Positions 1 through 62,802 of a stretch of 62,802 bases of DNA are shown piece by piece. Position numbers and translations under genes: made by a program. Each line of letters begins with the position of its first letter. The first letter of the stretch is position 1. The stretch comes from a virus: positions 1 to 62,802 of the IMG/VR virus record IMGVR_UViG_3300049726_000091; one strand, written 5' to 3'. Below the pieces are notes generated by a model. That model was not told the origin of the DNA. It saw only the letters and a program-made list of their open reading frames with translations, and did no database searches.

Positions 1-786
1 TATAAAATTTATTATGGAAAATCTGGAAATAGAAAATTATTAAGAGATGATAAAAAATTATATTTAAGTTTATTATACTATACATCTCATTTGAATTTAC
101 TTAATAAAAATTTAAATAAATTATCAATGAGATTATATATATTAATTAATAATATTGATATTTATTGTCACAAGCATAATGTATTAAAATTTTGGAGAAT
201 AAATAAGGGTGAATTTAGTATTATTTGTGGAAAATGTGAACCCAAATATCCATCAATTAATTGGTTTAAAAAAACATATTGTGATAATTGGAATTATTAT
301 TATAATGAACGAAAAGAAAATGTTAAAATAAATAAAACAAATAGTATTGAATGGTTTCAACGTAAATTTGGTACTGAATTAGGAATTATAAAATATAAGG
401 AACATGTAAATATTAAAATGAATAAATTATCAATATTAAAAGCAAATAGATATAGTAAAATTTCTCAAGAATTGTTTTGGAATATATATGATAATATAGA
501 TAATAAGAATAATATATATTTTACCGAATTAAATAAAGAATTTGTATTAAGAATACCAGAAAAATTTAATTATGATAAAACAGTAATGATGTTAGATTTT
601 AAACAAAACAATAAAGTTATTGAATATAACGGTACTTATTGGCATTCGAATGATATTGATGATATTAGATATTCCATATTGAAAGATATGGGATTTGAAA
701 TTATGTTTGTAACTTCAGAAGAATATAATAGAAATAATAAAAATAATGAAATCATTAATAAATGTGTTAAATTTTTACAATGTTAA
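1..786 (+). CDS. Vsr/PD-(D/E)xK-like endonuclease between the terminase halves (5' partial)
   Basis: The frame is open to the window edge, so the N-terminus lies outside; the TTG at 91 is not a convincing start. A zinc-knuckle-like CxKH...CGKC pattern lies near the visible N-terminal third, then a segment (EWFQRKFGTELGI) resembling the repeat units of other endonucleases in this window. The C-terminal third has MLDF followed by VIEYNGTYWH, a D...ExN..YWH arrangement of the Vsr-like branch of PD-(D/E)xK nucleases, as in the endonucleases at 36-45 kb. It ends IINKCVKFLQC and its stop overlaps the start of the terminase C-terminal gene (ATGTTAA), so the two are probably translationally coupled. 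The position, immediately before the C-terminal intein piece, fits a homing-type endonuclease occupying a fractured gene. Nuclease family is fairly clear; homing activity is inferred. Confidence 0.75.
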   Translation, partial: YKIYYGKSGNRKLLRDDKKLYLSLLYYTSHLNLLNKNLNKLSMRLYILINNIDIYCHKHNVLKFWRINKGEFSIICGKCEPKYPSINWFKKTYCDNWNYYYNERKENVKINKTNSIEWFQRKFGTELGIIKYKEHVNIKMNKLSILKANRYSKISQELFWNIYDNIDNKNNIYFTELNKEFVLRIPEKFNYDKTVMMLDFKQNNKVIEYNGTYWHSNDIDDIRYSILKDMGFEIMFVTSEEYNRNNKNNEIINKCVKFLQC

Positions 787-1103
787 TTAATACTGAATAT
801 GAAATATTAAATAATTCAGGAAATTTTGTGGATTTTTTGGGAGTGGAAAAATCGAACAAAAAAAATGGATTAAAAATAACTTTAGAAAATGATATGTCAA
901 TTATTGTTAGTGAAGACCATATATTCATTACAAATAATGTTGATATGTATGCCAAATCATTAATACCAAATGTTGCATATTTAACAACAACAGAAGGAGA
1001 TTTTTATGTTAAATCTGTTGAACCGATAAATGATTGTGAATTTTATGATATTGTTGATAGCGAAGGGTGTGAATATTTTGCAAATGGAATCTTAAATCAT
1101 AAT
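780..1103 (+). other. Split-intein C-terminal fragment (IntC, 108 aa) in TerL
   Basis: It contains the late N-terminal beta strands (EYEILNNSGNFVDFLGV), block B with VSEDHIFIT, and blocks F/G: VKSVEPINDCEFYD, then YFANGILNHN followed by Cys. Block A with the nucleophilic Cys1 is missing; the piece begins with Met. A break shortly after block A is the architecture of atypically split terminase inteins such as AceL-TerL and VidaL T4Lh-1, where IntN is only about 16-25 residues. Confidence 0.85.
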
Positions 1104-2087
1104 TGTTCTTTTTTGGGGTCTGGTGATAATTTTATTGCTAAAGAATATTTAAAACGAATTGAAGAAAATGAAAAACTAATTCCAATTCGTCAAGAATATG
1201 TTGATGGTAATATGTGGATTTGGAAAGACCCTGAAGCAGGTGAAGAATATATTATGGCATTAGATGCCTCTCCGGGTCATGGAGAAGATAATTCAACAAT
1301 AAATATACTTAAAACCATAGAAACTATTGAAGAAAAAATAATAGAAAAAGGTGGTAAAACAAAAAAAATTAAAATAAAAAGGCATAAAGTTGAACAAGTT
1401 GCTGAATATTATGGTAAAGTTACACCACAAATGCTTGCAGAAATAGCATATCAATATGGTAGAAAATATAATAATGCATATTGTGTTGTTGATATTACTG
1501 GTGGTTATGGTGTACAAAGTGTTGAAAAATTATTAGAATTTGGTTATGGTAATGAACATGTTCATTATGCTGAAGTAACACATAAACCAAGTAGAGATAG
1601 ATTACAAGGATATATAAAAAAAGGTCAAAAAATAATGCCAGATGGTACAGTAATTAATGTTGATTTAATTCCTGGATTTTTTATAGGTAATAATCGTGCA
1701 TCAGTTATTTTGGAATTACAAAGAGCTATTCATTTAGAAGATGTTATTATTAGGTCAATTAGATTATTAGAAGAATTAAAAACATTTGTAACTGTTGCTG
1801 GTAATAGGGTTGCAGACCATAAACGTACATTTCATGATGATTCAATTATGGGATTATCAATTGGTTTGTATGTTCTTAATTTTGATATGGCGAGATATAA
1901 ACAAAGTAAAGGAATAACTGAACATATGCTTAATGCCATAATAACCAATAATGATATAAATGAAATGGGAAGAAAAATTGATATAAAAAACAGACCAATG
2001 ATTTCACCTAATAGTGTATCACCATTAAATCCATATGGAGCAAATGCATGGTTATTTGATGGTATTAAAGATAAAAAGAAAATATAG
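780..2087 (+). CDS. terL: Terminase large subunit, C-terminal half preceded by split-intein C-piece
   Basis: The product has 435 residues. Residues 1-108 are a Hint/intein C-terminal piece ending NGILNHN, and residue 109 is the +1 Cys of the C-extein. The C-extein opens CSFLGSGDNFI, as in the gp17 linker to the nuclease domain, and carries RNase H-fold nuclease signatures: MALDAS with G.D nearby (about 160-170), VVDITGG (about 236) and HDDS (about 352). The ATPase domain with Walker A and B motifs is absent, so it must be encoded upstream of the window together with the short N-terminal intein piece. After trans-splicing the nuclease half would join the ATPase half to make the DNA-packaging motor. 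Start is ATG 780, overlapping the endonuclease stop. Terminase identity is firm; trans-splicing is inferred from domain boundaries. Confidence 0.93.
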   Translation: MLINTEYEILNNSGNFVDFLGVEKSNKKNGLKITLENDMSIIVSEDHIFITNNVDMYAKSLIPNVAYLTTTEGDFYVKSVEPINDCEFYDIVDSEGCEYFANGILNHNCSFLGSGDNFIAKEYLKRIEENEKLIPIRQEYVDGNMWIWKDPEAGEEYIMALDASPGHGEDNSTINILKTIETIEEKIIEKGGKTKKIKIKRHKVEQVAEYYGKVTPQMLAEIAYQYGRKYNNAYCVVDITGGYGVQSVEKLLEFGYGNEHVHYAEVTHKPSRDRLQGYIKKGQKIMPDGTVINVDLIPGFFIGNNRASVILELQRAIHLEDVIIRSIRLLEELKTFVTVAGNRVADHKRTFHDDSIMGLSIGLYVLNFDMARYKQSKGITEHMLNAIITNNDINEMGRKIDIKNRPMISPNSVSPLNPYGANAWLFDGIKDKKKI

Positions 2088-2126
2088 TATGTATTTATAT
2101 TTAAATGACTTTTTAAAAAAATCGAA

Positions 2127-2135
2127 GTATTTATA
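2127..2135 (+). promoter_or_regulatory. Late-type promoter element, portal gene
   Basis: GTATTTATA, 23 bases before the portal ATG. It is the most typical form of the recurrent element in this window. Confidence 0.6.
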
Positions 2136-2158
2136 AAAAAATATAAAAAATTATAAAA

Positions 2159-4207
2159 ATGGCTGAACCAACAAAAAATAAAGGAACAATATATCAAGAA
2201 CTTAATAAAATGATGAATCTTGATGGTTTTGGCTTTCAAGATAATCAATCTACAAGTGTAATGCTACAAGCATCTACACCACCACCTGAAAGAGCAAAAA
2301 TAATAATTAAAGGTAATAGTCCTGAAGAAATTCAAAAAAAGGGTTTGGAGTTGGAACAAAAAAGAGAACTTCAAAATAAATTTTTTAGAACAACTGATAG
2401 GGGTTTTCAAAAAGCACTTCAATATGAAGCAGCAAGACTACCAGCATATATTGATTATGAGGGTATGGAATATTATCCAATTATTAGTAGTGCATTGGAT
2501 TTATTTATGGAAGAAGCAACTACTATTGGTTTAAATGGTAAAATGTTAAATATATATTCTAACAAAGAAAGAATAAAAATGTTGTTGGAAGAATTTTTCT
2601 ATGATATAGTAAATGTTAATGTTAATTTACCTTTTTGGGTAAGAAATACATGTAAATATGGAGATAATTTTGTATTACTTTATGGCGAACGTAAAAAAGG
2701 TATTACACATGTAAAGCAATTGGTAAATTATGAAATTGAAAGGTTTGAAAGAATTCAAAATGGTAAACCACTGGTTAAATTTAAAGAAAGAATGACTGGT
2801 GATGAATTTAATGTTTTTGAAATAGCTCATTTCAGATTACTTGGTGATGATAAATATTTACCATATGGTAGTTCGGTTTTAAATAAAATACGTAGAGTGT
2901 TCAGACAACTTGTAATGGCTGAAGATGCTATGCTTACATATCGTATTATCCGTGCTGGTGAAAAGAAGGTATTTAAAATAGATGTTGGAAATATTGATGA
3001 AGATGATATTGAAGAATATATTTATAAAGTTGCAACTAAATTCAAAAAAACTGCACAAGTAAATCCGAATGATGGTCAAATTGATTATCGTTTTAATATA
3101 CTTGGTAATGATGAAGATTATTTTATTCCTGTTAGAAATGCAAATACTGAAACTGGTATTGATACACTTCCCGGTGCAAGTAATTTAGATGCTATACAGG
3201 ATATAGAATATTTAAGAGATAATTTATTTATAGGTTTAGGTATTCCAAAACCCTTTTTATCATTTCAAGATTCTGCTGGTGCTGGTAAGAATATGGCACA
3301 ATATGATATTAGATTTTCTAAAAAAATAAATCGTATTCAACAAGCCATAATTCAAGAATTGAATAAAATGGCAATGATTCATTTATATTTATTAGGATAT
3401 ACTGGTGAAGATTTAAGTAGTTTCACTCTTACACTTACAAATCCAAGTACTCAACAAGAATTATTGAAATCTGAATTAATGCGTGATAAAGCACAAACAT
3501 ATACAGAATTAACTCGTGCTGAAGGTGGTATTGCAGCTATGTCACATACTACCGCTAAACGAGTACTTTTCAATATGACTGATAGAGAAATTGTTGAAGA
3601 TTTGAAACAACAAAAAATGGAAAAGGTTGTTATGCAAGAACTTCAAGATTCTCCAGTTACAATTAAAAAATCTGGTTTATTTACTGATATTGATAAACGT
3701 TTTGGTTCACCAGAAGAAGGAATGTCAATGTCTGGTACTACTGGTGGTGAAGCTGGTGCTCCACCTATTGGTGGTGCTCCTGCTCCAACAGGTGGAGCAT
3801 TACCTACTGGTGGTGCTCCTGCTCCAACAGGTGGAGCATTACCTACTGGTGGTGGCGCAGGTGCTGGTGCTCCACCTATTGGTGGTGCTCCTGCTGGGGG
3901 GGGTGGTGCTGAAGCAATGATGGAAAATAAAGAACCTAAATTAAGTGAAGAAGAATATAATAAACATATTGAAAAATTAGTATATGGTAGTAGTAAAGAA
4001 ACAGAAATTAAAAAAGAATCAGAACATACACAAATTATTCAAGAAAACAATAAAATTAATGATTCTTTGAATAACAAAGCATTAGATATGATTAATGAAA
4101 TAAATAATTTATTGGAAAATCGTGAAAGTATAAACACTGGACAAAAAATTATTGAAATACAAGATACTGAAATTATGGATATTGAGAACATTGATTTACC
4201 CGAATAA
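2159..4207 (+). CDS. gp20: Portal vertex protein (gp20-like)
   Basis: The 682-residue product forms the dodecameric ring through which DNA enters and leaves the head. Typical T4-portal segments are visible: AYIDYEGMEYYPIISSALDL (about 98-117), FWVRNTCKYGDNFVLLYG (about 158-175), and the clip/stem region with NLFIGLGIPKPFLSF. It follows terL, as in T4-like phages. The C-terminal 160 residues are unusual: a Gly/Pro/Ala-rich repeat (GGAPAPTGGALPT twice, about 538-582) is followed by an acidic helical tail. The repeat DNA is much more GC-rich than its surroundings and contains eight consecutive Gs at 3896-3903, where slippage would change the tail. The canonical T4 portal is about 520 residues, so this tail is an extension. 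Confidence 0.93.
   Translation: MAEPTKNKGTIYQELNKMMNLDGFGFQDNQSTSVMLQASTPPPERAKIIIKGNSPEEIQKKGLELEQKRELQNKFFRTTDRGFQKALQYEAARLPAYIDYEGMEYYPIISSALDLFMEEATTIGLNGKMLNIYSNKERIKMLLEEFFYDIVNVNVNLPFWVRNTCKYGDNFVLLYGERKKGITHVKQLVNYEIERFERIQNGKPLVKFKERMTGDEFNVFEIAHFRLLGDDKYLPYGSSVLNKIRRVFRQLVMAEDAMLTYRIIRAGEKKVFKIDVGNIDEDDIEEYIYKVATKFKKTAQVNPNDGQIDYRFNILGNDEDYFIPVRNANTETGIDTLPGASNLDAIQDIEYLRDNLFIGLGIPKPFLSFQDSAGAGKNMAQYDIRFSKKINRIQQAIIQELNKMAMIHLYLLGYTGEDLSSFTLTLTNPSTQQELLKSELMRDKAQTYTELTRAEGGIAAMSHTTAKRVLFNMTDREIVEDLKQQKMEKVVMQELQDSPVTIKKSGLFTDIDKRFGSPEEGMSMSGTTGGEAGAPPIGGAPAPTGGALPTGGAPAPTGGALPTGGGAGAGAPPIGGAPAGGGGAEAMMENKEPKLSEEEYNKHIEKLVYGSSKETEIKKESEHTQIIQENNKINDSLNNKALDMINEINNLLENRESINTGQKIIEIQDTEIMDIENIDLPE
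3770..3847 (+). repeat. Two perfect 39-base tandem units in the portal gene
   Basis: Units 3770-3808 and 3809-3847 are identical and encode GGAPAPTGGALPT. Partial degenerate copies flank them (3745-3769 and 3848-3905). Confidence 0.9.
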
Positions 4208-4260
4208 TTTAGATGTATTATTTATATATTGTACGATAATAACATTTATAACTAATTAGA

Positions 4261-4269
4261 GTATTTATT
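4261..4269 (+). promoter_or_regulatory. Late-type promoter element
   Basis: GTATTTATT, 19 bases before the ATG at 4289. Confidence 0.5.
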
Positions 4270-4288
4270 ATAAATCGAATTGTATCAT

Positions 4289-5077
4289 ATGAAAAATGCC
4301 AATATAGGAATTGTTAATTTGATAATTTCAAATAAATTAAAAGATTCATATTTCAATAATAAATTTATTGAAGAATCTAAGAAAATTGCTTTTGATTTTC
4401 TTGATATAATTAAAAGTTCTCCAATTTTAGAATTAGAATTTAAAGTGTTTAATAATATAGAAAATAAATGTATTGAAAGTGATATTGCTGCAACTCGTTA
4501 TATAGATAATAATATAAAATTATTTGAAGTTTATACAATTCAAGAAATTGATAAAGAACACGAAAAATTAACTTCATTATATGAAGAAGTTCCCGCATTT
4601 TATAGTCAAATAGAACAAGATAAACTTAAATTATATGAAGCAATAGATAATCTAATTAGAGAATCTCTTCAAGATTATGATAATATTAATGTTGATAATA
4701 TACATGAATCATTTACTTTAGTTTTAAATCATATAAAAACACCAAGAAAATCATTAATTGAAAATGTTGATGTGAAACCTATTAATGAAGATGTTATTGA
4801 AATTGCAGTAAATAAATTTAATGAAAAATATGAATCATTAAATGAAGATGATAAAAATTTACTTACTACTCTTATTAAATCAAATGATAGTGAAAAACAA
4901 GCACTTCTTGAAACTTATAGAACCGAAACTCTTACAATTTTAGAAAGTATAAATAAAGATAATACTAAAGATAGCGTTGTAAAAGCTATTCAAAAAATAA
5001 AAGAAATGGTTTATAAGCAAAAAGATGTTGATGATAATATTATCAGTTTATATGAACTAAAAAAAGAATTACTTTAA
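4289..5077 (+). CDS. Unknown protein after the portal, possible prohead core component
   Basis: The 262-residue product is acidic, mainly helical by composition, and matches no family I recognise. I prefer ATG 4289 (MKNANIGIVN) over an upstream in-frame TTG at 4280, because 4289 is the first ATG after the promoter element. The position between portal and protease corresponds to the place of small prohead core genes (67/68) in T4, so a head-assembly role is possible but only positional. Its stop codon overlaps that of the convergent transglycosylase gene (TTAA at 5074-5077). Confidence 0.7.
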   Translation: MKNANIGIVNLIISNKLKDSYFNNKFIEESKKIAFDFLDIIKSSPILELEFKVFNNIENKCIESDIAATRYIDNNIKLFEVYTIQEIDKEHEKLTSLYEEVPAFYSQIEQDKLKLYEAIDNLIRESLQDYDNINVDNIHESFTLVLNHIKTPRKSLIENVDVKPINEDVIEIAVNKFNEKYESLNEDDKNLLTTLIKSNDSEKQALLETYRTETLTILESINKDNTKDSVVKAIQKIKEMVYKQKDVDDNIISLYELKKELL

Positions 5078-5925
5078 GTTCTAAGATTTGTTTCATCTAC
5101 TTCAGCTTTATATGAATCAAAAGGTAAATTCATTCCCAAATCATCATAGCCAAAATATCCATGAGGATTACCACCTTTTTGTGTTGGTTTTTTACCGAGA
5201 AGATTAAATATTCTTAATACATAATTAACACCTTCTAATTCATAACCAGATTTATATTTTGCTGCTTTTTGTATTGATGTGCTATATGAGGGGGTACAAA
5301 GTCCTTCACCTCTACTATAACCAAATAATGTACTACTTGTAATACCTTTAGTATATTTATCTGAAATATATTTTAGATATACAAATTGTGCTTTAATCAT
5401 TATTTCAGGATTATTACAAATATTTTGATGTCCATATGGTCTATTTCTACTTCCTAATGGTTTATCGACACGAAATGTATCCATATCCATTGTATTTCCA
5501 GACCAACCAACAGTAAGTGCATTTTTTTCAGCTTGTGTAAAATTACTATTATTTATAATCATACTATATACTGTTGTTGCAATAAATTGATTAATTCCTG
5601 ATGCAGTACTTGTTAGAGGATAATTCCATAATTTATATCCAGATTCTGCATATGCTTGTGCTGCTATTACATTTGGGTCCATTTGATATTGTTGTCCATA
5701 TTTATTAAACCATACAATAAGTGCTTCACCTAATTCTTGATTAGTTTTAATTAATGTTCCATTATATTTTGCTTGAGAATACCAGACTTTTGATGGTGAT
5801 GTTTCAGGATAACAATAAGGTAAAGAACCTTCATTATTTTTACCATTTAATAATGAAGAACCAATACCTTCGCATACACTGCGAATAAATGCTTTACCTT
5901 GTTCTGTTATTGATGTAATTGCCAT
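5074..5925 (-). CDS. Lytic transglycosylase (SLT-like), tail-associated
   Basis: The 283-residue product probably cleaves peptidoglycan during DNA entry. The centre has an SLT/lysozyme-like core: MDPNVIAAQAYAESGY, with the Glu of AESGY as the expected general acid, then ASGINQFIATTVYSMI, which matches the usual (A)xGxxQ(F/L) motif, and a later YLKYISDKY segment. There is no signal peptide, as expected for a virion enzyme rather than a secreted endolysin. It lies one base downstream of the giant hub-like gene in the same operon, which supports a baseplate-associated role. Confidence 0.8.
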   Translation of the reverse strand: MAITSITEQGKAFIRSVCEGIGSSLLNGKNNEGSLPYCYPETSPSKVWYSQAKYNGTLIKTNQELGEALIVWFNKYGQQYQMDPNVIAAQAYAESGYKLWNYPLTSTASGINQFIATTVYSMIINNSNFTQAEKNALTVGWSGNTMDMDTFRVDKPLGSRNRPYGHQNICNNPEIMIKAQFVYLKYISDKYTKGITSSTLFGYSRGEGLCTPSYSTSIQKAAKYKSGYELEGVNYVLRIFNLLGKKPTQKGGNPHGYFGYDDLGMNLPFDSYKAEVDETNLRT

Positions 5926-5926
5926 A

Positions 5927-8900
5927 TTATATTAGTTTAAATGTATACATTGAATTATATTGCGTTTGTGGATAATTTGTTAAAAGTGCTCCTTGTACAA
6001 TTTGACCAGCAGATAAATTACTAATATCTTCATCAATACCTACAAATGCTACTGGATTTAGTACACGAGGTACAGGATATTTTAATATTTTAGTTCCAGA
6101 AAATTCAGTCATCATTTTATTTGCAGTAATTGTATGTTCAACACTTAATATAATATAAGCACCATTAAATAATGGAACGTTTTCAATTTGAAAATATTGT
6201 GTGGGTTGAATTGTTGCATTTCCCATAGAAGTAATTGTTGCTTTATATGACCTATTTTCATATAAATTATAAAGATTTTGACCTTTTGGTGTTGGTGCAT
6301 CTATTTTATTATCACCAGCAAGTCTTGCAAGTATATTAATTGATTCATTTGTATCTGTATATTCTTTACTATCAATTTTTATGTTAGTAAACATTGATTG
6401 ATTTTGTTCACCAAATCTAACTCTAAATGCACGTACTTGTCTAAATTGAAAATTTGAATTTATTTCTTGTTCTTGTTTGGTATCATTTGGAGTTGTATTG
6501 AAATCCTTAACTTGTGGATTACTTAAATCAATAATACCATCATTTATAAATCCATTGGTTTCTGAACTTGATGTTGATGGATAGCTCGATGAACCACCTA
6601 TATACATACATACAAAAGCACTTGATGGATTTAAGGCAGGAACTCCTGTAAGTATTTTAAATGAATCTTCCCAATTAGCGGGATTATCAAATGACATAAA
6701 ATTTTGAAGTGGAAAAAATTCGAAACCATTTGCTGATAATAATTGTGATAATACACTAAAAACAGAAACATTAGTATCTTCAAACAATTGTGGAAGTAAT
6801 TCTGCATTAATTATTGTATCACCAATAGGATTCATTGCTCTATCAACAAATACAAATGAATCTATTAAGTTTTTTCCTGCATCATTATATGGATATCCTT
6901 TAATTGTTTCTGTAGGACTTGTTAACCATTTATCATTTATATTTTTAAAAGAATAATATGTTTGTGTTATAATGTCAACATCACCCTTTATTTTATCTAT
7001 TTTATTTTTTTCTTCTTTTGTTTTTTTATTCATTGCAAGAAGTTCTTCATTTAATTTTACAAAAAAAATGTTAAAAAAACTATTATCTAATTTTTGATAT
7101 ATTTTATTTGTTTGTCTTGTTGCAAGTGATGTATATCCAGCATTATATGTTGTTTTCTTTTCAAAAGTAAGTTCACTAAAAACAATAATATTTTTTCTAA
7201 AAATTAATGAATTAAGTACATCAGGATAAAAATATCCAATAGCACTTGTAGTAGTATTTGTAGATTTTGGATTCAAATATATATCATATGCAATATTTAA
7301 ATCATTATAATAAGTATTTAAAGCATTATCATATGTATCATTACCATAATTTATTGGTAATGGTAAGTCTTTTACTTTCTTATGTACTTCATTATATAGA
7401 TTATTAACATTATTTAATAATGCAGGAAAACCTAAAGAATCATTATAATAGTTATTAAATGCTTCTTTAAATTTTGCTTTATCTTTTACTGATAAATATA
7501 ATTTAACATCATGCAAATCTGCTGCAATAAAATTACCACCATTAGGTAAATATTGACCAACGTCATTTGTATAAAAATCTATAATTGTATTAATCCAAGG
7601 AACATATGTATCACCACCTTCGATTGCATCAATTAATGCTCCAATATATAATGGTAAGTATGTTGGAACTTCAATTACTGCTGGTGTGGTGAATACTAAT
7701 TCATTTAAGCCATTAGGAAATAAATTAAAAGGTCCTAATGCAAATCCAAAATTTGATATCAATAATAATGCACTTAAACGTGCATTATTTGGATATAAAT
7801 TGATATTAATTATTTTATTATATATTAATTTATCAACAGAATTTTCTATAGATTTTTCAATATTTGTTACTCTAAATGATAAACAATCTCTCCATACATC
7901 AACAATACTTGTAGCATTTTCAAGATTACCACTGGCATAAAAATGTGAAGAATCACCAAATGTGTTACCATTTGCTAATGAATTATTAAATGTTGTTATT
8001 ACATCACCATTATTTATAATTGCTGCTGTAACTAAACCACCTAAATATCTTGATTTATATACAGTATTGTCATTAGTAAAATCACCATCTTTATCTTCAA
8101 CATCTTTAATATATAATACATTTTCTTGAGTAAAGTTATACCAAAATTCACGAGGACTGCCAACAAATAATGTTTTATACCAAGGACCTTCTACACCAGA
8201 AGTAAATTTATCAATAGGATTATTTGTATTTTGAGTATCATTTGCAGTTCTCATAATAATAGGAGATGGATATAAATTAATTCCTTCAAAACCAATATTA
8301 TTTTTATTTACATATACAAGTCCATTTGTATCATCTGTTGGTGTTATTGGAAATTCTTTTACTCCATTAGGAATATTATTTAAATTATATAAATTAATAC
8401 CATTTTCAGAAACTTTTGACATATCATTATAAAATGTAACAAGTCCATTAGTTTTTGCATAATTTTCTATAGAACTTTTTACAGCATCAATAAAATCTGG
8501 ATTTGATTGTGTTCCAAGTGATGCAGCTAAATTTGCTGCTTCTGAAGCTGCATATAAATTAATATATTGATTAGTTACATCATTATTATTTACATATACA
8601 TTAGGAATTGTACCTTGAGATAATATGTAATACCTTCTTAATAAAATTTGATAAATTTGTGTTAATTTATCGGAAGAAGAATTAATTGTTCCAATATATG
8701 GACTTACTGGAGATGCACCACCAAGTATTGAGTCAAATGGGGATACTGGTATCCACTTATAACTACCATCATCATTTTGTTCGGCTCTCATATCAAGTTG
8801 TGCTTGAATATTGTGTTGTTTTTGGAAACTATCAATAAAATTTTGTACAAGTGTTAATTCGGGAAAATCAGCACCTTGTTTTTGTAATTCAATTGGTGCA

Positions 8901-10546
8901 ATTCTTTCTTCTTTTGTACCACCAGCTACTTGAGATTGTCGAATAACTAATGGAAACGAATAAATTTGTTGTAAATTATCCGCATATAATTTATTACCAC
9001 CAATAATTGTTTTATCTGGAATTCTATTATGATAATTTTCTGCTAAATTTGATGTATCTCTGAGCGTATCAAAAAAGGTATCAACATCATTTAAAATTAT
9101 TTTAAATATATTATATACAGTTGGTATCATGCCTAAATCATTGATAACAATATCATTGACTTTATTGTTTATATCTAATGCAAGGTCATTTTTTTGTTTA
9201 TTTAAATTAATATTTGTTTTGTATAATTCAGTATAATAATCAGTAATATCAAGCATAACATATCTTGTTGATTGATATGTTCCTGATTCTATATTATATT
9301 TACCATATTTATAAACAGCATTTGGAATGTTTTTATTTGTTATTGATACTGGTTTAATAAGACTATCACGATACGCATTTAAAGTATTTATTAATCCATT
9401 AATACGACTTACATTTGCAGTATATCCAGTACTTGCATCAGGTGTCGGTATATTAGTTCCTGCAACATATCCAATACATAATCTCATATTTGAATTAATT
9501 TCAGTTCCAGATGTTGATTGTTTTTTTAACATATCATCAAATTGATTCAAATTATTAATTTCTTGATAATCAGAATTTTGATTTGGTTGCGTTGTTGGAA
9601 TTTGTTTTGCATTAGGTACTATGGATTGTACCATTTGTACTATTAAATGTATTTTTCCTTTACTTATTAATTTATCATTTTTATTAAATTCATTTATTGT
9701 TAGTATTGCATTATTAATTTCGGTTAATTTATTAAGTACTACATCATAATCATGACTTACTGGTTGTGCCTTAAATTTTTTATCAATATCTGAATATAAA
9801 TTTCTTAATTTAATTATTAATTCATATGTAGTTCTTGGTGGATTTTTTGCTTCAGGATTTATTGATTCATTATGCGTAATTAATGGTACATTTACAATAT
9901 ATCTAAATAATATATCGCTTAATGGCGCAAATGTCATTGCAACAAAATCAGCATTAATTATAAAATTACCATTTTCTGCTTGAAATTCTGTTGTATATTT
10001 AACGAGATGTAATTTATATGTTAATGCTTTACCATAATATCCTTTAACTGTTAACATGAACATTGGTGGTGGAAAATCAAATAATGCTCTATATGGTGAA
10101 TTTTTAGTATTAAAAAATGATAATCCTCTTATATCTACAAATTGAATAGTAACTTGTGGGACATAGGATGAATTAACTGTTATTTTAATACTGGTAATAC
10201 CAAAACTTTCAAGAACATCTTTATTACCCATACTACCGTCATAATAATTTGTGGTAAAATTTAAATAATCGGGATTATCAGATGTTTTATCTTGATTTGG
10301 TCCCATTAAATTTATTTTTTTACCATTATCACTTGTTACTGTTGAATTAATAATAACTGACCTTCCTTTACTTACCGCAGTTAATTCTGCAAAAATAAAC
10401 ATATCTTGATATTGTGGTATACCATTAACGAATGGAACACCATCAATTAAATTATTATTTATATTTATATCATTAGGTTCTACAAGAATTACATTACCAT
10501 TAATAATTGAATGTGCACCTTTTGTTATTGTAGGGTCATTTACCAT
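5927..10546 (-). CDS. Very large baseplate hub-like structural protein
   Basis: The product has 1539 residues and no signal peptide. The N-terminal region (about 120-215) includes VTIQFVDIRGLSFFNT, FDFPPPMFMLTVKGYYGK and LHLVKYTTEF, and the last 120 residues include ATIQPTQYFQIENVPLFNGAYIILSVEHTI. These resemble the beta-rich hub proteins of contractile tails (gp27/gp44/late-control-D type), whose C-terminal part typically reads lGdp.I.P..yf.i.n.p.f.G.Y.I..V.H. The middle 1100 residues are Asn/Tyr-rich with no motif I recognise. It heads a minus-strand operon with the transglycosylase. Virion identity is confident; assignment as hub is inferred. Confidence 0.7.
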   Translation of the reverse strand: MVNDPTITKGAHSIINGNVILVEPNDININNNLIDGVPFVNGIPQYQDMFIFAELTAVSKGRSVIINSTVTSDNGKKINLMGPNQDKTSDNPDYLNFTTNYYDGSMGNKDVLESFGITSIKITVNSSYVPQVTIQFVDIRGLSFFNTKNSPYRALFDFPPPMFMLTVKGYYGKALTYKLHLVKYTTEFQAENGNFIINADFVAMTFAPLSDILFRYIVNVPLITHNESINPEAKNPPRTTYELIIKLRNLYSDIDKKFKAQPVSHDYDVVLNKLTEINNAILTINEFNKNDKLISKGKIHLIVQMVQSIVPNAKQIPTTQPNQNSDYQEINNLNQFDDMLKKQSTSGTEINSNMRLCIGYVAGTNIPTPDASTGYTANVSRINGLINTLNAYRDSLIKPVSITNKNIPNAVYKYGKYNIESGTYQSTRYVMLDITDYYTELYKTNINLNKQKNDLALDINNKVNDIVINDLGMIPTVYNIFKIILNDVDTFFDTLRDTSNLAENYHNRIPDKTIIGGNKLYADNLQQIYSFPLVIRQSQVAGGTKEERIAPIELQKQGADFPELTLVQNFIDSFQKQHNIQAQLDMRAEQNDDGSYKWIPVSPFDSILGGASPVSPYIGTINSSSDKLTQIYQILLRRYYILSQGTIPNVYVNNNDVTNQYINLYAASEAANLAASLGTQSNPDFIDAVKSSIENYAKTNGLVTFYNDMSKVSENGINLYNLNNIPNGVKEFPITPTDDTNGLVYVNKNNIGFEGINLYPSPIIMRTANDTQNTNNPIDKFTSGVEGPWYKTLFVGSPREFWYNFTQENVLYIKDVEDKDGDFTNDNTVYKSRYLGGLVTAAIINNGDVITTFNNSLANGNTFGDSSHFYASGNLENATSIVDVWRDCLSFRVTNIEKSIENSVDKLIYNKIININLYPNNARLSALLLISNFGFALGPFNLFPNGLNELVFTTPAVIEVPTYLPLYIGALIDAIEGGDTYVPWINTIIDFYTNDVGQYLPNGGNFIAADLHDVKLYLSVKDKAKFKEAFNNYYNDSLGFPALLNNVNNLYNEVHKKVKDLPLPINYGNDTYDNALNTYYNDLNIAYDIYLNPKSTNTTTSAIGYFYPDVLNSLIFRKNIIVFSELTFEKKTTYNAGYTSLATRQTNKIYQKLDNSFFNIFFVKLNEELLAMNKKTKEEKNKIDKIKGDVDIITQTYYSFKNINDKWLTSPTETIKGYPYNDAGKNLIDSFVFVDRAMNPIGDTIINAELLPQLFEDTNVSVFSVLSQLLSANGFEFFPLQNFMSFDNPANWEDSFKILTGVPALNPSSAFVCMYIGGSSSYPSTSSSETNGFINDGIIDLSNPQVKDFNTTPNDTKQEQEINSNFQFRQVRAFRVRFGEQNQSMFTNIKIDSKEYTDTNESINILARLAGDNKIDAPTPKGQNLYNLYENRSYKATITSMGNATIQPTQYFQIENVPLFNGAYIILSVEHTITANKMMTEFSGTKILKYPVPRVLNPVAFVGIDEDISNLSAGQIVQGALLTNYPQTQYNSMYTFKLI

Positions 10547-10560
10547 CTATCAATTTTTTA

Positions 10561-10569
10561 TATAAATAC
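10561..10569 (-). promoter_or_regulatory. Late-type promoter element, hub operon
   Basis: GTATTTATA on the minus strand, 14 bases before the hub-like gene's ATG. Confidence 0.6.
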
Positions 10570-10609
10570 AGAATAACAAAAAATATAAAAATTAGTAAAG
10601 ACAATCGAG

Positions 10610-10627
10610 TTATTTATACTATTTATT
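10610..10627 (+). promoter_or_regulatory. Late-type promoter elements (tandem variants)
   Basis: TTATTTATA (10610-10618) is followed directly by CTATTTATT (10619-10627). The first leaves 20 bases to the ATG at 10639, a typical distance. Confidence 0.45.
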
Positions 10628-10638
10628 AGAAAACGAAA

Positions 10639-11052
10639 ATGATGTTATTTCAATCAATATTATTACAAGTGCAAATATGGCAAAATATATTTTTTTATTT
10701 ATTTATTGTTTCAGGAATATTATTTTTTCCAATAACATTGGTTATGATGAGAGCATTAAAGAAAAAAAGTGCAGAAATAAAATTAATACAACAACAACAT
10801 GTTGCAAAGGTTGATATTATCAGAAAAGAACATTCAGATACTTTAGAAAAAATTAGAATTGAAATGCTTAAGCGTGAAGAAGAAAGAAATCGTCAATGGA
10901 TGGAATCTGAAAAAGAAACATTACATGTATTAAATGGCGTTTCAATATTATTAGATTTAAGTGAAAAAATTGGTAGAGTAGAATCTGAAAAAATCTTAAA
11001 AAAACTTGATGAAATTCAATTGCAAGTAAGAAAAATAACAATCCCAGAATAA
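10639..11052 (+). CDS. Small membrane-anchored coiled-coil protein
   Basis: The 137-residue product has one strong N-terminal transmembrane segment (about 14-37), then a charged segment likely to be a coiled coil (about 42-100, rich in K, E and Q), and a helical C-terminus. I recognise no family. A spanin- or holin-like accessory would fit this topology, but no lipobox, signal cleavage site or partner gene supports it. The next gene starts 12 bases downstream, so they are probably cotranscribed. Confidence 0.65.
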   Translation: MMLFQSILLQVQIWQNIFFYLFIVSGILFFPITLVMMRALKKKSAEIKLIQQQHVAKVDIIRKEHSDTLEKIRIEMLKREEERNRQWMESEKETLHVLNGVSILLDLSEKIGRVESEKILKKLDEIQLQVRKITIPE

Positions 11053-11064
11053 TCCTTATGTTTT

Positions 11065-11220
11065 ATGCAAAAAAAATTAGATAAACTCAAGGAAATTAAT
11101 TTATTGCTTAATAATATATTAGCAGAATTAGAAACTCAGATATTTATTGAAAATACAAATGATTATAAAGAAAATATAATTAAAGAAGAAAAACCTAAAA
11201 TAGCTGTTGAAATAAAATAG
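11065..11220 (+). CDS. Short helical protein (51 aa)
   Basis: ATG 11065 to TAG 11220 gives MQKKLDKLKEINLLLNNILA followed by an acidic/basic tail. The first half has a leucine-rich heptad-like pattern. It fits tightly between its neighbours on the same strand. No known family. Its position before the protease gene matches small core-protein genes in T4, but that is positional only. Confidence 0.5.
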   Translation: MQKKLDKLKEINLLLNNILAELETQIFIENTNDYKENIIKEEKPKIAVEIK

Positions 11221-11229
11221 CATTTGAAA

Positions 11230-11238
11230 CTATTTATA
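11230..11238 (+). promoter_or_regulatory. Late-type promoter element, protease gene
   Basis: CTATTTATA, 16 bases before the ATG at 11255. Confidence 0.5.
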
Positions 11239-11254
11239 TAAAAGACATTTAATA

Positions 11255-13183
11255 ATGAGTATGATATTTCCTTTAAACGAAAGTAAAATAATACAAGCAG
11301 GTCAAACAGGATTTGGGATTCTTATAGAACATGACGCAGGATATATTAGTTCTGAAATTAATAAAGATATTCTTAATGAAAATTTTGAACTTAAACCTAA
11401 TGAACCAGTTTTAGTTAATTGTATATTACAAAAATGGGGTGTTAAAAACAAAAATGGTCGAATTTATCCCAAAGATGTTTTAATACCACAAGTTAAAATA
11501 TATCAGGAATTAGTTAATACAAATAGTGCAGTATCAGAAGCAGACCATCCCGATTGTGTGCAAGCATCTAATTCTCAAATACTTACAAAGAGTGGTTGGA
11601 AATGGTTTAAAGATATTTCAGACAATGAAGAAATTTTAACACTTAATATAGATACTAATCAAATTGAGATTCAAAAAATCGATAAAAAAATATATATGCC
11701 ATATGAAGGCAAAATGTATAAATTTTTGGGAACTAATATTGATTTAACGGTTACTGCAAATCATAGATTTTTATTAGAAGATTCTAAACGTAAACAAGAA
11801 TATTATTATGCTAAAGATATTTATGATAATAAAAATAATATTTTATCGTCAGGTAAATATAAAATATTAAAAACTGCTAAATGGAATGGTCAATATTTGG
11901 AATATTTTACTTTAAACGGTGTAAATAAAAATACTTTAAGTTTTAACTATAAACATGACTTAATCGAAAAATACACAAAATCAATAAATATTAAATCTGA
12001 AGATTGGTTTGCATTTATAGGAATATATTTAGCTGAAGGTCATTGTGGTGGAACTAAATCAAATCAATATAAATTAAAGGGATACGATGTTGTTATAACA
12101 CAAAAGAATATTGAAAAGAAAATAATAATCGAAAATTTATTAAAAAAATTACCTTTTAAATATTGGAAGGATGAACATAATGATGGTAAATGTCAATATC
12201 ACATAAATGATGCTAGATTATATGATTATTTATATGTTTTAGGTGATTCATTTAATAAATATATTCCTATTGAATTAAAACAAGCATCTTCCGATTTATT
12301 GAAAATATTGTTTAGATGGTTTGAATTAGGTGATGGAAGATTAATAAAAAATAAAACTATCAATAAAATACGTAAAGAATCAGTTTTTTCGATATCAAAA
12401 CAATTAATTGAAGATTTACATGAAGTTTTAATTAAGATTGGTGGCTGTGGTAATATTACTACTTATCAACCAAAAGATAGAGAAATTATTGACCATAAAA
12501 TATTAAAAAGGGAAATGATTCTTTCTGATGGTACTGTTGAGTATATTACTGAAGACGCAAATAAAAAAAGATTAATTAAATTAGAAAATAGTCATTTACA
12601 ATATAATTTAAATATTTCAAAAACAAAACATATTTATTTAGATAAAAGAAGTATAAAAATAAGTGAAATAAATTTCGATGATAATATTGCTTGTGTAAGA
12701 GTAAAAAATGGAAATTTTTTAATTAAAGTAAATGGTAAATCACATTGGACAGGTAATTCCAGTATCATATCACTTCAAAATATTTCTCATATGATTACTA
12801 AAATGTGGTGGGGTACTGGTGAACAAGAAAATGTGTTATATGGTCAATTAAAAATAATTGTTAGTCCCGGATATATTAGATATGGTGTTGTTTCTGTAAT
12901 TGGTGATAAAATTGTTTTGTATTTGCAAAACAAAATTAAATTAGGAATTTCAAGTCGTGGTGTTGGAACACTTAAAGAAATAAATGGTGAAAATTTAGTT
13001 CAAGGAGATTTTGAATTAATTGGTTTCGATTTAGTTTCAACTCCAAGTACTCCGGGTGCATATTTATTTCCAGAAAAACGTGGTGATAAAAGTTTTGGTG
13101 AGAATTATATAAACAAAAATGGTATTCTTATTAAGGAAGAAGAAGGTAAAATAATAAAAGCAATTAATAATTTCTTATTATAA
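11255..13183 (+). CDS. gp21: Prohead core protease (gp21-like) interrupted by an intein
   Basis: The 642-residue precursor has two extein parts, 1-100 and 502-642, which together make a 241-residue T4-type prohead protease that matures the capsid. The N-extein ends SAVSEADHPD, with catalytic His98 in the EADHP motif. The C-extein resumes SSIISLQNISHMITKMWWG and carries KLGISSRGVG, whose first Ser (codon 12950-12952) is the expected nucleophile. A 401-residue intein separates the two halves of the active site, so the enzyme should be inactive until spliced. It lies upstream of scaffold and capsid, as in T4. Protease identity is firm. Confidence 0.93.
   Translation: MSMIFPLNESKIIQAGQTGFGILIEHDAGYISSEINKDILNENFELKPNEPVLVNCILQKWGVKNKNGRIYPKDVLIPQVKIYQELVNTNSAVSEADHPDCVQASNSQILTKSGWKWFKDISDNEEILTLNIDTNQIEIQKIDKKIYMPYEGKMYKFLGTNIDLTVTANHRFLLEDSKRKQEYYYAKDIYDNKNNILSSGKYKILKTAKWNGQYLEYFTLNGVNKNTLSFNYKHDLIEKYTKSINIKSEDWFAFIGIYLAEGHCGGTKSNQYKLKGYDVVITQKNIEKKIIIENLLKKLPFKYWKDEHNDGKCQYHINDARLYDYLYVLGDSFNKYIPIELKQASSDLLKILFRWFELGDGRLIKNKTINKIRKESVFSISKQLIEDLHEVLIKIGGCGNITTYQPKDREIIDHKILKREMILSDGTVEYITEDANKKRLIKLENSHLQYNLNISKTKHIYLDKRSIKISEINFDDNIACVRVKNGNFLIKVNGKSHWTGNSSIISLQNISHMITKMWWGTGEQENVLYGQLKIIVSPGYIRYGVVSVIGDKIVLYLQNKIKLGISSRGVGTLKEINGENLVQGDFELIGFDLVSTPSTPGAYLFPEKRGDKSFGENYINKNGILIKEEEGKIIKAINNFLL
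11555..12757 (+). other. Full-length intein with LAGLIDADG-type endonuclease domain
   Basis: 401 residues. It starts with Cys1 (codon 11555) in CVQASNSQILTKSGWKWF, and block B reads LTVTANHRFLLED. Two dodecapeptide-like motifs, FAFIGIYLAEGHCGG (about 12008-12052) and ILFRWFELGDGRL (about 12305-12345), mark a LAGLIDADG (DOD) endonuclease. The C-terminal blocks read ACVRVKNGNFLIKVNGK and then HWTGN before Ser+1. The penultimate residue is Gly rather than the usual His, as in many phage TGN-ending inteins. Confidence 0.92.
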
Positions 13184-13239
13184 AAAAGACTTACAAATAA
13201 GAATTTTAGTATGTAATTACACTTTTTCGTAAAGAGAAT

Positions 13240-13248
13240 GTATTTATA
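13240..13248 (+). promoter_or_regulatory. Late-type promoter element, scaffold/capsid operon
   Basis: GTATTTATA. The upstream ATG at 13238 overlaps this element and so is unlikely to be the start. The gap to ATG 13283 is 34 bases. Confidence 0.6.
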
Positions 13249-13282
13249 TAAAAATTATGGTATTAGTTACGACATTAATAAT

Positions 13283-14923
13283 ATGAAAGACGATAAGAAA
13301 TCATCGATAATCAAAGAAGCATTAACTGATTATAATGCAATCAAGGAATCTGCGGAAGCTAATGCTAAACAAAAATTAGCTGAAGAATTTCCTGAAAAGT
13401 TTAATAACTTATTAAAGGAAGAATTACAAAATAAAAATAAAAAAACAAAAGAGTCATATAAAAAACTTGACGAAACAAAAGAACCTATAGTTGTAGGTGA
13501 AACCGAATCAAATAAAGAATCTGATATGAAAAAAGAAGTAAAAGAGACCAAAAAGGTTGAAGAAATTGCTGGAAAAGATGGTGTATTCACAGAACCAGCA
13601 AAAAAAGTGGCAAAAGTTGAAGAAGATGTAAAAATCACTGATACTGTAGGCAAAAGTGACCCTTATAAAGAAAAAGCAAAGGGTGTTCAAAAAGTCGAAG
13701 AAACTGCTGGTGACGGCAAACCTTTCGATGAAAAAGCAAAAAAACCACTTCAAACTGAAGAATTTAACATAACAGAACTTGATGTTGATGGAGTAGGTTC
13801 TGCTTTAGAAGGTGCAGGAAATGAAGATGAAGTCATTACAATGGATGAAATCGAACAAGAAATTTCAACTATGCAAGGACTTGGTGAGGAACTGAAAGGT
13901 ATCGCACCAGAATCACCTTCATATATGGAAAAAGGCAATAAAGGAATTGCATTTAATCAATTAGTTAATATGAGAAGTCAAATTGATGAAATGATTAAAT
14001 CAATGGGTAATAATATGGAAGAAATGCATGCTGGTGGTGCAACTGATGGTGCTCAAACTTATGGCACTGACAGTCAAATAAATACACAACACGCACAAGG
14101 TCCTACTGATAAACTTATTGACGAAAAAAACATAGAAGAAATGCACGCTGGTGGTGCAACTGATGGTGCTCAAACTTATGGCACGGACAGTCAAATAAAT
14201 ACACAGCATGCACAAGGTCCTACTGACAAACTTATTGATGAAGAACCAATTACTGACAAAGACGTTGAAGCCGTATTAGGTGGTAGTGGTGTTTCAGAAA
14301 GTGAAATTGAAGAAAGTAAAACACAAACACTTGCAAATATGAAAAAAGTAACAGCAACTATACCCGGTAAAGGATATAGAGATACTGCTGCAGCAAACAA
14401 AATGCGTAGTGGTCTTCAAACCGAATCTGATAAAAAACTTGGTGGTTTAATTGATGAAAATAAGAAATTAACAAAACAATTAAATGAAACTAAGAAATAC
14501 AAACAATCAGTAACTACATTAGTGGAACAATATAAATCTGCATTGGAAAAATATCGCAATCAATTGAAAGAAATGGCAACATTCAATACCAATTTGGCTC
14601 ATGTAAATAACCTTTTGGTAAATGAAACATTGGCATTAACGCAAGATGATAAAATTAAAATTATCAATGAATTTAAAAAAATTGATACAATTGCTGAATC
14701 ACAGAAAAAGTATAAAGCAATCCTTACTGAAATGAAAGGTAGCCGTAAAACTTTAACTGAAAACATTGAAAACAAAGTATCTGCTTCGATACAACCGTCT
14801 TCAAAACAAAAACTTGATGAAGTAGTTGAAAAAACGGCATACGAAAATAATGAACACATTAATAGAATGAAACATTTAATTGAGTATGTAGAAAAATCAA
14901 GAAGCAAAAAAATAATTAATTAA
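13283..14923 (+). CDS. Prohead scaffold/core protein (gp22-like)
   Basis: From ATG 13283 (MKDDKKSSII) the product has 546 residues; an in-frame ATG at 13238 sits inside the promoter element and was rejected. It is highly charged, lacks hydrophobic core segments and is helical at the C-terminus (NKKLTKQLNETKKYKQSV and beyond, a likely coiled coil), as expected for a scaffold. Position between prohead protease and major capsid protein is that of T4 gene 22. Two repeat families are visible: three degenerate units of about 25 residues around VEEIAGKDGVF...KKVAKVEE (about 85-165), and a near-perfect 37-residue duplication around MHAGGATDGAQTYGTDSQIN. Function is inferred from position and composition. 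Confidence 0.75.
   Translation: MKDDKKSSIIKEALTDYNAIKESAEANAKQKLAEEFPEKFNNLLKEELQNKNKKTKESYKKLDETKEPIVVGETESNKESDMKKEVKETKKVEEIAGKDGVFTEPAKKVAKVEEDVKITDTVGKSDPYKEKAKGVQKVEETAGDGKPFDEKAKKPLQTEEFNITELDVDGVGSALEGAGNEDEVITMDEIEQEISTMQGLGEELKGIAPESPSYMEKGNKGIAFNQLVNMRSQIDEMIKSMGNNMEEMHAGGATDGAQTYGTDSQINTQHAQGPTDKLIDEKNIEEMHAGGATDGAQTYGTDSQINTQHAQGPTDKLIDEEPITDKDVEAVLGGSGVSESEIEESKTQTLANMKKVTATIPGKGYRDTAAANKMRSGLQTESDKKLGGLIDENKKLTKQLNETKKYKQSVTTLVEQYKSALEKYRNQLKEMATFNTNLAHVNNLLVNETLALTQDDKIKIINEFKKIDTIAESQKKYKAILTEMKGSRKTLTENIENKVSASIQPSSKQKLDEVVEKTAYENNEHINRMKHLIEYVEKSRSKKIIN
14015..14242 (+). repeat. Near-perfect duplication of a 111-base unit in the scaffold gene
   Basis: Units 14015-14125 and 14132-14242, separated by six bases, encode nearly the same 37 residues. 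Most base differences are synonymous (for example catgct/cacgct), so the protein sequence appears to be conserved. Confidence 0.9.
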
Positions 14924-14947
14924 AAAAAAATTAAATAAATAAATAAA

Positions 14948-16633
14948 ATGGGATTTTTAATGGAATCTGCGGAAGTTGGTAATATTGGATTAAAACAACT
15001 CCGTGAACAAAGAGAAATAACTACTAACAGATGGGAAAAAATCGGTTTGTTAGAAGGTTTGGAAGGTAACGTAAAAGAAAACTGCGCACAATTGTTTGAA
15101 AATCAATTGTCACATATGATTAATGAATCAAGTGATTCTTCTTCAAGTGGTCAGTTCGAAACTGTTGCATTCCCTGTAATCCGAAGAGTATTTGCTAAAT
15201 TGTTAGCAAATGATATCGTGTCTGTACAAGCACTTAACTTACCTATTGGTAAATTGTACTATATTAACCCAAAAACAAGTGTTAGAGTAGATAGCTCTAC
15301 TACAACAACCACTCCGGGTAATTTACACACATCACCAGACGGTGCTTATGGCAACGCTGCTGAAAAACCAACCACAAGTTTAACACAATTTGAAACACGT
15401 TCATTGTATGATGCATTCTATGCAACTTCATATAACGATGAAGGTACTTCATTATTTGACCGTTCAAAAGGTACAATGAGTGTAGCTACTGGTGCAACTA
15501 CAGTTGCAGCATTCACACTTGGTACTGACAAATTTGCAACAATAACACTTAGCGGTTTTTCAACTACTAATGATGGTAAATTAATCGGTCCTGCTGGTGT
15601 TCAGATTGATACTGAATCTTTCCTTGCTGGTTTACATATCATATCAAATAAGACTTTAACCGCACCTGCTCCTTATGCAAGTGAAACTATTGTAGCTGGT
15701 AATCCTATTCCTTTCAACGTAAAAGTTCAGAAATATGGACAAGGTATTGTTAATAAATTAGGACAAATTGTTTTTGTTGTTGACCTTCAATATCCGGGCG
15801 CAAATGGTTATCAACCATTGTCTGGCACAACTGGCACAACTACATTTAAAGCAATTTATAGAACTTACAGCGACCTTGAAGAAGATTCAAGAATGGCTGA
15901 AGTAACTTTCGTACTTGACCAAGTAACAGTATCTGTAGAAACACGTAAAATGCGTGCTATGTGGACACCTGAATTGGCACAGGACGTTAGTGCATTCCAT
16001 AACATTGACGCTGAAGCTGAATTAACAGCTTTATTGTCAGAACAAATGGCTGCTGAAATTGACCGTGAAATTCTTCGTGATTTACGTAGAGGTGCTGCTT
16101 GGACTGCTCGTTGGGACTATAACGGACTTCGTAAAGGAACTAACACTTACTATGGTGTACAGAAAGACTGGAATCAAACTTTGGTAACAAAGATTAACCA
16201 AATTTCTGCTCAAATCCACAAATCGACATTGCGTGGTGGTGCATCATGGGTAGTTGTATCTCCTGAAGTAAGTGCAGTATTCGATGACCTTGAATATTTC
16301 CATGTAAGTAATGCTGCTCCTGAACAGGATAAGTATAACATGGGTATTGAAAAAATCGGTACTCTTAGTGGAAGATATTTAGTATATCGTGACCCTTATT
16401 CACCAGCTAATACAGTATTAATTGGTCATAAAGGAACAAGTATCTTGGAAACAGGTTACATATATGCTCCATACGTACCAATGCAGTTAACTCCTGTAAT
16501 GTACAATCCATTTGACTTTACACCGATTCGTGGTATCATGACTCGTTATGCAAAGAAAATGGTATTGAACAGATATTATGGTAGAATTTACTGTGATGGT
16601 TTACAGACATTTGGAATTGGTGACTTACAGTAA
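14948..16633 (+). CDS. gp23: Major capsid protein (gp23-like)
   Basis: The 561-residue product follows the scaffold gene and carries the T4 capsid core: a segment like VAFPVIRRVFAKLLANDIVS (about 73-92) then VQALNLPIGKLYYI, and late motifs such as ELTALLSEQMAAEIDREIL and GFTPIRGIMTRYAKKM-like sequence near the C-terminus. Residues 58-60 read INE, matching the (L/I)xE specificity of T4-type prohead proteases and close to the T4 cleavage site at Glu65, so maturation probably removes the first 60 residues. Codon choice looks less AT-biased than in neighbouring genes, as expected for a highly expressed protein. It shares the scaffold promoter and ends in a strong terminator. Confidence 0.95.
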   Translation: MGFLMESAEVGNIGLKQLREQREITTNRWEKIGLLEGLEGNVKENCAQLFENQLSHMINESSDSSSSGQFETVAFPVIRRVFAKLLANDIVSVQALNLPIGKLYYINPKTSVRVDSSTTTTTPGNLHTSPDGAYGNAAEKPTTSLTQFETRSLYDAFYATSYNDEGTSLFDRSKGTMSVATGATTVAAFTLGTDKFATITLSGFSTTNDGKLIGPAGVQIDTESFLAGLHIISNKTLTAPAPYASETIVAGNPIPFNVKVQKYGQGIVNKLGQIVFVVDLQYPGANGYQPLSGTTGTTTFKAIYRTYSDLEEDSRMAEVTFVLDQVTVSVETRKMRAMWTPELAQDVSAFHNIDAEAELTALLSEQMAAEIDREILRDLRRGAAWTARWDYNGLRKGTNTYYGVQKDWNQTLVTKINQISAQIHKSTLRGGASWVVVSPEVSAVFDDLEYFHVSNAAPEQDKYNMGIEKIGTLSGRYLVYRDPYSPANTVLIGHKGTSILETGYIYAPYVPMQLTPVMYNPFDFTPIRGIMTRYAKKMVLNRYYGRIYCDGLQTFGIGDLQ

Positions 16634-16654
16634 TCAATTAAGTAATAAATAAAG

Positions 16655-16685
16655 AAAAAAGGGATTGAATTCAATCCCTTTTTTT
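16655..16685 (+). terminator. Rho-independent terminator after the capsid gene
   Basis: A perfect palindrome GGGATTGAATTCAATCCC is flanked by A6 upstream and a T run downstream, 22 bases after the capsid stop codon. Confidence 0.92.
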
Positions 16686-16697
16686 ATTTATATTGAA

Positions 16698-16706
16698 GTA
16701 TTTATA
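16698..16706 (+). promoter_or_regulatory. Late-type promoter element
   Basis: GTATTTATA, 17 bases before the ATG at 16724, just after the capsid terminator. Confidence 0.6.
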
Positions 16707-16723
16707 GCAATAATAGTAATACT

Positions 16724-17206
16724 ATGAAAAAATTATATTTTTTGTTATTTTTAATGTTTATTCCAATTTTAACATTAAAAGCACAATCTTATGATAAAAA
16801 AATTGTTTATGATACTCTTGGTACTTGGAGTAATGTGGCAGTGGATAAATCTATAGATAATGTATATGTAGATAAAATTATTATTTCATCTTATATAACA
16901 AAACAAAAAGTTTTAACATATGCTAATTATAATATTACACAAAAAACAGTAGCTAATTTACCTAAATATAGATATGAATTAGTTTTAATTAGTGAATCAA
17001 AAAGAAATAATATTTTAGTAAAGACATGGATATATAATGCAAAAGTATTTATTAATGACATTGAAGTTACACATGAACAATTTCCAAATGGATTTACTGC
17101 AATAATTGATACTAAACCAACAATAATTTACTGGTATGAAACAAGCAATGATACAATTAATATTAAAATTTCTTGGGAAAGTTCTAATTATTTTCAAAAT
17201 AAATAA
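16724..17206 (+). CDS. Exported protein of unknown function
   Basis: The 160-residue product begins with a clear Sec signal peptide (MKKLYFLLFLMFIPILTLKA, likely cut before QS, about residue 20-21). The remainder is beta-rich with several Ile/Tyr strands and no cysteine lipobox, so it is probably periplasmic. No family recognised. The next gene starts seven bases downstream and also encodes a membrane-associated protein, suggesting a small envelope-directed operon, perhaps for lysis or for altering the infected cell surface; that role is only inferred. Confidence 0.65.
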   Translation: MKKLYFLLFLMFIPILTLKAQSYDKKIVYDTLGTWSNVAVDKSIDNVYVDKIIISSYITKQKVLTYANYNITQKTVANLPKYRYELVLISESKRNNILVKTWIYNAKVFINDIEVTHEQFPNGFTAIIDTKPTIIYWYETSNDTINIKISWESSNYFQNK

Positions 17207-17213
17207 AGAAATA

Positions 17214-17579
17214 ATGAGAAAGAAAGTAACTACAACAGATATAAATACTAAAGTACAAATAAATGCAAATACTCAAATAGTGTTTACTTTAAAAAGTTTT
17301 TTTGCTACAATAGGTACAATATTAGGAATTTTCTATGGGTTTTATCAAATTGTTATAGTACCAAAAGTTGATAATACTGAAAAGGTTTATAGCAAAATGT
17401 TTGAAGACCAAAAATCACAAAATCAAATATTTTATGATAAACTTGGTAATATTAATTCTTCGATTGGTTCATTAAATGCAACGATTGAAGCAATGAATAA
17501 AGAAAATCAAAATCACGAAAAACCTATTGCTAATACTGGCGGTTCACTTGGAAGCAATATGGGTGCAAACACTAAATAA
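17214..17579 (+). CDS. Single-pass membrane protein with coiled-coil tail
   Basis: I choose ATG 17214 (MRKKVTTTDINTK, 121 residues), because the earlier in-frame ATG at 17136 lies within the previous gene in another frame. A transmembrane helix is predicted around residues 28-50 (FFATIGTILGIFYGFYQIVI), followed by a charged, probably coiled-coil domain (SQNQIFYDKLGNINSSIGSL) and a Gly/Asn-rich end. The topology resembles phage lysis accessory proteins, but no diagnostic motif is present. Confidence 0.6.
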   Translation: MRKKVTTTDINTKVQINANTQIVFTLKSFFATIGTILGIFYGFYQIVIVPKVDNTEKVYSKMFEDQKSQNQIFYDKLGNINSSIGSLNATIEAMNKENQNHEKPIANTGGSLGSNMGANTK

Positions 17580-17583
17580 TAAT

Positions 17584-17865
17584 TTATTTTTCCTGAATTT
17601 CGATTACTTTAATTAAAGTAAATCCTTCTGCAATTTCATTATATTTATCAAGTCTTTTTTTCATTATTTCATAAGTACTTAATAATGTTTCTTGAATTGT
17701 ATTTGCATCAATATCAAATATTTTACATTTATTTTCACTAAATGTCACCCATTCTTGATTATGAGGTTTATATTGACCATAAAAATATAAATGTTCTGCT
17801 TCTGGATTGAATTTTACAACAATCCTTTGATTTTCTTTTCTTTCGATTTTAACTTTCCATTCCAT
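17584..17865 (-). CDS. Hypothetical protein (93 aa)
   Basis: Small soluble protein (MEWKVKIERKENQRIVVKFN...) with a beta-rich N-terminal half and a helical C-terminal half. It is last in the helicase operon, 11 bases after the helicase stop. No family recognised. Confidence 0.6.
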   Translation of the reverse strand: MEWKVKIERKENQRIVVKFNPEAEHLYFYGQYKPHNQEWVTFSENKCKIFDIDANTIQETLLSTYEIMKKRLDKYNEIAEGFTLIKVIEIQEK

Positions 17866-17876
17866 ATTATAATTTA

Positions 17877-19361
17877 TTATTTTTCATCTGTCCAATTTCT
17901 ATCAAATATTAGTTCAAGTTTAGCTCTTGTATAAGCCACATATTCAAGGTTTTTTTCTTGAATATATTGCCAAGATTTAACATTTTGTAACGGTAATAAA
18001 TCAGGTCTGATTATAAAAACTCTATTAGCTTCTAAACCTTTGATTTTATGTACAGTACTTAAACAAATTCCTTGTATTTCATCAGTAAATATTGTTTTTA
18101 TTTTATATTTTAAATCAATAATACTATCAGAAAGTCTGGCTAAAAATAATAATGTCATCACCTTATCTTCAAGAGCAGTATATCCACTATGTTCATTAGG
18201 ATTTAATATTCCTTCTGACATTAAATCACGTCTAAATGTTGCTAATTCTTTTTCCCAGAATTTAATTAATTTATCAATATTATTAATTTTACCAATTAAT
18301 TCAATAAGATGTACACCAATATCAGAGCCTTTAATAATTGCTTTTCTATGTAGTGTAAGAAATTCAAAAAATAGTTTTACTAATGGCATTGTAGTTCTAC
18401 ATAATACAAAATCACCACTTTGCGCTTCAGTAATTACATTACCATCTCTTACTATACCATCAGGGGCATTATCTAATGCTTTAATATCAGGAACAATTTC
18501 TTGTGCTTTTTTTATCACATTTTTTGAACATCTAAATGATACTGAAAGTGGAAGTATTTTTGTATTTGGAAATTTTTCAAACCATTCGAAAGACTTGTCA
18601 TCTGCTGCGTTGAAACCGTAGACCCCTTGGAAAAAATCTCCGACACTAATTAATCTACCAATAATTTTTCCATTTGTTTTATCTTTTTTTAATATTTTTT
18701 CAACAATTTTAATTTGGCATCTATTTAAATCCTGTATTTCATCAATAAAAACATAATCTTGAGGAAACATCCAAATACTATTATCAACAGCAGGTAAATA
18801 TATCATATCTGTATAATCAAATGTTTTTCTATCTATTGTCATTTCATCCAAGACTTTTAATACTCTTTTAATATCTTTTGGTTTATTTATTGGAATATCA
18901 TATCTTTCGGAAATATATGGAATATATTCTGATTTTGTAGTAAGTGTTAATCTACATAAATTAGCGAGTTTTTTTATGTTATTTAAATAAAATCCAATTT
19001 CTTCTTCATCTTTAAATTCATCATGTAATTCCCAACTTTTTGATTTTTTTAATATTATCTTATCTGCTTTAAATTCATCAAATTGAATTTTATCACCATA
19101 TTTTCTTTTAATTGCTGAAGTACCAAGACCATAAGTAGTATAACATCTAACATATTCAGGTAGTTTGGTTTTTAATTCTTCTTGAATATGTTTATTAAAT
19201 GCTAAAAACATAATATTTTTATTTTGTGGTAGTAATTTAACTGCTTCAACAATAGTTGAGGTTTTTCCACATCCTGCGAAGGCTTTAATAAGTATATTTT
19301 CGGGTCTTTTTTTTGTAAAAAGAAAAATTCTTTCTTGTTCTGGTGTTGGTTTATGATTCAT
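17877..19361 (-). CDS. SF1 DNA helicase (UvrD/Dda-like)
   Basis: The 494-residue product has the full SF1 motif set: Walker A AFAGCGKTST (about 28-37), motif Ia IMFLAFNKH, motif II FIDEIQDL (about 206), motif III GDFFQGVYGFNAAD, motif IV SFRCSKN, motif V STVHKIKGLEANRV, and motif VI EYVAYTRAKLEL near the C-terminus. Length and the lack of long 1B/2B insertions suggest a compact helicase comparable with T4 Dda, which acts in replication initiation and recombination. The surrounding minus-strand operon with host-type -7 box suggests expression before the late genes. Confidence 0.9.
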   Translation of the reverse strand: MNHKPTPEQERIFLFTKKRPENILIKAFAGCGKTSTIVEAVKLLPQNKNIMFLAFNKHIQEELKTKLPEYVRCYTTYGLGTSAIKRKYGDKIQFDEFKADKIILKKSKSWELHDEFKDEEEIGFYLNNIKKLANLCRLTLTTKSEYIPYISERYDIPINKPKDIKRVLKVLDEMTIDRKTFDYTDMIYLPAVDNSIWMFPQDYVFIDEIQDLNRCQIKIVEKILKKDKTNGKIIGRLISVGDFFQGVYGFNAADDKSFEWFEKFPNTKILPLSVSFRCSKNVIKKAQEIVPDIKALDNAPDGIVRDGNVITEAQSGDFVLCRTTMPLVKLFFEFLTLHRKAIIKGSDIGVHLIELIGKINNIDKLIKFWEKELATFRRDLMSEGILNPNEHSGYTALEDKVMTLLFLARLSDSIIDLKYKIKTIFTDEIQGICLSTVHKIKGLEANRVFIIRPDLLPLQNVKSWQYIQEKNLEYVAYTRAKLELIFDRNWTDEK

Positions 19362-19362
19362 A

Positions 19363-19551
19363 TTAAGAAATTATTTTAAATTTTTCGAGAAATTCTAATC
19401 TTTCCCTTACAAAAATTTCAATTGAATCAGAATTTTTTCTTTTACCACAATATAATATCATTAATTGACCGTCATTAATATTTGTTGCATTAATTACATT
19501 ATCATTAATTATTAAATATTTATTTCCAGTTTTTTTATGTCTCGCTTCCAT
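19363..19551 (-). CDS. Small protein, possibly DUF1653-like
   Basis: 62 residues, MEARHKKTGNKYLIINDNVI at the start and a C-terminal FVRERLEFLEKF. The pattern of an N-terminal (R)HKKTGNKY strand followed by visible VRxxxEFxxKF recalls the DUF1653 fold, but similarity is weak. It overlaps its upstream neighbour by 17 bases and is followed one base later by the helicase gene, so it is translated in the same operon. Confidence 0.55.
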   Translation of the reverse strand: MEARHKKTGNKYLIINDNVINATNINDGQLMILYCGKRKNSDSIEIFVRERLEFLEKFKIIS

Positions 19552-20017
19552 TATTTGTTAATTCTTTCCAATTTTCATTTGTTATTCCACCTTGTAGTTC
19601 ATAAATTATATTATTTTCAAGCACAAGAACTCTTAATCCTTCTTGTCTTGTGTAAATTTTGTCATTATAATGAATATATTTTTCATTTAATTCATCTCTC
19701 AATTTAATGGTTTCAACCATTACATGATATTTTTTCTTTAAAATTAAATCAAAATCACCAATACTTTTCATATTATTCCATAATATCTCAGCTATTTCAT
19801 CACCAATTTGTCCAAGCAAATTGATGCTTGTTTCAATTACTTTAGCTGCTTCCTTATCAAATTCTGTACTTCTACGACCATATACCTCTTGAAGTATATA
19901 TCGTGCTAATTCGATGGCAAAGAATTTATCTTCAGGTCTATGTTCATAATCTTGTGATAAATCAATACAAGGTCTCCCCTGTTCATTTAATTTGATTTCA
20001 TATTCAATATTATACAT
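19535..20017 (-). CDS. Hypothetical helical protein (160 aa)
   Basis: I choose ATG 20017 (MYNIEYEIKL) over the longer GTG start at 20041, because a host-type -7 box (TATATTTG, 20041-20048) touches the GTG and transcription would start inside that extension. The product is largely alpha-helical (FFAIELARYILQEVYGR, AKVIETSINLLGQIGDEIA) with no motif I know. First gene of the helicase operon. Confidence 0.55.
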   Translation of the reverse strand: MYNIEYEIKLNEQGRPCIDLSQDYEHRPEDKFFAIELARYILQEVYGRRSTEFDKEAAKVIETSINLLGQIGDEIAEILWNNMKSIGDFDLILKKKYHVMVETIKLRDELNEKYIHYNDKIYTRQEGLRVLVLENNIIYELQGGITNENWKELTNNGSET

Positions 20018-20040
20018 ATATGTTTTAATCTTGAGTACCA

Positions 20041-20048
20041 CAAATATA
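20041..20048 (-). promoter_or_regulatory. Possible host-type -7 box, helicase operon
   Basis: TATATTTG on the minus strand matches the Bacteroidetes TAnnTTTG box. No TTG lies 19-21 bases upstream, so the assignment is weak. Confidence 0.35.
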
Positions 20049-20093
20049 TAACAATCTTTTGAGATTAAAATGTTTTTTTAAAAAAAGTTTTTA

Positions 20094-20102
20094 GTATTTA
20101 TA
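20094..20102 (+). promoter_or_regulatory. Late-type promoter element, neck gene
   Basis: GTATTTATA, 13 bases before the ATG at 20116. Confidence 0.6.
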
Positions 20103-20115
20103 TCAAAATACTATT

Positions 20116-21234
20116 ATGGCATTAATTACAACAGTAGATAAAAATAAATTATATCTTAGAGTTAAACATACATTAGGGTATCCATTACGACCATTTGAAA
20201 TTAAAGATGAAATGCTAGATTCATATCTTGAAATGGTTGTTGAAGACTATTCTGCATTAGTTAATACTTGGTTAATAGAACAGCAATGGATTGGATTAGA
20301 AGGTCTTAGTAAAGAAAATAGTGATTTTCTTAGTGCTTTTACTACTAAACCAAATACTTATATGGAAAGTTTTACATATGCTTATTCAAAACAAGTTGGT
20401 TTAGGAACTAATGCTCCAGCAGCTACTGGTTGGGAACTTAAAAGAGATTTTATTATTACTAGTGGACATACACAACATTATATTATTCCTAAAAATCGTG
20501 AAGTAAATGAAGTATTGTGGGAAACACCACCAGAAATTGATGGCGGTTTAGTTGACCCATTTGCATTAAATGCATGGAGTGCTGGTATGATGGGAATGTC
20601 GTATTTAGGTAGACCTGCATTATACGTTCAACCTACGTTTTCAACACTTTTATCTGCACAAGACCGTAGAATGAAACAAAGAGTATTACAATCAATATTA
20701 ACATATCGTATTACTGGTTTAGCAACAGGTGAAAAAATGTTACATTTATATCCAATACCAGATAGTCGTTATGAAATTGGTTCTGTATGGGGAAAACATT
20801 ATGCAGGTCGAAAGGTTTGGTATTGGTATTATGATACAAATAAAGAAGGTAGAGATAAATGTTTAGAAGAAAATAACGATGTTATTAAACTTCCATCAGA
20901 CCCACCAACAAAAGTATTACAATGGAGTAATATGAATGATATCGCACAACAACAAATAAGAAATTTATTGATAGCTCAAGTAAAAATAGTTATTGGTGGA
21001 ATTCGTGGATTTTATACGGGTTCGATAGGAGTTACAGAAAAAGAACTTACAATGGATTATCGTCATTTATTAGATGAAGGTATTAAGTTAAAAGAAGATA
21101 CAGAAAAACTTATTTTAGACCAATTAGAATATTTAAGTCAAGAAAATATGACTAAAATTCGTGCAGATATTGCTGAAAATGTTAACAATGCTATGAAATT
21201 CCAACCTCCAAAATTTCCAATTATCTCGATATAA
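20116..21234 (+). CDS. Head completion/neck protein (gp13-like)
   Basis: The 372-residue product has a soluble virion-protein character: MALITTVDKNKLYLRVKHTL, then EMVVEDYSALVNTWLIEQQW, and a long helical C-terminus (LLDEGIKLKEDTEKLILDQL). Size, helical ends and location at the head of a neck module (with the gp14-like gene at 22617) suit a T4 gp13-type protein, which joins head and tail. T4 gp13 is about 310 residues. Assignment rests mainly on order and general pattern, so moderate. Confidence 0.55.
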   Translation: MALITTVDKNKLYLRVKHTLGYPLRPFEIKDEMLDSYLEMVVEDYSALVNTWLIEQQWIGLEGLSKENSDFLSAFTTKPNTYMESFTYAYSKQVGLGTNAPAATGWELKRDFIITSGHTQHYIIPKNREVNEVLWETPPEIDGGLVDPFALNAWSAGMMGMSYLGRPALYVQPTFSTLLSAQDRRMKQRVLQSILTYRITGLATGEKMLHLYPIPDSRYEIGSVWGKHYAGRKVWYWYYDTNKEGRDKCLEENNDVIKLPSDPPTKVLQWSNMNDIAQQQIRNLLIAQVKIVIGGIRGFYTGSIGVTEKELTMDYRHLLDEGIKLKEDTEKLILDQLEYLSQENMTKIRADIAENVNNAMKFQPPKFPIISI

Positions 21235-21239
21235 ACAAG

Positions 21240-22388
21240 TTATGTTGAAGAAATTATAGAATTAATTTGATTAGAGATTAGTTTTATATTTTCTTCAATA
21301 TTTTTTAAAAATTCTTTTTCATTTATTCTTATAATATGACAATTATGCATTTCCTTAAGATAATTTTCTTTAATTAAATCACGTTCTTTTTGTCGTTTAG
21401 CATTATGATGTTTTTCATCCCATTCAATACATATATTATATTTCGCAATAAAACCATCAACCCAATATCTTATAAATTTCTTTTCACCACCATTTAATGC
21501 ATGTTGAATTTCTATCCCTAATTTTTCTGATAATAAATCTAAATATATTATTGAATTAGGATTATATTTTGGGGCATGTTTTAACCATAATTCGCCATAT
21601 CTCTCAATCATGGTTGCTGCAATTTTTTCGGAAACCCTTTTATTTTGTGTAGCATATTCAACACCATATTTTTTCAAATAATAAATTTTCATTTTATTTT
21701 TATATTCTTCAGTTTTTGTGTGATGGTCAACACCATATTTAATTAAACAAGTTTTTTTTGATTTTTTTTTAAATTCATTTGTTGATAAAAACCATTCAGT
21801 ATTATACTTTTCCAAATTTCTTTTTTTTGTTTCATTTTTTGATTTTTCTGTTTTATTATATGAATCCATACCATATCTTCTAATATTAGTTTGAATTCTT
21901 TTATTATGAAATTCTTTTGTTTTTGAAAAATGGTCAACACCATATTTTTTTAAATTAGTTTGTTTTGTTTTATTTTTGCATTCATCCGTTTGATTATACC
22001 ATTTTCCATTTTTATATAATTTATTTTTTATTTTTTTCTTAATTTCGTTTGATTTTGATGGATTATCTACACCAAATGTATTTAAACAAGTTTGTTTTAT
22101 TTTATCTTTATGTTGTTCTGATTTATTTAAACAATTAATTGAACAATATTTGTGATATCCAATATTATATTTTTTTAAATGTAATATTTTGTTACAAGAT
22201 ATACATTTAGGGTTTTCAAATAAATTATTAATGTAATTATATAATAATTCATGCCAACTATTTGAATTAGAGAATTCAATAATTTTATTGTATAGGTCAG
22301 GAAAATTATTTTTTATGTGTATTTCTCTTGTTTTATATCCAGATTTATTATTGGTTTCTAAATATACTTTTAATTCTTCACTTTCCAT
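21240..22388 (-). CDS. Homing-type endonuclease: zinc finger, 24-aa repeats, PD-(D/E)xK domain
   Basis: The 382-residue product sits antisense between two neck genes, a typical invader position. Order: N-terminal region; a C4 finger CISCNKILHLKKYNIGYHKYC plus SINC (about 64-88); roughly seven degenerate units of about 24 residues with core [16 protein letters not shown] (about 95-260), probably DNA-contacting; and a C-terminal nuclease, RYWVDGFIAKYNICIEWDEK (about 315-335), giving D...ExDEKHH followed by Q..RD. This differs from the Vsr/Mom-type proteins at 36-45 kb, as it lacks the extra C-terminal domain. Its start overlaps the RHH-like gene by 11 bases. Confidence 0.8.
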   Translation of the reverse strand: MESEELKVYLETNNKSGYKTREIHIKNNFPDLYNKIIEFSNSNSWHELLYNYINNLFENPKCISCNKILHLKKYNIGYHKYCSINCLNKSEQHKDKIKQTCLNTFGVDNPSKSNEIKKKIKNKLYKNGKWYNQTDECKNKTKQTNLKKYGVDHFSKTKEFHNKRIQTNIRRYGMDSYNKTEKSKNETKKRNLEKYNTEWFLSTNEFKKKSKKTCLIKYGVDHHTKTEEYKNKMKIYYLKKYGVEYATQNKRVSEKIAATMIERYGELWLKHAPKYNPNSIIYLDLLSEKLGIEIQHALNGGEKKFIRYWVDGFIAKYNICIEWDEKHHNAKRQKERDLIKENYLKEMHNCHIIRINEKEFLKNIEENIKLISNQINSIISST

Positions 22389-22530
22389 TTTTCATATCAT
22401 TTTCAAGCAAAATTCTTATTCTTTTGGATAGACAATATCCATTATCTTTTACAAATTTTAAATATTGTTCTTTTAAACCAATACTTAATCTAATATTAAG
22501 AACATCATTTTTATCTTTATCGTATCTCAT
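22378..22530 (-). CDS. Ribbon-helix-helix-like small regulator
   Basis: ATG 22530 gives MRYDKDKNDVLNIRLSIGLK and about 30 more residues; an earlier in-frame ATG (22584) falls upstream of the promoter elements and was rejected. The order of a short strand (VLNIRLS), helix (LKEQYLKFVKDNG) and helix (LSKRIRILLENDM) fits an RHH DNA-binding fold. It overlaps the endonuclease start, so it may control or aid that gene; this is inference. Confidence 0.6.
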   Translation of the reverse strand: MRYDKDKNDVLNIRLSIGLKEQYLKFVKDNGYCLSKRIRILLENDMKNGK

Positions 22531-22553
22531 AGCTTTGTATTTTAAATTAATTA

Positions 22554-22584
22554 CAAATATAAATACTTTAAAGTTAATAAACAA
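22554..22584 (-). promoter_or_regulatory. Composite promoter: host-type plus late-type element
   Basis: On the minus strand TTG (22582-22584), 20 bases, TATATTTG (22554-22561), the Bacteroidetes pattern. The phage element GTATTTATA (22558-22566) overlaps the -7 box, giving GTATTTATATTTG, with 27 bases to ATG 22530. Confidence 0.6.
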
Positions 22585-22586
22585 CA

Positions 22587-22595
22587 GTATTTATA
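22587..22595 (+). promoter_or_regulatory. Late-type promoter element, gp14-like gene
   Basis: GTATTTATA, 21 bases before the ATG at 22617. It begins two bases from the TTG box of the opposite-strand promoter. Confidence 0.6.
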
Positions 22596-22616
22596 TAAAA
22601 ATAATTAATATTATTA

Positions 22617-23180
22617 ATGAAAAAGAAAAAACAAATAGTTGACCTTGAATCTCAGCGATATGGATTATTTGTAACTCAAAGTTCAATTGATTTAGATATT
22701 ATGTATGGTAGACAATTTTTAGAAACTGATAATGCGCAAGAAGTTATTTTGCATAGAATTAACTTAATAGAAACCAAAACACATAATTTATATGGTCAAA
22801 CCAAAGCAAATGATAAAAAGTTTATGTCACCAGTTAGATTAAAAGTTATGGTTACTATCGAAGAAGGTAAACAGGAAAATTATGGTAATAATCCAAGTGG
22901 TATTGCTCGTGATAATACTGGTAATATTAGTTTTGGTGTATATCTTAAAGAACTTGAAGAAAAACAAGTAGAAATCAATAGAGGTGATATTATTGAATAT
23001 AATATGAGTGGTGAAAAGAATAGATATTATGAAGTTGAAAGTGCAAATAATGTTACAGATGAAACAAAAAAAACAATTGGAGGATTTTTTCCATATTGGA
23101 AAAGAGTAACTGGTGTTCCGGTAATTTCTGATACAATCAAATTTTTTGAGGGTGGTGAAAAAGGTACTTCTATTGTTTAA
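22617..23180 (+). CDS. Neck protein (gp14-like)
   Basis: The 187-residue product includes ETKTHNLYGQTKANDKKFMS, a segment resembling the HxLYGE...(f)xxPV motif of T4-type gp14 neck proteins, then PVRLKVMVTIEEGK and later GDIIEYNMSGEKNRYYEVES. In T4, gp13 and gp14 form the neck that seals the filled head. Here it lies downstream of the gp13-like gene with only an antisense endonuclease module between. Shorter than T4 gp14 (256 residues). Moderate confidence. Confidence 0.6.
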   Translation: MKKKKQIVDLESQRYGLFVTQSSIDLDIMYGRQFLETDNAQEVILHRINLIETKTHNLYGQTKANDKKFMSPVRLKVMVTIEEGKQENYGNNPSGIARDNTGNISFGVYLKELEEKQVEINRGDIIEYNMSGEKNRYYEVESANNVTDETKKTIGGFFPYWKRVTGVPVISDTIKFFEGGEKGTSIV

Positions 23181-23209
23181 GATAAATGAAACAAAAGGAA
23201 ATTAATTAC

Positions 23210-23218
23210 GTATTTATA
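23210..23218 (+). promoter_or_regulatory. Late-type promoter element
   Basis: GTATTTATA, 14 bases before the ATG at 23233. Confidence 0.6.
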
Positions 23219-23232
23219 TAAAAATTAATATA

Positions 23233-23958
23233 ATGGCAAATAATAAACAAAGACTTTTTGAAGTCATGCATAAAGTTAATCCCGAATTTAAATTAAATGA
23301 GGAACTTTTAACAGTATCTAATAGTGAATCAGTAAATGAGGAACTTGCAGTAGCATCTGATGGTGGATATTATAATAAACCAGAACAAAAAATTATTGTT
23401 TCAAGTCAAGAAAGTGAAAAAATAAAACAAATTACTGATGCAATGTATAATGATTTATTCACTGGAGAAGGTACAACTGTTGTTGGTGCTAATGATAAGT
23501 TAAAATTACAGATTATTAATGATTTAAGAAGTAGTGGTATTCAAATGGAGAATGATAGCGAAGAAGGCACTGATTATTTCTGGATTACCAATGAAAAAGA
23601 TTTGGAATTAGCTAAAGATGAATTTAACTTAATTGTGAGTAATTTATATGATAAAGTACAAGATAAACCAATTAATGAAGTAGCACGAGGTGTTAATCCA
23701 AAATATACACATTTTGCTGTTTTGAAATCAAATAATAAAATTTTAAATGGATGGGATTATCATGGTTATGATTCAGAAGAACTTAAAGCAGATAAAAGAC
23801 ATTATTTTTATGATGATATTAAAGATATGCAAATTGACCCTAAAATTACTAAAGTAGTTACAACAAAATATTTACAAAAATTGGGAATTGACCCATTTAA
23901 TTTTGATAATTGGAATAAAGACCAAAGCATATTTACACTTGAAAGCGTAAAGAGATAA
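23233..23958 (+). CDS. Hypothetical late protein (241 aa)
   Basis: No family I can name with confidence. The N-terminal half is acidic and probably flexible (KLNEELLTVSNSESVNEELA). The C-terminal third looks folded: KYTHFAVLKSNNKILNGWDY, HYFYDDIKDMQIDP and a KYLQKLGIDPFN end, a pattern common in small phage proteins. It has its own late element and follows the gp14-like gene, so it is likely a virion or assembly protein. Confidence 0.55.
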   Translation: MANNKQRLFEVMHKVNPEFKLNEELLTVSNSESVNEELAVASDGGYYNKPEQKIIVSSQESEKIKQITDAMYNDLFTGEGTTVVGANDKLKLQIINDLRSSGIQMENDSEEGTDYFWITNEKDLELAKDEFNLIVSNLYDKVQDKPINEVARGVNPKYTHFAVLKSNNKILNGWDYHGYDSEELKADKRHYFYDDIKDMQIDPKITKVVTTKYLQKLGIDPFNFDNWNKDQSIFTLESVKR

Positions 23959-23977
23959 TTATTAATAAATAAGGGAA

Positions 23978-24232
23978 TTAAACTTCTTTATTTGATTTTT
24001 TAAAGTGTTTATTTTTTATTTTTTCAAGTTCTTCACAAAGTTTTTTATGTTGTTCTTTTGATTGAATACCTAAATCATCACCATATTCTGAAAATATTGA
24101 AAATGTGAATAATATATATTCTTTTTCTTTATCTGATAAATAAATTCCCTTTTTTGAAAATTGATATAATGCCAAAGCAAGTAATAGAATTATTACTATT
24201 AAGAATCCTATTAATATGTACAATATTGTCAT
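23978..24232 (-). CDS. Small membrane protein (84 aa)
   Basis: An N-terminal hydrophobic segment (residues 3-24, ILIGFLIVIILLLALALYQF) acts as a membrane anchor; the rest is charged and helical and faces one side of the membrane. It overlaps the end of the GIY-YIG gene by four bases (ATGA-type overlap), so it is translationally coupled. No known family. Confidence 0.55.
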   Translation of the reverse strand: MTILYILIGFLIVIILLLALALYQFSKKGIYLSDKEKEYILFTFSIFSEYGDDLGIQSKEQHKKLCEELEKIKNKHFKKSNKEV

Positions 24233-24963
24233 TCAATATAATTATAATTATTAAATTTAGGATTATTTGATTTTAAACGATAAAGTATTGTTGGTATTGG
24301 TATACTTAGTTTATTGTGAGCATCACCAAGTGAAAAATATTCTATATTATCTATTTTAAATTTTATATTTTGTGTTCCATTATATTTACCTTTTCGTTGT
24401 ACGGACATTATTTTTTTGGTATTTTCACTATGTTTTTTATTATAAAACGGATTGTTTTCACCTTTTCTTGGTAAACATTTAATACAATATTTATTTTCTG
24501 GTGCAATTTGCTTACCGCATAAACAATAGTTAATTGATGACCCGCCTTTCCAATTCGGATTTTTTTCCATTGGTCTTGAGAATTTTCTTTTTCTTTCTTC
24601 CGGTGACATATTTTCTATGTTTTTATTAATTTTAAATTTAATTTTATTAATAATTGCCGTTTTATTGGGGTGATTGGTTAAATTATCACCACCGTTTGCT
24701 TGTTTACCAATGTTATATTCAGGATTTATATTTAAATATTTTTGTTCAACAATTAATAATTTATCAATTTCACATTCTTCAATAATTTCAAAAATAAATT
24801 TTTCCTCACCATATTTATTCCATGCTCTTTGTAAATATATGTTTTCATGTCTATTATGTTTTAGTGCTGATTTATGTAAAACCCATCTTCTTTTAATATT
24901 TTTTGCCGAACCATAATAACATTTATTATTAATAATATTTTTAATTCTATATATTCCAATCAT
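24229..24963 (-). CDS. GIY-YIG homing endonuclease (Seg-like) with NUMOD motifs
   Basis: The 244-residue product starts with a GIY-YIG domain: GIYRIKNIINNKCYYGSAKN (GIY and YYG), Arg in IKRRW, and catalytic Glu in VEQKYL (about 73). DNA-binding modules follow: a C4 zinc-binding pair (CLCGKQIAPENKYCIKC), a NUMOD3-like GENNPFYNKKHSENTKKIMS, and a NUMOD1-like helix-turn-helix YFSLGDAHNKLSIPIPTILY at the end. It is free-standing, inserted on the minus strand beside the neck genes, and has its own phage promoter element. Confidence 0.9.
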   Translation of the reverse strand: MIGIYRIKNIINNKCYYGSAKNIKRRWVLHKSALKHNRHENIYLQRAWNKYGEEKFIFEIIEECEIDKLLIVEQKYLNINPEYNIGKQANGGDNLTNHPNKTAIINKIKFKINKNIENMSPEERKRKFSRPMEKNPNWKGGSSINYCLCGKQIAPENKYCIKCLPRKGENNPFYNKKHSENTKKIMSVQRKGKYNGTQNIKFKIDNIEYFSLGDAHNKLSIPIPTILYRLKSNNPKFNNYNYIE

Positions 24964-24977
24964 AATATTTTATTTAA

Positions 24978-24986
24978 TATAAATAC
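24978..24986 (-). promoter_or_regulatory. Late-type promoter element, GIY-YIG gene
   Basis: GTATTTATA on the minus strand, 14 bases before the start codon of the endonuclease. Confidence 0.6.
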
Positions 24987-25017
24987 TATGAAAATCAAAA
25001 TATAAATGGTAATCCTA

Positions 25018-26097
25018 CTATTTTTTTAATCCAGTAAATAATTCCATTTTTATTGCAGGATGTGATTCATAGTTAATCAAATCAAAATCATTAATAGTTA
25101 AATTTAAAATATCATTTAAAGAATTCAATTCTTTATTTATTAACATTTGTGGAAGTTTATATGGTTTTTTTAACAATTGCTTTTTAAGTGCTTCAATATG
25201 ATTCACATATATATGAGTATCACCACCAATCCAATTTGCAATTCCGAGAATCATATTACATGATTTAGCAAAAATCATTAATAATAATGACATTGAAGCT
25301 AAATTAAAACTCACGCCAAGTCCAACGTCACATGAACGTTGGTACATATTTAAATCAAGATAAAATTTAGGAATATTCCAACCAGTATTGTCAATTACGT
25401 TCATATATTCAGGTATTCCTTTCCAACCATGTGCATCAATAAGTAATGGAAATTTATTATTATTTACAGCATAATAATATGCTAAATCTCTTCTTTCTTT
25501 AAAACTTAATGGTCTTACAATAAATTGATAAAGTAAATGACATGGTGGAAGTGCCATATCTTTAAAATCAGCCTTATTCCAGCCATTAATAATATGATAA
25601 CGACTGTATGGATTTGTTTTAAGACCATCTAATACATCTTTTATTTGGTCGACACCGTTTTGATTACGCCATTGATAACCATAAACTTTACCAAGGTCAC
25701 CTAATTTATATATAGAATCCCATTCGCCCTCATAAAATTTATCAAGATTTTTGTTTTTTATTGCTTCAATAAATTTATCAATATTATCATATTTTGGTTC
25801 AAATCCTCTGTCTTTAGCTTGTTTTAAATACCATCTATAAGCATCAGAATTCCAGATATTTACATTATTATCGACAAGATATTTTATGTTTGTATCTCCA
25901 TGTAAAAACCATAAAAGCTCGTGTACAATGCCCTTCCAATACATTTTTTTTGTGGTAAGCAGTGGAAAACCATCTTGTAAATCCATTCTAATTACAGCAT
26001 GAGATATACCAATCGTATTTGGCATATTTGCTCTACCACTTTCTTTCTCGACACCATTGTCGAGAATATCTTCAAGTAAATTTAAATATTCTTCCAT
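25018..26097 (-). CDS. thyA: Thymidylate synthase
   Basis: The 359-residue product converts dUMP to dTMP using methylene-tetrahydrofolate. Signatures: DGFPLLTTKKMYWKGIVHEL near the N-terminus, catalytic Cys in LPPCHLLYQF (about 185), LNMYQRSCDVGLGVSFN (about 255), then GDTHIYVNHIEAL and the closing ESHPAIKMELF. The Asn in GVSFNLAS is the dUMP-selecting residue, against a dCMP hydroxymethylase. It is longer than cellular ThyA (about 264): an insertion of about 45 residues separates CHLLYQF from LNMYQRS, and another lies before it. It ends the nucleotide-metabolism operon with dUTPase and the MazG-like gene, whose products supply and protect the dUMP/dTTP pool. Confidence 0.95.
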   Translation of the reverse strand: MEEYLNLLEDILDNGVEKESGRANMPNTIGISHAVIRMDLQDGFPLLTTKKMYWKGIVHELLWFLHGDTNIKYLVDNNVNIWNSDAYRWYLKQAKDRGFEPKYDNIDKFIEAIKNKNLDKFYEGEWDSIYKLGDLGKVYGYQWRNQNGVDQIKDVLDGLKTNPYSRYHIINGWNKADFKDMALPPCHLLYQFIVRPLSFKERRDLAYYYAVNNNKFPLLIDAHGWKGIPEYMNVIDNTGWNIPKFYLDLNMYQRSCDVGLGVSFNLASMSLLLMIFAKSCNMILGIANWIGGDTHIYVNHIEALKKQLLKKPYKLPQMLINKELNSLNDILNLTINDFDLINYESHPAIKMELFTGLKK

Positions 26098-26100
26098 AAT

Positions 26101-26931
26101 TTAATTATTTTTCGATAATTTACCAAATGCATTATTATTAATTTTCATTTTTCCTTCAGCAATTAATTGTTGTTTTGCTTTATCAAGAACCATACAACAA
26201 ATATTTCCTTTATTTTCATTATGATATTTAATAAATTCCTTACGAATTTTAGTTGTAGTTAAAGCAATTATTTCTCTTGCTTCTTTACGATATTGTAAAG
26301 CAATTTCATTATTAATTACTTTTCTACATTCTTTAATTAGTATTGTTTTTTCTAAATCCTTAATTAATTTACGGTAGATTTTCATTTTATTATTATATCT
26401 TTTTGTCCAAATTTTATCCTTTTGAAAAGCAATTAATTCCTTTGATTTATTATATATTGTTGATGATATTCTATATTCAGGAGTTAACTGTTTTTTTAAT
26501 AATTCTTTATATAATTCATTTTTTTGACCATCAGTTAAGCCAACATTATCTTTAGGTTCTGAATATAAAATATATATTGGATTTGAATTATTCTTCGAAT
26601 CAATATATATTTTAACAATCAATGTTATTGTTTTTAAAATTTTAATCAATTCTTTTATTGTTGTTTTTCCTTCAACAGTATATACTATATTAAAAACACC
26701 ATTTGTTTTATCAAGCACTGGTGGGGTTTTAACTAATTCTGGATTAATTTTTTGAATATGAACTTGAACATTCGAACCATCATCTAATTTAAATTCACCG
26801 ATTAATGATATTGTTGATTCATCGTTTGAATTAAAATATTGATAATCGAAGCCATCAATATTTGTGAAATCCATGACTTCATCAAGTTCCTTATTAATTA
26901 TTTCAATTAATGTAAAATAATCAGTTTTCAT
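26101..26931 (-). CDS. Hypothetical protein in the nucleotide-metabolism operon
   Basis: A 276-residue protein with an N-terminal part resembling a small beta-rich domain (FKLDDGSNVQVHIQKINPEL) and a long basic helical C-terminus (YRKEAREIIALTTTKIRKEF). No recognised family. It lies three bases from thyA and 15 from dut on the same strand. Confidence 0.6.
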   Translation of the reverse strand: MKTDYFTLIEIINKELDEVMDFTNIDGFDYQYFNSNDESTISLIGEFKLDDGSNVQVHIQKINPELVKTPPVLDKTNGVFNIVYTVEGKTTIKELIKILKTITLIVKIYIDSKNNSNPIYILYSEPKDNVGLTDGQKNELYKELLKKQLTPEYRISSTIYNKSKELIAFQKDKIWTKRYNNKMKIYRKLIKDLEKTILIKECRKVINNEIALQYRKEAREIIALTTTKIRKEFIKYHNENKGNICCMVLDKAKQQLIAEGKMKINNNAFGKLSKNN

Positions 26932-26946
26932 AATTTTTATTGATGT

Positions 26947-27384
26947 TTAAAAACCTGTACTCCCAAAACCACCTACACCTCTTTTTGTGCTAACTTCAAA
27001 TTCATCAATTAAATTTAATTCAATTGTTTCATATTTTGAAATTATCATTTGACCAATTCTATCACCATGTTTAACCAAAAAATCTTGATTACTTAAATTT
27101 ATCAAAATTATTTTAATTTCTCCACGATAATCACTATCAATTGTTCCGGGTGTATTAAGTATTGTAACACCACAATTAAATGCTAAACCAGAACGTGGTC
27201 TTATTTGTGCTTCATAACCAATAGGTAATTCAATAAATATTCCTGTTGGAATTACGCATCTTTCTAATGATTTAATCACAATTTCTTTATCTAAATTTGC
27301 ACGCAAATCCATACCAGCAGAACCTTCTGTTGCATATGTAGGTAAACTATTGTTTGATTTATTAATTATATTAATTTTTCTCAT
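26947..27384 (-). CDS. dut: dUTP diphosphatase (trimeric dUTPase)
   Basis: 145 residues with all five dUTPase motifs in order: AGMDLRA (1), RPRSGLA (2), LNTPGTIDSDYRGEI (3), GDRIGQMII (4), and RGVGGFGSTGF at the C-terminus (5). It hydrolyses dUTP to dUMP, feeding thymidylate synthase and excluding uracil from phage DNA. It lies between the MazG-like gene and the unknown gene before thyA. Confidence 0.97.
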   Translation of the reverse strand: MRKINIINKSNNSLPTYATEGSAGMDLRANLDKEIVIKSLERCVIPTGIFIELPIGYEAQIRPRSGLAFNCGVTILNTPGTIDSDYRGEIKIILINLSNQDFLVKHGDRIGQMIISKYETIELNLIDEFEVSTKRGVGGFGSTGF

Positions 27385-27392
27385 ATTTTATA

Positions 27393-27770
27393 TTATCTGT
27401 TATCTCCACTTCCATGTAATGTATTTCTATCTCTACGAGATTTTAATTTTTCAATATTTGATGTTGCTACATCATCTAATCCAATATCAAGATTATCGCA
27501 CATCGATGAAATATACCATAACAAGTCCCCCAATTCTTTTTTTATTTCAATTACATGTTCTTGTGTAATATGACCGCCATCATCTCTAATAATTTTCTTT
27601 ATTTTACCTTGAACTTCACCAGCTTCACCTAGTCCTAATCCATCATAAGCAACCGCTAATAATAATTTTACATCAATTGGTGTATCAGGATGTGTTTCTA
27701 AGAATTTATCTAATGATATTTTAAGAAAATTTGCTTCGGTTTGATATTCTTTAAAGGTTGTTATTACCAT
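27393..27770 (-). CDS. MazG-like nucleotide pyrophosphohydrolase
   Basis: 125 residues with the MazG/all-alpha NTP-PPase pattern: GLGLGEAGEVQGKIKKIIRD (EAGE helix), KKELGDLLWYISSMCDNLD (E..D helix) and NIEKLKSRRDRNTL with a terminal GSGDNR. Such enzymes hydrolyse nucleoside triphosphates or related alarmone-type substrates; in phages they are linked to nucleotide salvage. Starts 20 bases inside the preceding gene, so coupled. Confidence 0.85.
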   Translation of the reverse strand: MVITTFKEYQTEANFLKISLDKFLETHPDTPIDVKLLLAVAYDGLGLGEAGEVQGKIKKIIRDDGGHITQEHVIEIKKELGDLLWYISSMCDNLDIGLDDVATSNIEKLKSRRDRNTLHGSGDNR

Positions 27771-28065
27771 TACTCATTTTTTTAAGTATTCCTATTGTAT
27801 TAATAATTTCTTGTTCCCCTTTATTTTGAACTGCTTCTATTTCGGCACTATAATCCTTTACTAATTTTTCATTAATTTCTCTAATTTCTTTAATTTTATT
27901 TAATGCAAAACGTGCTTGAGAACCATATTCATCCAAATCAATAGATGAAATATTACCTCTTAACTCAGAATAAATTATTTTTTCATAATTTTTTTTATTG
28001 GCATAAAATTCCAATGTTATTTTAAGTAATTCAATTAGATTTTCATAATCTTGAGTACTATTCAT
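27751..28065 (-). CDS. Hypothetical helical protein (104 aa)
   Basis: Two helical segments: LLKITLEFYANKKNYEKIIY at the N-terminus and ARFALNKIKEIREINEKLV. This layout is common in small early phage proteins of unknown function. Overlaps both neighbours (8 and 20 bases). Confidence 0.6.
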   Translation of the reverse strand: MNSTQDYENLIELLKITLEFYANKKNYEKIIYSELRGNISSIDLDEYGSQARFALNKIKEIREINEKLVKDYSAEIEAVQNKGEQEIINTIGILKKMSNGNNNL

Positions 28066-28372
28066 TATCTTCTTCTAATTTATTGTTTTCAACAATTTGT
28101 TTCAAATCTTTAACTATCAATTGTTTTATTTTATTTATTATGTTTTGATTAATTGAATGATATCCAGTAATACAACTATCACCAATTCTTATTTCTTTGC
28201 CAACACCATAATAATCTTCATAACTTTTATCTAAATATGGAATTCTAGTTCTAAAAACAATTTCAATTGAATTATTGGATAATAGTTTAATTAAATCATT
28301 AAAATCGTTAATATATTCATCTTTATCATAAAAGACATTATTATGAAATATATTATTCGTTATTTTTGTCAT
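28058..28372 (-). CDS. Hypothetical protein (104 aa)
   Basis: No family recognised. Its C-terminal VKDLKQIVE is shared, at DNA level too, with the adjacent KTSC-like gene (27 identical bases), which points to a local duplication. Overlaps the upstream gene by 20 bases. Confidence 0.55.
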   Translation of the reverse strand: MTKITNNIFHNNVFYDKDEYINDFNDLIKLLSNNSIEIVFRTRIPYLDKSYEDYYGVGKEIRIGDSCITGYHSINQNIINKIKQLIVKDLKQIVENNKLEEDNE

Positions 28373-28422
28373 TTAATTGTGTATTTATTTTATCTTCAAC
28401 AATTTGTTTCAAATCTTTAACT
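28089..28422. repeat. 27-base direct repeat shared by two adjacent genes
   Basis: Identical 27-base copies at 28089-28115 and 28396-28422 encode VKDLKQIVE at the ends of neighbouring proteins. Both copies have the same orientation. Confidence 0.85.
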
Positions 28423-28703
28423 TCATTAGGATATAATGTAAATTCCTTACGAACTGAATGTGCTTTGTTGTTATTTATTTTTTGATGAAAATATTTGCCT
28501 TGAGATTCGGCTTTTTCAAATTCATTGTATTTTTCAAAACTAACATTACTATAAGAATATGTATGTCCTCTACTAAATGCAATATAAAGTCTTTCTGTTT
28601 TAGGAAAATATGTAGTTTTTAATATATTATCGGAATTAAAAACTGCTTCAATATAACCAATACTTTTATCTTTATCTTGAAATTCTTTTCGTTCTACTAA
28701 CAT
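28353..28703 (-). CDS. KTSC-domain-like protein
   Basis: The 116-residue product has a central segment LYIAFSRGHTYSYSNVSFEK (about 39-58) followed by FEKAESQGKYFHQKI, which fits the KTSC domain (F..G..Y.Y..V......l..A.S.G.yf...I). That domain is frequent in small proteins linked to nucleic-acid-related genes; its reaction, if any, is unknown. A variant element ATATTTATA precedes it. Carries the shared VKDLKQIVE tail. Confidence 0.6.
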   Translation of the reverse strand: MLVERKEFQDKDKSIGYIEAVFNSDNILKTTYFPKTERLYIAFSRGHTYSYSNVSFEKYNEFEKAESQGKYFHQKINNNKAHSVRKEFTLYPNEVKDLKQIVEDKINTQLNDKNNE

Positions 28704-28722
28704 TAAAAATGTATTAAGTAAA

Positions 28723-28731
28723 TATAAATAT
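28723..28731 (-). promoter_or_regulatory. Variant late-type element
   Basis: ATATTTATA on the minus strand, 19 bases before the KTSC-like gene. Confidence 0.35.
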
Positions 28732-28734
28732 TAT

Positions 28735-28965
28735 TTATGATATTGATGATACTAACACATCGCCAATTCCATGTTCCTCTAAAGTATAATTAATAGGAAA
28801 TGTTTGAGGATTTTTGGAATTAGTGTTTTTCCACATCTTAAACTTTTCCATATTTTTTGTTTGTTTAAAATGATTTAATAAATATGTAATCGCATTTATT
28901 TTATTTTCTGCCAATACATAATATTCTGTGCCATAGTCATTTGGATTAAAATAATAAAGTTTCAT
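28735..28965 (-). CDS. Hypothetical protein (76 aa)
   Basis: Short protein starting MKLYYFNPNDYGTEYYVLAE; a similar EYYVL.EN phrase ends the partial gene at the right edge of the window, so they may be distant relatives. First gene of the operon running down to thyA, behind a host-type promoter. Confidence 0.55.
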   Translation of the reverse strand: MKLYYFNPNDYGTEYYVLAENKINAITYLLNHFKQTKNMEKFKMWKNTNSKNPQTFPINYTLEEHGIGDVLVSSIS

Positions 28966-29017
28966 GTTTTTTATGTTTTTAATTTAAAATGTTTTTATAT
29001 ATAAAAAATTTATCTTG

Positions 29018-29048
29018 CAAATGTATTAAAAGTATCTCTAAAATGCAA
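29018..29048 (-). promoter_or_regulatory. Host-type (Bacteroidetes) promoter of the nucleotide operon
   Basis: Minus strand: TTG (29046-29048), 20 bases, TACATTTG (29018-29025). It matches TTG-N19/21-TAnnTTTG, with about 50 bases to the ATG at 28965. The late-type element for the opposite gene starts at the next base. Confidence 0.65.
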
Positions 29049-29057
29049 GTATTTATC
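29049..29057 (+). promoter_or_regulatory. Late-type promoter element
   Basis: GTATTTATC, 11 bases before the ATG at 29069. Confidence 0.5.
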
Positions 29058-29068
29058 TAAAAAAGATT

Positions 29069-29833
29069 ATGTCACTTCCAAAAAAAGCTAAATTAACCAT
29101 TGATACTAACCCACCAAAGATAGGTACTGAATATCTTAAATATGGTATGGATAGAATTGCTGACTTAATGAAAGAAACTAATTTAGATACCAAATATTTA
29201 CCTAGAACCATTTTGCTTGAAAATTTAGACCAAGCACTTTTTGATTATGTTAATCAATATGGTATGAAAGCTGTTATCGATAATAAAGAAGTACCAACAT
29301 TTTATCTTGACAATGACCGTTGGGGTGAATTCAGCAAAACTTGGAGATTTATGGACGGGGACCACAATGTTCCCACACCATATATTACTGTAAGACGTAT
29401 TGATAAACAAGCTGGTACAAGACTTGGAACAATGTATAGAATTCCACAACCACGTAAATTCAGATATATGAATGTTCCTATATTAGATGAAGGTGAAGTA
29501 ATTTATTTACAATTTAAAATGCCAGAACCAGTTAATGTTGATATGATATATGAAGTGGCATTATTTACTAAATATCGTGTGGATGTTAATTTATATGATG
29601 AACAAGTATTAAAAAACTTTGCTTCACGTCAAGAATATCTTACAATTAATGGAAATCCAATGCCATTATTATTTGAAGGTTTTGCTGAATCAAATCCTAT
29701 TGAAAATATTGATGGTGATAGATTTTTTGTTAGTAAATATGCTTTAAAAATCTTAGGTTTTATTCAAGATGAAAAAGAATTTCAAATGGTTAAAACTCTT
29801 AGAAAACCAGTTATTGGTTATTCTGTTGTATAA
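29069..29833 (+). CDS. Tail completion/sheath stabiliser-like protein
   Basis: The 254-residue virion-type protein contains NVPTPYITVRRIDKQAGTRL, PRKFRYMNVPILDEGEVIYL and YLQFKMPEPVNVDMIYEVAL. The centre resembles T4-type gp15/gp3 proteins that cap tail tube and sheath, with length near gp15 (272). Motif evidence is thin, so this is a suggestion; late expression and structural character are more secure. Its 3' end overlaps the convergent gene by 16 bases. Confidence 0.45.
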   Translation: MSLPKKAKLTIDTNPPKIGTEYLKYGMDRIADLMKETNLDTKYLPRTILLENLDQALFDYVNQYGMKAVIDNKEVPTFYLDNDRWGEFSKTWRFMDGDHNVPTPYITVRRIDKQAGTRLGTMYRIPQPRKFRYMNVPILDEGEVIYLQFKMPEPVNVDMIYEVALFTKYRVDVNLYDEQVLKNFASRQEYLTINGNPMPLLFEGFAESNPIENIDGDRFFVSKYALKILGFIQDEKEFQMVKTLRKPVIGYSVV

Positions 29834-30651
29834 CTATCTTTTGTAGAATTGAATGTATTTCCCGTTGGATAATTTTGTTTCAAATTATTAAAATCAGATA
29901 CTGTGTTATTTATTTTATTTGTATATGTAGAACTATTATATAATTCATATGCATTGATATTTGGACTTGATGTTGTTGAGAAACTCCATGTTCTCGAAGT
30001 TAAATTCAAAATTGCTTTAAAATATAATTTTTCTGGTGTTTTAAGTGCTTGATTATCTCTATTATAAAATAATTGAATTTTACCATATTTTGCATTATAA
30101 AAACTAAATTTAATGTATCCAGTAGCATATACATTAGATAAATCAATATATGATTGTGGTACATACCAATAATTAAATTGGTTTTTTATTTTTAAAAAAT
30201 TAATTAAAGGACTTGTACCAACTAAATAATTTGCAGTATTATTATTTGCAAGAATTTTTGTTAAATATGTTGTAAATATTTTAATTTGAGTATTTGGATT
30301 ATAGGTGTCATAAAAATCTAAAATAAAAAAACTATTGCGTATTGTGTCACGATTAAAATCTATTTCATCTTGTGTAAATCCTGCATTTATAAATGAAATA
30401 GAATCAACATTATTTGCCATTTCATTTATAGCACTATCTAAATGAAAATAAAATGATAAATTATTTTGAATGGTACTATTAAATCTACGTACTTCAGTAT
30501 CATTTACAGGATTAATAAGTTCGTCCTCAGTATCAATTGTTAAATTATCTATTTCTTGTTGATATCCGGTAAGACCTATACTAGAACCTAAACTGAATTT
30601 TAAATTCAAATCAAGATTATTAAATTTTATTGTTTCTTTAATTACTGGCAT
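29818..30651 (-). CDS. Probable baseplate/tail structural protein (277 aa)
   Basis: No family recognised. Asn/Tyr/Thr-rich and beta-rich (for example YATGYIKFSFYNAKYGKIQL), typical of phage adhesion or baseplate parts. It overlaps the upstream gene by ten bases, so the two are probably made together. Context: same operon as 30642-31790 and near the 770-residue protein. Confidence 0.5.
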   Translation of the reverse strand: MPVIKETIKFNNLDLNLKFSLGSSIGLTGYQQEIDNLTIDTEDELINPVNDTEVRRFNSTIQNNLSFYFHLDSAINEMANNVDSISFINAGFTQDEIDFNRDTIRNSFFILDFYDTYNPNTQIKIFTTYLTKILANNNTANYLVGTSPLINFLKIKNQFNYWYVPQSYIDLSNVYATGYIKFSFYNAKYGKIQLFYNRDNQALKTPEKLYFKAILNLTSRTWSFSTTSSPNINAYELYNSSTYTNKINNTVSDFNNLKQNYPTGNTFNSTKDSYTTE

Positions 30652-31790
30652 GGTGCTCCTATATTACCTAAATTTGTCATTGGTGTTATGTTTAAACTAC
30701 TTGCATTTTTACTAAACCATATATTATTAAATATTTCTTTTGTATGTGGTTCGGTCATATCTGGAACTATTGATAAAATAATTCTTGAAAATAAATATCT
30801 TCTTTTATTTACAAAAGGATAATCAACACCAATTCCAGTTAATGGGTCTACATATCCTTGTGGTAAAATATCACGCCAAACAAGATTTCCTTTATTATCT
30901 ATTGGTATTGCATATTCTGGTATTGTTGTTATAATATCATATGAAGTACTACCAGTATTAGCACTATCAAGTTCATTAGAAAAATATCTTAATTTAAATG
31001 AAATAAATGGATTGTATTTCCAACGAAGTACACTTACATCTGAACATGTTGTTGAAATATAATATGTTTGTTCTGATACAGGTGTTTGAAGAAATTCTGG
31101 TATATTATAATTAATTAAATCACCATATACAGTACTACCTATAACTAATGGTGTCGTATTTAATAATGTTTGAATTGGTGTTAAACTAGTATCCCAATTA
31201 GTATATTTAAGAACTTCTGTTACACTTGGAATATATTTGGCATATAGAAATAGTTCAGTTATAGGTATTAAATAATTTTGTTCTGTATTAAGAGAATTAA
31301 ATGATTCAAAATATGTTGAAATATCAAAATCTCTTTTAAAATTAAATGCGTAAGTTTGTTCACCATATACATTATTAGAAAAACCTACTGGAAATAGTTC
31401 AAAATCATTTGGGGTTGCAATTACTTCAAAATGTCTTACAAAAATAGATGAAGAATGTTGTGCTGATGGTTTAACCAAATAGAATTCAAATGAATTTTCT
31501 ATGGTTTTAGAATTACCATTAAATCTTGGAGTTAAAAAATCTTTAAATTCAGTATAATTATTTATTAATCCATTTAATAATGACATATATTCAATTCTTC
31601 CATAAATTCTATAAATTGCATTTTCTTCTCTTTCTATATTAAAAATTTCAGTTTCACTAACTGCATCATTAACATCATATTCCATAAGTTCAGATGTATT
31701 GTTGAATAATTCAACTTTATCGTATGTATCTACATTAACAGAATTAGTGTTTTTCTGACTACCAAGCAGTATTTGAATCTTTTTATCCAT
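30642..31790 (-). CDS. Probable baseplate wedge/tail protein (382 aa)
   Basis: ATG 31790 gives MDKKIQILLGSQKNTNSVNV. A longer frame to 31901 was rejected, since it reads through the promoter element. The N-terminus resembles that of the 770-residue protein at 33152 (MNKSQRIFLGTGNTSTKGQD), suggesting a shared attachment segment. The remainder is beta-rich with repeated YxIxTT strands and no motif I know. Only four bases separate the GTATTTATA element from the ATG, so the mRNA may be leaderless. Confidence 0.5.
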   Translation of the reverse strand: MDKKIQILLGSQKNTNSVNVDTYDKVELFNNTSELMEYDVNDAVSETEIFNIEREENAIYRIYGRIEYMSLLNGLINNYTEFKDFLTPRFNGNSKTIENSFEFYLVKPSAQHSSSIFVRHFEVIATPNDFELFPVGFSNNVYGEQTYAFNFKRDFDISTYFESFNSLNTEQNYLIPITELFLYAKYIPSVTEVLKYTNWDTSLTPIQTLLNTTPLVIGSTVYGDLINYNIPEFLQTPVSEQTYYISTTCSDVSVLRWKYNPFISFKLRYFSNELDSANTGSTSYDIITTIPEYAIPIDNKGNLVWRDILPQGYVDPLTGIGVDYPFVNKRRYLFSRIILSIVPDMTEPHTKEIFNNIWFSKNASSLNITPMTNLGNIGAPCQ

Positions 31791-31794
31791 ATAA

Positions 31795-31803
31795 TATAAA
31801 TAC
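31795..31803 (-). promoter_or_regulatory. Late-type element almost touching its start codon
   Basis: GTATTTATA on the minus strand, four bases before ATG 31790. Confidence 0.45.
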
Positions 31804-31823
31804 CTTAAAATTTTTTTCTTGTT

Positions 31824-31905
31824 TTTGTAACATTTTTGATTGAAATTCGTATATAATAGAAAATGATTCAAATTATGATTCAAATGTTTAACTAAAAACA
31901 AAAAA
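31824..31905 (+). repeat. Duplicated leader, copy 1 (lipoprotein gene)
   Basis: Starts TTTGTAACATTTTTGATTGA, contains CGTATATAATAGAAAA and ends AACTAAAAACAAAAAA at the lipoprotein ATG. Copy 2 is at 35558-35630. This copy has an internal ATGATTCAAATT/ATGATTCAAATG duplication missing from copy 2. The A-rich end fits a translation leader; TATATAATAG may be a promoter box. Confidence 0.75.
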
Positions 31906-32313
31906 ATGAAAAATTTAATTTATTTTATTCTTGCAATCACCTTACTTAGTGTAAGTTGTAGTAAAAAAGACGATGGTAATGTTACACCTACTCCGGTAAC
32001 TAAAACACCGGGTCAGCTTCATCCCGAATATTTGGGAAAATGGCATTGTGATTCAGTATATACTGATGGAAAATTGAATTACTTTGTTACTGGTAATAAT
32101 TATGAGTTTCAAGATACTAAGTGTATTAATACTGATGATAAAGTTGCTTCAATTCATAGTGTTTATGATAATTGGACAATATCTGGAACTACTTTAAGTT
32201 TGAATATTATAGATGACAACACTCCTTATACCATGACAATTATAAAAGCACCTACCAATAATAAAATGGTATTATTGGATTTTGGATATACTGAGTATCT
32301 ATCTAAACAATAA
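31906..32313 (+). CDS. Outer-membrane lipoprotein, probably surface-exposed
   Basis: The 135-residue product has a type II signal peptide (MKNLIYFILAITLLSVS, lipobox LSVSC, Cys18). The mature protein begins CSKKDDGN, similar to the lipoprotein export signal (acidic residues just after the Cys) that sends lipoproteins to the cell surface in Bacteroidetes. The remainder, with LGKWHCDSVYTDGKL and TISGTTLSLN, resembles lipocalin-like lipoproteins of these bacteria. It is host-like cargo among baseplate genes, with a duplicated leader and its own terminator, so it may be a moron, perhaps blocking superinfection. That role is inferred. Confidence 0.75.
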   Translation: MKNLIYFILAITLLSVSCSKKDDGNVTPTPVTKTPGQLHPEYLGKWHCDSVYTDGKLNYFVTGNNYEFQDTKCINTDDKVASIHSVYDNWTISGTTLSLNIIDDNTPYTMTIIKAPTNNKMVLLDFGYTEYLSKQ

Positions 32314-32326
32314 AAATACAAGCATT

Positions 32327-32364
32327 AAAAAAACCCTCTTAAATTAAGTTTTAAGAGGGTTTTT
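32327..32364 (+). terminator. Terminator after the lipoprotein gene
   Basis: Stem AACCCTCTTAAA paired with TTTAAGAGGGTT around a short loop, followed by T5. A near-identical hairpin is at 33114-33148. Confidence 0.85.
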
Positions 32365-32387
32365 AATGGTATAAATTTTTTTTAATA

Positions 32388-32396
32388 CTATTTATA
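32388..32396 (+). promoter_or_regulatory. Late-type promoter element
   Basis: CTATTTATA, 14 bases before the ATG at 32411. Confidence 0.5.
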
Positions 32397-32410
32397 GAAA
32401 ACAAAAAATA

Positions 32411-32647
32411 ATGAATAGAATTATTAACTTGGAAAAGGAAAATTATTCATCAATAGATGATAATGATTATGTTCGTCTTAAAGAAATAATAAGAGTTGTC
32501 AAAGATTCCAACAAATATGAATTTAAACCCGATATAGAAATATTATCTAAATTAGGTTTAAAAGAAGGCGAAAAAATGACAGATAAACAAATAAAAGAGT
32601 GGTGTATTTTACGAGATAAAAAAAGAAATAGTCAAAAATTGTCATAA
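32411..32647 (+). CDS. Hypothetical protein (78 aa)
   Basis: Small charged helical protein (MNRIINLEKENYSSIDDNDY...). No family recognised. Ends overlapping the convergent gene by 16 bases. Confidence 0.55.
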   Translation: MNRIINLEKENYSSIDDNDYVRLKEIIRVVKDSNKYEFKPDIEILSKLGLKEGEKMTDKQIKEWCILRDKKRNSQKLS

Positions 32648-32955
32648 TTGGTTCTATATGGCAATATCTGAGTAAATAAATATAATATAAGTCCTTTACA
32701 ATATTTTATAATATCTTCATCAATTATTATAGTTGTATTAATTTTCTCATAATTAATTTTATCAGTTAAAAAAGCAGTCCAATTCGTTCTATCAAAAGTT
32801 TTGCCTTCATTAATAACAAAAGCAATAATCATATCATTTAGACTACTAAATTTCTTTTCTTTGTAATAAGAAATTAATATGGTTTGTTCTTCATCAGTTA
32901 AAATAACATCAAGTTTTCTAATATCATTAAGAATTTTATCTATCATATCATCCAT
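32632..32955 (-). CDS. Hypothetical protein (107 aa)
   Basis: Helical protein with VILTDEEQTILISYYKEKKF near its middle and a hydrophobic Leu/Tyr segment toward the C-terminus (KGLILYLFTQIL). No known family. Convergent with its downstream neighbour and not obviously in an operon. Confidence 0.55.
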   Translation of the reverse strand: MDDMIDKILNDIRKLDVILTDEEQTILISYYKEKKFSSLNDMIIAFVINEGKTFDRTNWTAFLTDKINYEKINTTIIIDEDIIKYCKGLILYLFTQILPYRTNYDNF

Positions 32956-33113
32956 ATCTCATTTATATTTGTTTAATTCAAATATACTATATAATAGATT
33001 TAATAAGACAATATATTCTGTAATTGTAATCGTATTAAATGGGAATTATTATAATGGTTAAGGTGGAAAGAAATAAAAGAATTTGCAATTTTATTTAAAT
33101 ATTAAGCAACATA

Positions 33114-33148
33114 AAAAACCTTCTTAAATTAAGTTTTAAGAGGGTTTC
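33114..33148. terminator. Terminator, duplicate of that at 32327
   Basis: AACCTTCTTAAA paired with TTTAAGAGGGTT, the same loop as 32327-32364. A and T runs on both sides make it usable from both strands; it lies just past the stop of the 770-residue minus-strand gene. Confidence 0.75.
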
Positions 33149-33151
33149 TTG

Positions 33152-35464
33152 TTATATAATATTGAAATCAGCCAATAATTGTATACAATCATTACCATAC
33201 ATACCTTTAAATAAATAAGCTGTTTTTAATTCATCTGCAGGAATTGTTGTAGTTGGAGCGTATTCATCCCAACCAAATAAATAATATTCTTGACCATTGG
33301 TATTATAACCAATTGGTTTTGAATTTTGATATTTATAATATTGATTTGAAACAGATAATTGTATTTTATGTGGATTATATTCATTATATTTATTATATGC
33401 GGGGTCAGCATTATTCCATTTTCTAATATTAATACCTTTTATTGGAATTTTACTTAATTGTGTTAATTCACTTTTTGGAATATTAATAAATGCTGTTTGA
33501 AATGCATCACCTCTTAATATATTGGAACTATCTTTTATTCCAGCAAATAATTTTTGATTATTTGATTGAATAAAAAAATTGTTGGAAATATCACTAGGAC
33601 TATGATAAACATCTGCAAACTCGTAAAGTCTATTTGGTGAGTCAGGAGAAAATGCCCAACCATAACAAGGAAAACACAAACAAAAATTTAACCATTGACC
33701 ACCAAAATATCTATTACCTTTATTATCAGGATTTGATAAATTATCAAAAGTAATTACATTTGGTGCAAAATCATATATATATTGACGTTGTGTAGGATTT
33801 GTGATACCTGTTGATGGAGTAATAATATAATTTTGTTGGTCAGTTGTTTCTCTTTGTGTTACCCAATCAGTTCCGGCAACTTTAAACCAAGAACCACCAA
33901 TAGAAGCATGACCAATAGAAGTAGTAAATGTGTTTTCAGTGTTTACATTATTTGCTGTATTAAAAGCAGGACTGTGAGACCATTTTGTTGGATAAAATTG
34001 AGCGACACTATATACACCACCACCAGTAAAAACATAATAACTTTTTCTCCAAAAATCATTATCACTCATTAATGCTCCTACTGGATTAATACGAATATCG
34101 GACGTAACAAAACTTTCATTAGAATGTAAAGCAACTGTTTGTGGTATTTTAAACCATCCCCTTGCTTTATGTTGTGGATGGTCACCAGCATAATTATGTG
34201 ATGAAGACCAATATGAATTTTCTGGTAATTCTATAAGGTCAGGATATTTAATTAAAATCATTCCAAAAAATTTAGTAAAAACACCTGATGTTGAATTATC
34301 ATTAACAACAGTTTCTTCACCAGTTGAACTTGTTATTACTTTAACTCTATTACATGGAATGCTTAATAAAAAATCACCATTAGTATTATATTCAATATAT
34401 TCTGATTTATCTAATTCTCTAATTTGTTTTTCTGTATCAGCATGAATCCAATCAATATTTCCACCAACAAGTGGTACATCAGTAGTATATGTAAATACTC
34501 TAATTACTGGATTGGCTGTTCTATATGTTCTTATATCCATATTATTTCTATTTTGACCACCAGAATTACCATCATCAGTATCCAAACTATAAAAACCTAA
34601 ATTATCAGGACTTGCAGCAGGATTACCAAAAATACCATATAATCCCATTGTCATTGTAGTACCAAATATAACAAATGATGAAGATAATATCGCTTTTATT
34701 CTAAAGTTTAATTGTGTTATTCCTATTTCAAAATTTGTGGTATCTCCCCAGAAAGGAATTATATCAACAGTAATTTCTTGTGTTTCAATATTTGGTAAAT
34801 CTGTTAAATCAATTGCTGGTTTTACTGCAGAGGCATTTTTAGTAAAAAGATTTGGTGAATATCCGGCATTTATCATACTTGCAGGCGACATACTATATTT
34901 ACCAATATCTGTAATATCAACACTAAGATGAACTGTTTGTGTACCTGTTGGTACTCCAAAAATCATATAATCGCCAGAACTATTTGTTAATGCAGTATAT
35001 TTATAATATTTTTTATATACATTTAAAAATGATTCATTTACAACTAATTCTGGTTTTATTGGAAAACTACCAAAAGGTTGTTTAGGTTTAAATGTACCTG
35101 TTTCTTGATTAAGTTCCGAAACACGAGGTAATAAATTATATCTTTTTCCATCATTATTTTTATCTCTGGGTGTTTTATATGGATAGATACTATATATATT
35201 GCTATCTTCTGCATCCGCATCAGTTAATGGAATAAATATACTTATTTTAGCATTTGGAACACCCACTCCATCATTTGCTGTTACTCTACCAACTAATACA
35301 CCATAATCAGCATTAAAATTTTGATAAGCATCTTCTGTACTAAGATTTAATGTTAAAAATTCAAGTGTTTCAACATCCTGTTCAAGTTTTACTTTTATAT
35401 ATTTATCTTGACCTTTAGTACTTGTATTGCCAGTGCCTAAAAAAATTCTTTGAGATTTATTCAT
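33152..35464 (-). CDS. Large baseplate/tail protein with carboxypeptidase-regulatory-like domains
   Basis: The 770-residue product begins MNKSQRIFLGTGNTSTKGQD, like the 30642 protein. Two Ig-like segments resemble carboxypeptidase regulatory (CarboxypepD_reg) domains: YGVLVGRVTANDGVGVPNAK (about 54-73) and YKYTALTNSSGDYMIFGVPT (about 150-170), the usual G.V....g.plp.a.v and T...G.Y.f..vp.G pair. A Cys/aromatic-rich region (NFCLCFPCYGWAFSPDSP, about 610) follows. No signal peptide, so a virion part rather than a secreted protein. Such domains are common in Bacteroidetes surface proteins, consistent with host contact. Exact T4 counterpart unknown. Confidence 0.6.
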   Translation of the reverse strand: MNKSQRIFLGTGNTSTKGQDKYIKVKLEQDVETLEFLTLNLSTEDAYQNFNADYGVLVGRVTANDGVGVPNAKISIFIPLTDADAEDSNIYSIYPYKTPRDKNNDGKRYNLLPRVSELNQETGTFKPKQPFGSFPIKPELVVNESFLNVYKKYYKYTALTNSSGDYMIFGVPTGTQTVHLSVDITDIGKYSMSPASMINAGYSPNLFTKNASAVKPAIDLTDLPNIETQEITVDIIPFWGDTTNFEIGITQLNFRIKAILSSSFVIFGTTMTMGLYGIFGNPAASPDNLGFYSLDTDDGNSGGQNRNNMDIRTYRTANPVIRVFTYTTDVPLVGGNIDWIHADTEKQIRELDKSEYIEYNTNGDFLLSIPCNRVKVITSSTGEETVVNDNSTSGVFTKFFGMILIKYPDLIELPENSYWSSSHNYAGDHPQHKARGWFKIPQTVALHSNESFVTSDIRINPVGALMSDNDFWRKSYYVFTGGGVYSVAQFYPTKWSHSPAFNTANNVNTENTFTTSIGHASIGGSWFKVAGTDWVTQRETTDQQNYIITPSTGITNPTQRQYIYDFAPNVITFDNLSNPDNKGNRYFGGQWLNFCLCFPCYGWAFSPDSPNRLYEFADVYHSPSDISNNFFIQSNNQKLFAGIKDSSNILRGDAFQTAFINIPKSELTQLSKIPIKGINIRKWNNADPAYNKYNEYNPHKIQLSVSNQYYKYQNSKPIGYNTNGQEYYLFGWDEYAPTTTIPADELKTAYLFKGMYGNDCIQLLADFNII

Positions 35465-35477
35465 AAATATTATTTTT

Positions 35478-35486
35478 TATAAATAC
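35478..35486 (-). promoter_or_regulatory. Late-type promoter element
   Basis: GTATTTATA on the minus strand, 13 bases before the ATG at 35464. Confidence 0.6.
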
Positions 35487-35508
35487 TAACATCAAGAAAT
35501 CCTTACCT

Positions 35509-35554
35509 ATGTAAAATATTTTTAAAAATAGAATTTAATATAATAATTTTACAT
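35509..35554. repeat. Inverted repeat ATGTAAAAT/ATTTTACAT
   Basis: Nine-base perfect arms at 35509-35517 and 35546-35554 with a 28-base AT spacer, between divergent units. Could be an operator or weak bidirectional terminator. Confidence 0.5.
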
Positions 35555-35557
35555 ATG

Positions 35558-35630
35558 TTTGTAACATTTTTAATTGAAATCCGTATATAATAGAAAAATG
35601 ATTTAAATGTTTAACTAAAAACGAAAAGTT
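35558..35630 (+). repeat. Duplicated leader, copy 2 (small membrane protein gene)
   Basis: Nearly the same bases as 31824-31905, from TTTGTAACATTTTT through CGTATATAATAGAAAA to AACTAAAAACGAAAA, ending at the ATG. Confidence 0.75.
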
Positions 35631-35837
35631 ATGAAATATTTATATGCTTGGTTAGTTGCTTTATTAATATTTGAAGCAGAGGGAATGGATTATGATGGTT
35701 ATTATAACCTAACACCAAATTATTATAATCCATTAACTTATATTTACTTATTATTGGAATATATTGTGTTAATATCAATATTTATAATAAAATATTTATA
35801 TCATAATTTTATGAAATATTATTATAAATTTATGTAA
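35631..35837 (+). CDS. Small membrane protein (68 aa)
   Basis: Two hydrophobic segments (residues 3-16 and 36-56) around a Tyr/Asn-rich loop. It shares its leader with the lipoprotein gene at 31906, so the pair may be co-regulated and function at the cell envelope. No family recognised. Confidence 0.55.
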   Translation: MKYLYAWLVALLIFEAEGMDYDGYYNLTPNYYNPLTYIYLLLEYIVLISIFIIKYLYHNFMKYYYKFM

Positions 35838-35897
35838 ATAATATTCCATTTCTAAATTTTAAATTAGATTTTAATGAATTTGAATTATAAATTTTAA

Positions 35898-36338
35898 TTA
35901 ATAATTATTATTGACTACACCAGTATCTGTATTTTTAGATTTACTTAATTCATCTGCAATACTATTTTCTTTTCTAGGTATCCATTGAAGTGTAATAATA
36001 TTTTTCTTTCTTAATGCTCTGTACAATTCTATTGCTTGATGTGCATATGGAATATACAATCCTTTCTTTATTTTCCATAATTCCAATGTTTGCATAATAA
36101 CTAGTTTACTATCACCGTAAATATTAATTCTCACACCTATTTTATTTTTCATTAATTTAAAAATCATTATTAGTGCAAGATATTCCGCAATATTACAAGT
36201 ATTACCAATTTTTGCTTTATAAAATCTAGATTTTTTAAATTCTTTGTCTTCACTTGTAATATAAACACCCCAACCCATGTTTCCGTTGGGATTCTTGGGT
36301 TCACAACTACCATCAAAATAACAATTATAAATTTTCAT
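35898..36338 (-). CDS. rnhA: Ribonuclease HI
   Basis: 146 residues with the four catalytic acidic positions of RNase HI: Asp in YFDGSCEPKNPNGNMGWGVY (about 9), Glu in NIAEYLAL (about 52), Asp in IYGDSKLVI (about 74) and Asp in NSIADELSK (about 128). It removes RNA from RNA:DNA hybrids, here probably lagging-strand primers during phage replication. T4 uses an unrelated RNase H, so this is a cellular-type replacement. It sits 22 bases downstream of an endonuclease gene and probably shares its transcript. Confidence 0.92.
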   Translation of the reverse strand: MKIYNCYFDGSCEPKNPNGNMGWGVYITSEDKEFKKSRFYKAKIGNTCNIAEYLALIMIFKLMKNKIGVRINIYGDSKLVIMQTLELWKIKKGLYIPYAHQAIELYRALRKKNIITLQWIPRKENSIADELSKSKNTDTGVVNNNY

Positions 36339-36360
36339 ATATACTTATAAAAATATTTGA

Positions 36361-38235
36361 TTAAATATTAATATCAAAAGTTTTTTCAAATTTCATGTTA
36401 CCACAATCATAAATTTTTAAATATCCATTATCATTCATTATTTCAAATTCTGTTTTATTTTTATCAAAACCTTGTTTCATAAGAATATTTTTTCTAAATG
36501 AATATCTATAATATCTTTTAATTTCTTTAATTTTATTATTATAATACCAATAATTTGGCTTAGTATTGCCAATGAAAGTAAATCCCAATTGCTTATATAA
36601 ACCACCTTGACTATACCTTCTATCTGCAAACGTTAAAATTGATTTTGGAGCGTATGTCTTAGTAAAATAGCTAAACAATTTACTTGCCCCACCAATAACA
36701 CTTGTATTAAGTTTATTGCAAAATCTATGCATCTCATACTCTCCTTCAATATTAATTTTATTACCCATAGCAATACGTTTTTTACCAAAAGTCATAACCA
36801 ATACCAAATCATTATTATAAAACAAACCTATTCTAATTTTACTATTAATATTACCTTGTATATGATTATTATTTAAGAAGTTATTACATGTTATATTATT
36901 AATTTCTTTAAGTATTGTTTTTCTTGCAAATATTTTATTCTCAATAATACCTAACTTAGATTTAATTATTGATTTAACAATTTCCTTTTTATTAACCCAC
37001 TCATCTTCAAATATGTGAAGCAGTTGTATGCCTTGTTGTTCACATAAATTAGTTTTGTTAAGGTGATAATTCTTATCTTTATATAATTCTGAATGCCAAT
37101 ATAATCCATTGAACTCAATACCTAATTTATTGTCTGGTAAATAAATATCAATTTCTTTATTATCAATTCGTATTTTTTCTGATTTTATGTTTATTTCATT
37201 ATTAATAAAATCTTTAATTTCGTTTTCTTTAATTGAAACATTTTCAGAAATTGGGTTACATTCAGTACAGACATTTTCTATTTTTTCTCTTAAACGATTT
37301 TTTAATAATGAAATATTTATTGTAAAATTATTATGTTTTTTACATAAATTAGATATAATAAGTTCATCATATATAGTATATTCAACATTATTTTCATTTA
37401 TGTTTAAATTTTTTGCCCATAGTTTTTTATTTTTTATGCGTAATGTCTTTTTAACACTAAGAATAATTTTATTTTTTATTATTGAATTTTGTGATGGAAT
37501 TTTGACACCAAATTTTTTTAAATTTGTTTGTTTGGTTTTTTCTTTAATATTATTATCTTTTAATGTACAATCAACACCATATTTAGTTAAACATGTTTGT
37601 TTTTGTTTTTCCTTATTATTATAATATTCATTACCATATCTTTTATTTTTTGTTTGTTTTGATTTATTATTAATTTGAATATTCTGCATTGGATTTTCAA
37701 CATTATATCGTTTCAAATTGGTTTGTTTTTGTTTCTCTTGTTGAGATTTTAATTTAAGATGATGTTCAACACCATATTTTTTTAAATTAGTTTGTTTTGT
37801 TTTTTCTTTAACACTATCTAATTGTTGCGGATGTTCAATACCATATCTTTCTAAATTGGTTTGTTTTATTTGTTCTTTTTTTTCTTCAGAAAGTAATGTA
37901 TATTTAAATCCAAAGTTTTTTATTGATGTTTTTTCTCTTTTGATTTTAATATTATTGTCTTTTCCAATACATTGCATTGAACAATATTTTGAAAATCCTT
38001 CACTAAATTTTTTAAATCTAACTGGTTTTCCACAAATAATACATAAAGGTATTTCATGAATATCATAAAACAATAAATATAATTTTGCATTAAATGATAT
38101 GGTTGAATTGAATTGATTGTTTATTTGATTAAAAATTTCATTATAATTTTTTTTAAAAAATGATTCTGTTGCTCTTCGTGATATAATATTATTAGTATTA
38201 TTATCAATAATTATATTTTTTATAATATTTTTCAT
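36361..38235 (-). CDS. Homing-type endonuclease: repeats, Vsr-like nuclease, Mom/GNAT-like domain
   Basis: The 624-residue product has, in order: a C4 finger ([21 protein letters not shown], about 64-85); about six 24-residue repeats with core [12 protein letters not shown] (about 120-260); a spacer; a Vsr-like nuclease [20 protein letters not shown] (about 362-382) with LLHIFEDEW; and a C-terminal region of about 200 residues. That last region, with [51 protein letters not shown] and PNYWYY, follows the layout of Mom-type GNAT proteins. It lies antisense upstream of the sheath gene. Nuclease family is sound; the Mom/GNAT assignment is inferred. Confidence 0.75.
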
Positions 38236-38257
38236 ATGTTTATAATATTTAGTGCTA

Positions 38258-38270
38258 CAAATATAAATAC
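38258..38270 (-). promoter_or_regulatory. Composite late/host-type promoter element, endonuclease gene
   Basis: GTATTTATATTTG on the minus strand combines the phage element (38262-38270) with a TATATTTG box (38258-38265). No -33 TTG is visible. 22-26 bases to ATG 38235. Confidence 0.5.
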
Positions 38271-38466
38271 TTATTTTTTAAAAATAAAATTTTTTTTAAA
38301 ATAAATATAAAATTTTATTGGAAGAATTTAAAAGAATTTAAGATAGAAAAATTGAAATTTTTAAAAATATAAACCGAAATAAATAAAATTTGATAAAATC
38401 TGGATTTATGAACAAAATAACAAGATGATAATAATTAAGACAAATCTTCTTTTCAATTATTTTTTA

Positions 38467-38475
38467 GTATTTATT
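38467..38475 (+). promoter_or_regulatory. Late-type promoter element, sheath gene
   Basis: GTATTTATT with a 66-base leader to the sheath ATG, long compared with the 11-34 bases usual here. Confidence 0.5.
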
Positions 38476-38541
38476 TGAAAAACAATAAGGCATTGTTTAT
38501 AAAATGAAAAATAATAATGAAAAATAAAATAATTAAATAAC

Positions 38542-41307
38542 ATGGCAGAATTTGTATTCACCTCACCGGGTGTAAAATTTAAAGAACGTGATTTAACGTA
38601 TGTTGTACGTAATGTGGGAATTACCTGTTTGGGTCTTGTAGGAGAAACACTTAAAGGACCTGCTTTTGAACCTGTATTCGTTCAAGATTCAACTCAATTC
38701 ACAAGCAGATTTGGTGGACAAAGCACACAAAAACTTTCAAATGGAAATCTCCAATATCAATTACCATATGTTGCCAACTCATATCTTAGTGAAACTAATC
38801 AACTTTGGGTAACCAGAGTATTAGGACTTAGTGGATATGATGCTGGAAATGCATGGGCAATAACATTAAGTGCTGGTGTTGACCCAAGTACTGTTGCATC
38901 AAGTGGAATTCCTGTTGTTTCAACCCATACATTTACAAATAACCAATATTTGGGTGTCGCATTGATGTATCAGGGTCAAACAGGTACGTATTCTTCAGGA
39001 TTTACTAAACATCTTGGTAATACATTTACTGAATATGTACACACATTTACTGCAACTACATTGAGTATGACTGGAAGTGGTACAACTAGAGATAAAGTAA
39101 CATTATTTACAGGTACTTCATATAGTCAATATGAAAATATGGTGTTAGCTGTAATTAGAAGCAGAGGTACTTCAATAATTCAACCACATAGTACTCAACT
39201 TACAACATTTGATACAACTATACTTACTGTAAGTGGTAATACTACAAATATTGGTGTTGGTGATTTATTTAGTCAATTTATGCTAAGAGCATATAGTACT
39301 GGAAGTACACAATATTATACAGTATCATTAAATCCAAACTCAAGTAGTTTCTTACCAAATGTAATTGGTTCAGCACCAAAAGACAAAAAAACAAAAATTT
39401 GGGTTCAAGCAATTTATCCTGACCTTATTCAGAAATTAGATTCAGAAGGTATTGGTTATGGTATTAATACAACATTAATTACTGCCACTTCAAATAATTT
39501 TACAAATTATAAAATTGGATTCCAAACACCTGAAACTCCTTGGGTTGTATCTCAATTAATGGGTAATCATGTTAATAGATTATTCAAATTTATTAGTATT
39601 TCTGATGGTGATGCTGCAAATGATGAAATTAAAATAAGTATTGTTAATATTAATCCAGACACTTATGAATTTGATGTAGTTGTTCGTGATTTTAACGATA
39701 CTGATGCAAGTCCAATAGTACTTGAAACATATTCAAAATGTACAATGATTGAAGGACTTAGTAGTTATATTGCACAGAAAATTGGTACTACTGATGGTAT
39801 TTATAATCTTGCAAGTAAATATATTATGGTTGAACTTGCAACAGATATTCCAAATGATGTATTTCCTGCAGGTTTTGAAGGTTATGAATTTAATGACTAT
39901 GCAATGTCAGCAACAAGTGACCCAACAACTAATGGTATCCCACCAAAAATTTTCTATAAAACAAAATATAGCGAAACTGATAAAGTAAATAAAGTATTTT
40001 TAGGTATTTCTGAACATGGTTATGATAGTACCAATTCAACTGGTAGTGGTATTAATCAGAACTTTTTTAATTATAATGGTCAAAACGGTTTTGTTAAAAC
40101 AAAAGGATTCCATATGGATTCTGGTGCAACTGGTATATATACTAATGGTACAATATATATTGGTCAATTTGAAGTTGGTGCGGGACAAATACAAACATAT
40201 CTTGATACCAATGACCCACTAAATCCATATTATAGTATTAAAACAAGAAAATTCACTTTTGTTCCTGCTCGTGGTTTTGATGGATGGGATGTTAATAGAG
40301 GTATAAATGGTGAAGACCGTTCATATGGTGATGGTTATCAACAGGGTGGTATATTTAGTGGTCATCCCGGTCATCCAGAAACAATACCAACAAATGATTT
40401 TCATGCATGGCAAACAGCAATAAATACATTTTCAAACCCAGAACAAGTTACAATTAATCTTTTCTCAACTCCGGGTATTAACTGGTCAGACCAAAGTATT
40501 TTAGTTCAAGATACAATTGATATGATTGAACAACAAAGAACCGATTCATTATATGTAATTGATTCACCAAATATTGATATAAATATAACAAATAATGGTA
40601 ATACTGGTGTTCCTGATGATGTAGAAGCTGCTCAACAAGTTGTGGAATTACTTAATGATGTTGATATTGATAGTAGTTATTCATGTACATATTTCCCTTG
40701 GATTCAAATAAGAGATAATCAAAATAATGTTAATGTTTATATTCCAGCTACTGGCGAAGTTGTAAGAGCAATGGCATTTACAGATAATGTAAAATTTCCT
40801 TGGTTTGCACCTGCTGGTTTAAATCGTGGTGTAACTAATGCAATTAAATCAAGATACAAATTGTCTCAAGAAGCTCGTGATATTTTATATGCTGGTAGAA
40901 TTAACCCAATGGCTGATTTTGCAGAAGCAGGTACAGCAATCTTCGGACAAAAAACTTTACAAGTTAAAGAAAGTGCACTTGATAGAATCAATGTTCGTAG
41001 ATTATTACTTCAAATTAAAGTTCTTATTGCAAATATTGCTATCAGACTTGTATTTGAACAAAATGACCAAACAACAATTGACCAATTCTTGGCAAAAGCA
41101 AATCCTATTCTTGACAGTATTAAGAGAGAAAGAGGTTTGAATGACTTTAGAATTAAAATGGATAATTCAAATAATACTCCAGAAACAATGGATAGAAACG
41201 AATTGTATGGTGAAATATTCTTAAAACCAACACGTGCTGTTGAATTTATTGGAATTACATTTACAATTACTCCTTCTGGTGCATCATTTGCTGATGTTGG
41301 GGCATAA
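38542..41307 (+). CDS. gp18: Tail sheath protein (gp18-like)
   Basis: The 921-residue product forms the contractile sheath. It begins MAEFVFTSPGVKFKERDLTY and continues GLVGETLKGPAFEPVFVQDS, the standard sheath N-terminus, and ends with the conserved C-terminal domain: KFPWFAPAGLNRGV, QEARDILYAGRINPMADF and the insertion domain's LYGEIFLKPTRAVEFIGITF. T4 gp18 is 659 residues, so the variable protruding domains are enlarged (about 100-620). It precedes the tube gene, as in T4, apart from endonucleases inserted around it. A strong terminator follows. Confidence 0.95.
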   Translation: MAEFVFTSPGVKFKERDLTYVVRNVGITCLGLVGETLKGPAFEPVFVQDSTQFTSRFGGQSTQKLSNGNLQYQLPYVANSYLSETNQLWVTRVLGLSGYDAGNAWAITLSAGVDPSTVASSGIPVVSTHTFTNNQYLGVALMYQGQTGTYSSGFTKHLGNTFTEYVHTFTATTLSMTGSGTTRDKVTLFTGTSYSQYENMVLAVIRSRGTSIIQPHSTQLTTFDTTILTVSGNTTNIGVGDLFSQFMLRAYSTGSTQYYTVSLNPNSSSFLPNVIGSAPKDKKTKIWVQAIYPDLIQKLDSEGIGYGINTTLITATSNNFTNYKIGFQTPETPWVVSQLMGNHVNRLFKFISISDGDAANDEIKISIVNINPDTYEFDVVVRDFNDTDASPIVLETYSKCTMIEGLSSYIAQKIGTTDGIYNLASKYIMVELATDIPNDVFPAGFEGYEFNDYAMSATSDPTTNGIPPKIFYKTKYSETDKVNKVFLGISEHGYDSTNSTGSGINQNFFNYNGQNGFVKTKGFHMDSGATGIYTNGTIYIGQFEVGAGQIQTYLDTNDPLNPYYSIKTRKFTFVPARGFDGWDVNRGINGEDRSYGDGYQQGGIFSGHPGHPETIPTNDFHAWQTAINTFSNPEQVTINLFSTPGINWSDQSILVQDTIDMIEQQRTDSLYVIDSPNIDINITNNGNTGVPDDVEAAQQVVELLNDVDIDSSYSCTYFPWIQIRDNQNNVNVYIPATGEVVRAMAFTDNVKFPWFAPAGLNRGVTNAIKSRYKLSQEARDILYAGRINPMADFAEAGTAIFGQKTLQVKESALDRINVRRLLLQIKVLIANIAIRLVFEQNDQTTIDQFLAKANPILDSIKRERGLNDFRIKMDNSNNTPETMDRNELYGEIFLKPTRAVEFIGITFTITPSGASFADVGA

Positions 41308-41323
41308 TTTATAATTTTATATT

Positions 41324-41358
41324 AAAAAGCCATTAAATATATATTTAATGGCTTTTTT
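41324..41358 (+). terminator. Terminator after the sheath gene
   Basis: Perfect stem AAAGCCATTAAATATA paired with TATATTTAATGGCTTT, then T run, 17 bases after the stop. Confidence 0.92.
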
Positions 41359-41370
41359 TATTTATTTAAA

Positions 41371-41383
41371 GTATTTATATTTG
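41371..41383 (+). promoter_or_regulatory. Composite late/host-type promoter element, endonuclease gene
   Basis: GTATTTATATTTG joins GTATTTATA (41371-41379) and TATATTTG (41376-41383). No TTG at the -33 position. 40-44 bases to ATG 41424. Confidence 0.5.
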
Positions 41384-41423
41384 CATAACCGAATTGGTTA
41401 GTAAAAATATAAATTCATCATAT

Positions 41424-42992
41424 ATGGCAACAATAGTTAATTTAATTTGCAAACATTGTAATAATATTTTTTATGTAAAAAAAGGAAGGGAAAAACAATT
41501 TTGTTCTAAAGATTGTAAATTAGCACATAGAGCACAAGAAGATAATAAATTTTATGTTGAAAAAAAGTGTGAGTATTGTGAAAAGATTTTTAAATCAAAA
41601 AAGAAAGAAAAGAAAAAATTTTGTTCATATAAATGCTCTGGTTTAAATAAAAAGAAAAAATCGAAAGAAAATAGACATTGCTTAATATGTAATAAATTAT
41701 TTATTGAAAGAATAAAATATGAAAGAAAATTTTGTTCTAAAAAATGTAGAGAAATTTGGCAAAGTATTCCAGAAAATAAAGAAATTAGAATTAAAAAGTC
41801 GAAAGAAGCGGTATTTAAAAAATATGGTGTTGATAGTACATTTAAAGTTAATAGTATTAGATTATTAGCAACTCATAATATGAAAAAAACATATGCTACG
41901 CATGGTAATAAAATTATAAATCGTGGTTTAATAAAAGTTCAACTAAATAGAGATAAATTATTAAAGAAAAGATTTTCAGAAAAAGGATATTCAATATTAG
42001 AATTTAATGATGATAATATAAAAGTTTCACATCCTAATGGTCATGTTTTTGAAAACAATAGAAAATTATTAGTAAATAGATTAAATCATGATGTTGAATT
42101 ATCAACAATATTACAACCAATTGGGTCACCAAGAACAACATTTGAATTAAAAATATGTAAATTTTTAAAAAATAATAATATTAATTATATTCCAAATGAT
42201 AGAAAAACAATTGATGGTGAATTGGATATTTATATACCTTCATATAATTTAGCAATTGAAATAAATGGACTTCATTGGCATTCCGAATATTATATAAATG
42301 ACGATTATCATATTAATAAAACAAAAAAATGTGAAGAAAAAAATATTACATTATTGCATTTTTTTGAAGATGAATTACTTGAAAAATATAATATTATTGA
42401 ATCAATGATAAAAAGTAAATTAGGTATTATTAATAATAAAATATTTGCAAGAAAATGTCAAATAAAAGAAATTAATCCTAAAATAGCCTTCGAATTTTTA
42501 ATAAAAAATCATATACAAGGTAATGTTAATGCATCCATTAAATTAGGATTATATTATAACAATGAGTTAGTATCTATTATGACATTTGGAAAATTAAGAA
42601 ACGTTCTTGGTAATAAAATAAAAAATGATAATGTGTATGAAATGTTACGTTTTTGCAATAAACTTAATACTATTGTTGTTGGCGGTGCTAGTAAATTATA
42701 TTCTTTTTTTAAATTAAAATATAAACCATTTAATGTGATTAGTTTTGCTAATAGAAGATATTCAAATGGTAATTTATATAAACAATTAGGATTTAATTTA
42801 AAATATAACACAGCACCTAATTATTGGTATGTTGTTGGAAAGGAAAGAAAACATAGATTTTTATTTAGAAAAGATGTTTTAGTTAAACAAGGATTTGATA
42901 AAAATAAAACTGAACATCAAATAATGTCAGAAAGAAAAATTCCAAGAATATATGATTGTGGCAATATTAAATTTATTGATGTTGGAGCATAA
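41424..42992 (+). CDS. Homing-type endonuclease: triple zinc finger, Vsr-like nuclease, Mom/GNAT-like domain
   Basis: From ATG 41424 (522 residues; an upstream in-frame TTG at 41394 has less support). Three C4 fingers in a row: CKHCNNIFYVKKGREKQFC, CEYCEKIFKSKKKEKKKFC and CLICNKLFIERIKYERKFC (about 10-110). Then one repeat unit, a spacer with a PNGHVFENNR motif, a Vsr-like nuclease (GELDIYIPSYNLAIEINGLH, about 270-290) and the same C-terminal domain as the other two (NHIQGN, VYEMLRFC, VISFANRRYSNGNLYKQLGF). Here FADRR is FANRR, so one catalytic-looking Asp is replaced. The final DVGA copies the sheath ending. Confidence 0.78.
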   Translation: MATIVNLICKHCNNIFYVKKGREKQFCSKDCKLAHRAQEDNKFYVEKKCEYCEKIFKSKKKEKKKFCSYKCSGLNKKKKSKENRHCLICNKLFIERIKYERKFCSKKCREIWQSIPENKEIRIKKSKEAVFKKYGVDSTFKVNSIRLLATHNMKKTYATHGNKIINRGLIKVQLNRDKLLKKRFSEKGYSILEFNDDNIKVSHPNGHVFENNRKLLVNRLNHDVELSTILQPIGSPRTTFELKICKFLKNNNINYIPNDRKTIDGELDIYIPSYNLAIEINGLHWHSEYYINDDYHINKTKKCEEKNITLLHFFEDELLEKYNIIESMIKSKLGIINNKIFARKCQIKEINPKIAFEFLIKNHIQGNVNASIKLGLYYNNELVSIMTFGKLRNVLGNKIKNDNVYEMLRFCNKLNTIVVGGASKLYSFFKLKYKPFNVISFANRRYSNGNLYKQLGFNLKYNTAPNYWYVVGKERKHRFLFRKDVLVKQGFDKNKTEHQIMSERKIPRIYDCGNIKFIDVGA

Positions 42993-43010
42993 TTTATAAA
43001 TTATAAATTG

Positions 43011-43041
43011 AAAAGACTCACTTATTTAGTGGGTCTTTTTC
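43011..43041 (+). terminator. Terminator after the endonuclease gene
   Basis: Stem GACTCAC/GTGGGTC (with a G-U type pair) and loop TTATTTA, followed by T5; it is 18 bases beyond the stop. Confidence 0.8.
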
Positions 43042-43049
43042 ATTTTCAA

Positions 43050-43058
43050 GTATTTATA
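43050..43058 (+). promoter_or_regulatory. Late-type promoter element
   Basis: GTATTTATA, 30 bases before the ATG at 43089. Confidence 0.6.
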
Positions 43059-43088
43059 TAAAAATAACATAATTTTAAATAAGAAATA

Positions 43089-43436
43089 ATGACAAAAAAA
43101 AGTAAAAGGGATAAAATCAATAAAATTGAACAATCCATAGAAAAAACTAAAAAACAAGAAATAATTGAAATAGAAGAAGTTGATAATAAACCAATTGTTG
43201 AAGAAAAATCTGAAGTACAACCAGAAATTCTTTTAGATATACCACAAGAAATAATTATTGAGAATAATAATCTTTCAGATGAACAAGTAGCAATTAATGA
43301 ATTACCAAAAATTGAATTAGTTAATGAACCAATTAAAATAAAAATTGATGTTGCAATAAAACCAAAAAGAACTATTGAAAGTCTTGGTAAGGATGAATTT
43401 AGAATGTATCAAAGAACTGGTAGATTACCTGAATAA
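43089..43436 (+). CDS. Hypothetical acidic protein (115 aa)
   Basis: Highly charged, Glu/Ile/Lys-rich, likely extended or coiled coil (IEQSIEKTKKQEIIEIEEVD), ending FRMYQRTGRLPE. Located between sheath and tube. No known family; a small tail or assembly factor is possible. Confidence 0.55.
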   Translation: MTKKSKRDKINKIEQSIEKTKKQEIIEIEEVDNKPIVEEKSEVQPEILLDIPQEIIIENNNLSDEQVAINELPKIELVNEPIKIKIDVAIKPKRTIESLGKDEFRMYQRTGRLPE

Positions 43437-43443
43437 TATAAAA

Positions 43444-45108
43444 TTAATAAATTAACATATATTTCATGTTACCACAATCATATATATAATTATATTGATT
43501 TTCTTGCATTATTTCCTTTTCTGTTTTATTTTTATCAAAACCTTGTTTAACCAAAACATCTTTTCTAAATTTAAAACGATAATATCTAATTATTTCATTT
43601 TTTTTGAAATACCAATAGTTAGGTTCAGTATTTTTTATATAATTAAATCCTAATTGTTTATATAAATTACCTTGACTATATCTTCTGTCTGCAAATGTTA
43701 AAATTGACTTAGGTTTATAATTTTTTGTAAAATAACTTAATAACTTACTTGCCCCACCAATAACACTTGTATTAAGTTTATTACAAAATCTGTACATCTC
43801 ATATTCACCTTCAATATTGGTTTTATTACCCATTGCAATACGTTTTTTACCAAAAGTTATAACCGACACTAAATCATTATTATAAAACAAACCAATTTTA
43901 ACCTTAGAATTAATATTACCTTGTATGTGATTGTTATTTAAGAAATTAGAACAAGTTATATTATCAATTTTTTTGATAACACATTTTCTTGCAAAAACTT
44001 TATTTTCAACTATACCTAATTTAGATTTAATAATTGACTTGACAATTTCTTTTTTGTATATCCATTCATCTTCAAAGATATGAAGCAATTGTATGCCTAG
44101 TTGTTCACATTCTTCAGTTTTATTGAGATGATAATTTTTATCTTTAAATAAATTTGAATGCCAATAAAGTCCATCGAACTCAATACCCAATTTATTATCT
44201 GGTAAATATATATCAATTTCATTACCAAACAATATACTTCTATTACCAGTAATATAATTTATATTTAGGGTTTTTAAAAATTCTCTAATTTCAATTTCAC
44301 CAGTTGAGATACTACCACCCAATGGAAGTAATTTTGTTGACAATTCTGCGTTTGTATTAAATCTATTATTAGCAATATGTCTGGGTGTTTCAAAAATGTG
44401 ACCATCTGGATGTTTTATTACAATAATATCATTTTCCAAATAATTTAAAACAATATAATTTCTTTGTTTTATTTTTTTTTCAAAATAATCTTTATTCAGT
44501 TTAGATTTTTTTTGTTTATTTATGGTTAATGATAATGGATTTTCTACACCATATTTAAGGAAATTATTATCTTTTCTTTTATTTTTTATTATTTCTGATT
44601 GGATTGCAAATTCTTTCCCATATTTCAATAAATTTGTTTGTTTTGTTTTTTCTTTAATATCTGGATGTTCAAAGATATTACTAATATTATATTTATTTAG
44701 AATAGTATCACTTCTTTTCTTTTTAAAGATATTGAATTTTAATGGTGAATCAACACCATATTTTTTCAAACAGGTTTTTTTTGCTTTTTCAATTCTAATT
44801 TTACTAGAATTTTTACATTGTTTTGAACAATATGTTAAATAACCTTCACTAAATATACCTCTCCATTTAATATGTATTCCGCAATTATTACATTTAGGAA
44901 TTTCAATTATATTATATAAATAATTATATAATTTTTGTGTAAATGGAAAATCATTTGTTTTAAAAAAATTATCATGATAATTGTTAATTAAATCAATCAA
45001 ACCAATAAATTTAATTAATATGTGTTTTTCTTTTGTTTTATATCCCGAACCATTATTATTTAAAAAATAATTAATTAATTCCGATTTTGATATATTTTTC
45101 TCAATCAT
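43444..45108 (-). CDS. Homing-type endonuclease: Vsr-like nuclease plus Mom/GNAT-like domain
   Basis: The 554-residue product matches the 36361 protein closely in its C-terminal half, down to DNA level. Features: a degenerate N-terminal finger (CNNCGIHIKWRGIFSEGYLT and later Cys), about three repeats (KKTCLKKYGVDSPLKFNIFK), a PDGHIFETPRH motif shared with 41424, a Vsr-like nuclease ([20 protein letters not shown]) and LLHIFEDEW, then [36 protein letters not shown] and PNYWYF. It lies antisense upstream of the tube gene, with which it shares a symmetric promoter region. Confidence 0.77.
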   Translation of the reverse strand: MIEKNISKSELINYFLNNNGSGYKTKEKHILIKFIGLIDLINNYHDNFFKTNDFPFTQKLYNYLYNIIEIPKCNNCGIHIKWRGIFSEGYLTYCSKQCKNSSKIRIEKAKKTCLKKYGVDSPLKFNIFKKKRSDTILNKYNISNIFEHPDIKEKTKQTNLLKYGKEFAIQSEIIKNKRKDNNFLKYGVENPLSLTINKQKKSKLNKDYFEKKIKQRNYIVLNYLENDIIVIKHPDGHIFETPRHIANNRFNTNAELSTKLLPLGGSISTGEIEIREFLKTLNINYITGNRSILFGNEIDIYLPDNKLGIEFDGLYWHSNLFKDKNYHLNKTEECEQLGIQLLHIFEDEWIYKKEIVKSIIKSKLGIVENKVFARKCVIKKIDNITCSNFLNNNHIQGNINSKVKIGLFYNNDLVSVITFGKKRIAMGNKTNIEGEYEMYRFCNKLNTSVIGGASKLLSYFTKNYKPKSILTFADRRYSQGNLYKQLGFNYIKNTEPNYWYFKKNEIIRYYRFKFRKDVLVKQGFDKNKTEKEIMQENQYNYIYDCGNMKYMLIY

Positions 45109-45109
45109 A

Positions 45110-45118
45110 GTATTTATA
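45110..45118 (+). promoter_or_regulatory. Late-type promoter element, tube gene
   Basis: GTATTTATA with a 64-base leader to the tube ATG, similar in length to the sheath leader. Confidence 0.55.
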
Positions 45119-45172
45119 ATTAAATTATGTAAAGATAATTTTAAAAATAATAATATTAACGTAAATTATAAA

Positions 45173-45181
45173 TATAAATAC
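45173..45181 (-). promoter_or_regulatory. Late-type promoter element, endonuclease gene
   Basis: GTATTTATA on the minus strand with a 64-base leader to ATG 45108, the mirror image of the tube arrangement. Confidence 0.55.
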
Positions 45182-45182
45182 T

Positions 45183-45674
45183 ATGGCAGGAGAAATGATA
45201 AGAACGATTCCGTTTAAATACGAACCAAAAAGAGTTAATAGGTTCTTTGCGGAATTCTCAGATACAATCGGACTTGAAGTATGGCAAGTACAAAAGTTCA
45301 AAAGACCTTCATTAAAAATCAATAGTGTTCCAATTCAATATATGAATGAACAAAACTATGTAGCTGGTAGATATACATGGGATACAATGTCAATTACATT
45401 TATTGACCCAATCGGTCCTTCTACTTCACAAATTCTTATGGAATGGGTTCGTTTACACGCTGAATCACTTACAGGTCGTATGGGTTATGCTGCAGGATAT
45501 AAAAAAGATATTTATTTAAAGGCATTAGACCCAACTGGCGTTGAAATTGAAAAATGGACACTTGAACAATGTATGATTACATCAATTGATTTTATGGATA
45601 ATGATTATAGTAGTGATGAATTAACAAACGTGGTTTTAGAAATTCAACCTTGGAGATGTATACTTAATTTATAA
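45183..45674 (+). CDS. gp19: Tail tube protein (gp19-like)
   Basis: The 163-residue product (T4 gp19: 163) polymerises into the inner tail tube. Typical features: FKYEPKRVNRFFAEFSDTIG, VQKFKRPSLKI, the loop QYMNEQNYVAGRYTWD, and the C-terminal EQCMITSIDFMDNDYSSDEL with EIQPWRCIL. Its position after the sheath fits T4. Codon choice looks like that of the capsid gene, as for a highly expressed protein. A terminator overlaps its downstream neighbour's 3' end. Confidence 0.95.
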   Translation: MAGEMIRTIPFKYEPKRVNRFFAEFSDTIGLEVWQVQKFKRPSLKINSVPIQYMNEQNYVAGRYTWDTMSITFIDPIGPSTSQILMEWVRLHAESLTGRMGYAAGYKKDIYLKALDPTGVEIEKWTLEQCMITSIDFMDNDYSSDELTNVVLEIQPWRCILNL

Positions 45675-45678
45675 TCAA

Positions 45679-46503
45679 TTAGTTAAGTATTAAAAAGCCA
45701 CTTAATTGTGGCTTTTTTAATGTAGATAATTCAGCAATTCTATTATTCATAATTAGATTAACATAATATGACCTATCTTTAGCTTCAATTAATTCATATG
45801 AATCATTATTATGTGAAAACCAAACAATATATGATTTACCAAGTTTAACACCAGTAATTTTTTCAATAATATATTTATATAAACCAAGTTGTAATGAATA
45901 TGTTTCTAAATCACAATCTTCTAATAAATATAATTCATTAAGTAAATGTCTTCCTTTATTTTCTTTACTAAATTTTTTATTTGTTTTCCAATCATAAATT
46001 TGGAACACTCCCATTTTAATATTATAAAATAAAATATCAAGCATTCCACCAATCAATGATTCTTTATCATATACAATCATTTCAGTTCGAATTGGTATTA
46101 ATTTATTATGTACATCATTATAAAATTTATCAACATGTTTTTTTGTTATTAAATATTCACTTAATACAGGGTCAAAACCAAATTCATTTAAAATTAATTG
46201 TTTTGGATATTCGAATATTTTATTTTGAAATAGATTTTCAGCATAATCATGTATTGCAGAACCTTTAATAGTACCTTTTTTATTTATAAAATTCCATGCT
46301 CTTTTAATTATTTCGGGACTTATATTAAATTCATTACCTTTACAATCAGACCAAAATTCTTCATCAAAATCTTCTTGATATTTATGAATTAAAGTAGTTA
46401 CAGATATTAATTCTTTACCATCAATATAATATTTATGTGGTTCATCATAAAATGTAATATCATTAAATGATGTAAATAATTCATTAGGTATTTGAATATT
46501 CAT
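45679..46503 (-). CDS. PD-(D/E)xK exonuclease (RecB/Cas4-type)
   Basis: The 274-residue product has the RecB-family nuclease set: His in KGSAIHDYAENL (about 81), GGMLDILFYN (Asp about 154), IYDWKTNKKF (Asp about 168 and Lys 170), and the QxxxY motif in YSLQLGLYKYI (about 205). These are the metal-binding and catalytic positions of exonucleases acting in recombination or DNA processing. It is last in the minus-strand operon that starts at 50109. Its last codons contain the hairpin that ends the tube transcript. Confidence 0.88.
   Translation of the reverse strand: MNIQIPNELFTSFNDITFYDEPHKYYIDGKELISVTTLIHKYQEDFDEEFWSDCKGNEFNISPEIIKRAWNFINKKGTIKGSAIHDYAENLFQNKIFEYPKQLILNEFGFDPVLSEYLITKKHVDKFYNDVHNKLIPIRTEMIVYDKESLIGGMLDILFYNIKMGVFQIYDWKTNKKFSKENKGRHLLNELYLLEDCDLETYSLQLGLYKYIIEKITGVKLGKSYIVWFSHNNDSYELIEAKDRSYYVNLIMNNRIAELSTLKKPQLSGFLILN
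45689..45719. terminator. Terminator inside the nuclease's final codons
   Basis: Stem AAAAAGCCAC paired with GTGGCTTTTT, loop TTAATT, then T-rich. For plus transcription it ends the tube gene; on the minus strand it codes for KKPQLSGF. Confidence 0.85.
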
Positions 46504-46525
46504 AGATTGTAAAGGTATAAATTAA

Positions 46526-47446
46526 TTAATTAATTACAATATTTTTTTGTAATATTAGGTCTAATTGTAATTGTTCTAATTTATTGATGATAGCTGATTT
46601 ATCGGCAGGAAGTACTGAATATCCATGTATATGATTAATTATTGCATCTCTAAAAACGTTTAATGCTTCGACAATAATATCCCCTCTTCCAAGTGGATGT
46701 CCTTCATTAAATATTCTTGTTCTATCATCAGAAGTTAGTCTTGCTGCTTTAAATTGTGGATTTCCAGTATGTGAAATTATTGCAATTTTATCACTTGTAA
46801 TTATAGTATTACTATAATAACAAGTTGATGTATTATTTATAGTAGCAGTTGTTGTATTATTTATTGGTTCAAAAACTAAACTAATTTCAGCAGGATTTTT
46901 TGTATTTAATTTTAATATGTTATCATTTTCATGTTTACCTGCTCTAATATGTACTTCATTTATTCTTAATATTACATCAGTATTAATTCTACCAATAATT
47001 GCAATATCAGTTTTTATTGGAAATACGCCATCAGCATCAGGATATGTTGATGCTGCTTTTTCTGGATTAACTAATGCATAATTTGTTGTAGATGTTGCGG
47101 TAAATTTAGAATCAAACCCTATTTTATGTATTTGAGATATGATACTACCTGTCCAAAATCGACTTCTCATTGGAAATTTAATATCTTCAAGAAATACTCT
47201 AACTAATTCGCCAATTTGAGGATACTGATAAATAAATCTGGGTATTAATGGATAACACCAAGGTAAATCATTAATATCTGTTGTACGATTATCTAAATCT
47301 GGTATTTTTACTTTAATTCTACCACCATCAGCATCATCATCAATACTCATAACTTCACCATAGTATATTGTTCTTTGTGGAGTAATTGTGGGTTGCTGTT
47401 GTTTGTTAGGATTACTTGTTTGTATATATGGTTTATTATATGACAT
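46526..47446 (-). CDS. Baseplate central spike protein with OB fold (gp5/gp45-like)
   Basis: The 306-residue product begins with a proline/glutamine-rich tail, then TIYYGEVMSIDDDADGGRIK (about 26-45) and VKIPDLDNRTTD, a typical OB-fold domain of gp5-type spikes, with GELVRVFLEDIKFPMRSRFW (about 81-100) as the second half. A repetitive beta region (NNTTTATINNTSTC) and a conserved FNEGHPLGRGDIIVEALNVF helix follow. No lysozyme domain, unlike T4 gp5; the lytic activity is supplied by the separate transglycosylase. Membrane-piercing function is inferred from the fold. Confidence 0.8.
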   Translation of the reverse strand: MSYNKPYIQTSNPNKQQQPTITPQRTIYYGEVMSIDDDADGGRIKVKIPDLDNRTTDINDLPWCYPLIPRFIYQYPQIGELVRVFLEDIKFPMRSRFWTGSIISQIHKIGFDSKFTATSTTNYALVNPEKAASTYPDADGVFPIKTDIAIIGRINTDVILRINEVHIRAGKHENDNILKLNTKNPAEISLVFEPINNTTTATINNTSTCYYSNTIITSDKIAIISHTGNPQFKAARLTSDDRTRIFNEGHPLGRGDIIVEALNVFRDAIINHIHGYSVLPADKSAIINKLEQLQLDLILQKNIVIN

Positions 47447-47448
47447 AT

Positions 47449-47652
47449 TTATATTGTTATTTTTTCAATTATCACAACATAATTTTTTTCAAGTTCATCT
47501 AATAATACAAGTTTTTCATTGATTAATTTTTCAAGCTCTTCTATTTGAAAACTATAATCAACAATTTCTTGCTTTAAAGCATCATGTTTTGTTTTAATAT
47601 CATTACCTATTTTAAGTAATTCAATTGGCGTATATTTGCTATAATCTTCCAT
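47449..47652 (-). CDS. Short coiled-coil protein (67 aa)
   Basis: Nearly all helical with leucine/isoleucine heptads (QIEELEKLINEKLVLLDELE). Its ATG at 47652 is read inside the tube-like short ORF in another frame; the spike gene starts two bases after its stop. No known family. Confidence 0.5.
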   Translation of the reverse strand: MEDYSKYTPIELLKIGNDIKTKHDALKQEIVDYSFQIEELEKLINEKLVLLDELEKNYVVIIEKITI

Positions 47653-47774
47653 TTATTATTAATTAATTTTGGTAATATTATATTTTGTACCACAAATGGT
47701 TCAATATTAATGTCATTAAATTTAATTGCAAATCTATCTTTTCTTTTGGGTTCATAATTAGTTTGTACTTTCAT
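47607..47774 (-). CDS. Short ORF resembling a tail-tube N-terminus (possible remnant)
   Basis: ATG 47774 to TAG 47607, 55 residues: MKVQTNYEPKRKDRFAIKFN, then IEPFVVQNIILPKL. Compare the tube protein's FKYEPKRVNRFFAEFSDT and VWQVQKFKRPSL. It stops before the rest of the tube fold, so it is either a small protein in its own right or a truncated tube/tube-initiator relative. It overlaps the next coiled-coil gene by 46 bases. Confidence 0.45.
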   Translation of the reverse strand: MKVQTNYEPKRKDRFAIKFNDINIEPFVVQNIILPKLINNKWKIIANIRQLNYLK

Positions 47775-47779
47775 GTTAT

Positions 47780-48187
47780 TTATTGTATTACTCCAAATGC
47801 AGTCATTATTATTATTGTTGAACCATACACAGAAACAGGTCCTGATGGTGAAGTGCCTGTTCCTGTGAGAGTTATTCCGGGTGGAACTGCTACAGTAATA
47901 ACAGCATCCTGTTGAAATGCTTTGATTATTTCTTCAATTCGAATTCTTTCCATAATTTCATCAGGATTAACACCACCTGAAGGTAAAACACCAACAGGTA
48001 ATCCCGCTTCACTTTTTCTGGCAATAATACGTGATGCAATTTTAGTTGGTGATAGACCGGGACGTAATGGAACACCAATTAATATCATTGGTGTTGGAAT
48101 AGGTGGCGGTCCACCAAGAGATGAAAGACTTAATACTTTATTAAATCCCCCAATAATTGCATTAATACTACTATAATCAATTGCCAT
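47780..48187 (-). CDS. Hypothetical virion-associated protein (135 aa)
   Basis: Gly/Pro/Ile-rich, with LIGVPLRPGLSPTKIASRII and EEIIKAFQQDAVITVAVPPG and repeated TGTGTSPSG-like turns. It lies in the spike operon, immediately before the small genes, so probably a baseplate part. No family recognised. Confidence 0.5.
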   Translation of the reverse strand: MAIDYSSINAIIGGFNKVLSLSSLGGPPPIPTPMILIGVPLRPGLSPTKIASRIIARKSEAGLPVGVLPSGGVNPDEIMERIRIEEIIKAFQQDAVITVAVPPGITLTGTGTSPSGPVSVYGSTIIIMTAFGVIQ

Positions 48188-48188
48188 G

Positions 48189-48368
48189 TTACTTATTTGC
48201 CTTTAGTTCTTTAATACTAATCCATTTCCAACCCAAAAACCATTTGGTCATCAGTATCCTGAACCAATTTGGTTTTACAGTTGTTGCGAGTTGTGTGCCT
48301 TCTATATCACCATTATCAATGAGATAAACGCCCACAAACTGTTTGTTTAATTTTTGGTCTACTATCAT
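48189..48368 (-). CDS. Short protein (59 aa) in the baseplate operon
   Basis: ATG 48368 to TAA 48189 gives MIVDQKLNKQFVGVYLIDNG and ends with WFLGWKWISIKELKANK. Coding is supported by the tight fit between neighbours (16 bases downstream of the 48385 gene's stop and one base before the next start). Tryptophan/basic C-terminus; no family known. Confidence 0.55.
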   Translation of the reverse strand: MIVDQKLNKQFVGVYLIDNGDIEGTQLATTVKPNWFRILMTKWFLGWKWISIKELKANK

Positions 48369-48384
48369 ATTATTTATTTAAAAT

Positions 48385-49710
48385 TTATCCTGTTAAACTT
48401 GATGCAATATTACTTGTACCAGTTAAACTTAAAATTATATTAATATATTGATTTATTTTTTCTTTAATTACTTTTTTTATTACTGGTGTTAATAATTTTA
48501 TTAGATATAAAATTGCTAATGCAAAAATAAATTCTGCAACTATTTTTATTATTTCTTTTGCAATACATTTAATACAAATCTTAAATTTTTTCATATCATC
48601 CTTTGGATTGCTAATTAATACAACTCCATTATTTTCAAAAGCACTCATTACACCCAATAATACTCTAATTTGTGGTGCAGTAGTTACAGCTAATAACATT
48701 GCCATTGTAATTGCACCAATTATTTTTTGAAAAAATCCATCTTTTATTGTTTGTTTATTTTCTGTAGATGTTTCTGTATTATTACTTTGGTCAATTGTTG
48801 CTTCTACGGCATTACCAACTGCAAATGGGTCAGTTGACCCAGATATTGATGAAACTAAATTTTTAAAATCATCATACGATAATTGTGCTGGCATAATACC
48901 ACAACCCATATCATAATTTACAACACCATCAACCATTTCACGTGCTTTTTGAAGTAAATCTGCATAATCACTTGGTGAAATTGTAAATGAATCATCATCA
49001 TTTAATAATTGTTCCAACATTTTTTGAATTTGTAATTCATCGTATGTTTGTTGTATTGTTTTATTTCGTTTATTTGTAAGTGTACCATAAATACTATCCA
49101 TAGTATTACTTACAATTTCTTTCTGGTCAAGTATTTGCGCATTATCAATATAATTACTAAAATAATCACCAATATTTGAACTACTACTATTATGGGGTTT
49201 TATATTAAAACTATCTGATGTTGCATTATAATTAATTGTCATATTATTATATGGAGTATCAGTACCAGAATTTAAAATAGCATCATGTGCTGAACTATCA
49301 AAATTTGGAGTAGAAGTATTATATAATAAACTACCTTCACTTGAATTTTTATCAACTTTATATTTACCTGTGGTATCAACATTTTTTACTGGCATTATAA
49401 CACCGTCTGATGCATATGTTGATGGTAATGCATCCCCAGAATTTGAATGTATAAATTGTTTTTTTAGTGCTGTTTTTAATTTTGGTTCTGAATTACCAAC
49501 AACTTTTGTAAGCATTTGTCCCACCACTAATTTTAACGCTTCACTACCAGCAACAGTTTTTAATACATCAAGTAAAAACGGAATTATATCTTTTTTATTA
49601 TTAACAGATGGATATAAATCAGTTGACCTTGGTGTTTTTTGTTGTTGATTTAATGAAGTATATGCACCAATAGTGGTAAAAACACCTCTTTTGTTATCAG
49701 ATAAACTCAT
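48385..49710 (-). CDS. Probable baseplate or tail protein with hydrophobic C-terminus (441 aa)
   Basis: N-terminal region includes KKDIIPFLLDVLKTVAGSEA and KLVVGQMLTKVVG; the middle is Ser/Asn-rich; a Cys-rich turn (YDMGCGIMPAQLSYDD) follows at about 260. The last 110 residues hold two to three hydrophobic helices (IGAITMAMLLAVTTAPQIRV, AEFIFALAILYLIKLL). Such a tail could insert into a membrane during infection, but the protein lies in a virion operon and its function is not recognisable. Confidence 0.5.
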   Translation of the reverse strand: MSLSDNKRGVFTTIGAYTSLNQQQKTPRSTDLYPSVNNKKDIIPFLLDVLKTVAGSEALKLVVGQMLTKVVGNSEPKLKTALKKQFIHSNSGDALPSTYASDGVIMPVKNVDTTGKYKVDKNSSEGSLLYNTSTPNFDSSAHDAILNSGTDTPYNNMTINYNATSDSFNIKPHNSSSSNIGDYFSNYIDNAQILDQKEIVSNTMDSIYGTLTNKRNKTIQQTYDELQIQKMLEQLLNDDDSFTISPSDYADLLQKAREMVDGVVNYDMGCGIMPAQLSYDDFKNLVSSISGSTDPFAVGNAVEATIDQSNNTETSTENKQTIKDGFFQKIIGAITMAMLLAVTTAPQIRVLLGVMSAFENNGVVLISNPKDDMKKFKICIKCIAKEIIKIVAEFIFALAILYLIKLLTPVIKKVIKEKINQYINIILSLTGTSNIASSLTG

Positions 49711-49716
49711 TATTCG

Positions 49717-50109
49717 TTATTTTTTTTTATTTTCTTTTTTCTCCAATTCATCGGCAACGAATTTAAGTAATTCGTTTCTTCTGTCAGTAGTTACTTCACT
49801 CTTTTCTTCTTCTCTATTGCTTTTATAATTATTATTAAAACCACCAACCTTATTATCAAAAACAACTTCTTTTAAATAACGAAGTAACATGATTTTTTGG
49901 TCTTGGTTTTTAGCTTCAGCAGCAATTAATTTTACAATTTGGTCACCAATAGCTTGAACTTCGCCACTTTCTTTTACTTTAGTTTCCCATTTTGTAAAAA
50001 GTCTAGTAATTTTTGCTTTTATGTTATGAGATTCGTCATAAATTTCTTGAAGTAATTTATTTACGCTTTCTTCATCAAATTTTAATTGTTTACGAGTTGG
50101 TCTTGGCAT
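49717..50109 (-). CDS. Hypothetical helical protein, first of the baseplate operon
   Basis: The 130-residue product is strongly helical and charged (MPRPTRKQLKFDEESVNKLL, then VQAIGDQIVKLIAAEAKNQD), ending in a Lys/Glu/Asn tail. A late-type element lies 20 bases upstream, so this gene starts the operon through to the nuclease at 45679. No family recognised. Confidence 0.6.
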   Translation of the reverse strand: MPRPTRKQLKFDEESVNKLLQEIYDESHNIKAKITRLFTKWETKVKESGEVQAIGDQIVKLIAAEAKNQDQKIMLLRYLKEVVFDNKVGGFNNNYKSNREEEKSEVTTDRRNELLKFVADELEKKENKKK

Positions 50110-50129
50110 AATTTTATAGTTTTAGTACA

Positions 50130-50138
50130 TATAAATAC
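50130..50138 (-). promoter_or_regulatory. Late-type promoter element, spike operon
   Basis: GTATTTATA on the minus strand, 20 bases before ATG 50109. Confidence 0.6.
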
Positions 50139-50141
50139 ACA

Positions 50142-50636
50142 TTAATTAGAAAGTGGATTTATCATAAAAATATCAAGAATTCCATTATATTTAAGTTTTT
50201 TACTTTCTGGATAATTTATAATATTTATATTTTCAAGATTAACGTCATGTACAATATTTAAATTTTTATCAATAATAACTGCATGTGTTGTGGGTGGTTT
50301 ATCATTTGGATTATAATATTTAGGTGAATATACACTTGCATAGAAATATCCTTTAACTCCTTCCATATTTTTTAATCTATAAAATTCGGTTCGTAATTTA
50401 ACAGTTGGTATTCCTTCTCTTTTATTTATTGTTCTATATTGATTATTATTATAAAGACCACCATCATAATTATATCCATATTTATGTAAAAAATGATAAA
50501 ACGTATTAAACCATTCGTGTCCTAATGTATTAAAATTTGGTACTTCTTCGAGAGATAATTCAAGTAAACTGGCAATTGCTGCTTGCATACAATTACCATG
50601 ACTTTTATCAATTATTGTTTGATAAATTTTAATCAT
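50142..50636 (-). CDS. Papain/C39-like cysteine peptidase homologue
   Basis: 164 residues. Near the N-terminus, DKSHGNCMQAAIASLLELSL (about 11-30) places Cys16 at the start of a helix, as in C39/papain-like enzymes; later THAVIIDKNLNIVHDV (about 121-136) offers the His and an Asp. The order Cys...His...Asp fits a papain-like triad. Substrate unknown; similar short proteins occur in many phages. Overlaps the sigma-factor gene by eight bases. Confidence 0.65.
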   Translation of the reverse strand: MIKIYQTIIDKSHGNCMQAAIASLLELSLEEVPNFNTLGHEWFNTFYHFLHKYGYNYDGGLYNNNQYRTINKREGIPTVKLRTEFYRLKNMEGVKGYFYASVYSPKYYNPNDKPPTTHAVIIDKNLNIVHDVNLENINIINYPESKKLKYNGILDIFMINPLSN

Positions 50637-51393
50637 CCAAAAAATCTGTTTTTTGTAAAAAATATATTTCTTTAAATGGTTTAATGCCTATTCTTATTTC
50701 TTTTGTGGATAATCCTGTTTGTTCTTTTAAATATAATAAAATTTTATTTTTAGCAAATTTATTTGTAACTCTTTTATTATATTTTCCTTCTGGAGTATCT
50801 TCCATAAATAATACTTGCCAATTTTTTAATACATTAACAATTGCATCACCAACAATAATTTCATTTCTTTTCATTATTGGGTCATTATTGATTTTATCTT
50901 CAATTTTGGATATTACAGAATTAATTAATTTCTCAAGTTGATGCTGACTTTCTGTTTCAATTTCATAGGTATATTCAACATTTTGATTAATTTCATCAAT
51001 ATAATCATCAAAAGATAAATTAATTTTCTTTTCAGTATAACTTTTTTTGCTATGGTCTTTATAATAATTTCTAATTATTGTTTGGCAATAACTAAATGCT
51101 TTTGTTTTATTTCCCGATTTAGTAATTTTATTTGGATTGAATTTTACCATATGCTCGATTAAATGTGTAAGAGCATTTGATTCAACCTCACTCATATCGT
51201 AATTACCAATATGAATGGGATATCGTCTTAATATGGATTGTATCATTTTTTTAAAAGGTTCAATAAGAATTTCATTATAAATTTTATTCTTTTCTTCTAA
51301 AGAATTAGAATTTATATAATCTATAACTGCTTGTTCTTCCTTTTCTGCAAAATATGGTACACTAACTTCGAATTCATTTTCATTTTCTTTCAT
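50629..51393 (-). CDS. Late-gene sigma factor (gp55-like)
   Basis: The 254-residue product contains a sigma region-2-like block: FKKMIQSILRRYPIHIGNYD (about 50-69), VESNALTHLIEHMVKFNPNK (about 73-92) and AFSYCQTIIRNYYKDHSKKS (about 102-121). This matches T4 gp55, where a helix with FDP/FNP is followed by (N)PFAYFTQI and a basic helix. gp55 directs host RNA polymerase to TATAAATA late promoters. It ends TDFLDD, an acidic/hydrophobic tail of the sort that could contact a sliding clamp; that is inference. Its likely targets are the GTATTTATA elements in this window. Confidence 0.8.
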   Translation of the reverse strand: MKENENEFEVSVPYFAEKEEQAVIDYINSNSLEEKNKIYNEILIEPFKKMIQSILRRYPIHIGNYDMSEVESNALTHLIEHMVKFNPNKITKSGNKTKAFSYCQTIIRNYYKDHSKKSYTEKKINLSFDDYIDEINQNVEYTYEIETESQHQLEKLINSVISKIEDKINNDPIMKRNEIIVGDAIVNVLKNWQVLFMEDTPEGKYNKRVTNKFAKNKILLYLKEQTGLSTKEIRIGIKPFKEIYFLQKTDFLDD

Positions 51394-51422
51394 TTATCAT
51401 AGAATCAAAATAATCAAATTAT

Positions 51423-52247
51423 TTATTCGACAATTAATTTTTGAAGTCTTGACATGTCGATTACTCTATCATTAGAAAAATTAGATTCTTTAGTTGCTGT
51501 TTCAAACCAAAATTTTCTTTCATCTACTGGCATATTTTTTAAATAGCTATCAAACATACTACCTTCACGTGTTGATAGATGTTTATAACCAATTTTTGGA
51601 ATTGTAAATACTTTACTTGCGTTATTTAATGCTCTAAGTAAATATTCATACATAAATGCTAACTTAATATTAGATTTATATTTACCGAGATTAATAAAGT
51701 CAGATTTTTTAATTACTGCGCCACTTAATTTGAAATCAGAATATTGTTTTAATGAATTAGCATTTAAATAACCCATTTCGCCATTTTCACCAACAAATTG
51801 TTGTGCCCAAACAGTTTCATTTGTTAATTTAATACCCTCATTTTTTTCATTAACTTCAATCATCATGGTTAGAAAAATATCAATTTCTGGATATGTTTGA
51901 ATATATTTTTCTACATTTCTAAAAAATGTTGTACCATATTCATCATCAAATTCAAGTACTGAAAAATAATTAGTAGTTACAGCATCAACTGCTAAATTAA
52001 CTTGTGATTGATAATCAGTTTTACCTTGATTTTGTATTAAATTAAATTTAATTTTATCTTGATACTTACGAAGCATAGAATCTTTAAATGGAATAATTTC
52101 ACCATCAAGATTTAATGGATATACTATAAGTACTTCAGGTAATTCGGTTATATTTTCTTGTTTATTAATAGATTCGATTGCCTTATCTAAAAGACTTGAA
52201 ATCTGGTCATTATATTCATGTATTGGAATTATTATTGAAACGTTCAT
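51423..52247 (-). CDS. GT-A (family 2-like) glycosyltransferase
   Basis: The 274-residue product has the GT2 layout: SIIIPIHEYNDQISSLLDKA (about 4-23), a beta-strand VLIVYPL, then NYFSVLEFDDEYGTTFFRNV (about 93-112), with EFDDE serving as the DxD-like metal/nucleotide-sugar site, and a later GAVIKKSDF acceptor-side segment. It lies beside a second glycosyltransferase and a HAD-like gene, so the group may decorate virion proteins, DNA bases or host glycans. Substrate unknown. Confidence 0.8.
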   Translation of the reverse strand: MNVSIIIPIHEYNDQISSLLDKAIESINKQENITELPEVLIVYPLNLDGEIIPFKDSMLRKYQDKIKFNLIQNQGKTDYQSQVNLAVDAVTTNYFSVLEFDDEYGTTFFRNVEKYIQTYPEIDIFLTMMIEVNEKNEGIKLTNETVWAQQFVGENGEMGYLNANSLKQYSDFKLSGAVIKKSDFINLGKYKSNIKLAFMYEYLLRALNNASKVFTIPKIGYKHLSTREGSMFDSYLKNMPVDERKFWFETATKESNFSNDRVIDMSRLQKLIVE

Positions 52248-52278
52248 GTTTATTTTTATTTAAATTTTATAATTATTT

Positions 52279-53445
52279 TTATGATACAGCAGGTGGTTCT
52301 ATTATATTAGTTTCTTGTATTGGTTGTATTACATTCTGAAATAAATTAATTCTTTGTGTTATATAATTAGAATAAATTTCCACTAATTGCTTTTCACTAT
52401 CGTTTTGATTATATTTAGATGCATTTTTTTCCATTAAATCATATAATTCAGGACTAATATTATCATCTAAAAATTTAACAAGTACATCACCTGCTAATAC
52501 AGGAAGGTCATAATAATTATCAGTCCATACACCAGCACCTTCAACTGCTTTAATTGGTGTACCATTTTCATCTCTTTCAATCATATATTCAGGCATAATA
52601 TCTGGTTTTAAACAAATTGGAATTGTGCCAGATTTCATACATTCAAGAGGAAATGTACCAAAACTTGCAATTCTATCAATCCAAACTGCAGCAAAATTGC
52701 CTTGTAATCTTTTAGCAAAGTCAACTCTACGCATTGGTTGTGGTGGTTTGCTTTTTGTAACCATTGGGTCAAATGTTACCCAACTATATTGTGGATATTT
52801 ACAAAAAAATAATTTTACAAATTTTGAAATTTCATTCGCATTTCTACCAATTACTGAAATTATTGGCTTTTGTGGAATATTTGACCTTTCAAAATATTCA
52901 GGAATTCCAATATTATATGTTTTAATATTGAATTTTTTACCATAAAATACATCAATCCATTCTTTAAGTGTTGGAGAGGTGGTAATGATATCATATATAC
53001 CAAATGAAGACCAATCAGTACCCGGAATTAATGAATTAATCATATAATCAACCGATTGTAATAGACCTATTCTTACACAAGGTAAATTTTTAGTTTGTTC
53101 CATTACATTTGAAAATACTTCAGGAATTATCATAATATCTTCAGGACCTACAGTAAGTTTAGGGTCTGACATAGGTACATGTTTATGATTTGTAAGTTCT
53201 TTTTCAATCCAAACAGGTATAACATAATCACCCTTTTCTACCATAATTATTACTTCATATCCCATATTTTTTACTACAGTGGCATGAAAATAAAGTTCAT
53301 ATACACTTGCAACAGGATTAGTAGATTCAGGTACACAAAATAAAAATTTTGATTTTTTATTTACTATTCTATCTAATGATACCTTAATTTTTTCTATTTT
53401 TTCTAATTCAGCAACTTGTGTTGCATTTTTTATTTCTTCACTCAT
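52279..53445 (-). CDS. GT-B-type glycosyltransferase
   Basis: The 388-residue product reads as a two-domain GT-B enzyme: N-terminal KFLFCVPESTNPVASVYELY (about 33-52), a linker, then PIISVIGRNANEISKFVKLF (about 194-213) and the C-terminal nucleotide-sugar site region with ASFGTFPLECMKSGTIPICL (about 263-282), which fits the conserved E..a.G.P motif. It is followed one base later in the cluster by the HAD-like gene. Specific donor and acceptor cannot be read from sequence. Confidence 0.75.
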   Translation of the reverse strand: MSEEIKNATQVAELEKIEKIKVSLDRIVNKKSKFLFCVPESTNPVASVYELYFHATVVKNMGYEVIIMVEKGDYVIPVWIEKELTNHKHVPMSDPKLTVGPEDIMIIPEVFSNVMEQTKNLPCVRIGLLQSVDYMINSLIPGTDWSSFGIYDIITTSPTLKEWIDVFYGKKFNIKTYNIGIPEYFERSNIPQKPIISVIGRNANEISKFVKLFFCKYPQYSWVTFDPMVTKSKPPQPMRRVDFAKRLQGNFAAVWIDRIASFGTFPLECMKSGTIPICLKPDIMPEYMIERDENGTPIKAVEGAGVWTDNYYDLPVLAGDVLVKFLDDNISPELYDLMEKNASKYNQNDSEKQLVEIYSNYITQRINLFQNVIQPIQETNIIEPPAVS

Positions 53446-53446
53446 T

Positions 53447-54187
53447 TTATTTATTTTTATATTTAATTATTTTTTCAAAATATTTGTTATCAATTAAATC
53501 TGCAATTTGTAATACTTCTAAAAAACCAGTATAAATATTTTCATTATATGGTCTTTTTAATTTAATTAATTTTTTACCCCAAGGTGTACCTACATTTAAA
53601 ATTTCAGGGTCAGTAGTAATAAGTACATCAACATCACGCCACATATCTATTGCTTTATCAACAAATTTATAATTTGTAAATCTGCATGATATTTTACTTA
53701 AGAAAAAAAGTGTGGGTGGTATACTAAATCTATTTTCAACATTCATTACTATAAAATTTGCAGAATTTGCATATTTTAATAAAAAATTATTAACATGTAA
53801 ATCCATATTTTTATACATTATTGGTGCTGCACCATGTATTTCAAATAAATAATCCTCATACATAAAACGATTATATACTTCACGTGCTGTTTTTTTTATT
53901 TTTTCTTCTTTTTTAAATAATAAAAAGTCTGCAGGTGCTTCACCAGTTTTTTCATCTACTTGATAATCAATTGGATTAACATTTTCTGGTGTTTCTTCTG
54001 GTTCACGCATTTCTTTAACTATTTCCTCAGTATCTTTCCACTGATAATATTTAAAAAAATCATAAACATATGGTTGTTTTTCAGGAATTCCTTCTTCACC
54101 AAATTCTTGTGCATAAAATCTATCAAATTGAAGCCATTTTGCTCTTAATATTTCGTCAATAACGATACCTATTCTTATTTTACTCAT
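53447..54187 (-). CDS. HAD/5'-nucleotidase-like protein, catalytic motif altered
   Basis: The 246-residue product starts IRIGIVIDEILRAKWLQFDR, in the place of the DxD(G)xL motif of HAD proteins, but with DEIL instead. Later segments fit the deoxynucleotidase-type layout: FMYEDYLFEIHGAAP, FFLSKISCRFTNYKFVD, then MWRDVDVLITTDPEILN, where a Asp would be the third acidic site. The missing second Asp suggests altered or no phosphatase activity. It lies with the two glycosyltransferases. Family assignment is moderate. Confidence 0.5.
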   Translation of the reverse strand: MSKIRIGIVIDEILRAKWLQFDRFYAQEFGEEGIPEKQPYVYDFFKYYQWKDTEEIVKEMREPEETPENVNPIDYQVDEKTGEAPADFLLFKKEEKIKKTAREVYNRFMYEDYLFEIHGAAPIMYKNMDLHVNNFLLKYANSANFIVMNVENRFSIPPTLFFLSKISCRFTNYKFVDKAIDMWRDVDVLITTDPEILNVGTPWGKKLIKLKRPYNENIYTGFLEVLQIADLIDNKYFEKIIKYKNK

Positions 54188-54485
54188 TTTTTTTTCTTTT
54201 TTTATTATCTTTTAATATATTTAATTGATATTTGAGATGTTCATTTAATTCTTTCATTAATTCAGTATGTTTTTGAATTAATTCTGATTGTACTATATAT
54301 ATAGGATTAATACATTCAATTCTTGTATCTACTGATTGTGTTGGTATTATTATTATTTCACCTTGAAATGTTGCTGGTATAATTTTTTTTGTAACTTTTT
54401 GTGTGAAAGTTTCAATATCCACACTACGAATACCTGCAACACCAATATATATAACTAATATTTTATTTTCAATTTCTTTTTTCAT
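54180..54485 (-). CDS. Hypothetical protein (101 aa), start of the glycosylation operon
   Basis: Beta-rich first half (KILVIYIGVAGIRSVDIETF), helical charged second half. No known family. Overlaps the next gene by eight bases. No clear promoter; a degenerate CTATTTAGA lies about 42 bases upstream. Confidence 0.55.
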   Translation of the reverse strand: MKKEIENKILVIYIGVAGIRSVDIETFTQKVTKKIIPATFQGEIIIIPTQSVDTRIECINPIYIVQSELIQKHTELMKELNEHLKYQLNILKDNKKRKKNE

Positions 54486-54598
54486 TTTTTATTTAATTCT
54501 TTACTTTAAATAACACTAAATTTTCTAAATAGTATCAATTATATATTAATACGTGTTTTATTTAAAAATCTTGAATTATGTTGAAAATTTTTTTCGTA

Positions 54599-54607
54599 GT
54601 ATTTATT
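54599..54607 (+). promoter_or_regulatory. Late-type promoter element, tail chaperone gene
   Basis: GTATTTATT, 39 bases before the ATG at 54647. Confidence 0.5.
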
Positions 54608-54646
54608 TACTGAAAACAATAATAAAATATAAAAATTTATAAAAAC

Positions 54647-55570
54647 ATGGGAAAAGAAGAAGAATTACAGCCAAAAGAAAGTATTGGTGAAGTGCTTAAA
54701 AAATATAAAGAAAAACGTGGTGAAGGTATAATTCCATCACAACCAATATCTAATAATGTTATTGGTGAAATACCAAAAGCACCAACATTTAATCCACAGG
54801 AATTTGAAAAAACTATGATGAAAGAAACCGACCCAGATTTAATGACTTCATATGAAATTGTTAAATTACCTTCAAAGGGTTTATTTTATGCTAATCAAAT
54901 TAATGAAGTTAATGTAGAATATATGACTTCAAAAGATGAGGATTTACTTACAACTCCTTCATTACTTGAAAGTGGTATGGTTTTAGATATGTTATTAAAA
55001 AGAAAAATTAAAACTGCTGGTGTTAATCCAGAAGATTTATTACCGGGTGACCGTAATGCAATTATCTTATTCCTACGTAGTTCAAGCTATGGTCCTGAAT
55101 ATACTGTACAAGTAACTGACCCAAGAACAGGTGTTCCTTTTAAAGCAGTTGTTGATTTACTTCAACTCAGATATAAAGAAACTAAAGAAATGCCAGACCA
55201 ATATGGTTATTTTACAATTGAATTACCAATGCGTAAAAAAATTGCTACTATTAAATTACTTACTGCTGGTGAAGAAACAAAACTTTTTAAAAAATCAGAA
55301 TCAATAAAAGAAGCATATAATGAAGAATATAGTCAATATAATACTTTAAAATTAAAAGCACATATTGTTGCAATTAATGAAAAATCAGATAGAGCATATA
55401 TTGATAAATTTGTGGACGCAATGCCAGCACTTGATGCATTTACTATTCGTAGAAAAATAATTGATGTCAGTCCAGATGTTGATATGTCATATGAATTTAT
55501 TGCTAAAGATGGCTTTAAATTTACTGCAAATTTAGCAGTTGGTATTGATTTTTTTTTCCCCAACACTTAG
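54647..55570 (+). CDS. Baseplate hub/tail assembly chaperone, unshifted product (gp26-like)
   Basis: The 307-residue product carries the gp26-type core: YEIVKLPSKGLFYANQINEV (about 69-88), VEYMTSKDEDLLTTPSLLES (about 90-109), DMLLKRKI, then LLPGDRNAIILFLRSSSYGP (about 132-151). It is followed directly by the tape measure gene, the place of tail assembly chaperones in most tailed phages. The last codons (DFFFPNT, TAG 55568-55570) are formed by a T9C4 tract that is a perfect -1 slippery site; most ribosomes would end here and a fraction would continue in the -1 frame. Confidence 0.8.
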   Translation: MGKEEELQPKESIGEVLKKYKEKRGEGIIPSQPISNNVIGEIPKAPTFNPQEFEKTMMKETDPDLMTSYEIVKLPSKGLFYANQINEVNVEYMTSKDEDLLTTPSLLESGMVLDMLLKRKIKTAGVNPEDLLPGDRNAIILFLRSSSYGPEYTVQVTDPRTGVPFKAVVDLLQLRYKETKEMPDQYGYFTIELPMRKKIATIKLLTAGEETKLFKKSESIKEAYNEEYSQYNTLKLKAHIVAINEKSDRAYIDKFVDAMPALDAFTIRRKIIDVSPDVDMSYEFIAKDGFKFTANLAVGIDFFFPNT

Positions 55571-55767
55571 CGGGTGAGTATAAAAAAATGGTTAATGAAG
55601 AGATATACATTTTAACCAAACACGCTAAGTTTCAAGCAGATTATATCGAGAATCTACCAATATATCGTAGACGACATTTCTTATTTTTATTACAAAAAGA
55701 AAATGAAGAAATTGAAAGATTGCAAGAACAAGCAAGAAATAAAAACAATTTTAGACCAAGAAAATAA
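54647..55767 (+). CDS. Predicted -1 frameshift fusion chaperone (gp26-gp51-like, 373 aa)
   Basis: A shift at T TTT TTC (55552-55558) joins residue 304 to the -1 frame, giving DFFFPQHLAGEYKKMVNEEI and on to the stop at 55765-55767. That frame is open across the junction without a stop. The extension (EIYILTKHAKFQADYIENLP, then YRRRHFLFLLQKENEEIERL) is the size and type of gp51 and of the T part of G/GT proteins. In T4 gp26 and gp51 are separate genes. Frameshifting itself is inferred, not observed. Confidence 0.65.
55549..55561 (+). promoter_or_regulatory. Predicted -1 ribosomal frameshift site
   Basis: T9C4; zero frame reads GAT TTT TTT TTC CCC. The heptamer T TTT TTC (55552-55558) permits tandem re-pairing. 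The -1 frame continues to 55767. Confidence 0.65.
55588..55767 (+). CDS. gp51-like extension, also a possible separate ORF (59 aa)
   Basis: ATG 55588 gives MVNEEIYILTKHAKFQADYI and more, helical, ending KNNFRPRK. The same frame is reached by -1 frameshift from the gp26-like gene. Internal initiation here is an alternative explanation, as in T4 where gp51 is separate. Confidence 0.55.
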   Translation: MVNEEIYILTKHAKFQADYIENLPIYRRRHFLFLLQKENEEIERLQEQARNKNNFRPRK

Positions 55768-55781
55768 AAATCTTGGTCTTT
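55753..55781 (+). terminator. Possible weak terminator before the tape measure gene
   Basis: Stem AGACCAAG paired with CTTGGTCT, 11-base A/T loop, then TTTG. The left arm overlaps the last codons of the chaperone. Weak U tract. Confidence 0.45.
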
Positions 55782-55790
55782 GTATTTATA
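55782..55790 (+). promoter_or_regulatory. Late-type promoter element, tape measure gene
   Basis: GTATTTATA, 22 bases before the ATG at 55813. Confidence 0.6.
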
Positions 55791-55812
55791 TTATATAATA
55801 TAAAATATTATT

Positions 55813-58320
55813 ATGGCTGATGATAGTAGAACAAAAGCAATGAAAGAACTCCTTAATTTAACTAAGGAATTGCAAACTACATATAAAAGTAATTTAGATA
55901 TTGAAAAACAAGTAGCTGATTTACAAGAAAGAAGAAGTGAAAGACAATCTCTTATTAATCAATTACAACAAAATTATAATGATTTAAATAATCGTCAAAA
56001 AGGTGTTTTAAATAATTTAATTAAATTACAAAATACTGAATACGATACTTTAAAAAAATTATCAAAACAACAACAATTAATTAATGAACAACTTCAAAAA
56101 GAAATAAAAGCCAGAGAAAAAATTGTTGATTTAGCAAGTGGATTAGCTTCTGCTTTAAAACAAACTTGGACTTTTTTACAATCACAAGATAAAAATATTA
56201 AAAGTACTATTCTTAATCTCGGAATGTCAGGTACTAAGGCAGATATGATGAGAGATTCATTTGAACAATCTGCTGGTTTTGTTGCAAGATTAGGTGGAAG
56301 CCTTGAAGATGTTCAAGGAATAATGGAAGGTTTTGCTGATGAAACTGGTAGAGCACGTGTTTTATCTTCTAATATGGTAAAAGATATTACAATGATTGGT
56401 AAAGGTACTGGTCTTGGAATTGAACAAGCAACAAAACTTGGTGCTCAATTTGAAATAATGGGTATTGATGCTAAATCAACAATGGATTATGTTCAAGGTG
56501 TTGTTGATACTTCTGAAAGAATGGGTGTTAATACAACTAAGGTACTTAAAAATATAAGTGATAATTTTAAAAAATTACAAGGATATACTTTTCAGCAAGG
56601 AGTAAAAGGTTTTGCTCAAATGGCAGAATATGCTGAAAAATTTAAAATTAGTATTGATGGTGCATTAAATGCTGCAGATATGGGAAGAACACTTGAAGGT
56701 GCGATTGGTATGGTGGCACAATTACAAGTAATGGGTGGTCAATTTGCAAAAATGGATATGTTTGAAACTTTATATTTCGCTCGTAATGACCCAGCCAAAT
56801 TACAAGCAAAAATTGCTGATTTAACTAAAGGTATTGCTACTTTAAGAAAAAATATTGATGGTACATTTCAAAAATTTATTAGTCCTGCTGATATGGATAG
56901 ACTTACCCAAGTTGGTAAAGCATTGGGTATTAATGCTGATGAAATGAAAGCAATGGCTTTAAGACAACTTGATATAAGTACAATGGCAGATAAATTACAA
57001 GGTATGGGTTTAACTGACCGTGAAAAAGAACTTATTCAAGGTGCTGCATTTTTTAACACTACCACAGGTAAATATCAAGTTCAACTTGCTGGTCAAATGC
57101 GAGATATTAGTAATTTAACACAAGACCAAGCTAAAAGTTTTGTTAAGGAAAGAGTTAGTTTAGAAGAACGTGCAAAACAAGCACAAACATTTGATGAAGT
57201 ATTTAAAGCAACAATTAATGAATTAAAAGCAGCATTATTACCAATATTAAGAGGTATTAATACAATATTAAAACCAGTTGCTAATATAGCTGACTGGATT
57301 GGTGATTTTACTAAAGGTTCTAGTGGTTGGTGGAAAGCAGGTTTAATGTTACTTGCTGCTGGCGGTGCATGGAAAATAGCTTCTATTGGAATTAAAAATA
57401 GTATTGATAGTTTTATAAAAAGTGGTATTGGTAGTAAAATTACTAATATTGGTAAATTTGGTAAAGGTGGTGGACTTACTGAAGCAGTTGAAGGTGGTGC
57501 AGGTAAAGGCATAAGCGGTGGTGCTGCTGCTGGTATTGGTGCTGGTATTGGAATGGGAGCATTAGGTGTTGGTGCTGGTATTGGAGTTGCTGCTGTTGGT
57601 ATTAGTAAACTTGCTGATTCTTTAAGTAAATTAACACCAGAAAAAGCAAAAATATTAAAAGATATTGTTAAATCATTAGGTTGGTTTGTAATTGGTGGTG
57701 CTGCACTTGCTGCTGCAATAATTGCTATTGGTATGGCAGCTACAATAAGTACTGAAGGATTAGGTATGTTAGCTCTTGCAGCATTAGGTATTGGTGCTGG
57801 TATTGGTATTGCTGCTGCTGGTATTGGATTTATGGCAATGGGTTTAGCAAAACTTGTTGAATCATCAAAAGGAGCAGGTCCTGCTATGTTAGAAGTTGGT
57901 GCTGGTATTGCTGCTATATCATTAGCAATGATGGGATTTACTTTTGGTGCGTTAGGATTTATTACATTTGCTGCAACTATGCATACTATAGCAAAACATG
58001 CTGATGCTCTTGTAAAAGTAGGAGAATCATTTAAACAAATAAATGCTGTAATGCATGGTAGTAAAGATGATTTTATTGCAGTTCAAAATGCAGTTGAAAG
58101 TATATCAAAAATGAATACTAAAGGTGGTGGTATGTTAGCTGATTTAGCAACACTATTAAAATCTCCATTAAAAGTTGAATTTGCTAATGGTGGTCAAGTT
58201 ACATTACAAAATGATGTTACATTAAATCTTGATGGTGATAAATTTATGCATAAAGTTTATAATACAGTAATAGCAATTGATAAACAACAAGCATTAAAAA
58301 CAGGTAAAGCAGGAAAATAA
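55813..58320 (+). CDS. Tail tape measure protein
   Basis: The 835-residue product sets tail length. The N-terminal 100 residues are a coiled coil (NLDIEKQVADLQERRSERQS). A helical middle follows (about 100-470), then hydrophobic Gly/Ala-rich segments (about 500-730), such as AAAGIGFMAMGLAKL and IGMGALGVGAGIGVAAVGI, as found in tape measures that insert into the host membrane. Shorter than most siphovirus tape measures, but in line with a moderate tail, given the T4 tail needs gp29 (590). It follows the chaperone gene, the standard arrangement. Confidence 0.85.
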   Translation: MADDSRTKAMKELLNLTKELQTTYKSNLDIEKQVADLQERRSERQSLINQLQQNYNDLNNRQKGVLNNLIKLQNTEYDTLKKLSKQQQLINEQLQKEIKAREKIVDLASGLASALKQTWTFLQSQDKNIKSTILNLGMSGTKADMMRDSFEQSAGFVARLGGSLEDVQGIMEGFADETGRARVLSSNMVKDITMIGKGTGLGIEQATKLGAQFEIMGIDAKSTMDYVQGVVDTSERMGVNTTKVLKNISDNFKKLQGYTFQQGVKGFAQMAEYAEKFKISIDGALNAADMGRTLEGAIGMVAQLQVMGGQFAKMDMFETLYFARNDPAKLQAKIADLTKGIATLRKNIDGTFQKFISPADMDRLTQVGKALGINADEMKAMALRQLDISTMADKLQGMGLTDREKELIQGAAFFNTTTGKYQVQLAGQMRDISNLTQDQAKSFVKERVSLEERAKQAQTFDEVFKATINELKAALLPILRGINTILKPVANIADWIGDFTKGSSGWWKAGLMLLAAGGAWKIASIGIKNSIDSFIKSGIGSKITNIGKFGKGGGLTEAVEGGAGKGISGGAAAGIGAGIGMGALGVGAGIGVAAVGISKLADSLSKLTPEKAKILKDIVKSLGWFVIGGAALAAAIIAIGMAATISTEGLGMLALAALGIGAGIGIAAAGIGFMAMGLAKLVESSKGAGPAMLEVGAGIAAISLAMMGFTFGALGFITFAATMHTIAKHADALVKVGESFKQINAVMHGSKDDFIAVQNAVESISKMNTKGGGMLADLATLLKSPLKVEFANGGQVTLQNDVTLNLDGDKFMHKVYNTVIAIDKQQALKTGKAGK

Positions 58321-58722
58321 TATTTATTTTCATATAATTTATAAAAAGTCTTGATTATTAAAATAAAATATTATAACTTTGACAAGTTTTTTCATTAAAC
58401 TTCTACGAAACTATTTTAGTTAAATTAATTAATCACTCAAAAACTCTTTCTTTTAAATAAAAGAACAAAATTATAATATTTATTATTAATTTTTTCAAAT
58501 CTAATAAAAATTTAACAACATAGGATAACTATGTTCAATTATTTTCATAATTGAAATTAGTTTCATAATTATTAATTTTATTTATAAATAAAAAATATTT
58601 CACCCTCAATTTTATTTTAAAAAAATAAGTAATTAATCTTTTATAGATTGGGATAGTTTTCACCAATGTAAAAATAGATATTATAAATTTATTCTACAAG
58701 TATTTATTTAAAAATAATATTA
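58321..58722. other. 402-base intergenic gap
   Basis: No ORF of note. Contains short inverted repeats (AACATAG/CTATGTT at about 58519-58537, CAATTA/TAATTG near 58538-58555) and the next gene's promoter element at the right end. Long A/T-rich runs otherwise. An RNA gene or remnant cannot be confirmed. Confidence 0.6.
58700..58708 (+). promoter_or_regulatory. Late-type promoter element
   Basis: GTATTTATT, 14 bases before the ATG at 58723. Confidence 0.5.
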
Positions 58723-61700
58723 ATGGCTGATATTAATGGAAATTCAAGGTTACTTGTAAGTGGTGAACAATTTAGAAATCAATTAATACCACGTAATTTA
58801 TATAATCTTGATAATGAATATGAATCAACAGATAAACTTTCACTTAGAAATAAAAGTAAGGTTGCAGATTCTATTGCCAGTATTTTAAGTGTAATACCAC
58901 AATATCAACATTTTAATATTGAAAATAGTTTATTATTAAGAGGATTTTCAAATACACCATTAACTGAAATTGGTACAAGAATGTTGGGTCAACAAATGTT
59001 TTATAATTCAGCATCACATCTTGCACAACAAAACCTTCCAACAGTTAATCTTTCAAATGTATTAAAAGGAAAAAGTCCTTTTGAAAAAAATATTAATAAT
59101 ACAATTACAATAAATAATCAAGATGATAAAAGTCTTTTAGATAAAGCGGGTGGATTTATTGGTAAGATATTTTTTAATACTGATGCTGTTGGTAATAACT
59201 ATCCTTTTAAACCAAGTTTACATACTACAGGTTCAATTGGTTCAACAAATGCTGATTATATAAAAAATACTGGTAAAGGTCAATTAACGTATTTTTATCA
59301 AGGAATAAATTTAAATGTTTATAAACAAATCGGACCTGATGATAGTAGTTCAACAATTCTTCAAAATGGAGTTGATATTAAACAACCAATTCAACCAGTA
59401 AATAACATTATTAATAATCGAATATTTTTTAATTTTAATAATAAAAATGCATATCCTTATTTAAAAAAACCAAGTAATGTTTTTATTCAAAGTTCTATTG
59501 ATTATGCTAATAATGATGAAAAAACCGCATATTCATATATAACATTAGGAAATACTATTCAAGAATATGCTCCAAATTATGATTTTATTTATAAAAATTT
59601 TGGTACAGCAAATAAATCTACACTTAAAGAAGATATTAATAATTTTGTTGATAATAAATCAGATATAACTACTGATGATATTGGAGATAAATTAGTTTGG
59701 GGTAGAGATGGTATTAATGATGACAGTAAAAGCTATTTAGCTCAACAACATGGTAATGCTGATGATGAAACAAATAATTTAAATTCAACATCAAATATTA
59801 TTGATTATCGAATAAATGGTGGATTATTAGAATATACAAAAAATTTATTAAATGCAAGTTCTGGATATTTTGTTGATATTACAAGAAAAGTATTTAAAGA
59901 AAGTAATAATGAAATTATTGGTTTTAATGGTTCTCCATTATGGCAAGCAAATAATAGTAATTATGCAAGTGAAAGTAAAATAGCTGGGAAAACAGGTATA
60001 CGTCAACATACAATGGTAGACCAGTATGATAGATTTGCAAAAACAATAAGATATAAAGGAAATATTGTTTATGGTGGTAATCAAAATTCAGTTATTTATA
60101 AAACTGTAATTCCAAAAATTCATCCAGAATGGGAAACTAATGATAATGGTAATCCATTTCTTAATCCTAAAAATATGATGTTTAGTATTGAAAATCTTGC
60201 AATAGTTGCAATTCCAAATGATAGTTATGGTATTATTGATGATGAATGGCATTCTATAATACCATTAAGTGAAGTTGGACCGTTTAAAGGACGAATTATG
60301 TGGTTTCCACCATATGATATACAACTTAATGAAACAGCAAGTGCTAAATATGAATCAACAGTAATGGTTGGTAGAAATGAACCAATGTATAATTATATGA
60401 ATTCAGAAAGAACTGCAACACTTAGTTTTACATTACTTATTGATTATCCAGAACAACTTAGAAATTATCAAGGTGAAAATCAAAATAAAAATATTGCTGA
60501 TTTTTTTGCATTTGGCGGTAATGAATTAGTACCTCAAAAAACAGTTGAAGATTTAGAATTATCATTAAAACAACTTCAAGATAAAATTACTCAAATAACA
60601 GGTCCGACAAAACAAGCCGATGTTGCACCAATATCAGCACCAGAGATAAAAATATTTTTTCCTAATGATATTCCAACTGATGCACAAGTTAATACTGTTA
60701 TTGAAGATATGTATAATAATCCACTTCATTATGAAATTAGAGAAGGTTGTATTTCAGAAAAAGATGGTAATGGTTTTGGATTAAATGATAGTAAAAATGG
60801 TGGTATTTATGAAGTTGTTGGACTTAGTGCTGATACAGAAAATAGAACATTTGTTCTTACTGGTAGTTCGATTCCACAATATAATATATCTAATAAAAAT
60901 AATTCATTAAATAAAATATTATCTGATGTATATAGTAATCCTGAAAATAGAAAATATTATGATATTATAATTGATGGTGGTTCATCTAAATTATATCAAG
61001 GTAAAGATGAAGCTGCTTATAATAAAGCACTTGGCGATAGAAGAATTGCAGCAGCAAAACATTTAGTTGAGGAACGTTTAAAAGCGATTTTTAAAGTAAG
61101 TTTAAATGAATTAGGAATCAATATTGTGTCAAATTTAAGTAGTGGTAGTGCTGACGGTAGTGCTGAAGGTGCAACAGTAAATGGTATAACTTTAAAAACT
61201 GTGAAAGAAGAAAGACGTGCATCAATTAATATTAAAAAAAATAATAAAAATATTGAATCAAAAAAACAAATACAAAATACAAATCAACAACAAGATGTCC
61301 AAAAAATAAAAAATGAAATAGCAGCGACTGAATATTTAATTAAACAATATAATAATCAAATTATTCCAAATGATAATATTTTTGCAACAAGAGAAAAGGC
61401 AATATTGAATGGTTTTGAATCAATAATTAAAAATAATTATTATCCAGCATTTCATACACAAACGCCAGAAAATTTTCATAGACGTTTAACTTTTTTACAG
61501 CAATGTACAAGACAAGGTTCTGCGAAACAATTTATTCCTGAAATTGATGCTGCAGGTACATTAAGAGCCAGAAATTCTGTTTTTGGTAGACAACCGATTT
61601 GTATATTAAGAGTAGGTGATTTTTTCTATACAAAAGTTATTATTGAAAATGTTACTTTTGATTATAATGAAACTACTTGGGATATGAATCCGGAAGGATT

Positions 61701-61974
61701 TGGTATGCAACCTATGATGGCTAAAATCACATTACAAATGAAGTTAATTGGCGGTCAATCATTAGAAGGACCTATCGATGCATTACAAAATGCAGTATCA
61801 TTTAATCAATATGCAAATTCAACATTTAGTAAAAATGGCATGTATGCACGTCCTTCAAAAGTTTCAGCAGCGCAAATGAGTTATAAAAATGGTATATCAA
61901 ATGATGTTCCAACAGCAAATAGTTCAGATGCAGTAAATAAAACATTACAAACACAAAATACACAAGGAAAATAA
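58723..61974 (+). CDS. Large baseplate protein with OmpA-like peptidoglycan-binding domain
   Basis: The 1083-residue product is a virion protein. The centre (about 500-590) includes GRIMWFPPYDIQLNETASAK and VMVGRNEPMYNYMNSERTAT, a pattern found in baseplate/tube-initiator proteins of contractile tails. A later part (about 745-850) resembles OmpA C-terminal domains: YYDIIIDGGSSKLYQGKDEA, then YNKALGDRRIAAAKHLVEER and EERRASINI. Such domains bind peptidoglycan, which would fit contact with the cell wall during injection. The C-terminal region (ILRVGDFFYTKVIIENVTFD) resembles tube-junction proteins. Overlaps the gp53-like gene (TAATG). Confidence 0.7.
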   Translation: MADINGNSRLLVSGEQFRNQLIPRNLYNLDNEYESTDKLSLRNKSKVADSIASILSVIPQYQHFNIENSLLLRGFSNTPLTEIGTRMLGQQMFYNSASHLAQQNLPTVNLSNVLKGKSPFEKNINNTITINNQDDKSLLDKAGGFIGKIFFNTDAVGNNYPFKPSLHTTGSIGSTNADYIKNTGKGQLTYFYQGINLNVYKQIGPDDSSSTILQNGVDIKQPIQPVNNIINNRIFFNFNNKNAYPYLKKPSNVFIQSSIDYANNDEKTAYSYITLGNTIQEYAPNYDFIYKNFGTANKSTLKEDINNFVDNKSDITTDDIGDKLVWGRDGINDDSKSYLAQQHGNADDETNNLNSTSNIIDYRINGGLLEYTKNLLNASSGYFVDITRKVFKESNNEIIGFNGSPLWQANNSNYASESKIAGKTGIRQHTMVDQYDRFAKTIRYKGNIVYGGNQNSVIYKTVIPKIHPEWETNDNGNPFLNPKNMMFSIENLAIVAIPNDSYGIIDDEWHSIIPLSEVGPFKGRIMWFPPYDIQLNETASAKYESTVMVGRNEPMYNYMNSERTATLSFTLLIDYPEQLRNYQGENQNKNIADFFAFGGNELVPQKTVEDLELSLKQLQDKITQITGPTKQADVAPISAPEIKIFFPNDIPTDAQVNTVIEDMYNNPLHYEIREGCISEKDGNGFGLNDSKNGGIYEVVGLSADTENRTFVLTGSSIPQYNISNKNNSLNKILSDVYSNPENRKYYDIIIDGGSSKLYQGKDEAAYNKALGDRRIAAAKHLVEERLKAIFKVSLNELGINIVSNLSSGSADGSAEGATVNGITLKTVKEERRASINIKKNNKNIESKKQIQNTNQQQDVQKIKNEIAATEYLIKQYNNQIIPNDNIFATREKAILNGFESIIKNNYYPAFHTQTPENFHRRLTFLQQCTRQGSAKQFIPEIDAAGTLRARNSVFGRQPICILRVGDFFYTKVIIENVTFDYNETTWDMNPEGFGMQPMMAKITLQMKLIGGQSLEGPIDALQNAVSFNQYANSTFSKNGMYARPSKVSAAQMSYKNGISNDVPTANSSDAVNKTLQTQNTQGK

Positions 61975-62285
61975 TGCCATACAAAGACTATGATAGATAT
62001 TCAATTTTAAAAAATTCAGATGGTACAATAGATTCTATGCCATTTGTAAATTTGCCTGTTAATTCTAGTGATAAATATGAATATTGGACTCCTTCAAGTA
62101 GATTGGATAAAATATCTCAAAAATATTATGGAAATCCTTTTTATGATTTTATAATACTTTACGGAAATAATATATATGCCAATGAATTTGATATTCCTGA
62201 AGGTGTTTTAATTAGAATTCCATTTCCACTTAATAAAGCAATTGCAGATTATGAGGCAATATTAACTGCATATAAAAATAATTAA
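61974..62285 (+). CDS. Baseplate wedge protein (gp53-like)
   Basis: The 103-residue product includes SSRLDKISQKYYGNPFYDFI (about 42-61) and FDIPEGVLIRIPFPL (about 73-87), the LysM-like pattern of gp53, in which the wedge protein is built round a (T/S)...LA..yYG.p..w.iI...N. T4 gp53 is 196 residues, so this is a short form. Its start overlaps the stop of the previous gene, so the two are coupled. Confidence 0.75.
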   Translation: MPYKDYDRYSILKNSDGTIDSMPFVNLPVNSSDKYEYWTPSSRLDKISQKYYGNPFYDFIILYGNNIYANEFDIPEGVLIRIPFPLNKAIADYEAILTAYKNN

Positions 62286-62315
62286 ATAAATTATTATAGG
62301 TCTTTTGCATGATAA

Positions 62316-62651
62316 TTATGAATGTTTCTCATCTTTATATATTCCACAAATACATGGAATATTGAATTTTATATCATTATTTTTTAATATAAAATTAATT
62401 ACATTTATTGGAAATTTTAATGGGATTTCAATAACAAAAATTCCTTTATATTTTATATGAGTAAATTCTGGATAACCTTTATGAATAATGTTTTCACAAT
62501 CATTTGATGATTTTAAATATTCACACATTTCGGGAGATGCTAATATTAAACGAATATTATTTCGATTAATATTAATAAATTGATTTAATTTTTCAAAATT
62601 ATTTTTATTTTTATTTAAAAATTTTAATTCATGTGTTTGATTATCTTTCAT
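62316..62651 (-). CDS. Hypothetical protein (111 aa)
   Basis: Helical N-terminal half (NKNKNNFEKLNQFININRNN), then a beta-rich half with IKYKGIFVIEIPLKFPI and a CICGIY end. No known family. Convergent with the gp53-like gene; preceded by a host-type promoter, so likely expressed outside the late programme. Confidence 0.6.
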   Translation of the reverse strand: MKDNQTHELKFLNKNKNNFEKLNQFININRNNIRLILASPEMCEYLKSSNDCENIIHKGYPEFTHIKYKGIFVIEIPLKFPINVINFILKNNDIKFNIPCICGIYKDEKHS

Positions 62652-62690
62652 ATGATTCTAATTTAGATTAAAAAATTTTTTCTATGTGAG

Positions 62691-62721
62691 CAAATATACA
62701 AAATTAAATCAATTTAACAAA
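62691..62721 (-). promoter_or_regulatory. Host-type (Bacteroidetes) promoter
   Basis: Minus strand: TTTG (62718-62721), 19 bases, TATATTTG (62691-62698). Good match to TTTG-N19/21-TAnnTTTG; leader of about 30-40 bases to ATG 62651. Confidence 0.65.
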
Positions 62722-62737
62722 CATTTTTTATTTTTAT

Positions 62738-62802
62738 TTAAAAAGATTTAATAAAAATATAACTGCTTTTATTTTCTTTCAACACATAATATTCTCCGTC
62801 AT
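62738..62802 (-). CDS. 3' end of a gene entering from the right (partial)
   Basis: An open minus-strand frame from the window edge reads DGEYYVLKENKSSYIFIKSF and stops at 62738-62740. EYYVL.EN recalls the short protein at 28735, so it may be a relative. Coding is uncertain at this length. Confidence 0.4.
   Translation of the reverse strand, partial: DGEYYVLKENKSSYIFIKSF

What the first reader, a model, noticed from the sequence alone, without database searches (positions are those of the whole stretch)
1..1106. Terminase split by an atypical split intein with an endonuclease gene in the gap
Seen: an ORF starting at 780 has a Hint segment of 108 residues ending NGILNHN before Cys+1, then the terminase nuclease domain; there is no ATPase domain and no block A Cys1. 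An endonuclease gene ends exactly at this start (ATGTTAA). Known: AceL-TerL and VidaL T4Lh-1 inteins in T4-like terminases have short IntN and long IntC pieces, and endonucleases can sit between halves of fractured genes. Inference: the ATPase half plus a short IntN lies upstream and the two products trans-splice. The endonuclease is in the Vsr-like group, the group reported in fractured-gene loci. This would be a new member, in a probable Bacteroidetes phage.
Basis: partly seen in the sequence, partly recalled or inferred. Interest (0 to 1): 0.9.

Follow-up and report, generated by a model that had tools for sequence, protein, structure and literature searches.

The report
Split terminase joined by split intein
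This virus of bacteria carries its DNA-packaging motor gene in two pieces with a DNA-cutting enzyme gene between them, and the two protein pieces carry matching halves of a self-splicing element that should join them into one working motor; it is a new example of a known arrangement, with relatives that suggest how such gene breaks arise.

Summary
Window 780-2087 encodes a 108-residue intein C-fragment (ending LNHN), then Cys+1 and the terminase (TerL) nuclease domain; the record starts inside an endonuclease ORF whose stop overlaps that ATG. The missing part was found: contig L031, identical to the window over 10,084 bp, has upstream a 398-residue TerL ATPase half ending in a Cys-led 40-residue fragment, then the 386-residue endonuclease. 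The IntC family profile matches CatC (consensus AceL/GOS-TerL), gp41-1 and VidaL; the endonuclease matches I-Bth0305I and Vsr. Near relatives have the uninterrupted gene; two others share the 1,611-bp insert with one mismatch while their TerL halves differ by about 20%: recent homing. In 79 distinct endonuclease+IntC modules none is one continuous chain, though the nuclease may be free or fused to either half; six continuous mini-inteins of the class hold no such nuclease. So the N-proximal 'atypical' split site appears to be a nuclease site, but split forms without a detected nuclease also occur. Trans-splicing is inferred, not shown. New member of a known kind.

The parts
1..786 (+). C-terminal 261 codons of an EDxHD/Vsr-like homing endonuclease gene (386 aa in L003 6847-8007); 5' end outside the record
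   Evidence: open frame; identical to L003/L031; profile hit to I-Bth0305I 3r3p E 1.8e-5; predicted fold of the catalytic part matches 3r3p Z 10.0 and Vsr 1cw0 Z 9.3
780..786 (+). ATGTTAA: IntC start codon overlapping the endonuclease stop (7-nt overlap, -1 frame)
780..1103 (+). IntC, 108 residues, of an atypical (N-proximally) split intein; block B ..SEDH.., C-terminal His-Asn
   Evidence: phmmer to gp41-1 6qaz; family profile A5 to CatC 6dsl E 4e-18, gp41-1 E 1.6e-17, VidaL 6vgv E 5e-11
1104..1106 (+). Cys+1, first residue of the C-extein; native residue in intein-free TerL
   Evidence: Cys at this position in 9 of 10 uninterrupted loci whose junction was read (not in the distant L060)
1104..2087 (+). 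TerL nuclease domain (C-extein) with stop
   Evidence: weak Terminase_6C E 0.022; weak hit to terminase large subunit 3c6a E 0.0032; 60-91% identical to the nuclease part of 43 of 45 uninterrupted TerL loci
2159..4207 (+). portal protein gene (context, packaging module)
   Evidence: phrog_213 portal E 2e-51

Best explanation
A T4-type terminase large subunit gene interrupted by a mobile, atypically split class-1 intein. The ATPase half ends in a 40-residue IntN (shown in identical contigs); an EDxHD/Vsr-like homing endonuclease gene lies in the break; the nuclease half starts with a 108-residue IntC (in the window). Inferred steps: the three ORFs are made from one transcript, the last by translational coupling through the ATG/stop overlap; IntN folds into the larger IntC; Cys1 attack, transfer to Cys+1 and Asn108 cyclisation ligate QELM-CSFLGSG and restore full-length TerL. 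The endonuclease cuts intein-free terL alleles at this site, and repair copies the whole IntN-nuclease-IntC unit.
For: N-half, IntN and endonuclease found in DNA-identical contigs. IntC family profile's best PDB hits are CatC and gp41-1, with VidaL fourth. terL is uninterrupted in 45 of 61 loci, including L012/L013, about 90% identical; junction read in 10 of them. Cys1 40 of 40 modules with IntN found, terminal Asn 79 of 79, penultimate His 78 of 79, +1 Cys/Ser/Thr 79 of 79 distinct modules. Purifying selection: median dN/dS IntN 0.40, endonuclease 0.31, IntC 0.17, exteins 0.17 and 0.125 (14 loci, 91 pairs). L008 keeps IntN and IntC although its endonuclease has decayed to about 100 codons. 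Mobility: at least 12 presence/absence changes on the TerL tree, 8 forced by starred branches; L004 and L007 differ at 1 of 1,611 insert bases but at 25 of 150 and 32 of 150 flanking bases. No second terL in four contigs tested.
Against: No protein or splicing data. The structure model of IntC plus nuclease was poor (pLDDT 46), so the Hint fold rests on sequence profiles. The joined window-phage IntN+IntC matched gp41-1 only over the IntC part and did not reach CatC. dS was not computable for up to 12 of 91 pairs (IntC). Intein presence is more clustered on the TerL tree than in shuffles (12 changes against a mean of 17; 2 to 3 of 500 as low), and in 94 of 105 pairs of intein-bearing loci the endonuclease is less, not more, conserved than the exteins, so most of its history looks vertical or old. 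Homing is inferred from sequence, not from nuclease activity. Contigs may be incomplete.
Confidence: 0.92

Rival explanations
1. Two-subunit terminase: the halves assemble non-covalently and work without splicing (genes in pieces).
For: A ribonucleotide reductase gene split by a nuclease gene that works as two peptides is mentioned in PMC10448857 (passage); no splicing data here.
Against: Splicing residues are kept, IntN and IntC are under purifying selection and survive nuclease decay in L008, which a non-splicing tail would not need.
Confidence: 0.04
2. Programmed -1 frameshifting at the endonuclease end makes one long precursor that splices in cis.
For: IntC lies in the -1 frame of the endonuclease in 23 of 23 loci; a U UUU UUA-type heptamer is present in 7 of 23.
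Against: No slippery heptamer in 16 of 23 loci, including the window's phage; an IntC ATG overlaps the end of the endonuclease frame in 23 of 23 (in L008 of its remnant); in 8 of 23 loci, the window's phage among them, IntN ends at its own stop before the endonuclease, so a frameshift there cannot give one chain.
Confidence: 0.03
3. The interruption is removed at RNA level as a group I or II intron carrying the endonuclease.
For: Nucleases distantly related to EDxHD/Vsr occur in phage group II introns (PMC12350094, passages).
Against: No Rfam family above its gathering score in the 17.3-kb L003 locus; the three weak hits at E<=1 are not introns. Coding frames with intein motifs run to both borders.
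Confidence: 0.01
4. Assembly artefact or dead gene remnant.
For: The window record is truncated inside the endonuclease.
Against: The same endonuclease/IntC junction is in six other near-identical records (L001, L002, L003, L011, L031, L032), four of which (L001, L003, L011, L031) also hold IntN, and the same layout is in 22 further loci (some near-copies; L008 with a decayed nuclease); frames are open and under selection.
Confidence: 0.01

Closest known systems
AceL-TerL and GOS-TerL split inteins, and their engineered consensus Cat (PDB 6DSL)
   Same: same host gene; short Cys- or Ser-led IntN (25 and 37 aa as quoted in PMC11766414, passages) and long IntC (104 aa for Cat); IntC profile's best PDB match is CatC
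   Different: IntN is 40 aa here; an endonuclease ORF occupies the break; whether those metagenome loci also carried one could not be read (papers not held)
VidaL (PDB 6VGV)
   Same: atypically split intein (recalled), matched by the IntC profile at E 5e-11
   Different: weaker match; its very short IntN (about 16 aa) is recalled, not read here
Fractured genes (Dassa et al. 2009)
   Same: gene halves with split-intein pieces and a free Vsr-related endonuclease gene between them (recalled; paper not held)
   Different: gp41-1-type members are split at the canonical site (recalled); here the break and nuclease are at the N-proximal site
Aeromonas phage PX29 gp17A/gp17B; Providencia phage PSTRCR_127; Serratia phage 92A1
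   Same: same terL position, short IntN and long IntC
   Different: nuclease is GIY-YIG type: by annotation and fused to IntC in PX29, free in the other two (SegE_GIY-YIG E 7e-6, and 0.0024, under its cut-off)
Vibrio phage Va1
   Same: same terL position, IntN of 32 aa, nuclease of the same family (29% identity)
   Different: nuclease fused in frame to IntC
Vibrio phage EniLVp02
   Same: same terL position, short IntN and long IntC in two overlapping ORFs
   Different: no nuclease in the break
I-Bth0305I (EDxHD homing endonuclease, PDB 3R3P) and E. coli Vsr
   Same: catalytic domain
   Different: I-Bth0305I is a mobile-intron protein; the His that is invariant here aligns with Ala in 3R3P

Membership tests
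Atypically split TerL inteins (AceL/GOS-TerL type) | Short IntN beginning with the nucleophile, at the end of the terminase ATPase half | tested here: met
   40-aa Cys-led tail in L003, L031, L011
Atypically split TerL inteins (AceL/GOS-TerL type) | Long IntC with His-Asn end and Cys+1 before the nuclease half | tested here: met
   window 780-1106
Atypically split TerL inteins (AceL/GOS-TerL type) | Sequence kinship to the known members | tested here: met
   profile A5 to CatC 6dsl_B E 4e-18; single-sequence search reached CatC only weakly with the L008 sequence (E 0.48) and not with the sequence of the window's phage
Atypically split TerL inteins (AceL/GOS-TerL type) | Protein trans-splicing activity | not testable with these tools
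   needs expression
Fractured gene with split intein | Host gene broken at the intein, endonuclease gene between the halves | tested here: met
   L003 5639-9308: ATPase-IntN, endonuclease, IntC-nuclease
Fractured gene with split intein | Intein-free alleles exist at the same position | tested here: met
   45 of 61 loci uninterrupted, 14 with intein, 2 undetermined
EDxHD/Vsr-like homing endonucleases | Catalytic-domain sequence and fold | tested here: met
   3r3p E 1.8e-5; Z 10.0 to 3r3p, 9.3 and 8.2 to Vsr entries 1cw0 and 1vsr, within residues 272-386; Foldseek alone ranked 3r3p second at E 0.065 and gave no match at E<=0.001
EDxHD/Vsr-like homing endonucleases | Named motif residues E, D, H, D | tested here: inconclusive
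   E305, D324, E333, H340, D345 and R348 are invariant or nearly so in A4, but H340 aligns with Ala in 3r3p
EDxHD/Vsr-like homing endonucleases | Site-specific cleavage driving homing | not testable with these tools
   only sequence footprints of homing
Group I or II intron with HEG | Intron RNA structure at the borders | tested here: not met
   no intron family matched in L003

The most novel reading that the evidence does not exclude
The N-proximal ('atypical') split site of inteins is a second natural homing-endonuclease site, and the nuclease's presence there forces the chain to be broken: a nuclease-free continuous mini-intein becomes an atypical split intein when a Vsr-like or GIY-YIG nuclease enters the N-proximal loop. 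The nuclease may be free (window), fused to IntN, fused to IntC or decayed, but never lies in one continuous chain (0 of 79 distinct modules), while six continuous mini-inteins of the same class hold no Vsr-like nuclease. Split forms without an adjacent Vsr-like nuclease (30 of 40 further IntC rows) would be later losses or other nucleases. This contradicts the printed statement that all intein nucleases sit at one conserved site (PMC6801210) and would explain where atypical split inteins come from.
Probability: 0.55. Interest if true: 0.75.

Novelty: new member of a known kind. Interest (0 to 1): 0.6.

Why it matters
It supplies a complete natural atypical split intein with its nuclease, its empty site in near relatives and, in other members of the family, a footprint of recent homing, in the phage's packaging motor gene. 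The family of 79 distinct modules gives a ready panel of short-IntN split inteins (unfused IntN 23-57 aa), which are wanted for protein labelling. It also makes an open question testable: why homing nucleases in inteins are said to sit at a single site, and how atypical split inteins arise. If a nuclease at the N-proximal site blocks cis-splicing, joining IntN-nuclease-IntC in one chain should fail where the split form succeeds.

Tried and rejected
Structure of IntC plus nuclease (A6): mean pLDDT 46, not used for any fold search. The alignment A5 was too diverse for a collection scan, so three narrower alignments (A7-A9) were scanned instead. Two alignments failed because L091 coordinates ran over a stop; L091 was then left out of A6; it was also not in the dN/dS set. 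Pfam gave only sub-threshold hits for the endonuclease and for the window's 435-aa ORF, so those family calls rest on profiles against the PDB. Frameshifting, RNA intron, non-covalent halves and assembly artefact were considered and rejected for the reasons given under rivals.

Limits of the counts: the 79 modules come from scans seeded mostly with the nuclease, and the scan kept the best 80 of 120 confirmed relatives, so they are not a random or full sample of inteins. IntN was found in 40 of 79, and the IntN profile begins with Cys, which favours Cys-led hits; for L139 and L160 the Cys lies two residues before the hit and was counted. Rows that failed the IntC filter were dropped (146 rows, 138). 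Against the causal reading: 40 further IntC rows had no adjacent Vsr-like nuclease; 10 of them run on in one ORF (100 aa or more upstream) and 30 begin within 82 residues of an ORF start, that is, look split without such a nuclease (among them L008 with its decayed one, L064 and L065 with GIY-YIG, L067 with none, and L103/L122 whose second nuclease fell under my filter). The six continuous mini-inteins were bystanders in the same loci, and one (L119 5602-6051) rests on an IntN hit at E 20; the Fisher p of 2e-9 ignores shared ancestry. dN/dS is Nei-Gojobori. The TerL tree is a quick search with 17 of 48 inner branches open and near-copies among its 61 rows. After this recount I lowered the probability of the novel case from 0.6 to 0.55 because of the 30 rows.

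Papers: passages only of PMC11766414, PMC6801210, PMC10448857, PMC12350094, PMC3943268, PMC6892783, PMC8228797, PMC7090010, PMC12707363; search listings. Dassa 2009, Bachmann and Mootz 2015 and a third paper (PMC4133565) were not held; what I say of Dassa 2009 and of VidaL's IntN is recalled. In what I saw of those papers nothing describes a nuclease at the N-proximal site of an intein, but I read no paper whole and the library lacks most subscription journals; PX29's own record already notes a GIY-YIG nuclease with a C-intein.

Full report
What is there. The window is a whole IMG/VR record of 62,802 bp. Its left end starts inside an open frame (1-786) that ends in the TAA of ATGTTAA; the ATG at 780 opens a 435-residue ORF. 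Residues 1-108 are the C-terminal part of an intein: residues 9-108 align with residues 29-128 of the gp41-1 intein chain (E 5e-6), with a SEDH block and a C-terminal LNHN, followed by Cys and the terminase nuclease domain (weak hit to 3c6a, E 0.0032). The portal gene follows. The record has no terminase ATPase match.

The missing half. A scan of viral contigs gave 61 loci. L031 is identical to the window over 10,084 bp; L003 matches in two stretches, 3,815 of 3,815 and 6,321 of 6,322 bases, the break being a repeat-length difference in the portal gene; L032, L002, L001 and L011 also match. In L003, L031 and L011 the upstream gene is a 398-residue terminase ATPase protein (Terminase_6N E 4e-8) ending QELM|CVGKDSLITIKNKKTGIIETLEIFKFYDKLNEQNNSCEYL, followed by a 386-residue endonuclease ORF and the window's ORF. 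One ATPase match and one nuclease match occur in each of the four contigs tested (L003, L031, L008, L010), including the 348,923-bp one; none is known to be complete.

The empty site. Of the 61 loci, 14 have the intein, 45 have an uninterrupted terL and 2 are too short to tell. In L012 and L013, about 90% identical in both exteins, the site reads QELMCNFLGSG; removal of the intein from L003 gives QELMCSFLGSG. Of ten uninterrupted junctions read, nine have Cys at the +1 position; the distant L060 does not.

What family. A profile of 24 IntC sequences from this and related loci (A5) finds the consensus atypical TerL intein CatC (6dsl_B, E 4e-18), gp41-1 (1.6e-17 and 2.2e-15) and VidaL (5e-11) at the top of the PDB. 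With single sequences the CatC hit was weak (L008, E 0.48) or absent (pair of the window's phage). The endonuclease profile finds I-Bth0305I (3r3p, E 1.8e-5) and, weakly, Vsr (E 2.3 and 2.4). A model with mean pLDDT 84.7 aligns within residues 272-386 with 3hrl (Z 10.4), 3r3p (10.0), 1cw0 Vsr (9.3) and 1vsr (8.2), though mitoribosomal and FASTK chains also reach Z 9; Foldseek alone ranked 3r3p second at E 0.065 and gave nothing at E <= 0.001.

Is it functional. Across 14 loci (91 pairs) median dN/dS is 0.40 for IntN, 0.31 for the endonuclease, 0.17 for IntC, against 0.17 and 0.125 for the exteins. In L008 the endonuclease has decayed to about 100 codons while IntN and IntC are intact, which fits a need for the intein halves but not for the nuclease. 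No Rfam intron family is matched in L003.

How the third ORF is translated. In 23 of 23 loci of this layout IntC lies in the -1 frame of the endonuclease, with its ATG overlapping the endonuclease end by 1 to 10 nt (L008 by its remnant frame). A slippery heptamer is present in 7 of 23 and absent from the window's phage. In 8 of 23, the window's phage included, IntN also ends at its own stop before the endonuclease; in the other 15 IntN runs on in frame into the endonuclease. Translational coupling is the simplest reading; this is inference.

Mobility. On a tree of 61 TerL exteins, intein presence needs at least 12 changes, 8 of them forced by starred branches; shuffled labels need 17 on average and only 2 to 3 of 500 shuffles are as low, so presence is patchy but not random. 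L004 and L007 have IntN+endonuclease+IntC differing at 1 of 1,611 bases, yet 25 of the 150 bases before and 32 of the 150 after the insert differ; the nearest differences lie 16 bases before Cys1 and 18 bases after the last insert base, and the extein halves are 80.7% and 78.8% identical. The whole unit has moved recently, with almost no flanking conversion. L004 against L009 and L005 against L010 show the same tendency over all three parts; in L083 against L084 only the endonuclease is more alike (91% against 74-79%). In 94 of 105 pairs the endonuclease is less alike than the exteins, so recent transfer is seen in few pairs.

A general pattern. Five scans (the fourth capped at 80 of 120) and a profile search of all loci held gave 138 strong endonuclease+IntC rows, 79 distinct at under 95% IntC identity. 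IntN was found in 40: 30 have both junctions broken (the window's phage among them), 8 have IntN fused to the endonuclease with the IntC junction broken, 2 (Vibrio phage Va1, L099) have the endonuclease fused to IntC with the IntN junction broken, none is continuous. In the other 39 the endonuclease/IntC junction is broken in all. Unfused IntN pieces are 23-57 aa, median 36 (32 loci). Cys1 is present in 40 of 40, terminal Asn in 79 of 79, penultimate His in 78 of 79, and Cys, Ser or Thr at +1 in 79 of 79. Eighteen modules are at the window's terL position and 23 of the 40 IntN follow a Walker A ...GK; others sit in a DnaB-like helicase (L100) and an SbcC/gp46-like ATPase (L114) by my reading of the sequences. 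L103 has two such split inteins with their endonucleases in one terL. PX29, Providencia PSTRCR_127 and Serratia 92A1 have the same break filled by GIY-YIG-type nucleases, PX29 already annotated as N-intein and C-intein. By contrast six continuous inteins of this class (130 to 179 aa) have no Vsr-like nuclease inside, one of them (L216 6020-6409) at the window's own position. Against a simple rule, 40 further IntC rows had no adjacent Vsr-like nuclease and 30 of these look split; EniLVp02 is a cultured case with no nuclease in the break.

What this suggests. A 2019 structural paper states that all nuclease domains in inteins are at one conserved site and argues that an insertion in the symmetry-related N-terminal loop would clash with the exteins (PMC6801210, passages). 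Here nucleases of two families occupy an N-proximal loop, before residue 29 of the gp41-1 chain by the alignment; I did not test whether it is the very loop named there. In all 79 modules the chain is broken on at least one side. The natural reading is that a nuclease at this place is tolerated only in a split intein, so that atypical split inteins are the product of nuclease invasion, with later loss of the nuclease in some. The sample was seeded with the nuclease and rows share ancestry, so this is a strong lead, not proof.

Verdict. It is a new member of a known kind: the fractured-gene arrangement (Dassa 2009, recalled; the paper is not held) and atypical TerL split inteins (PMC11766414, passages). 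The wider pattern is the more interesting part.

Noticed in passing
window 43444-45108 (-) and 41394-42992 (+): Two ORFs join a Vsr/MTES_1575-like endonuclease domain to a Mom-like DNA-modification domain (Mom E 1e-7, over cut-off, and E 6e-6, just under): possibly nucleases that carry their own protection.
   Followed up: no
window 21240-22388 (-), 36361-38235 (-), 24229-24963 (-): Three more homing-type endonucleases: two DUF7487 + MTES_1575 (the latter under its cut-off), one GIY-YIG with I-TevI zinc finger and NUMOD3.
   Followed up: no
L103 4019-9656: One terL broken twice, each break an atypical split intein with its own endonuclease, plus a further apparent continuous intein in the nuclease part; the second IntC ends Lys-Asn instead of His-Asn.
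   Followed up: partly
L216 4700-7294: terL with one split intein followed by two continuous mini-inteins of the same class (138 and 130 aa).
   Followed up: partly
L008 5008-7950 and 9374-13771; L014 1114-4413: L008 terL has a second, continuous intein with LAGLIDADG_3 at about ATPase residue 260; the portal genes of L008 and L014 appear, by eye, to carry two continuous inteins each.
   Followed up: no
L083 5001-6161 and L084 2731-3891: Endonuclease DNA 91% identical while IntN, IntC and exteins are 74-79% identical: looks like exchange of the nuclease alone.
   Followed up: no
window about 3800-3820; L003 10984-11036: Portal repeat (PTGGAL-type) differs in length by 39 bp (682 against 669 aa) between the window/L031 and L003, otherwise nearly identical DNA.
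   Followed up: no
L066 3995-5164 (Vibrio phage VP-1): IntC at the same terL position begins upstream of the annotated gene start; a tail that by eye looks GIY-YIG-like is fused to the IntN half.
   Followed up: no
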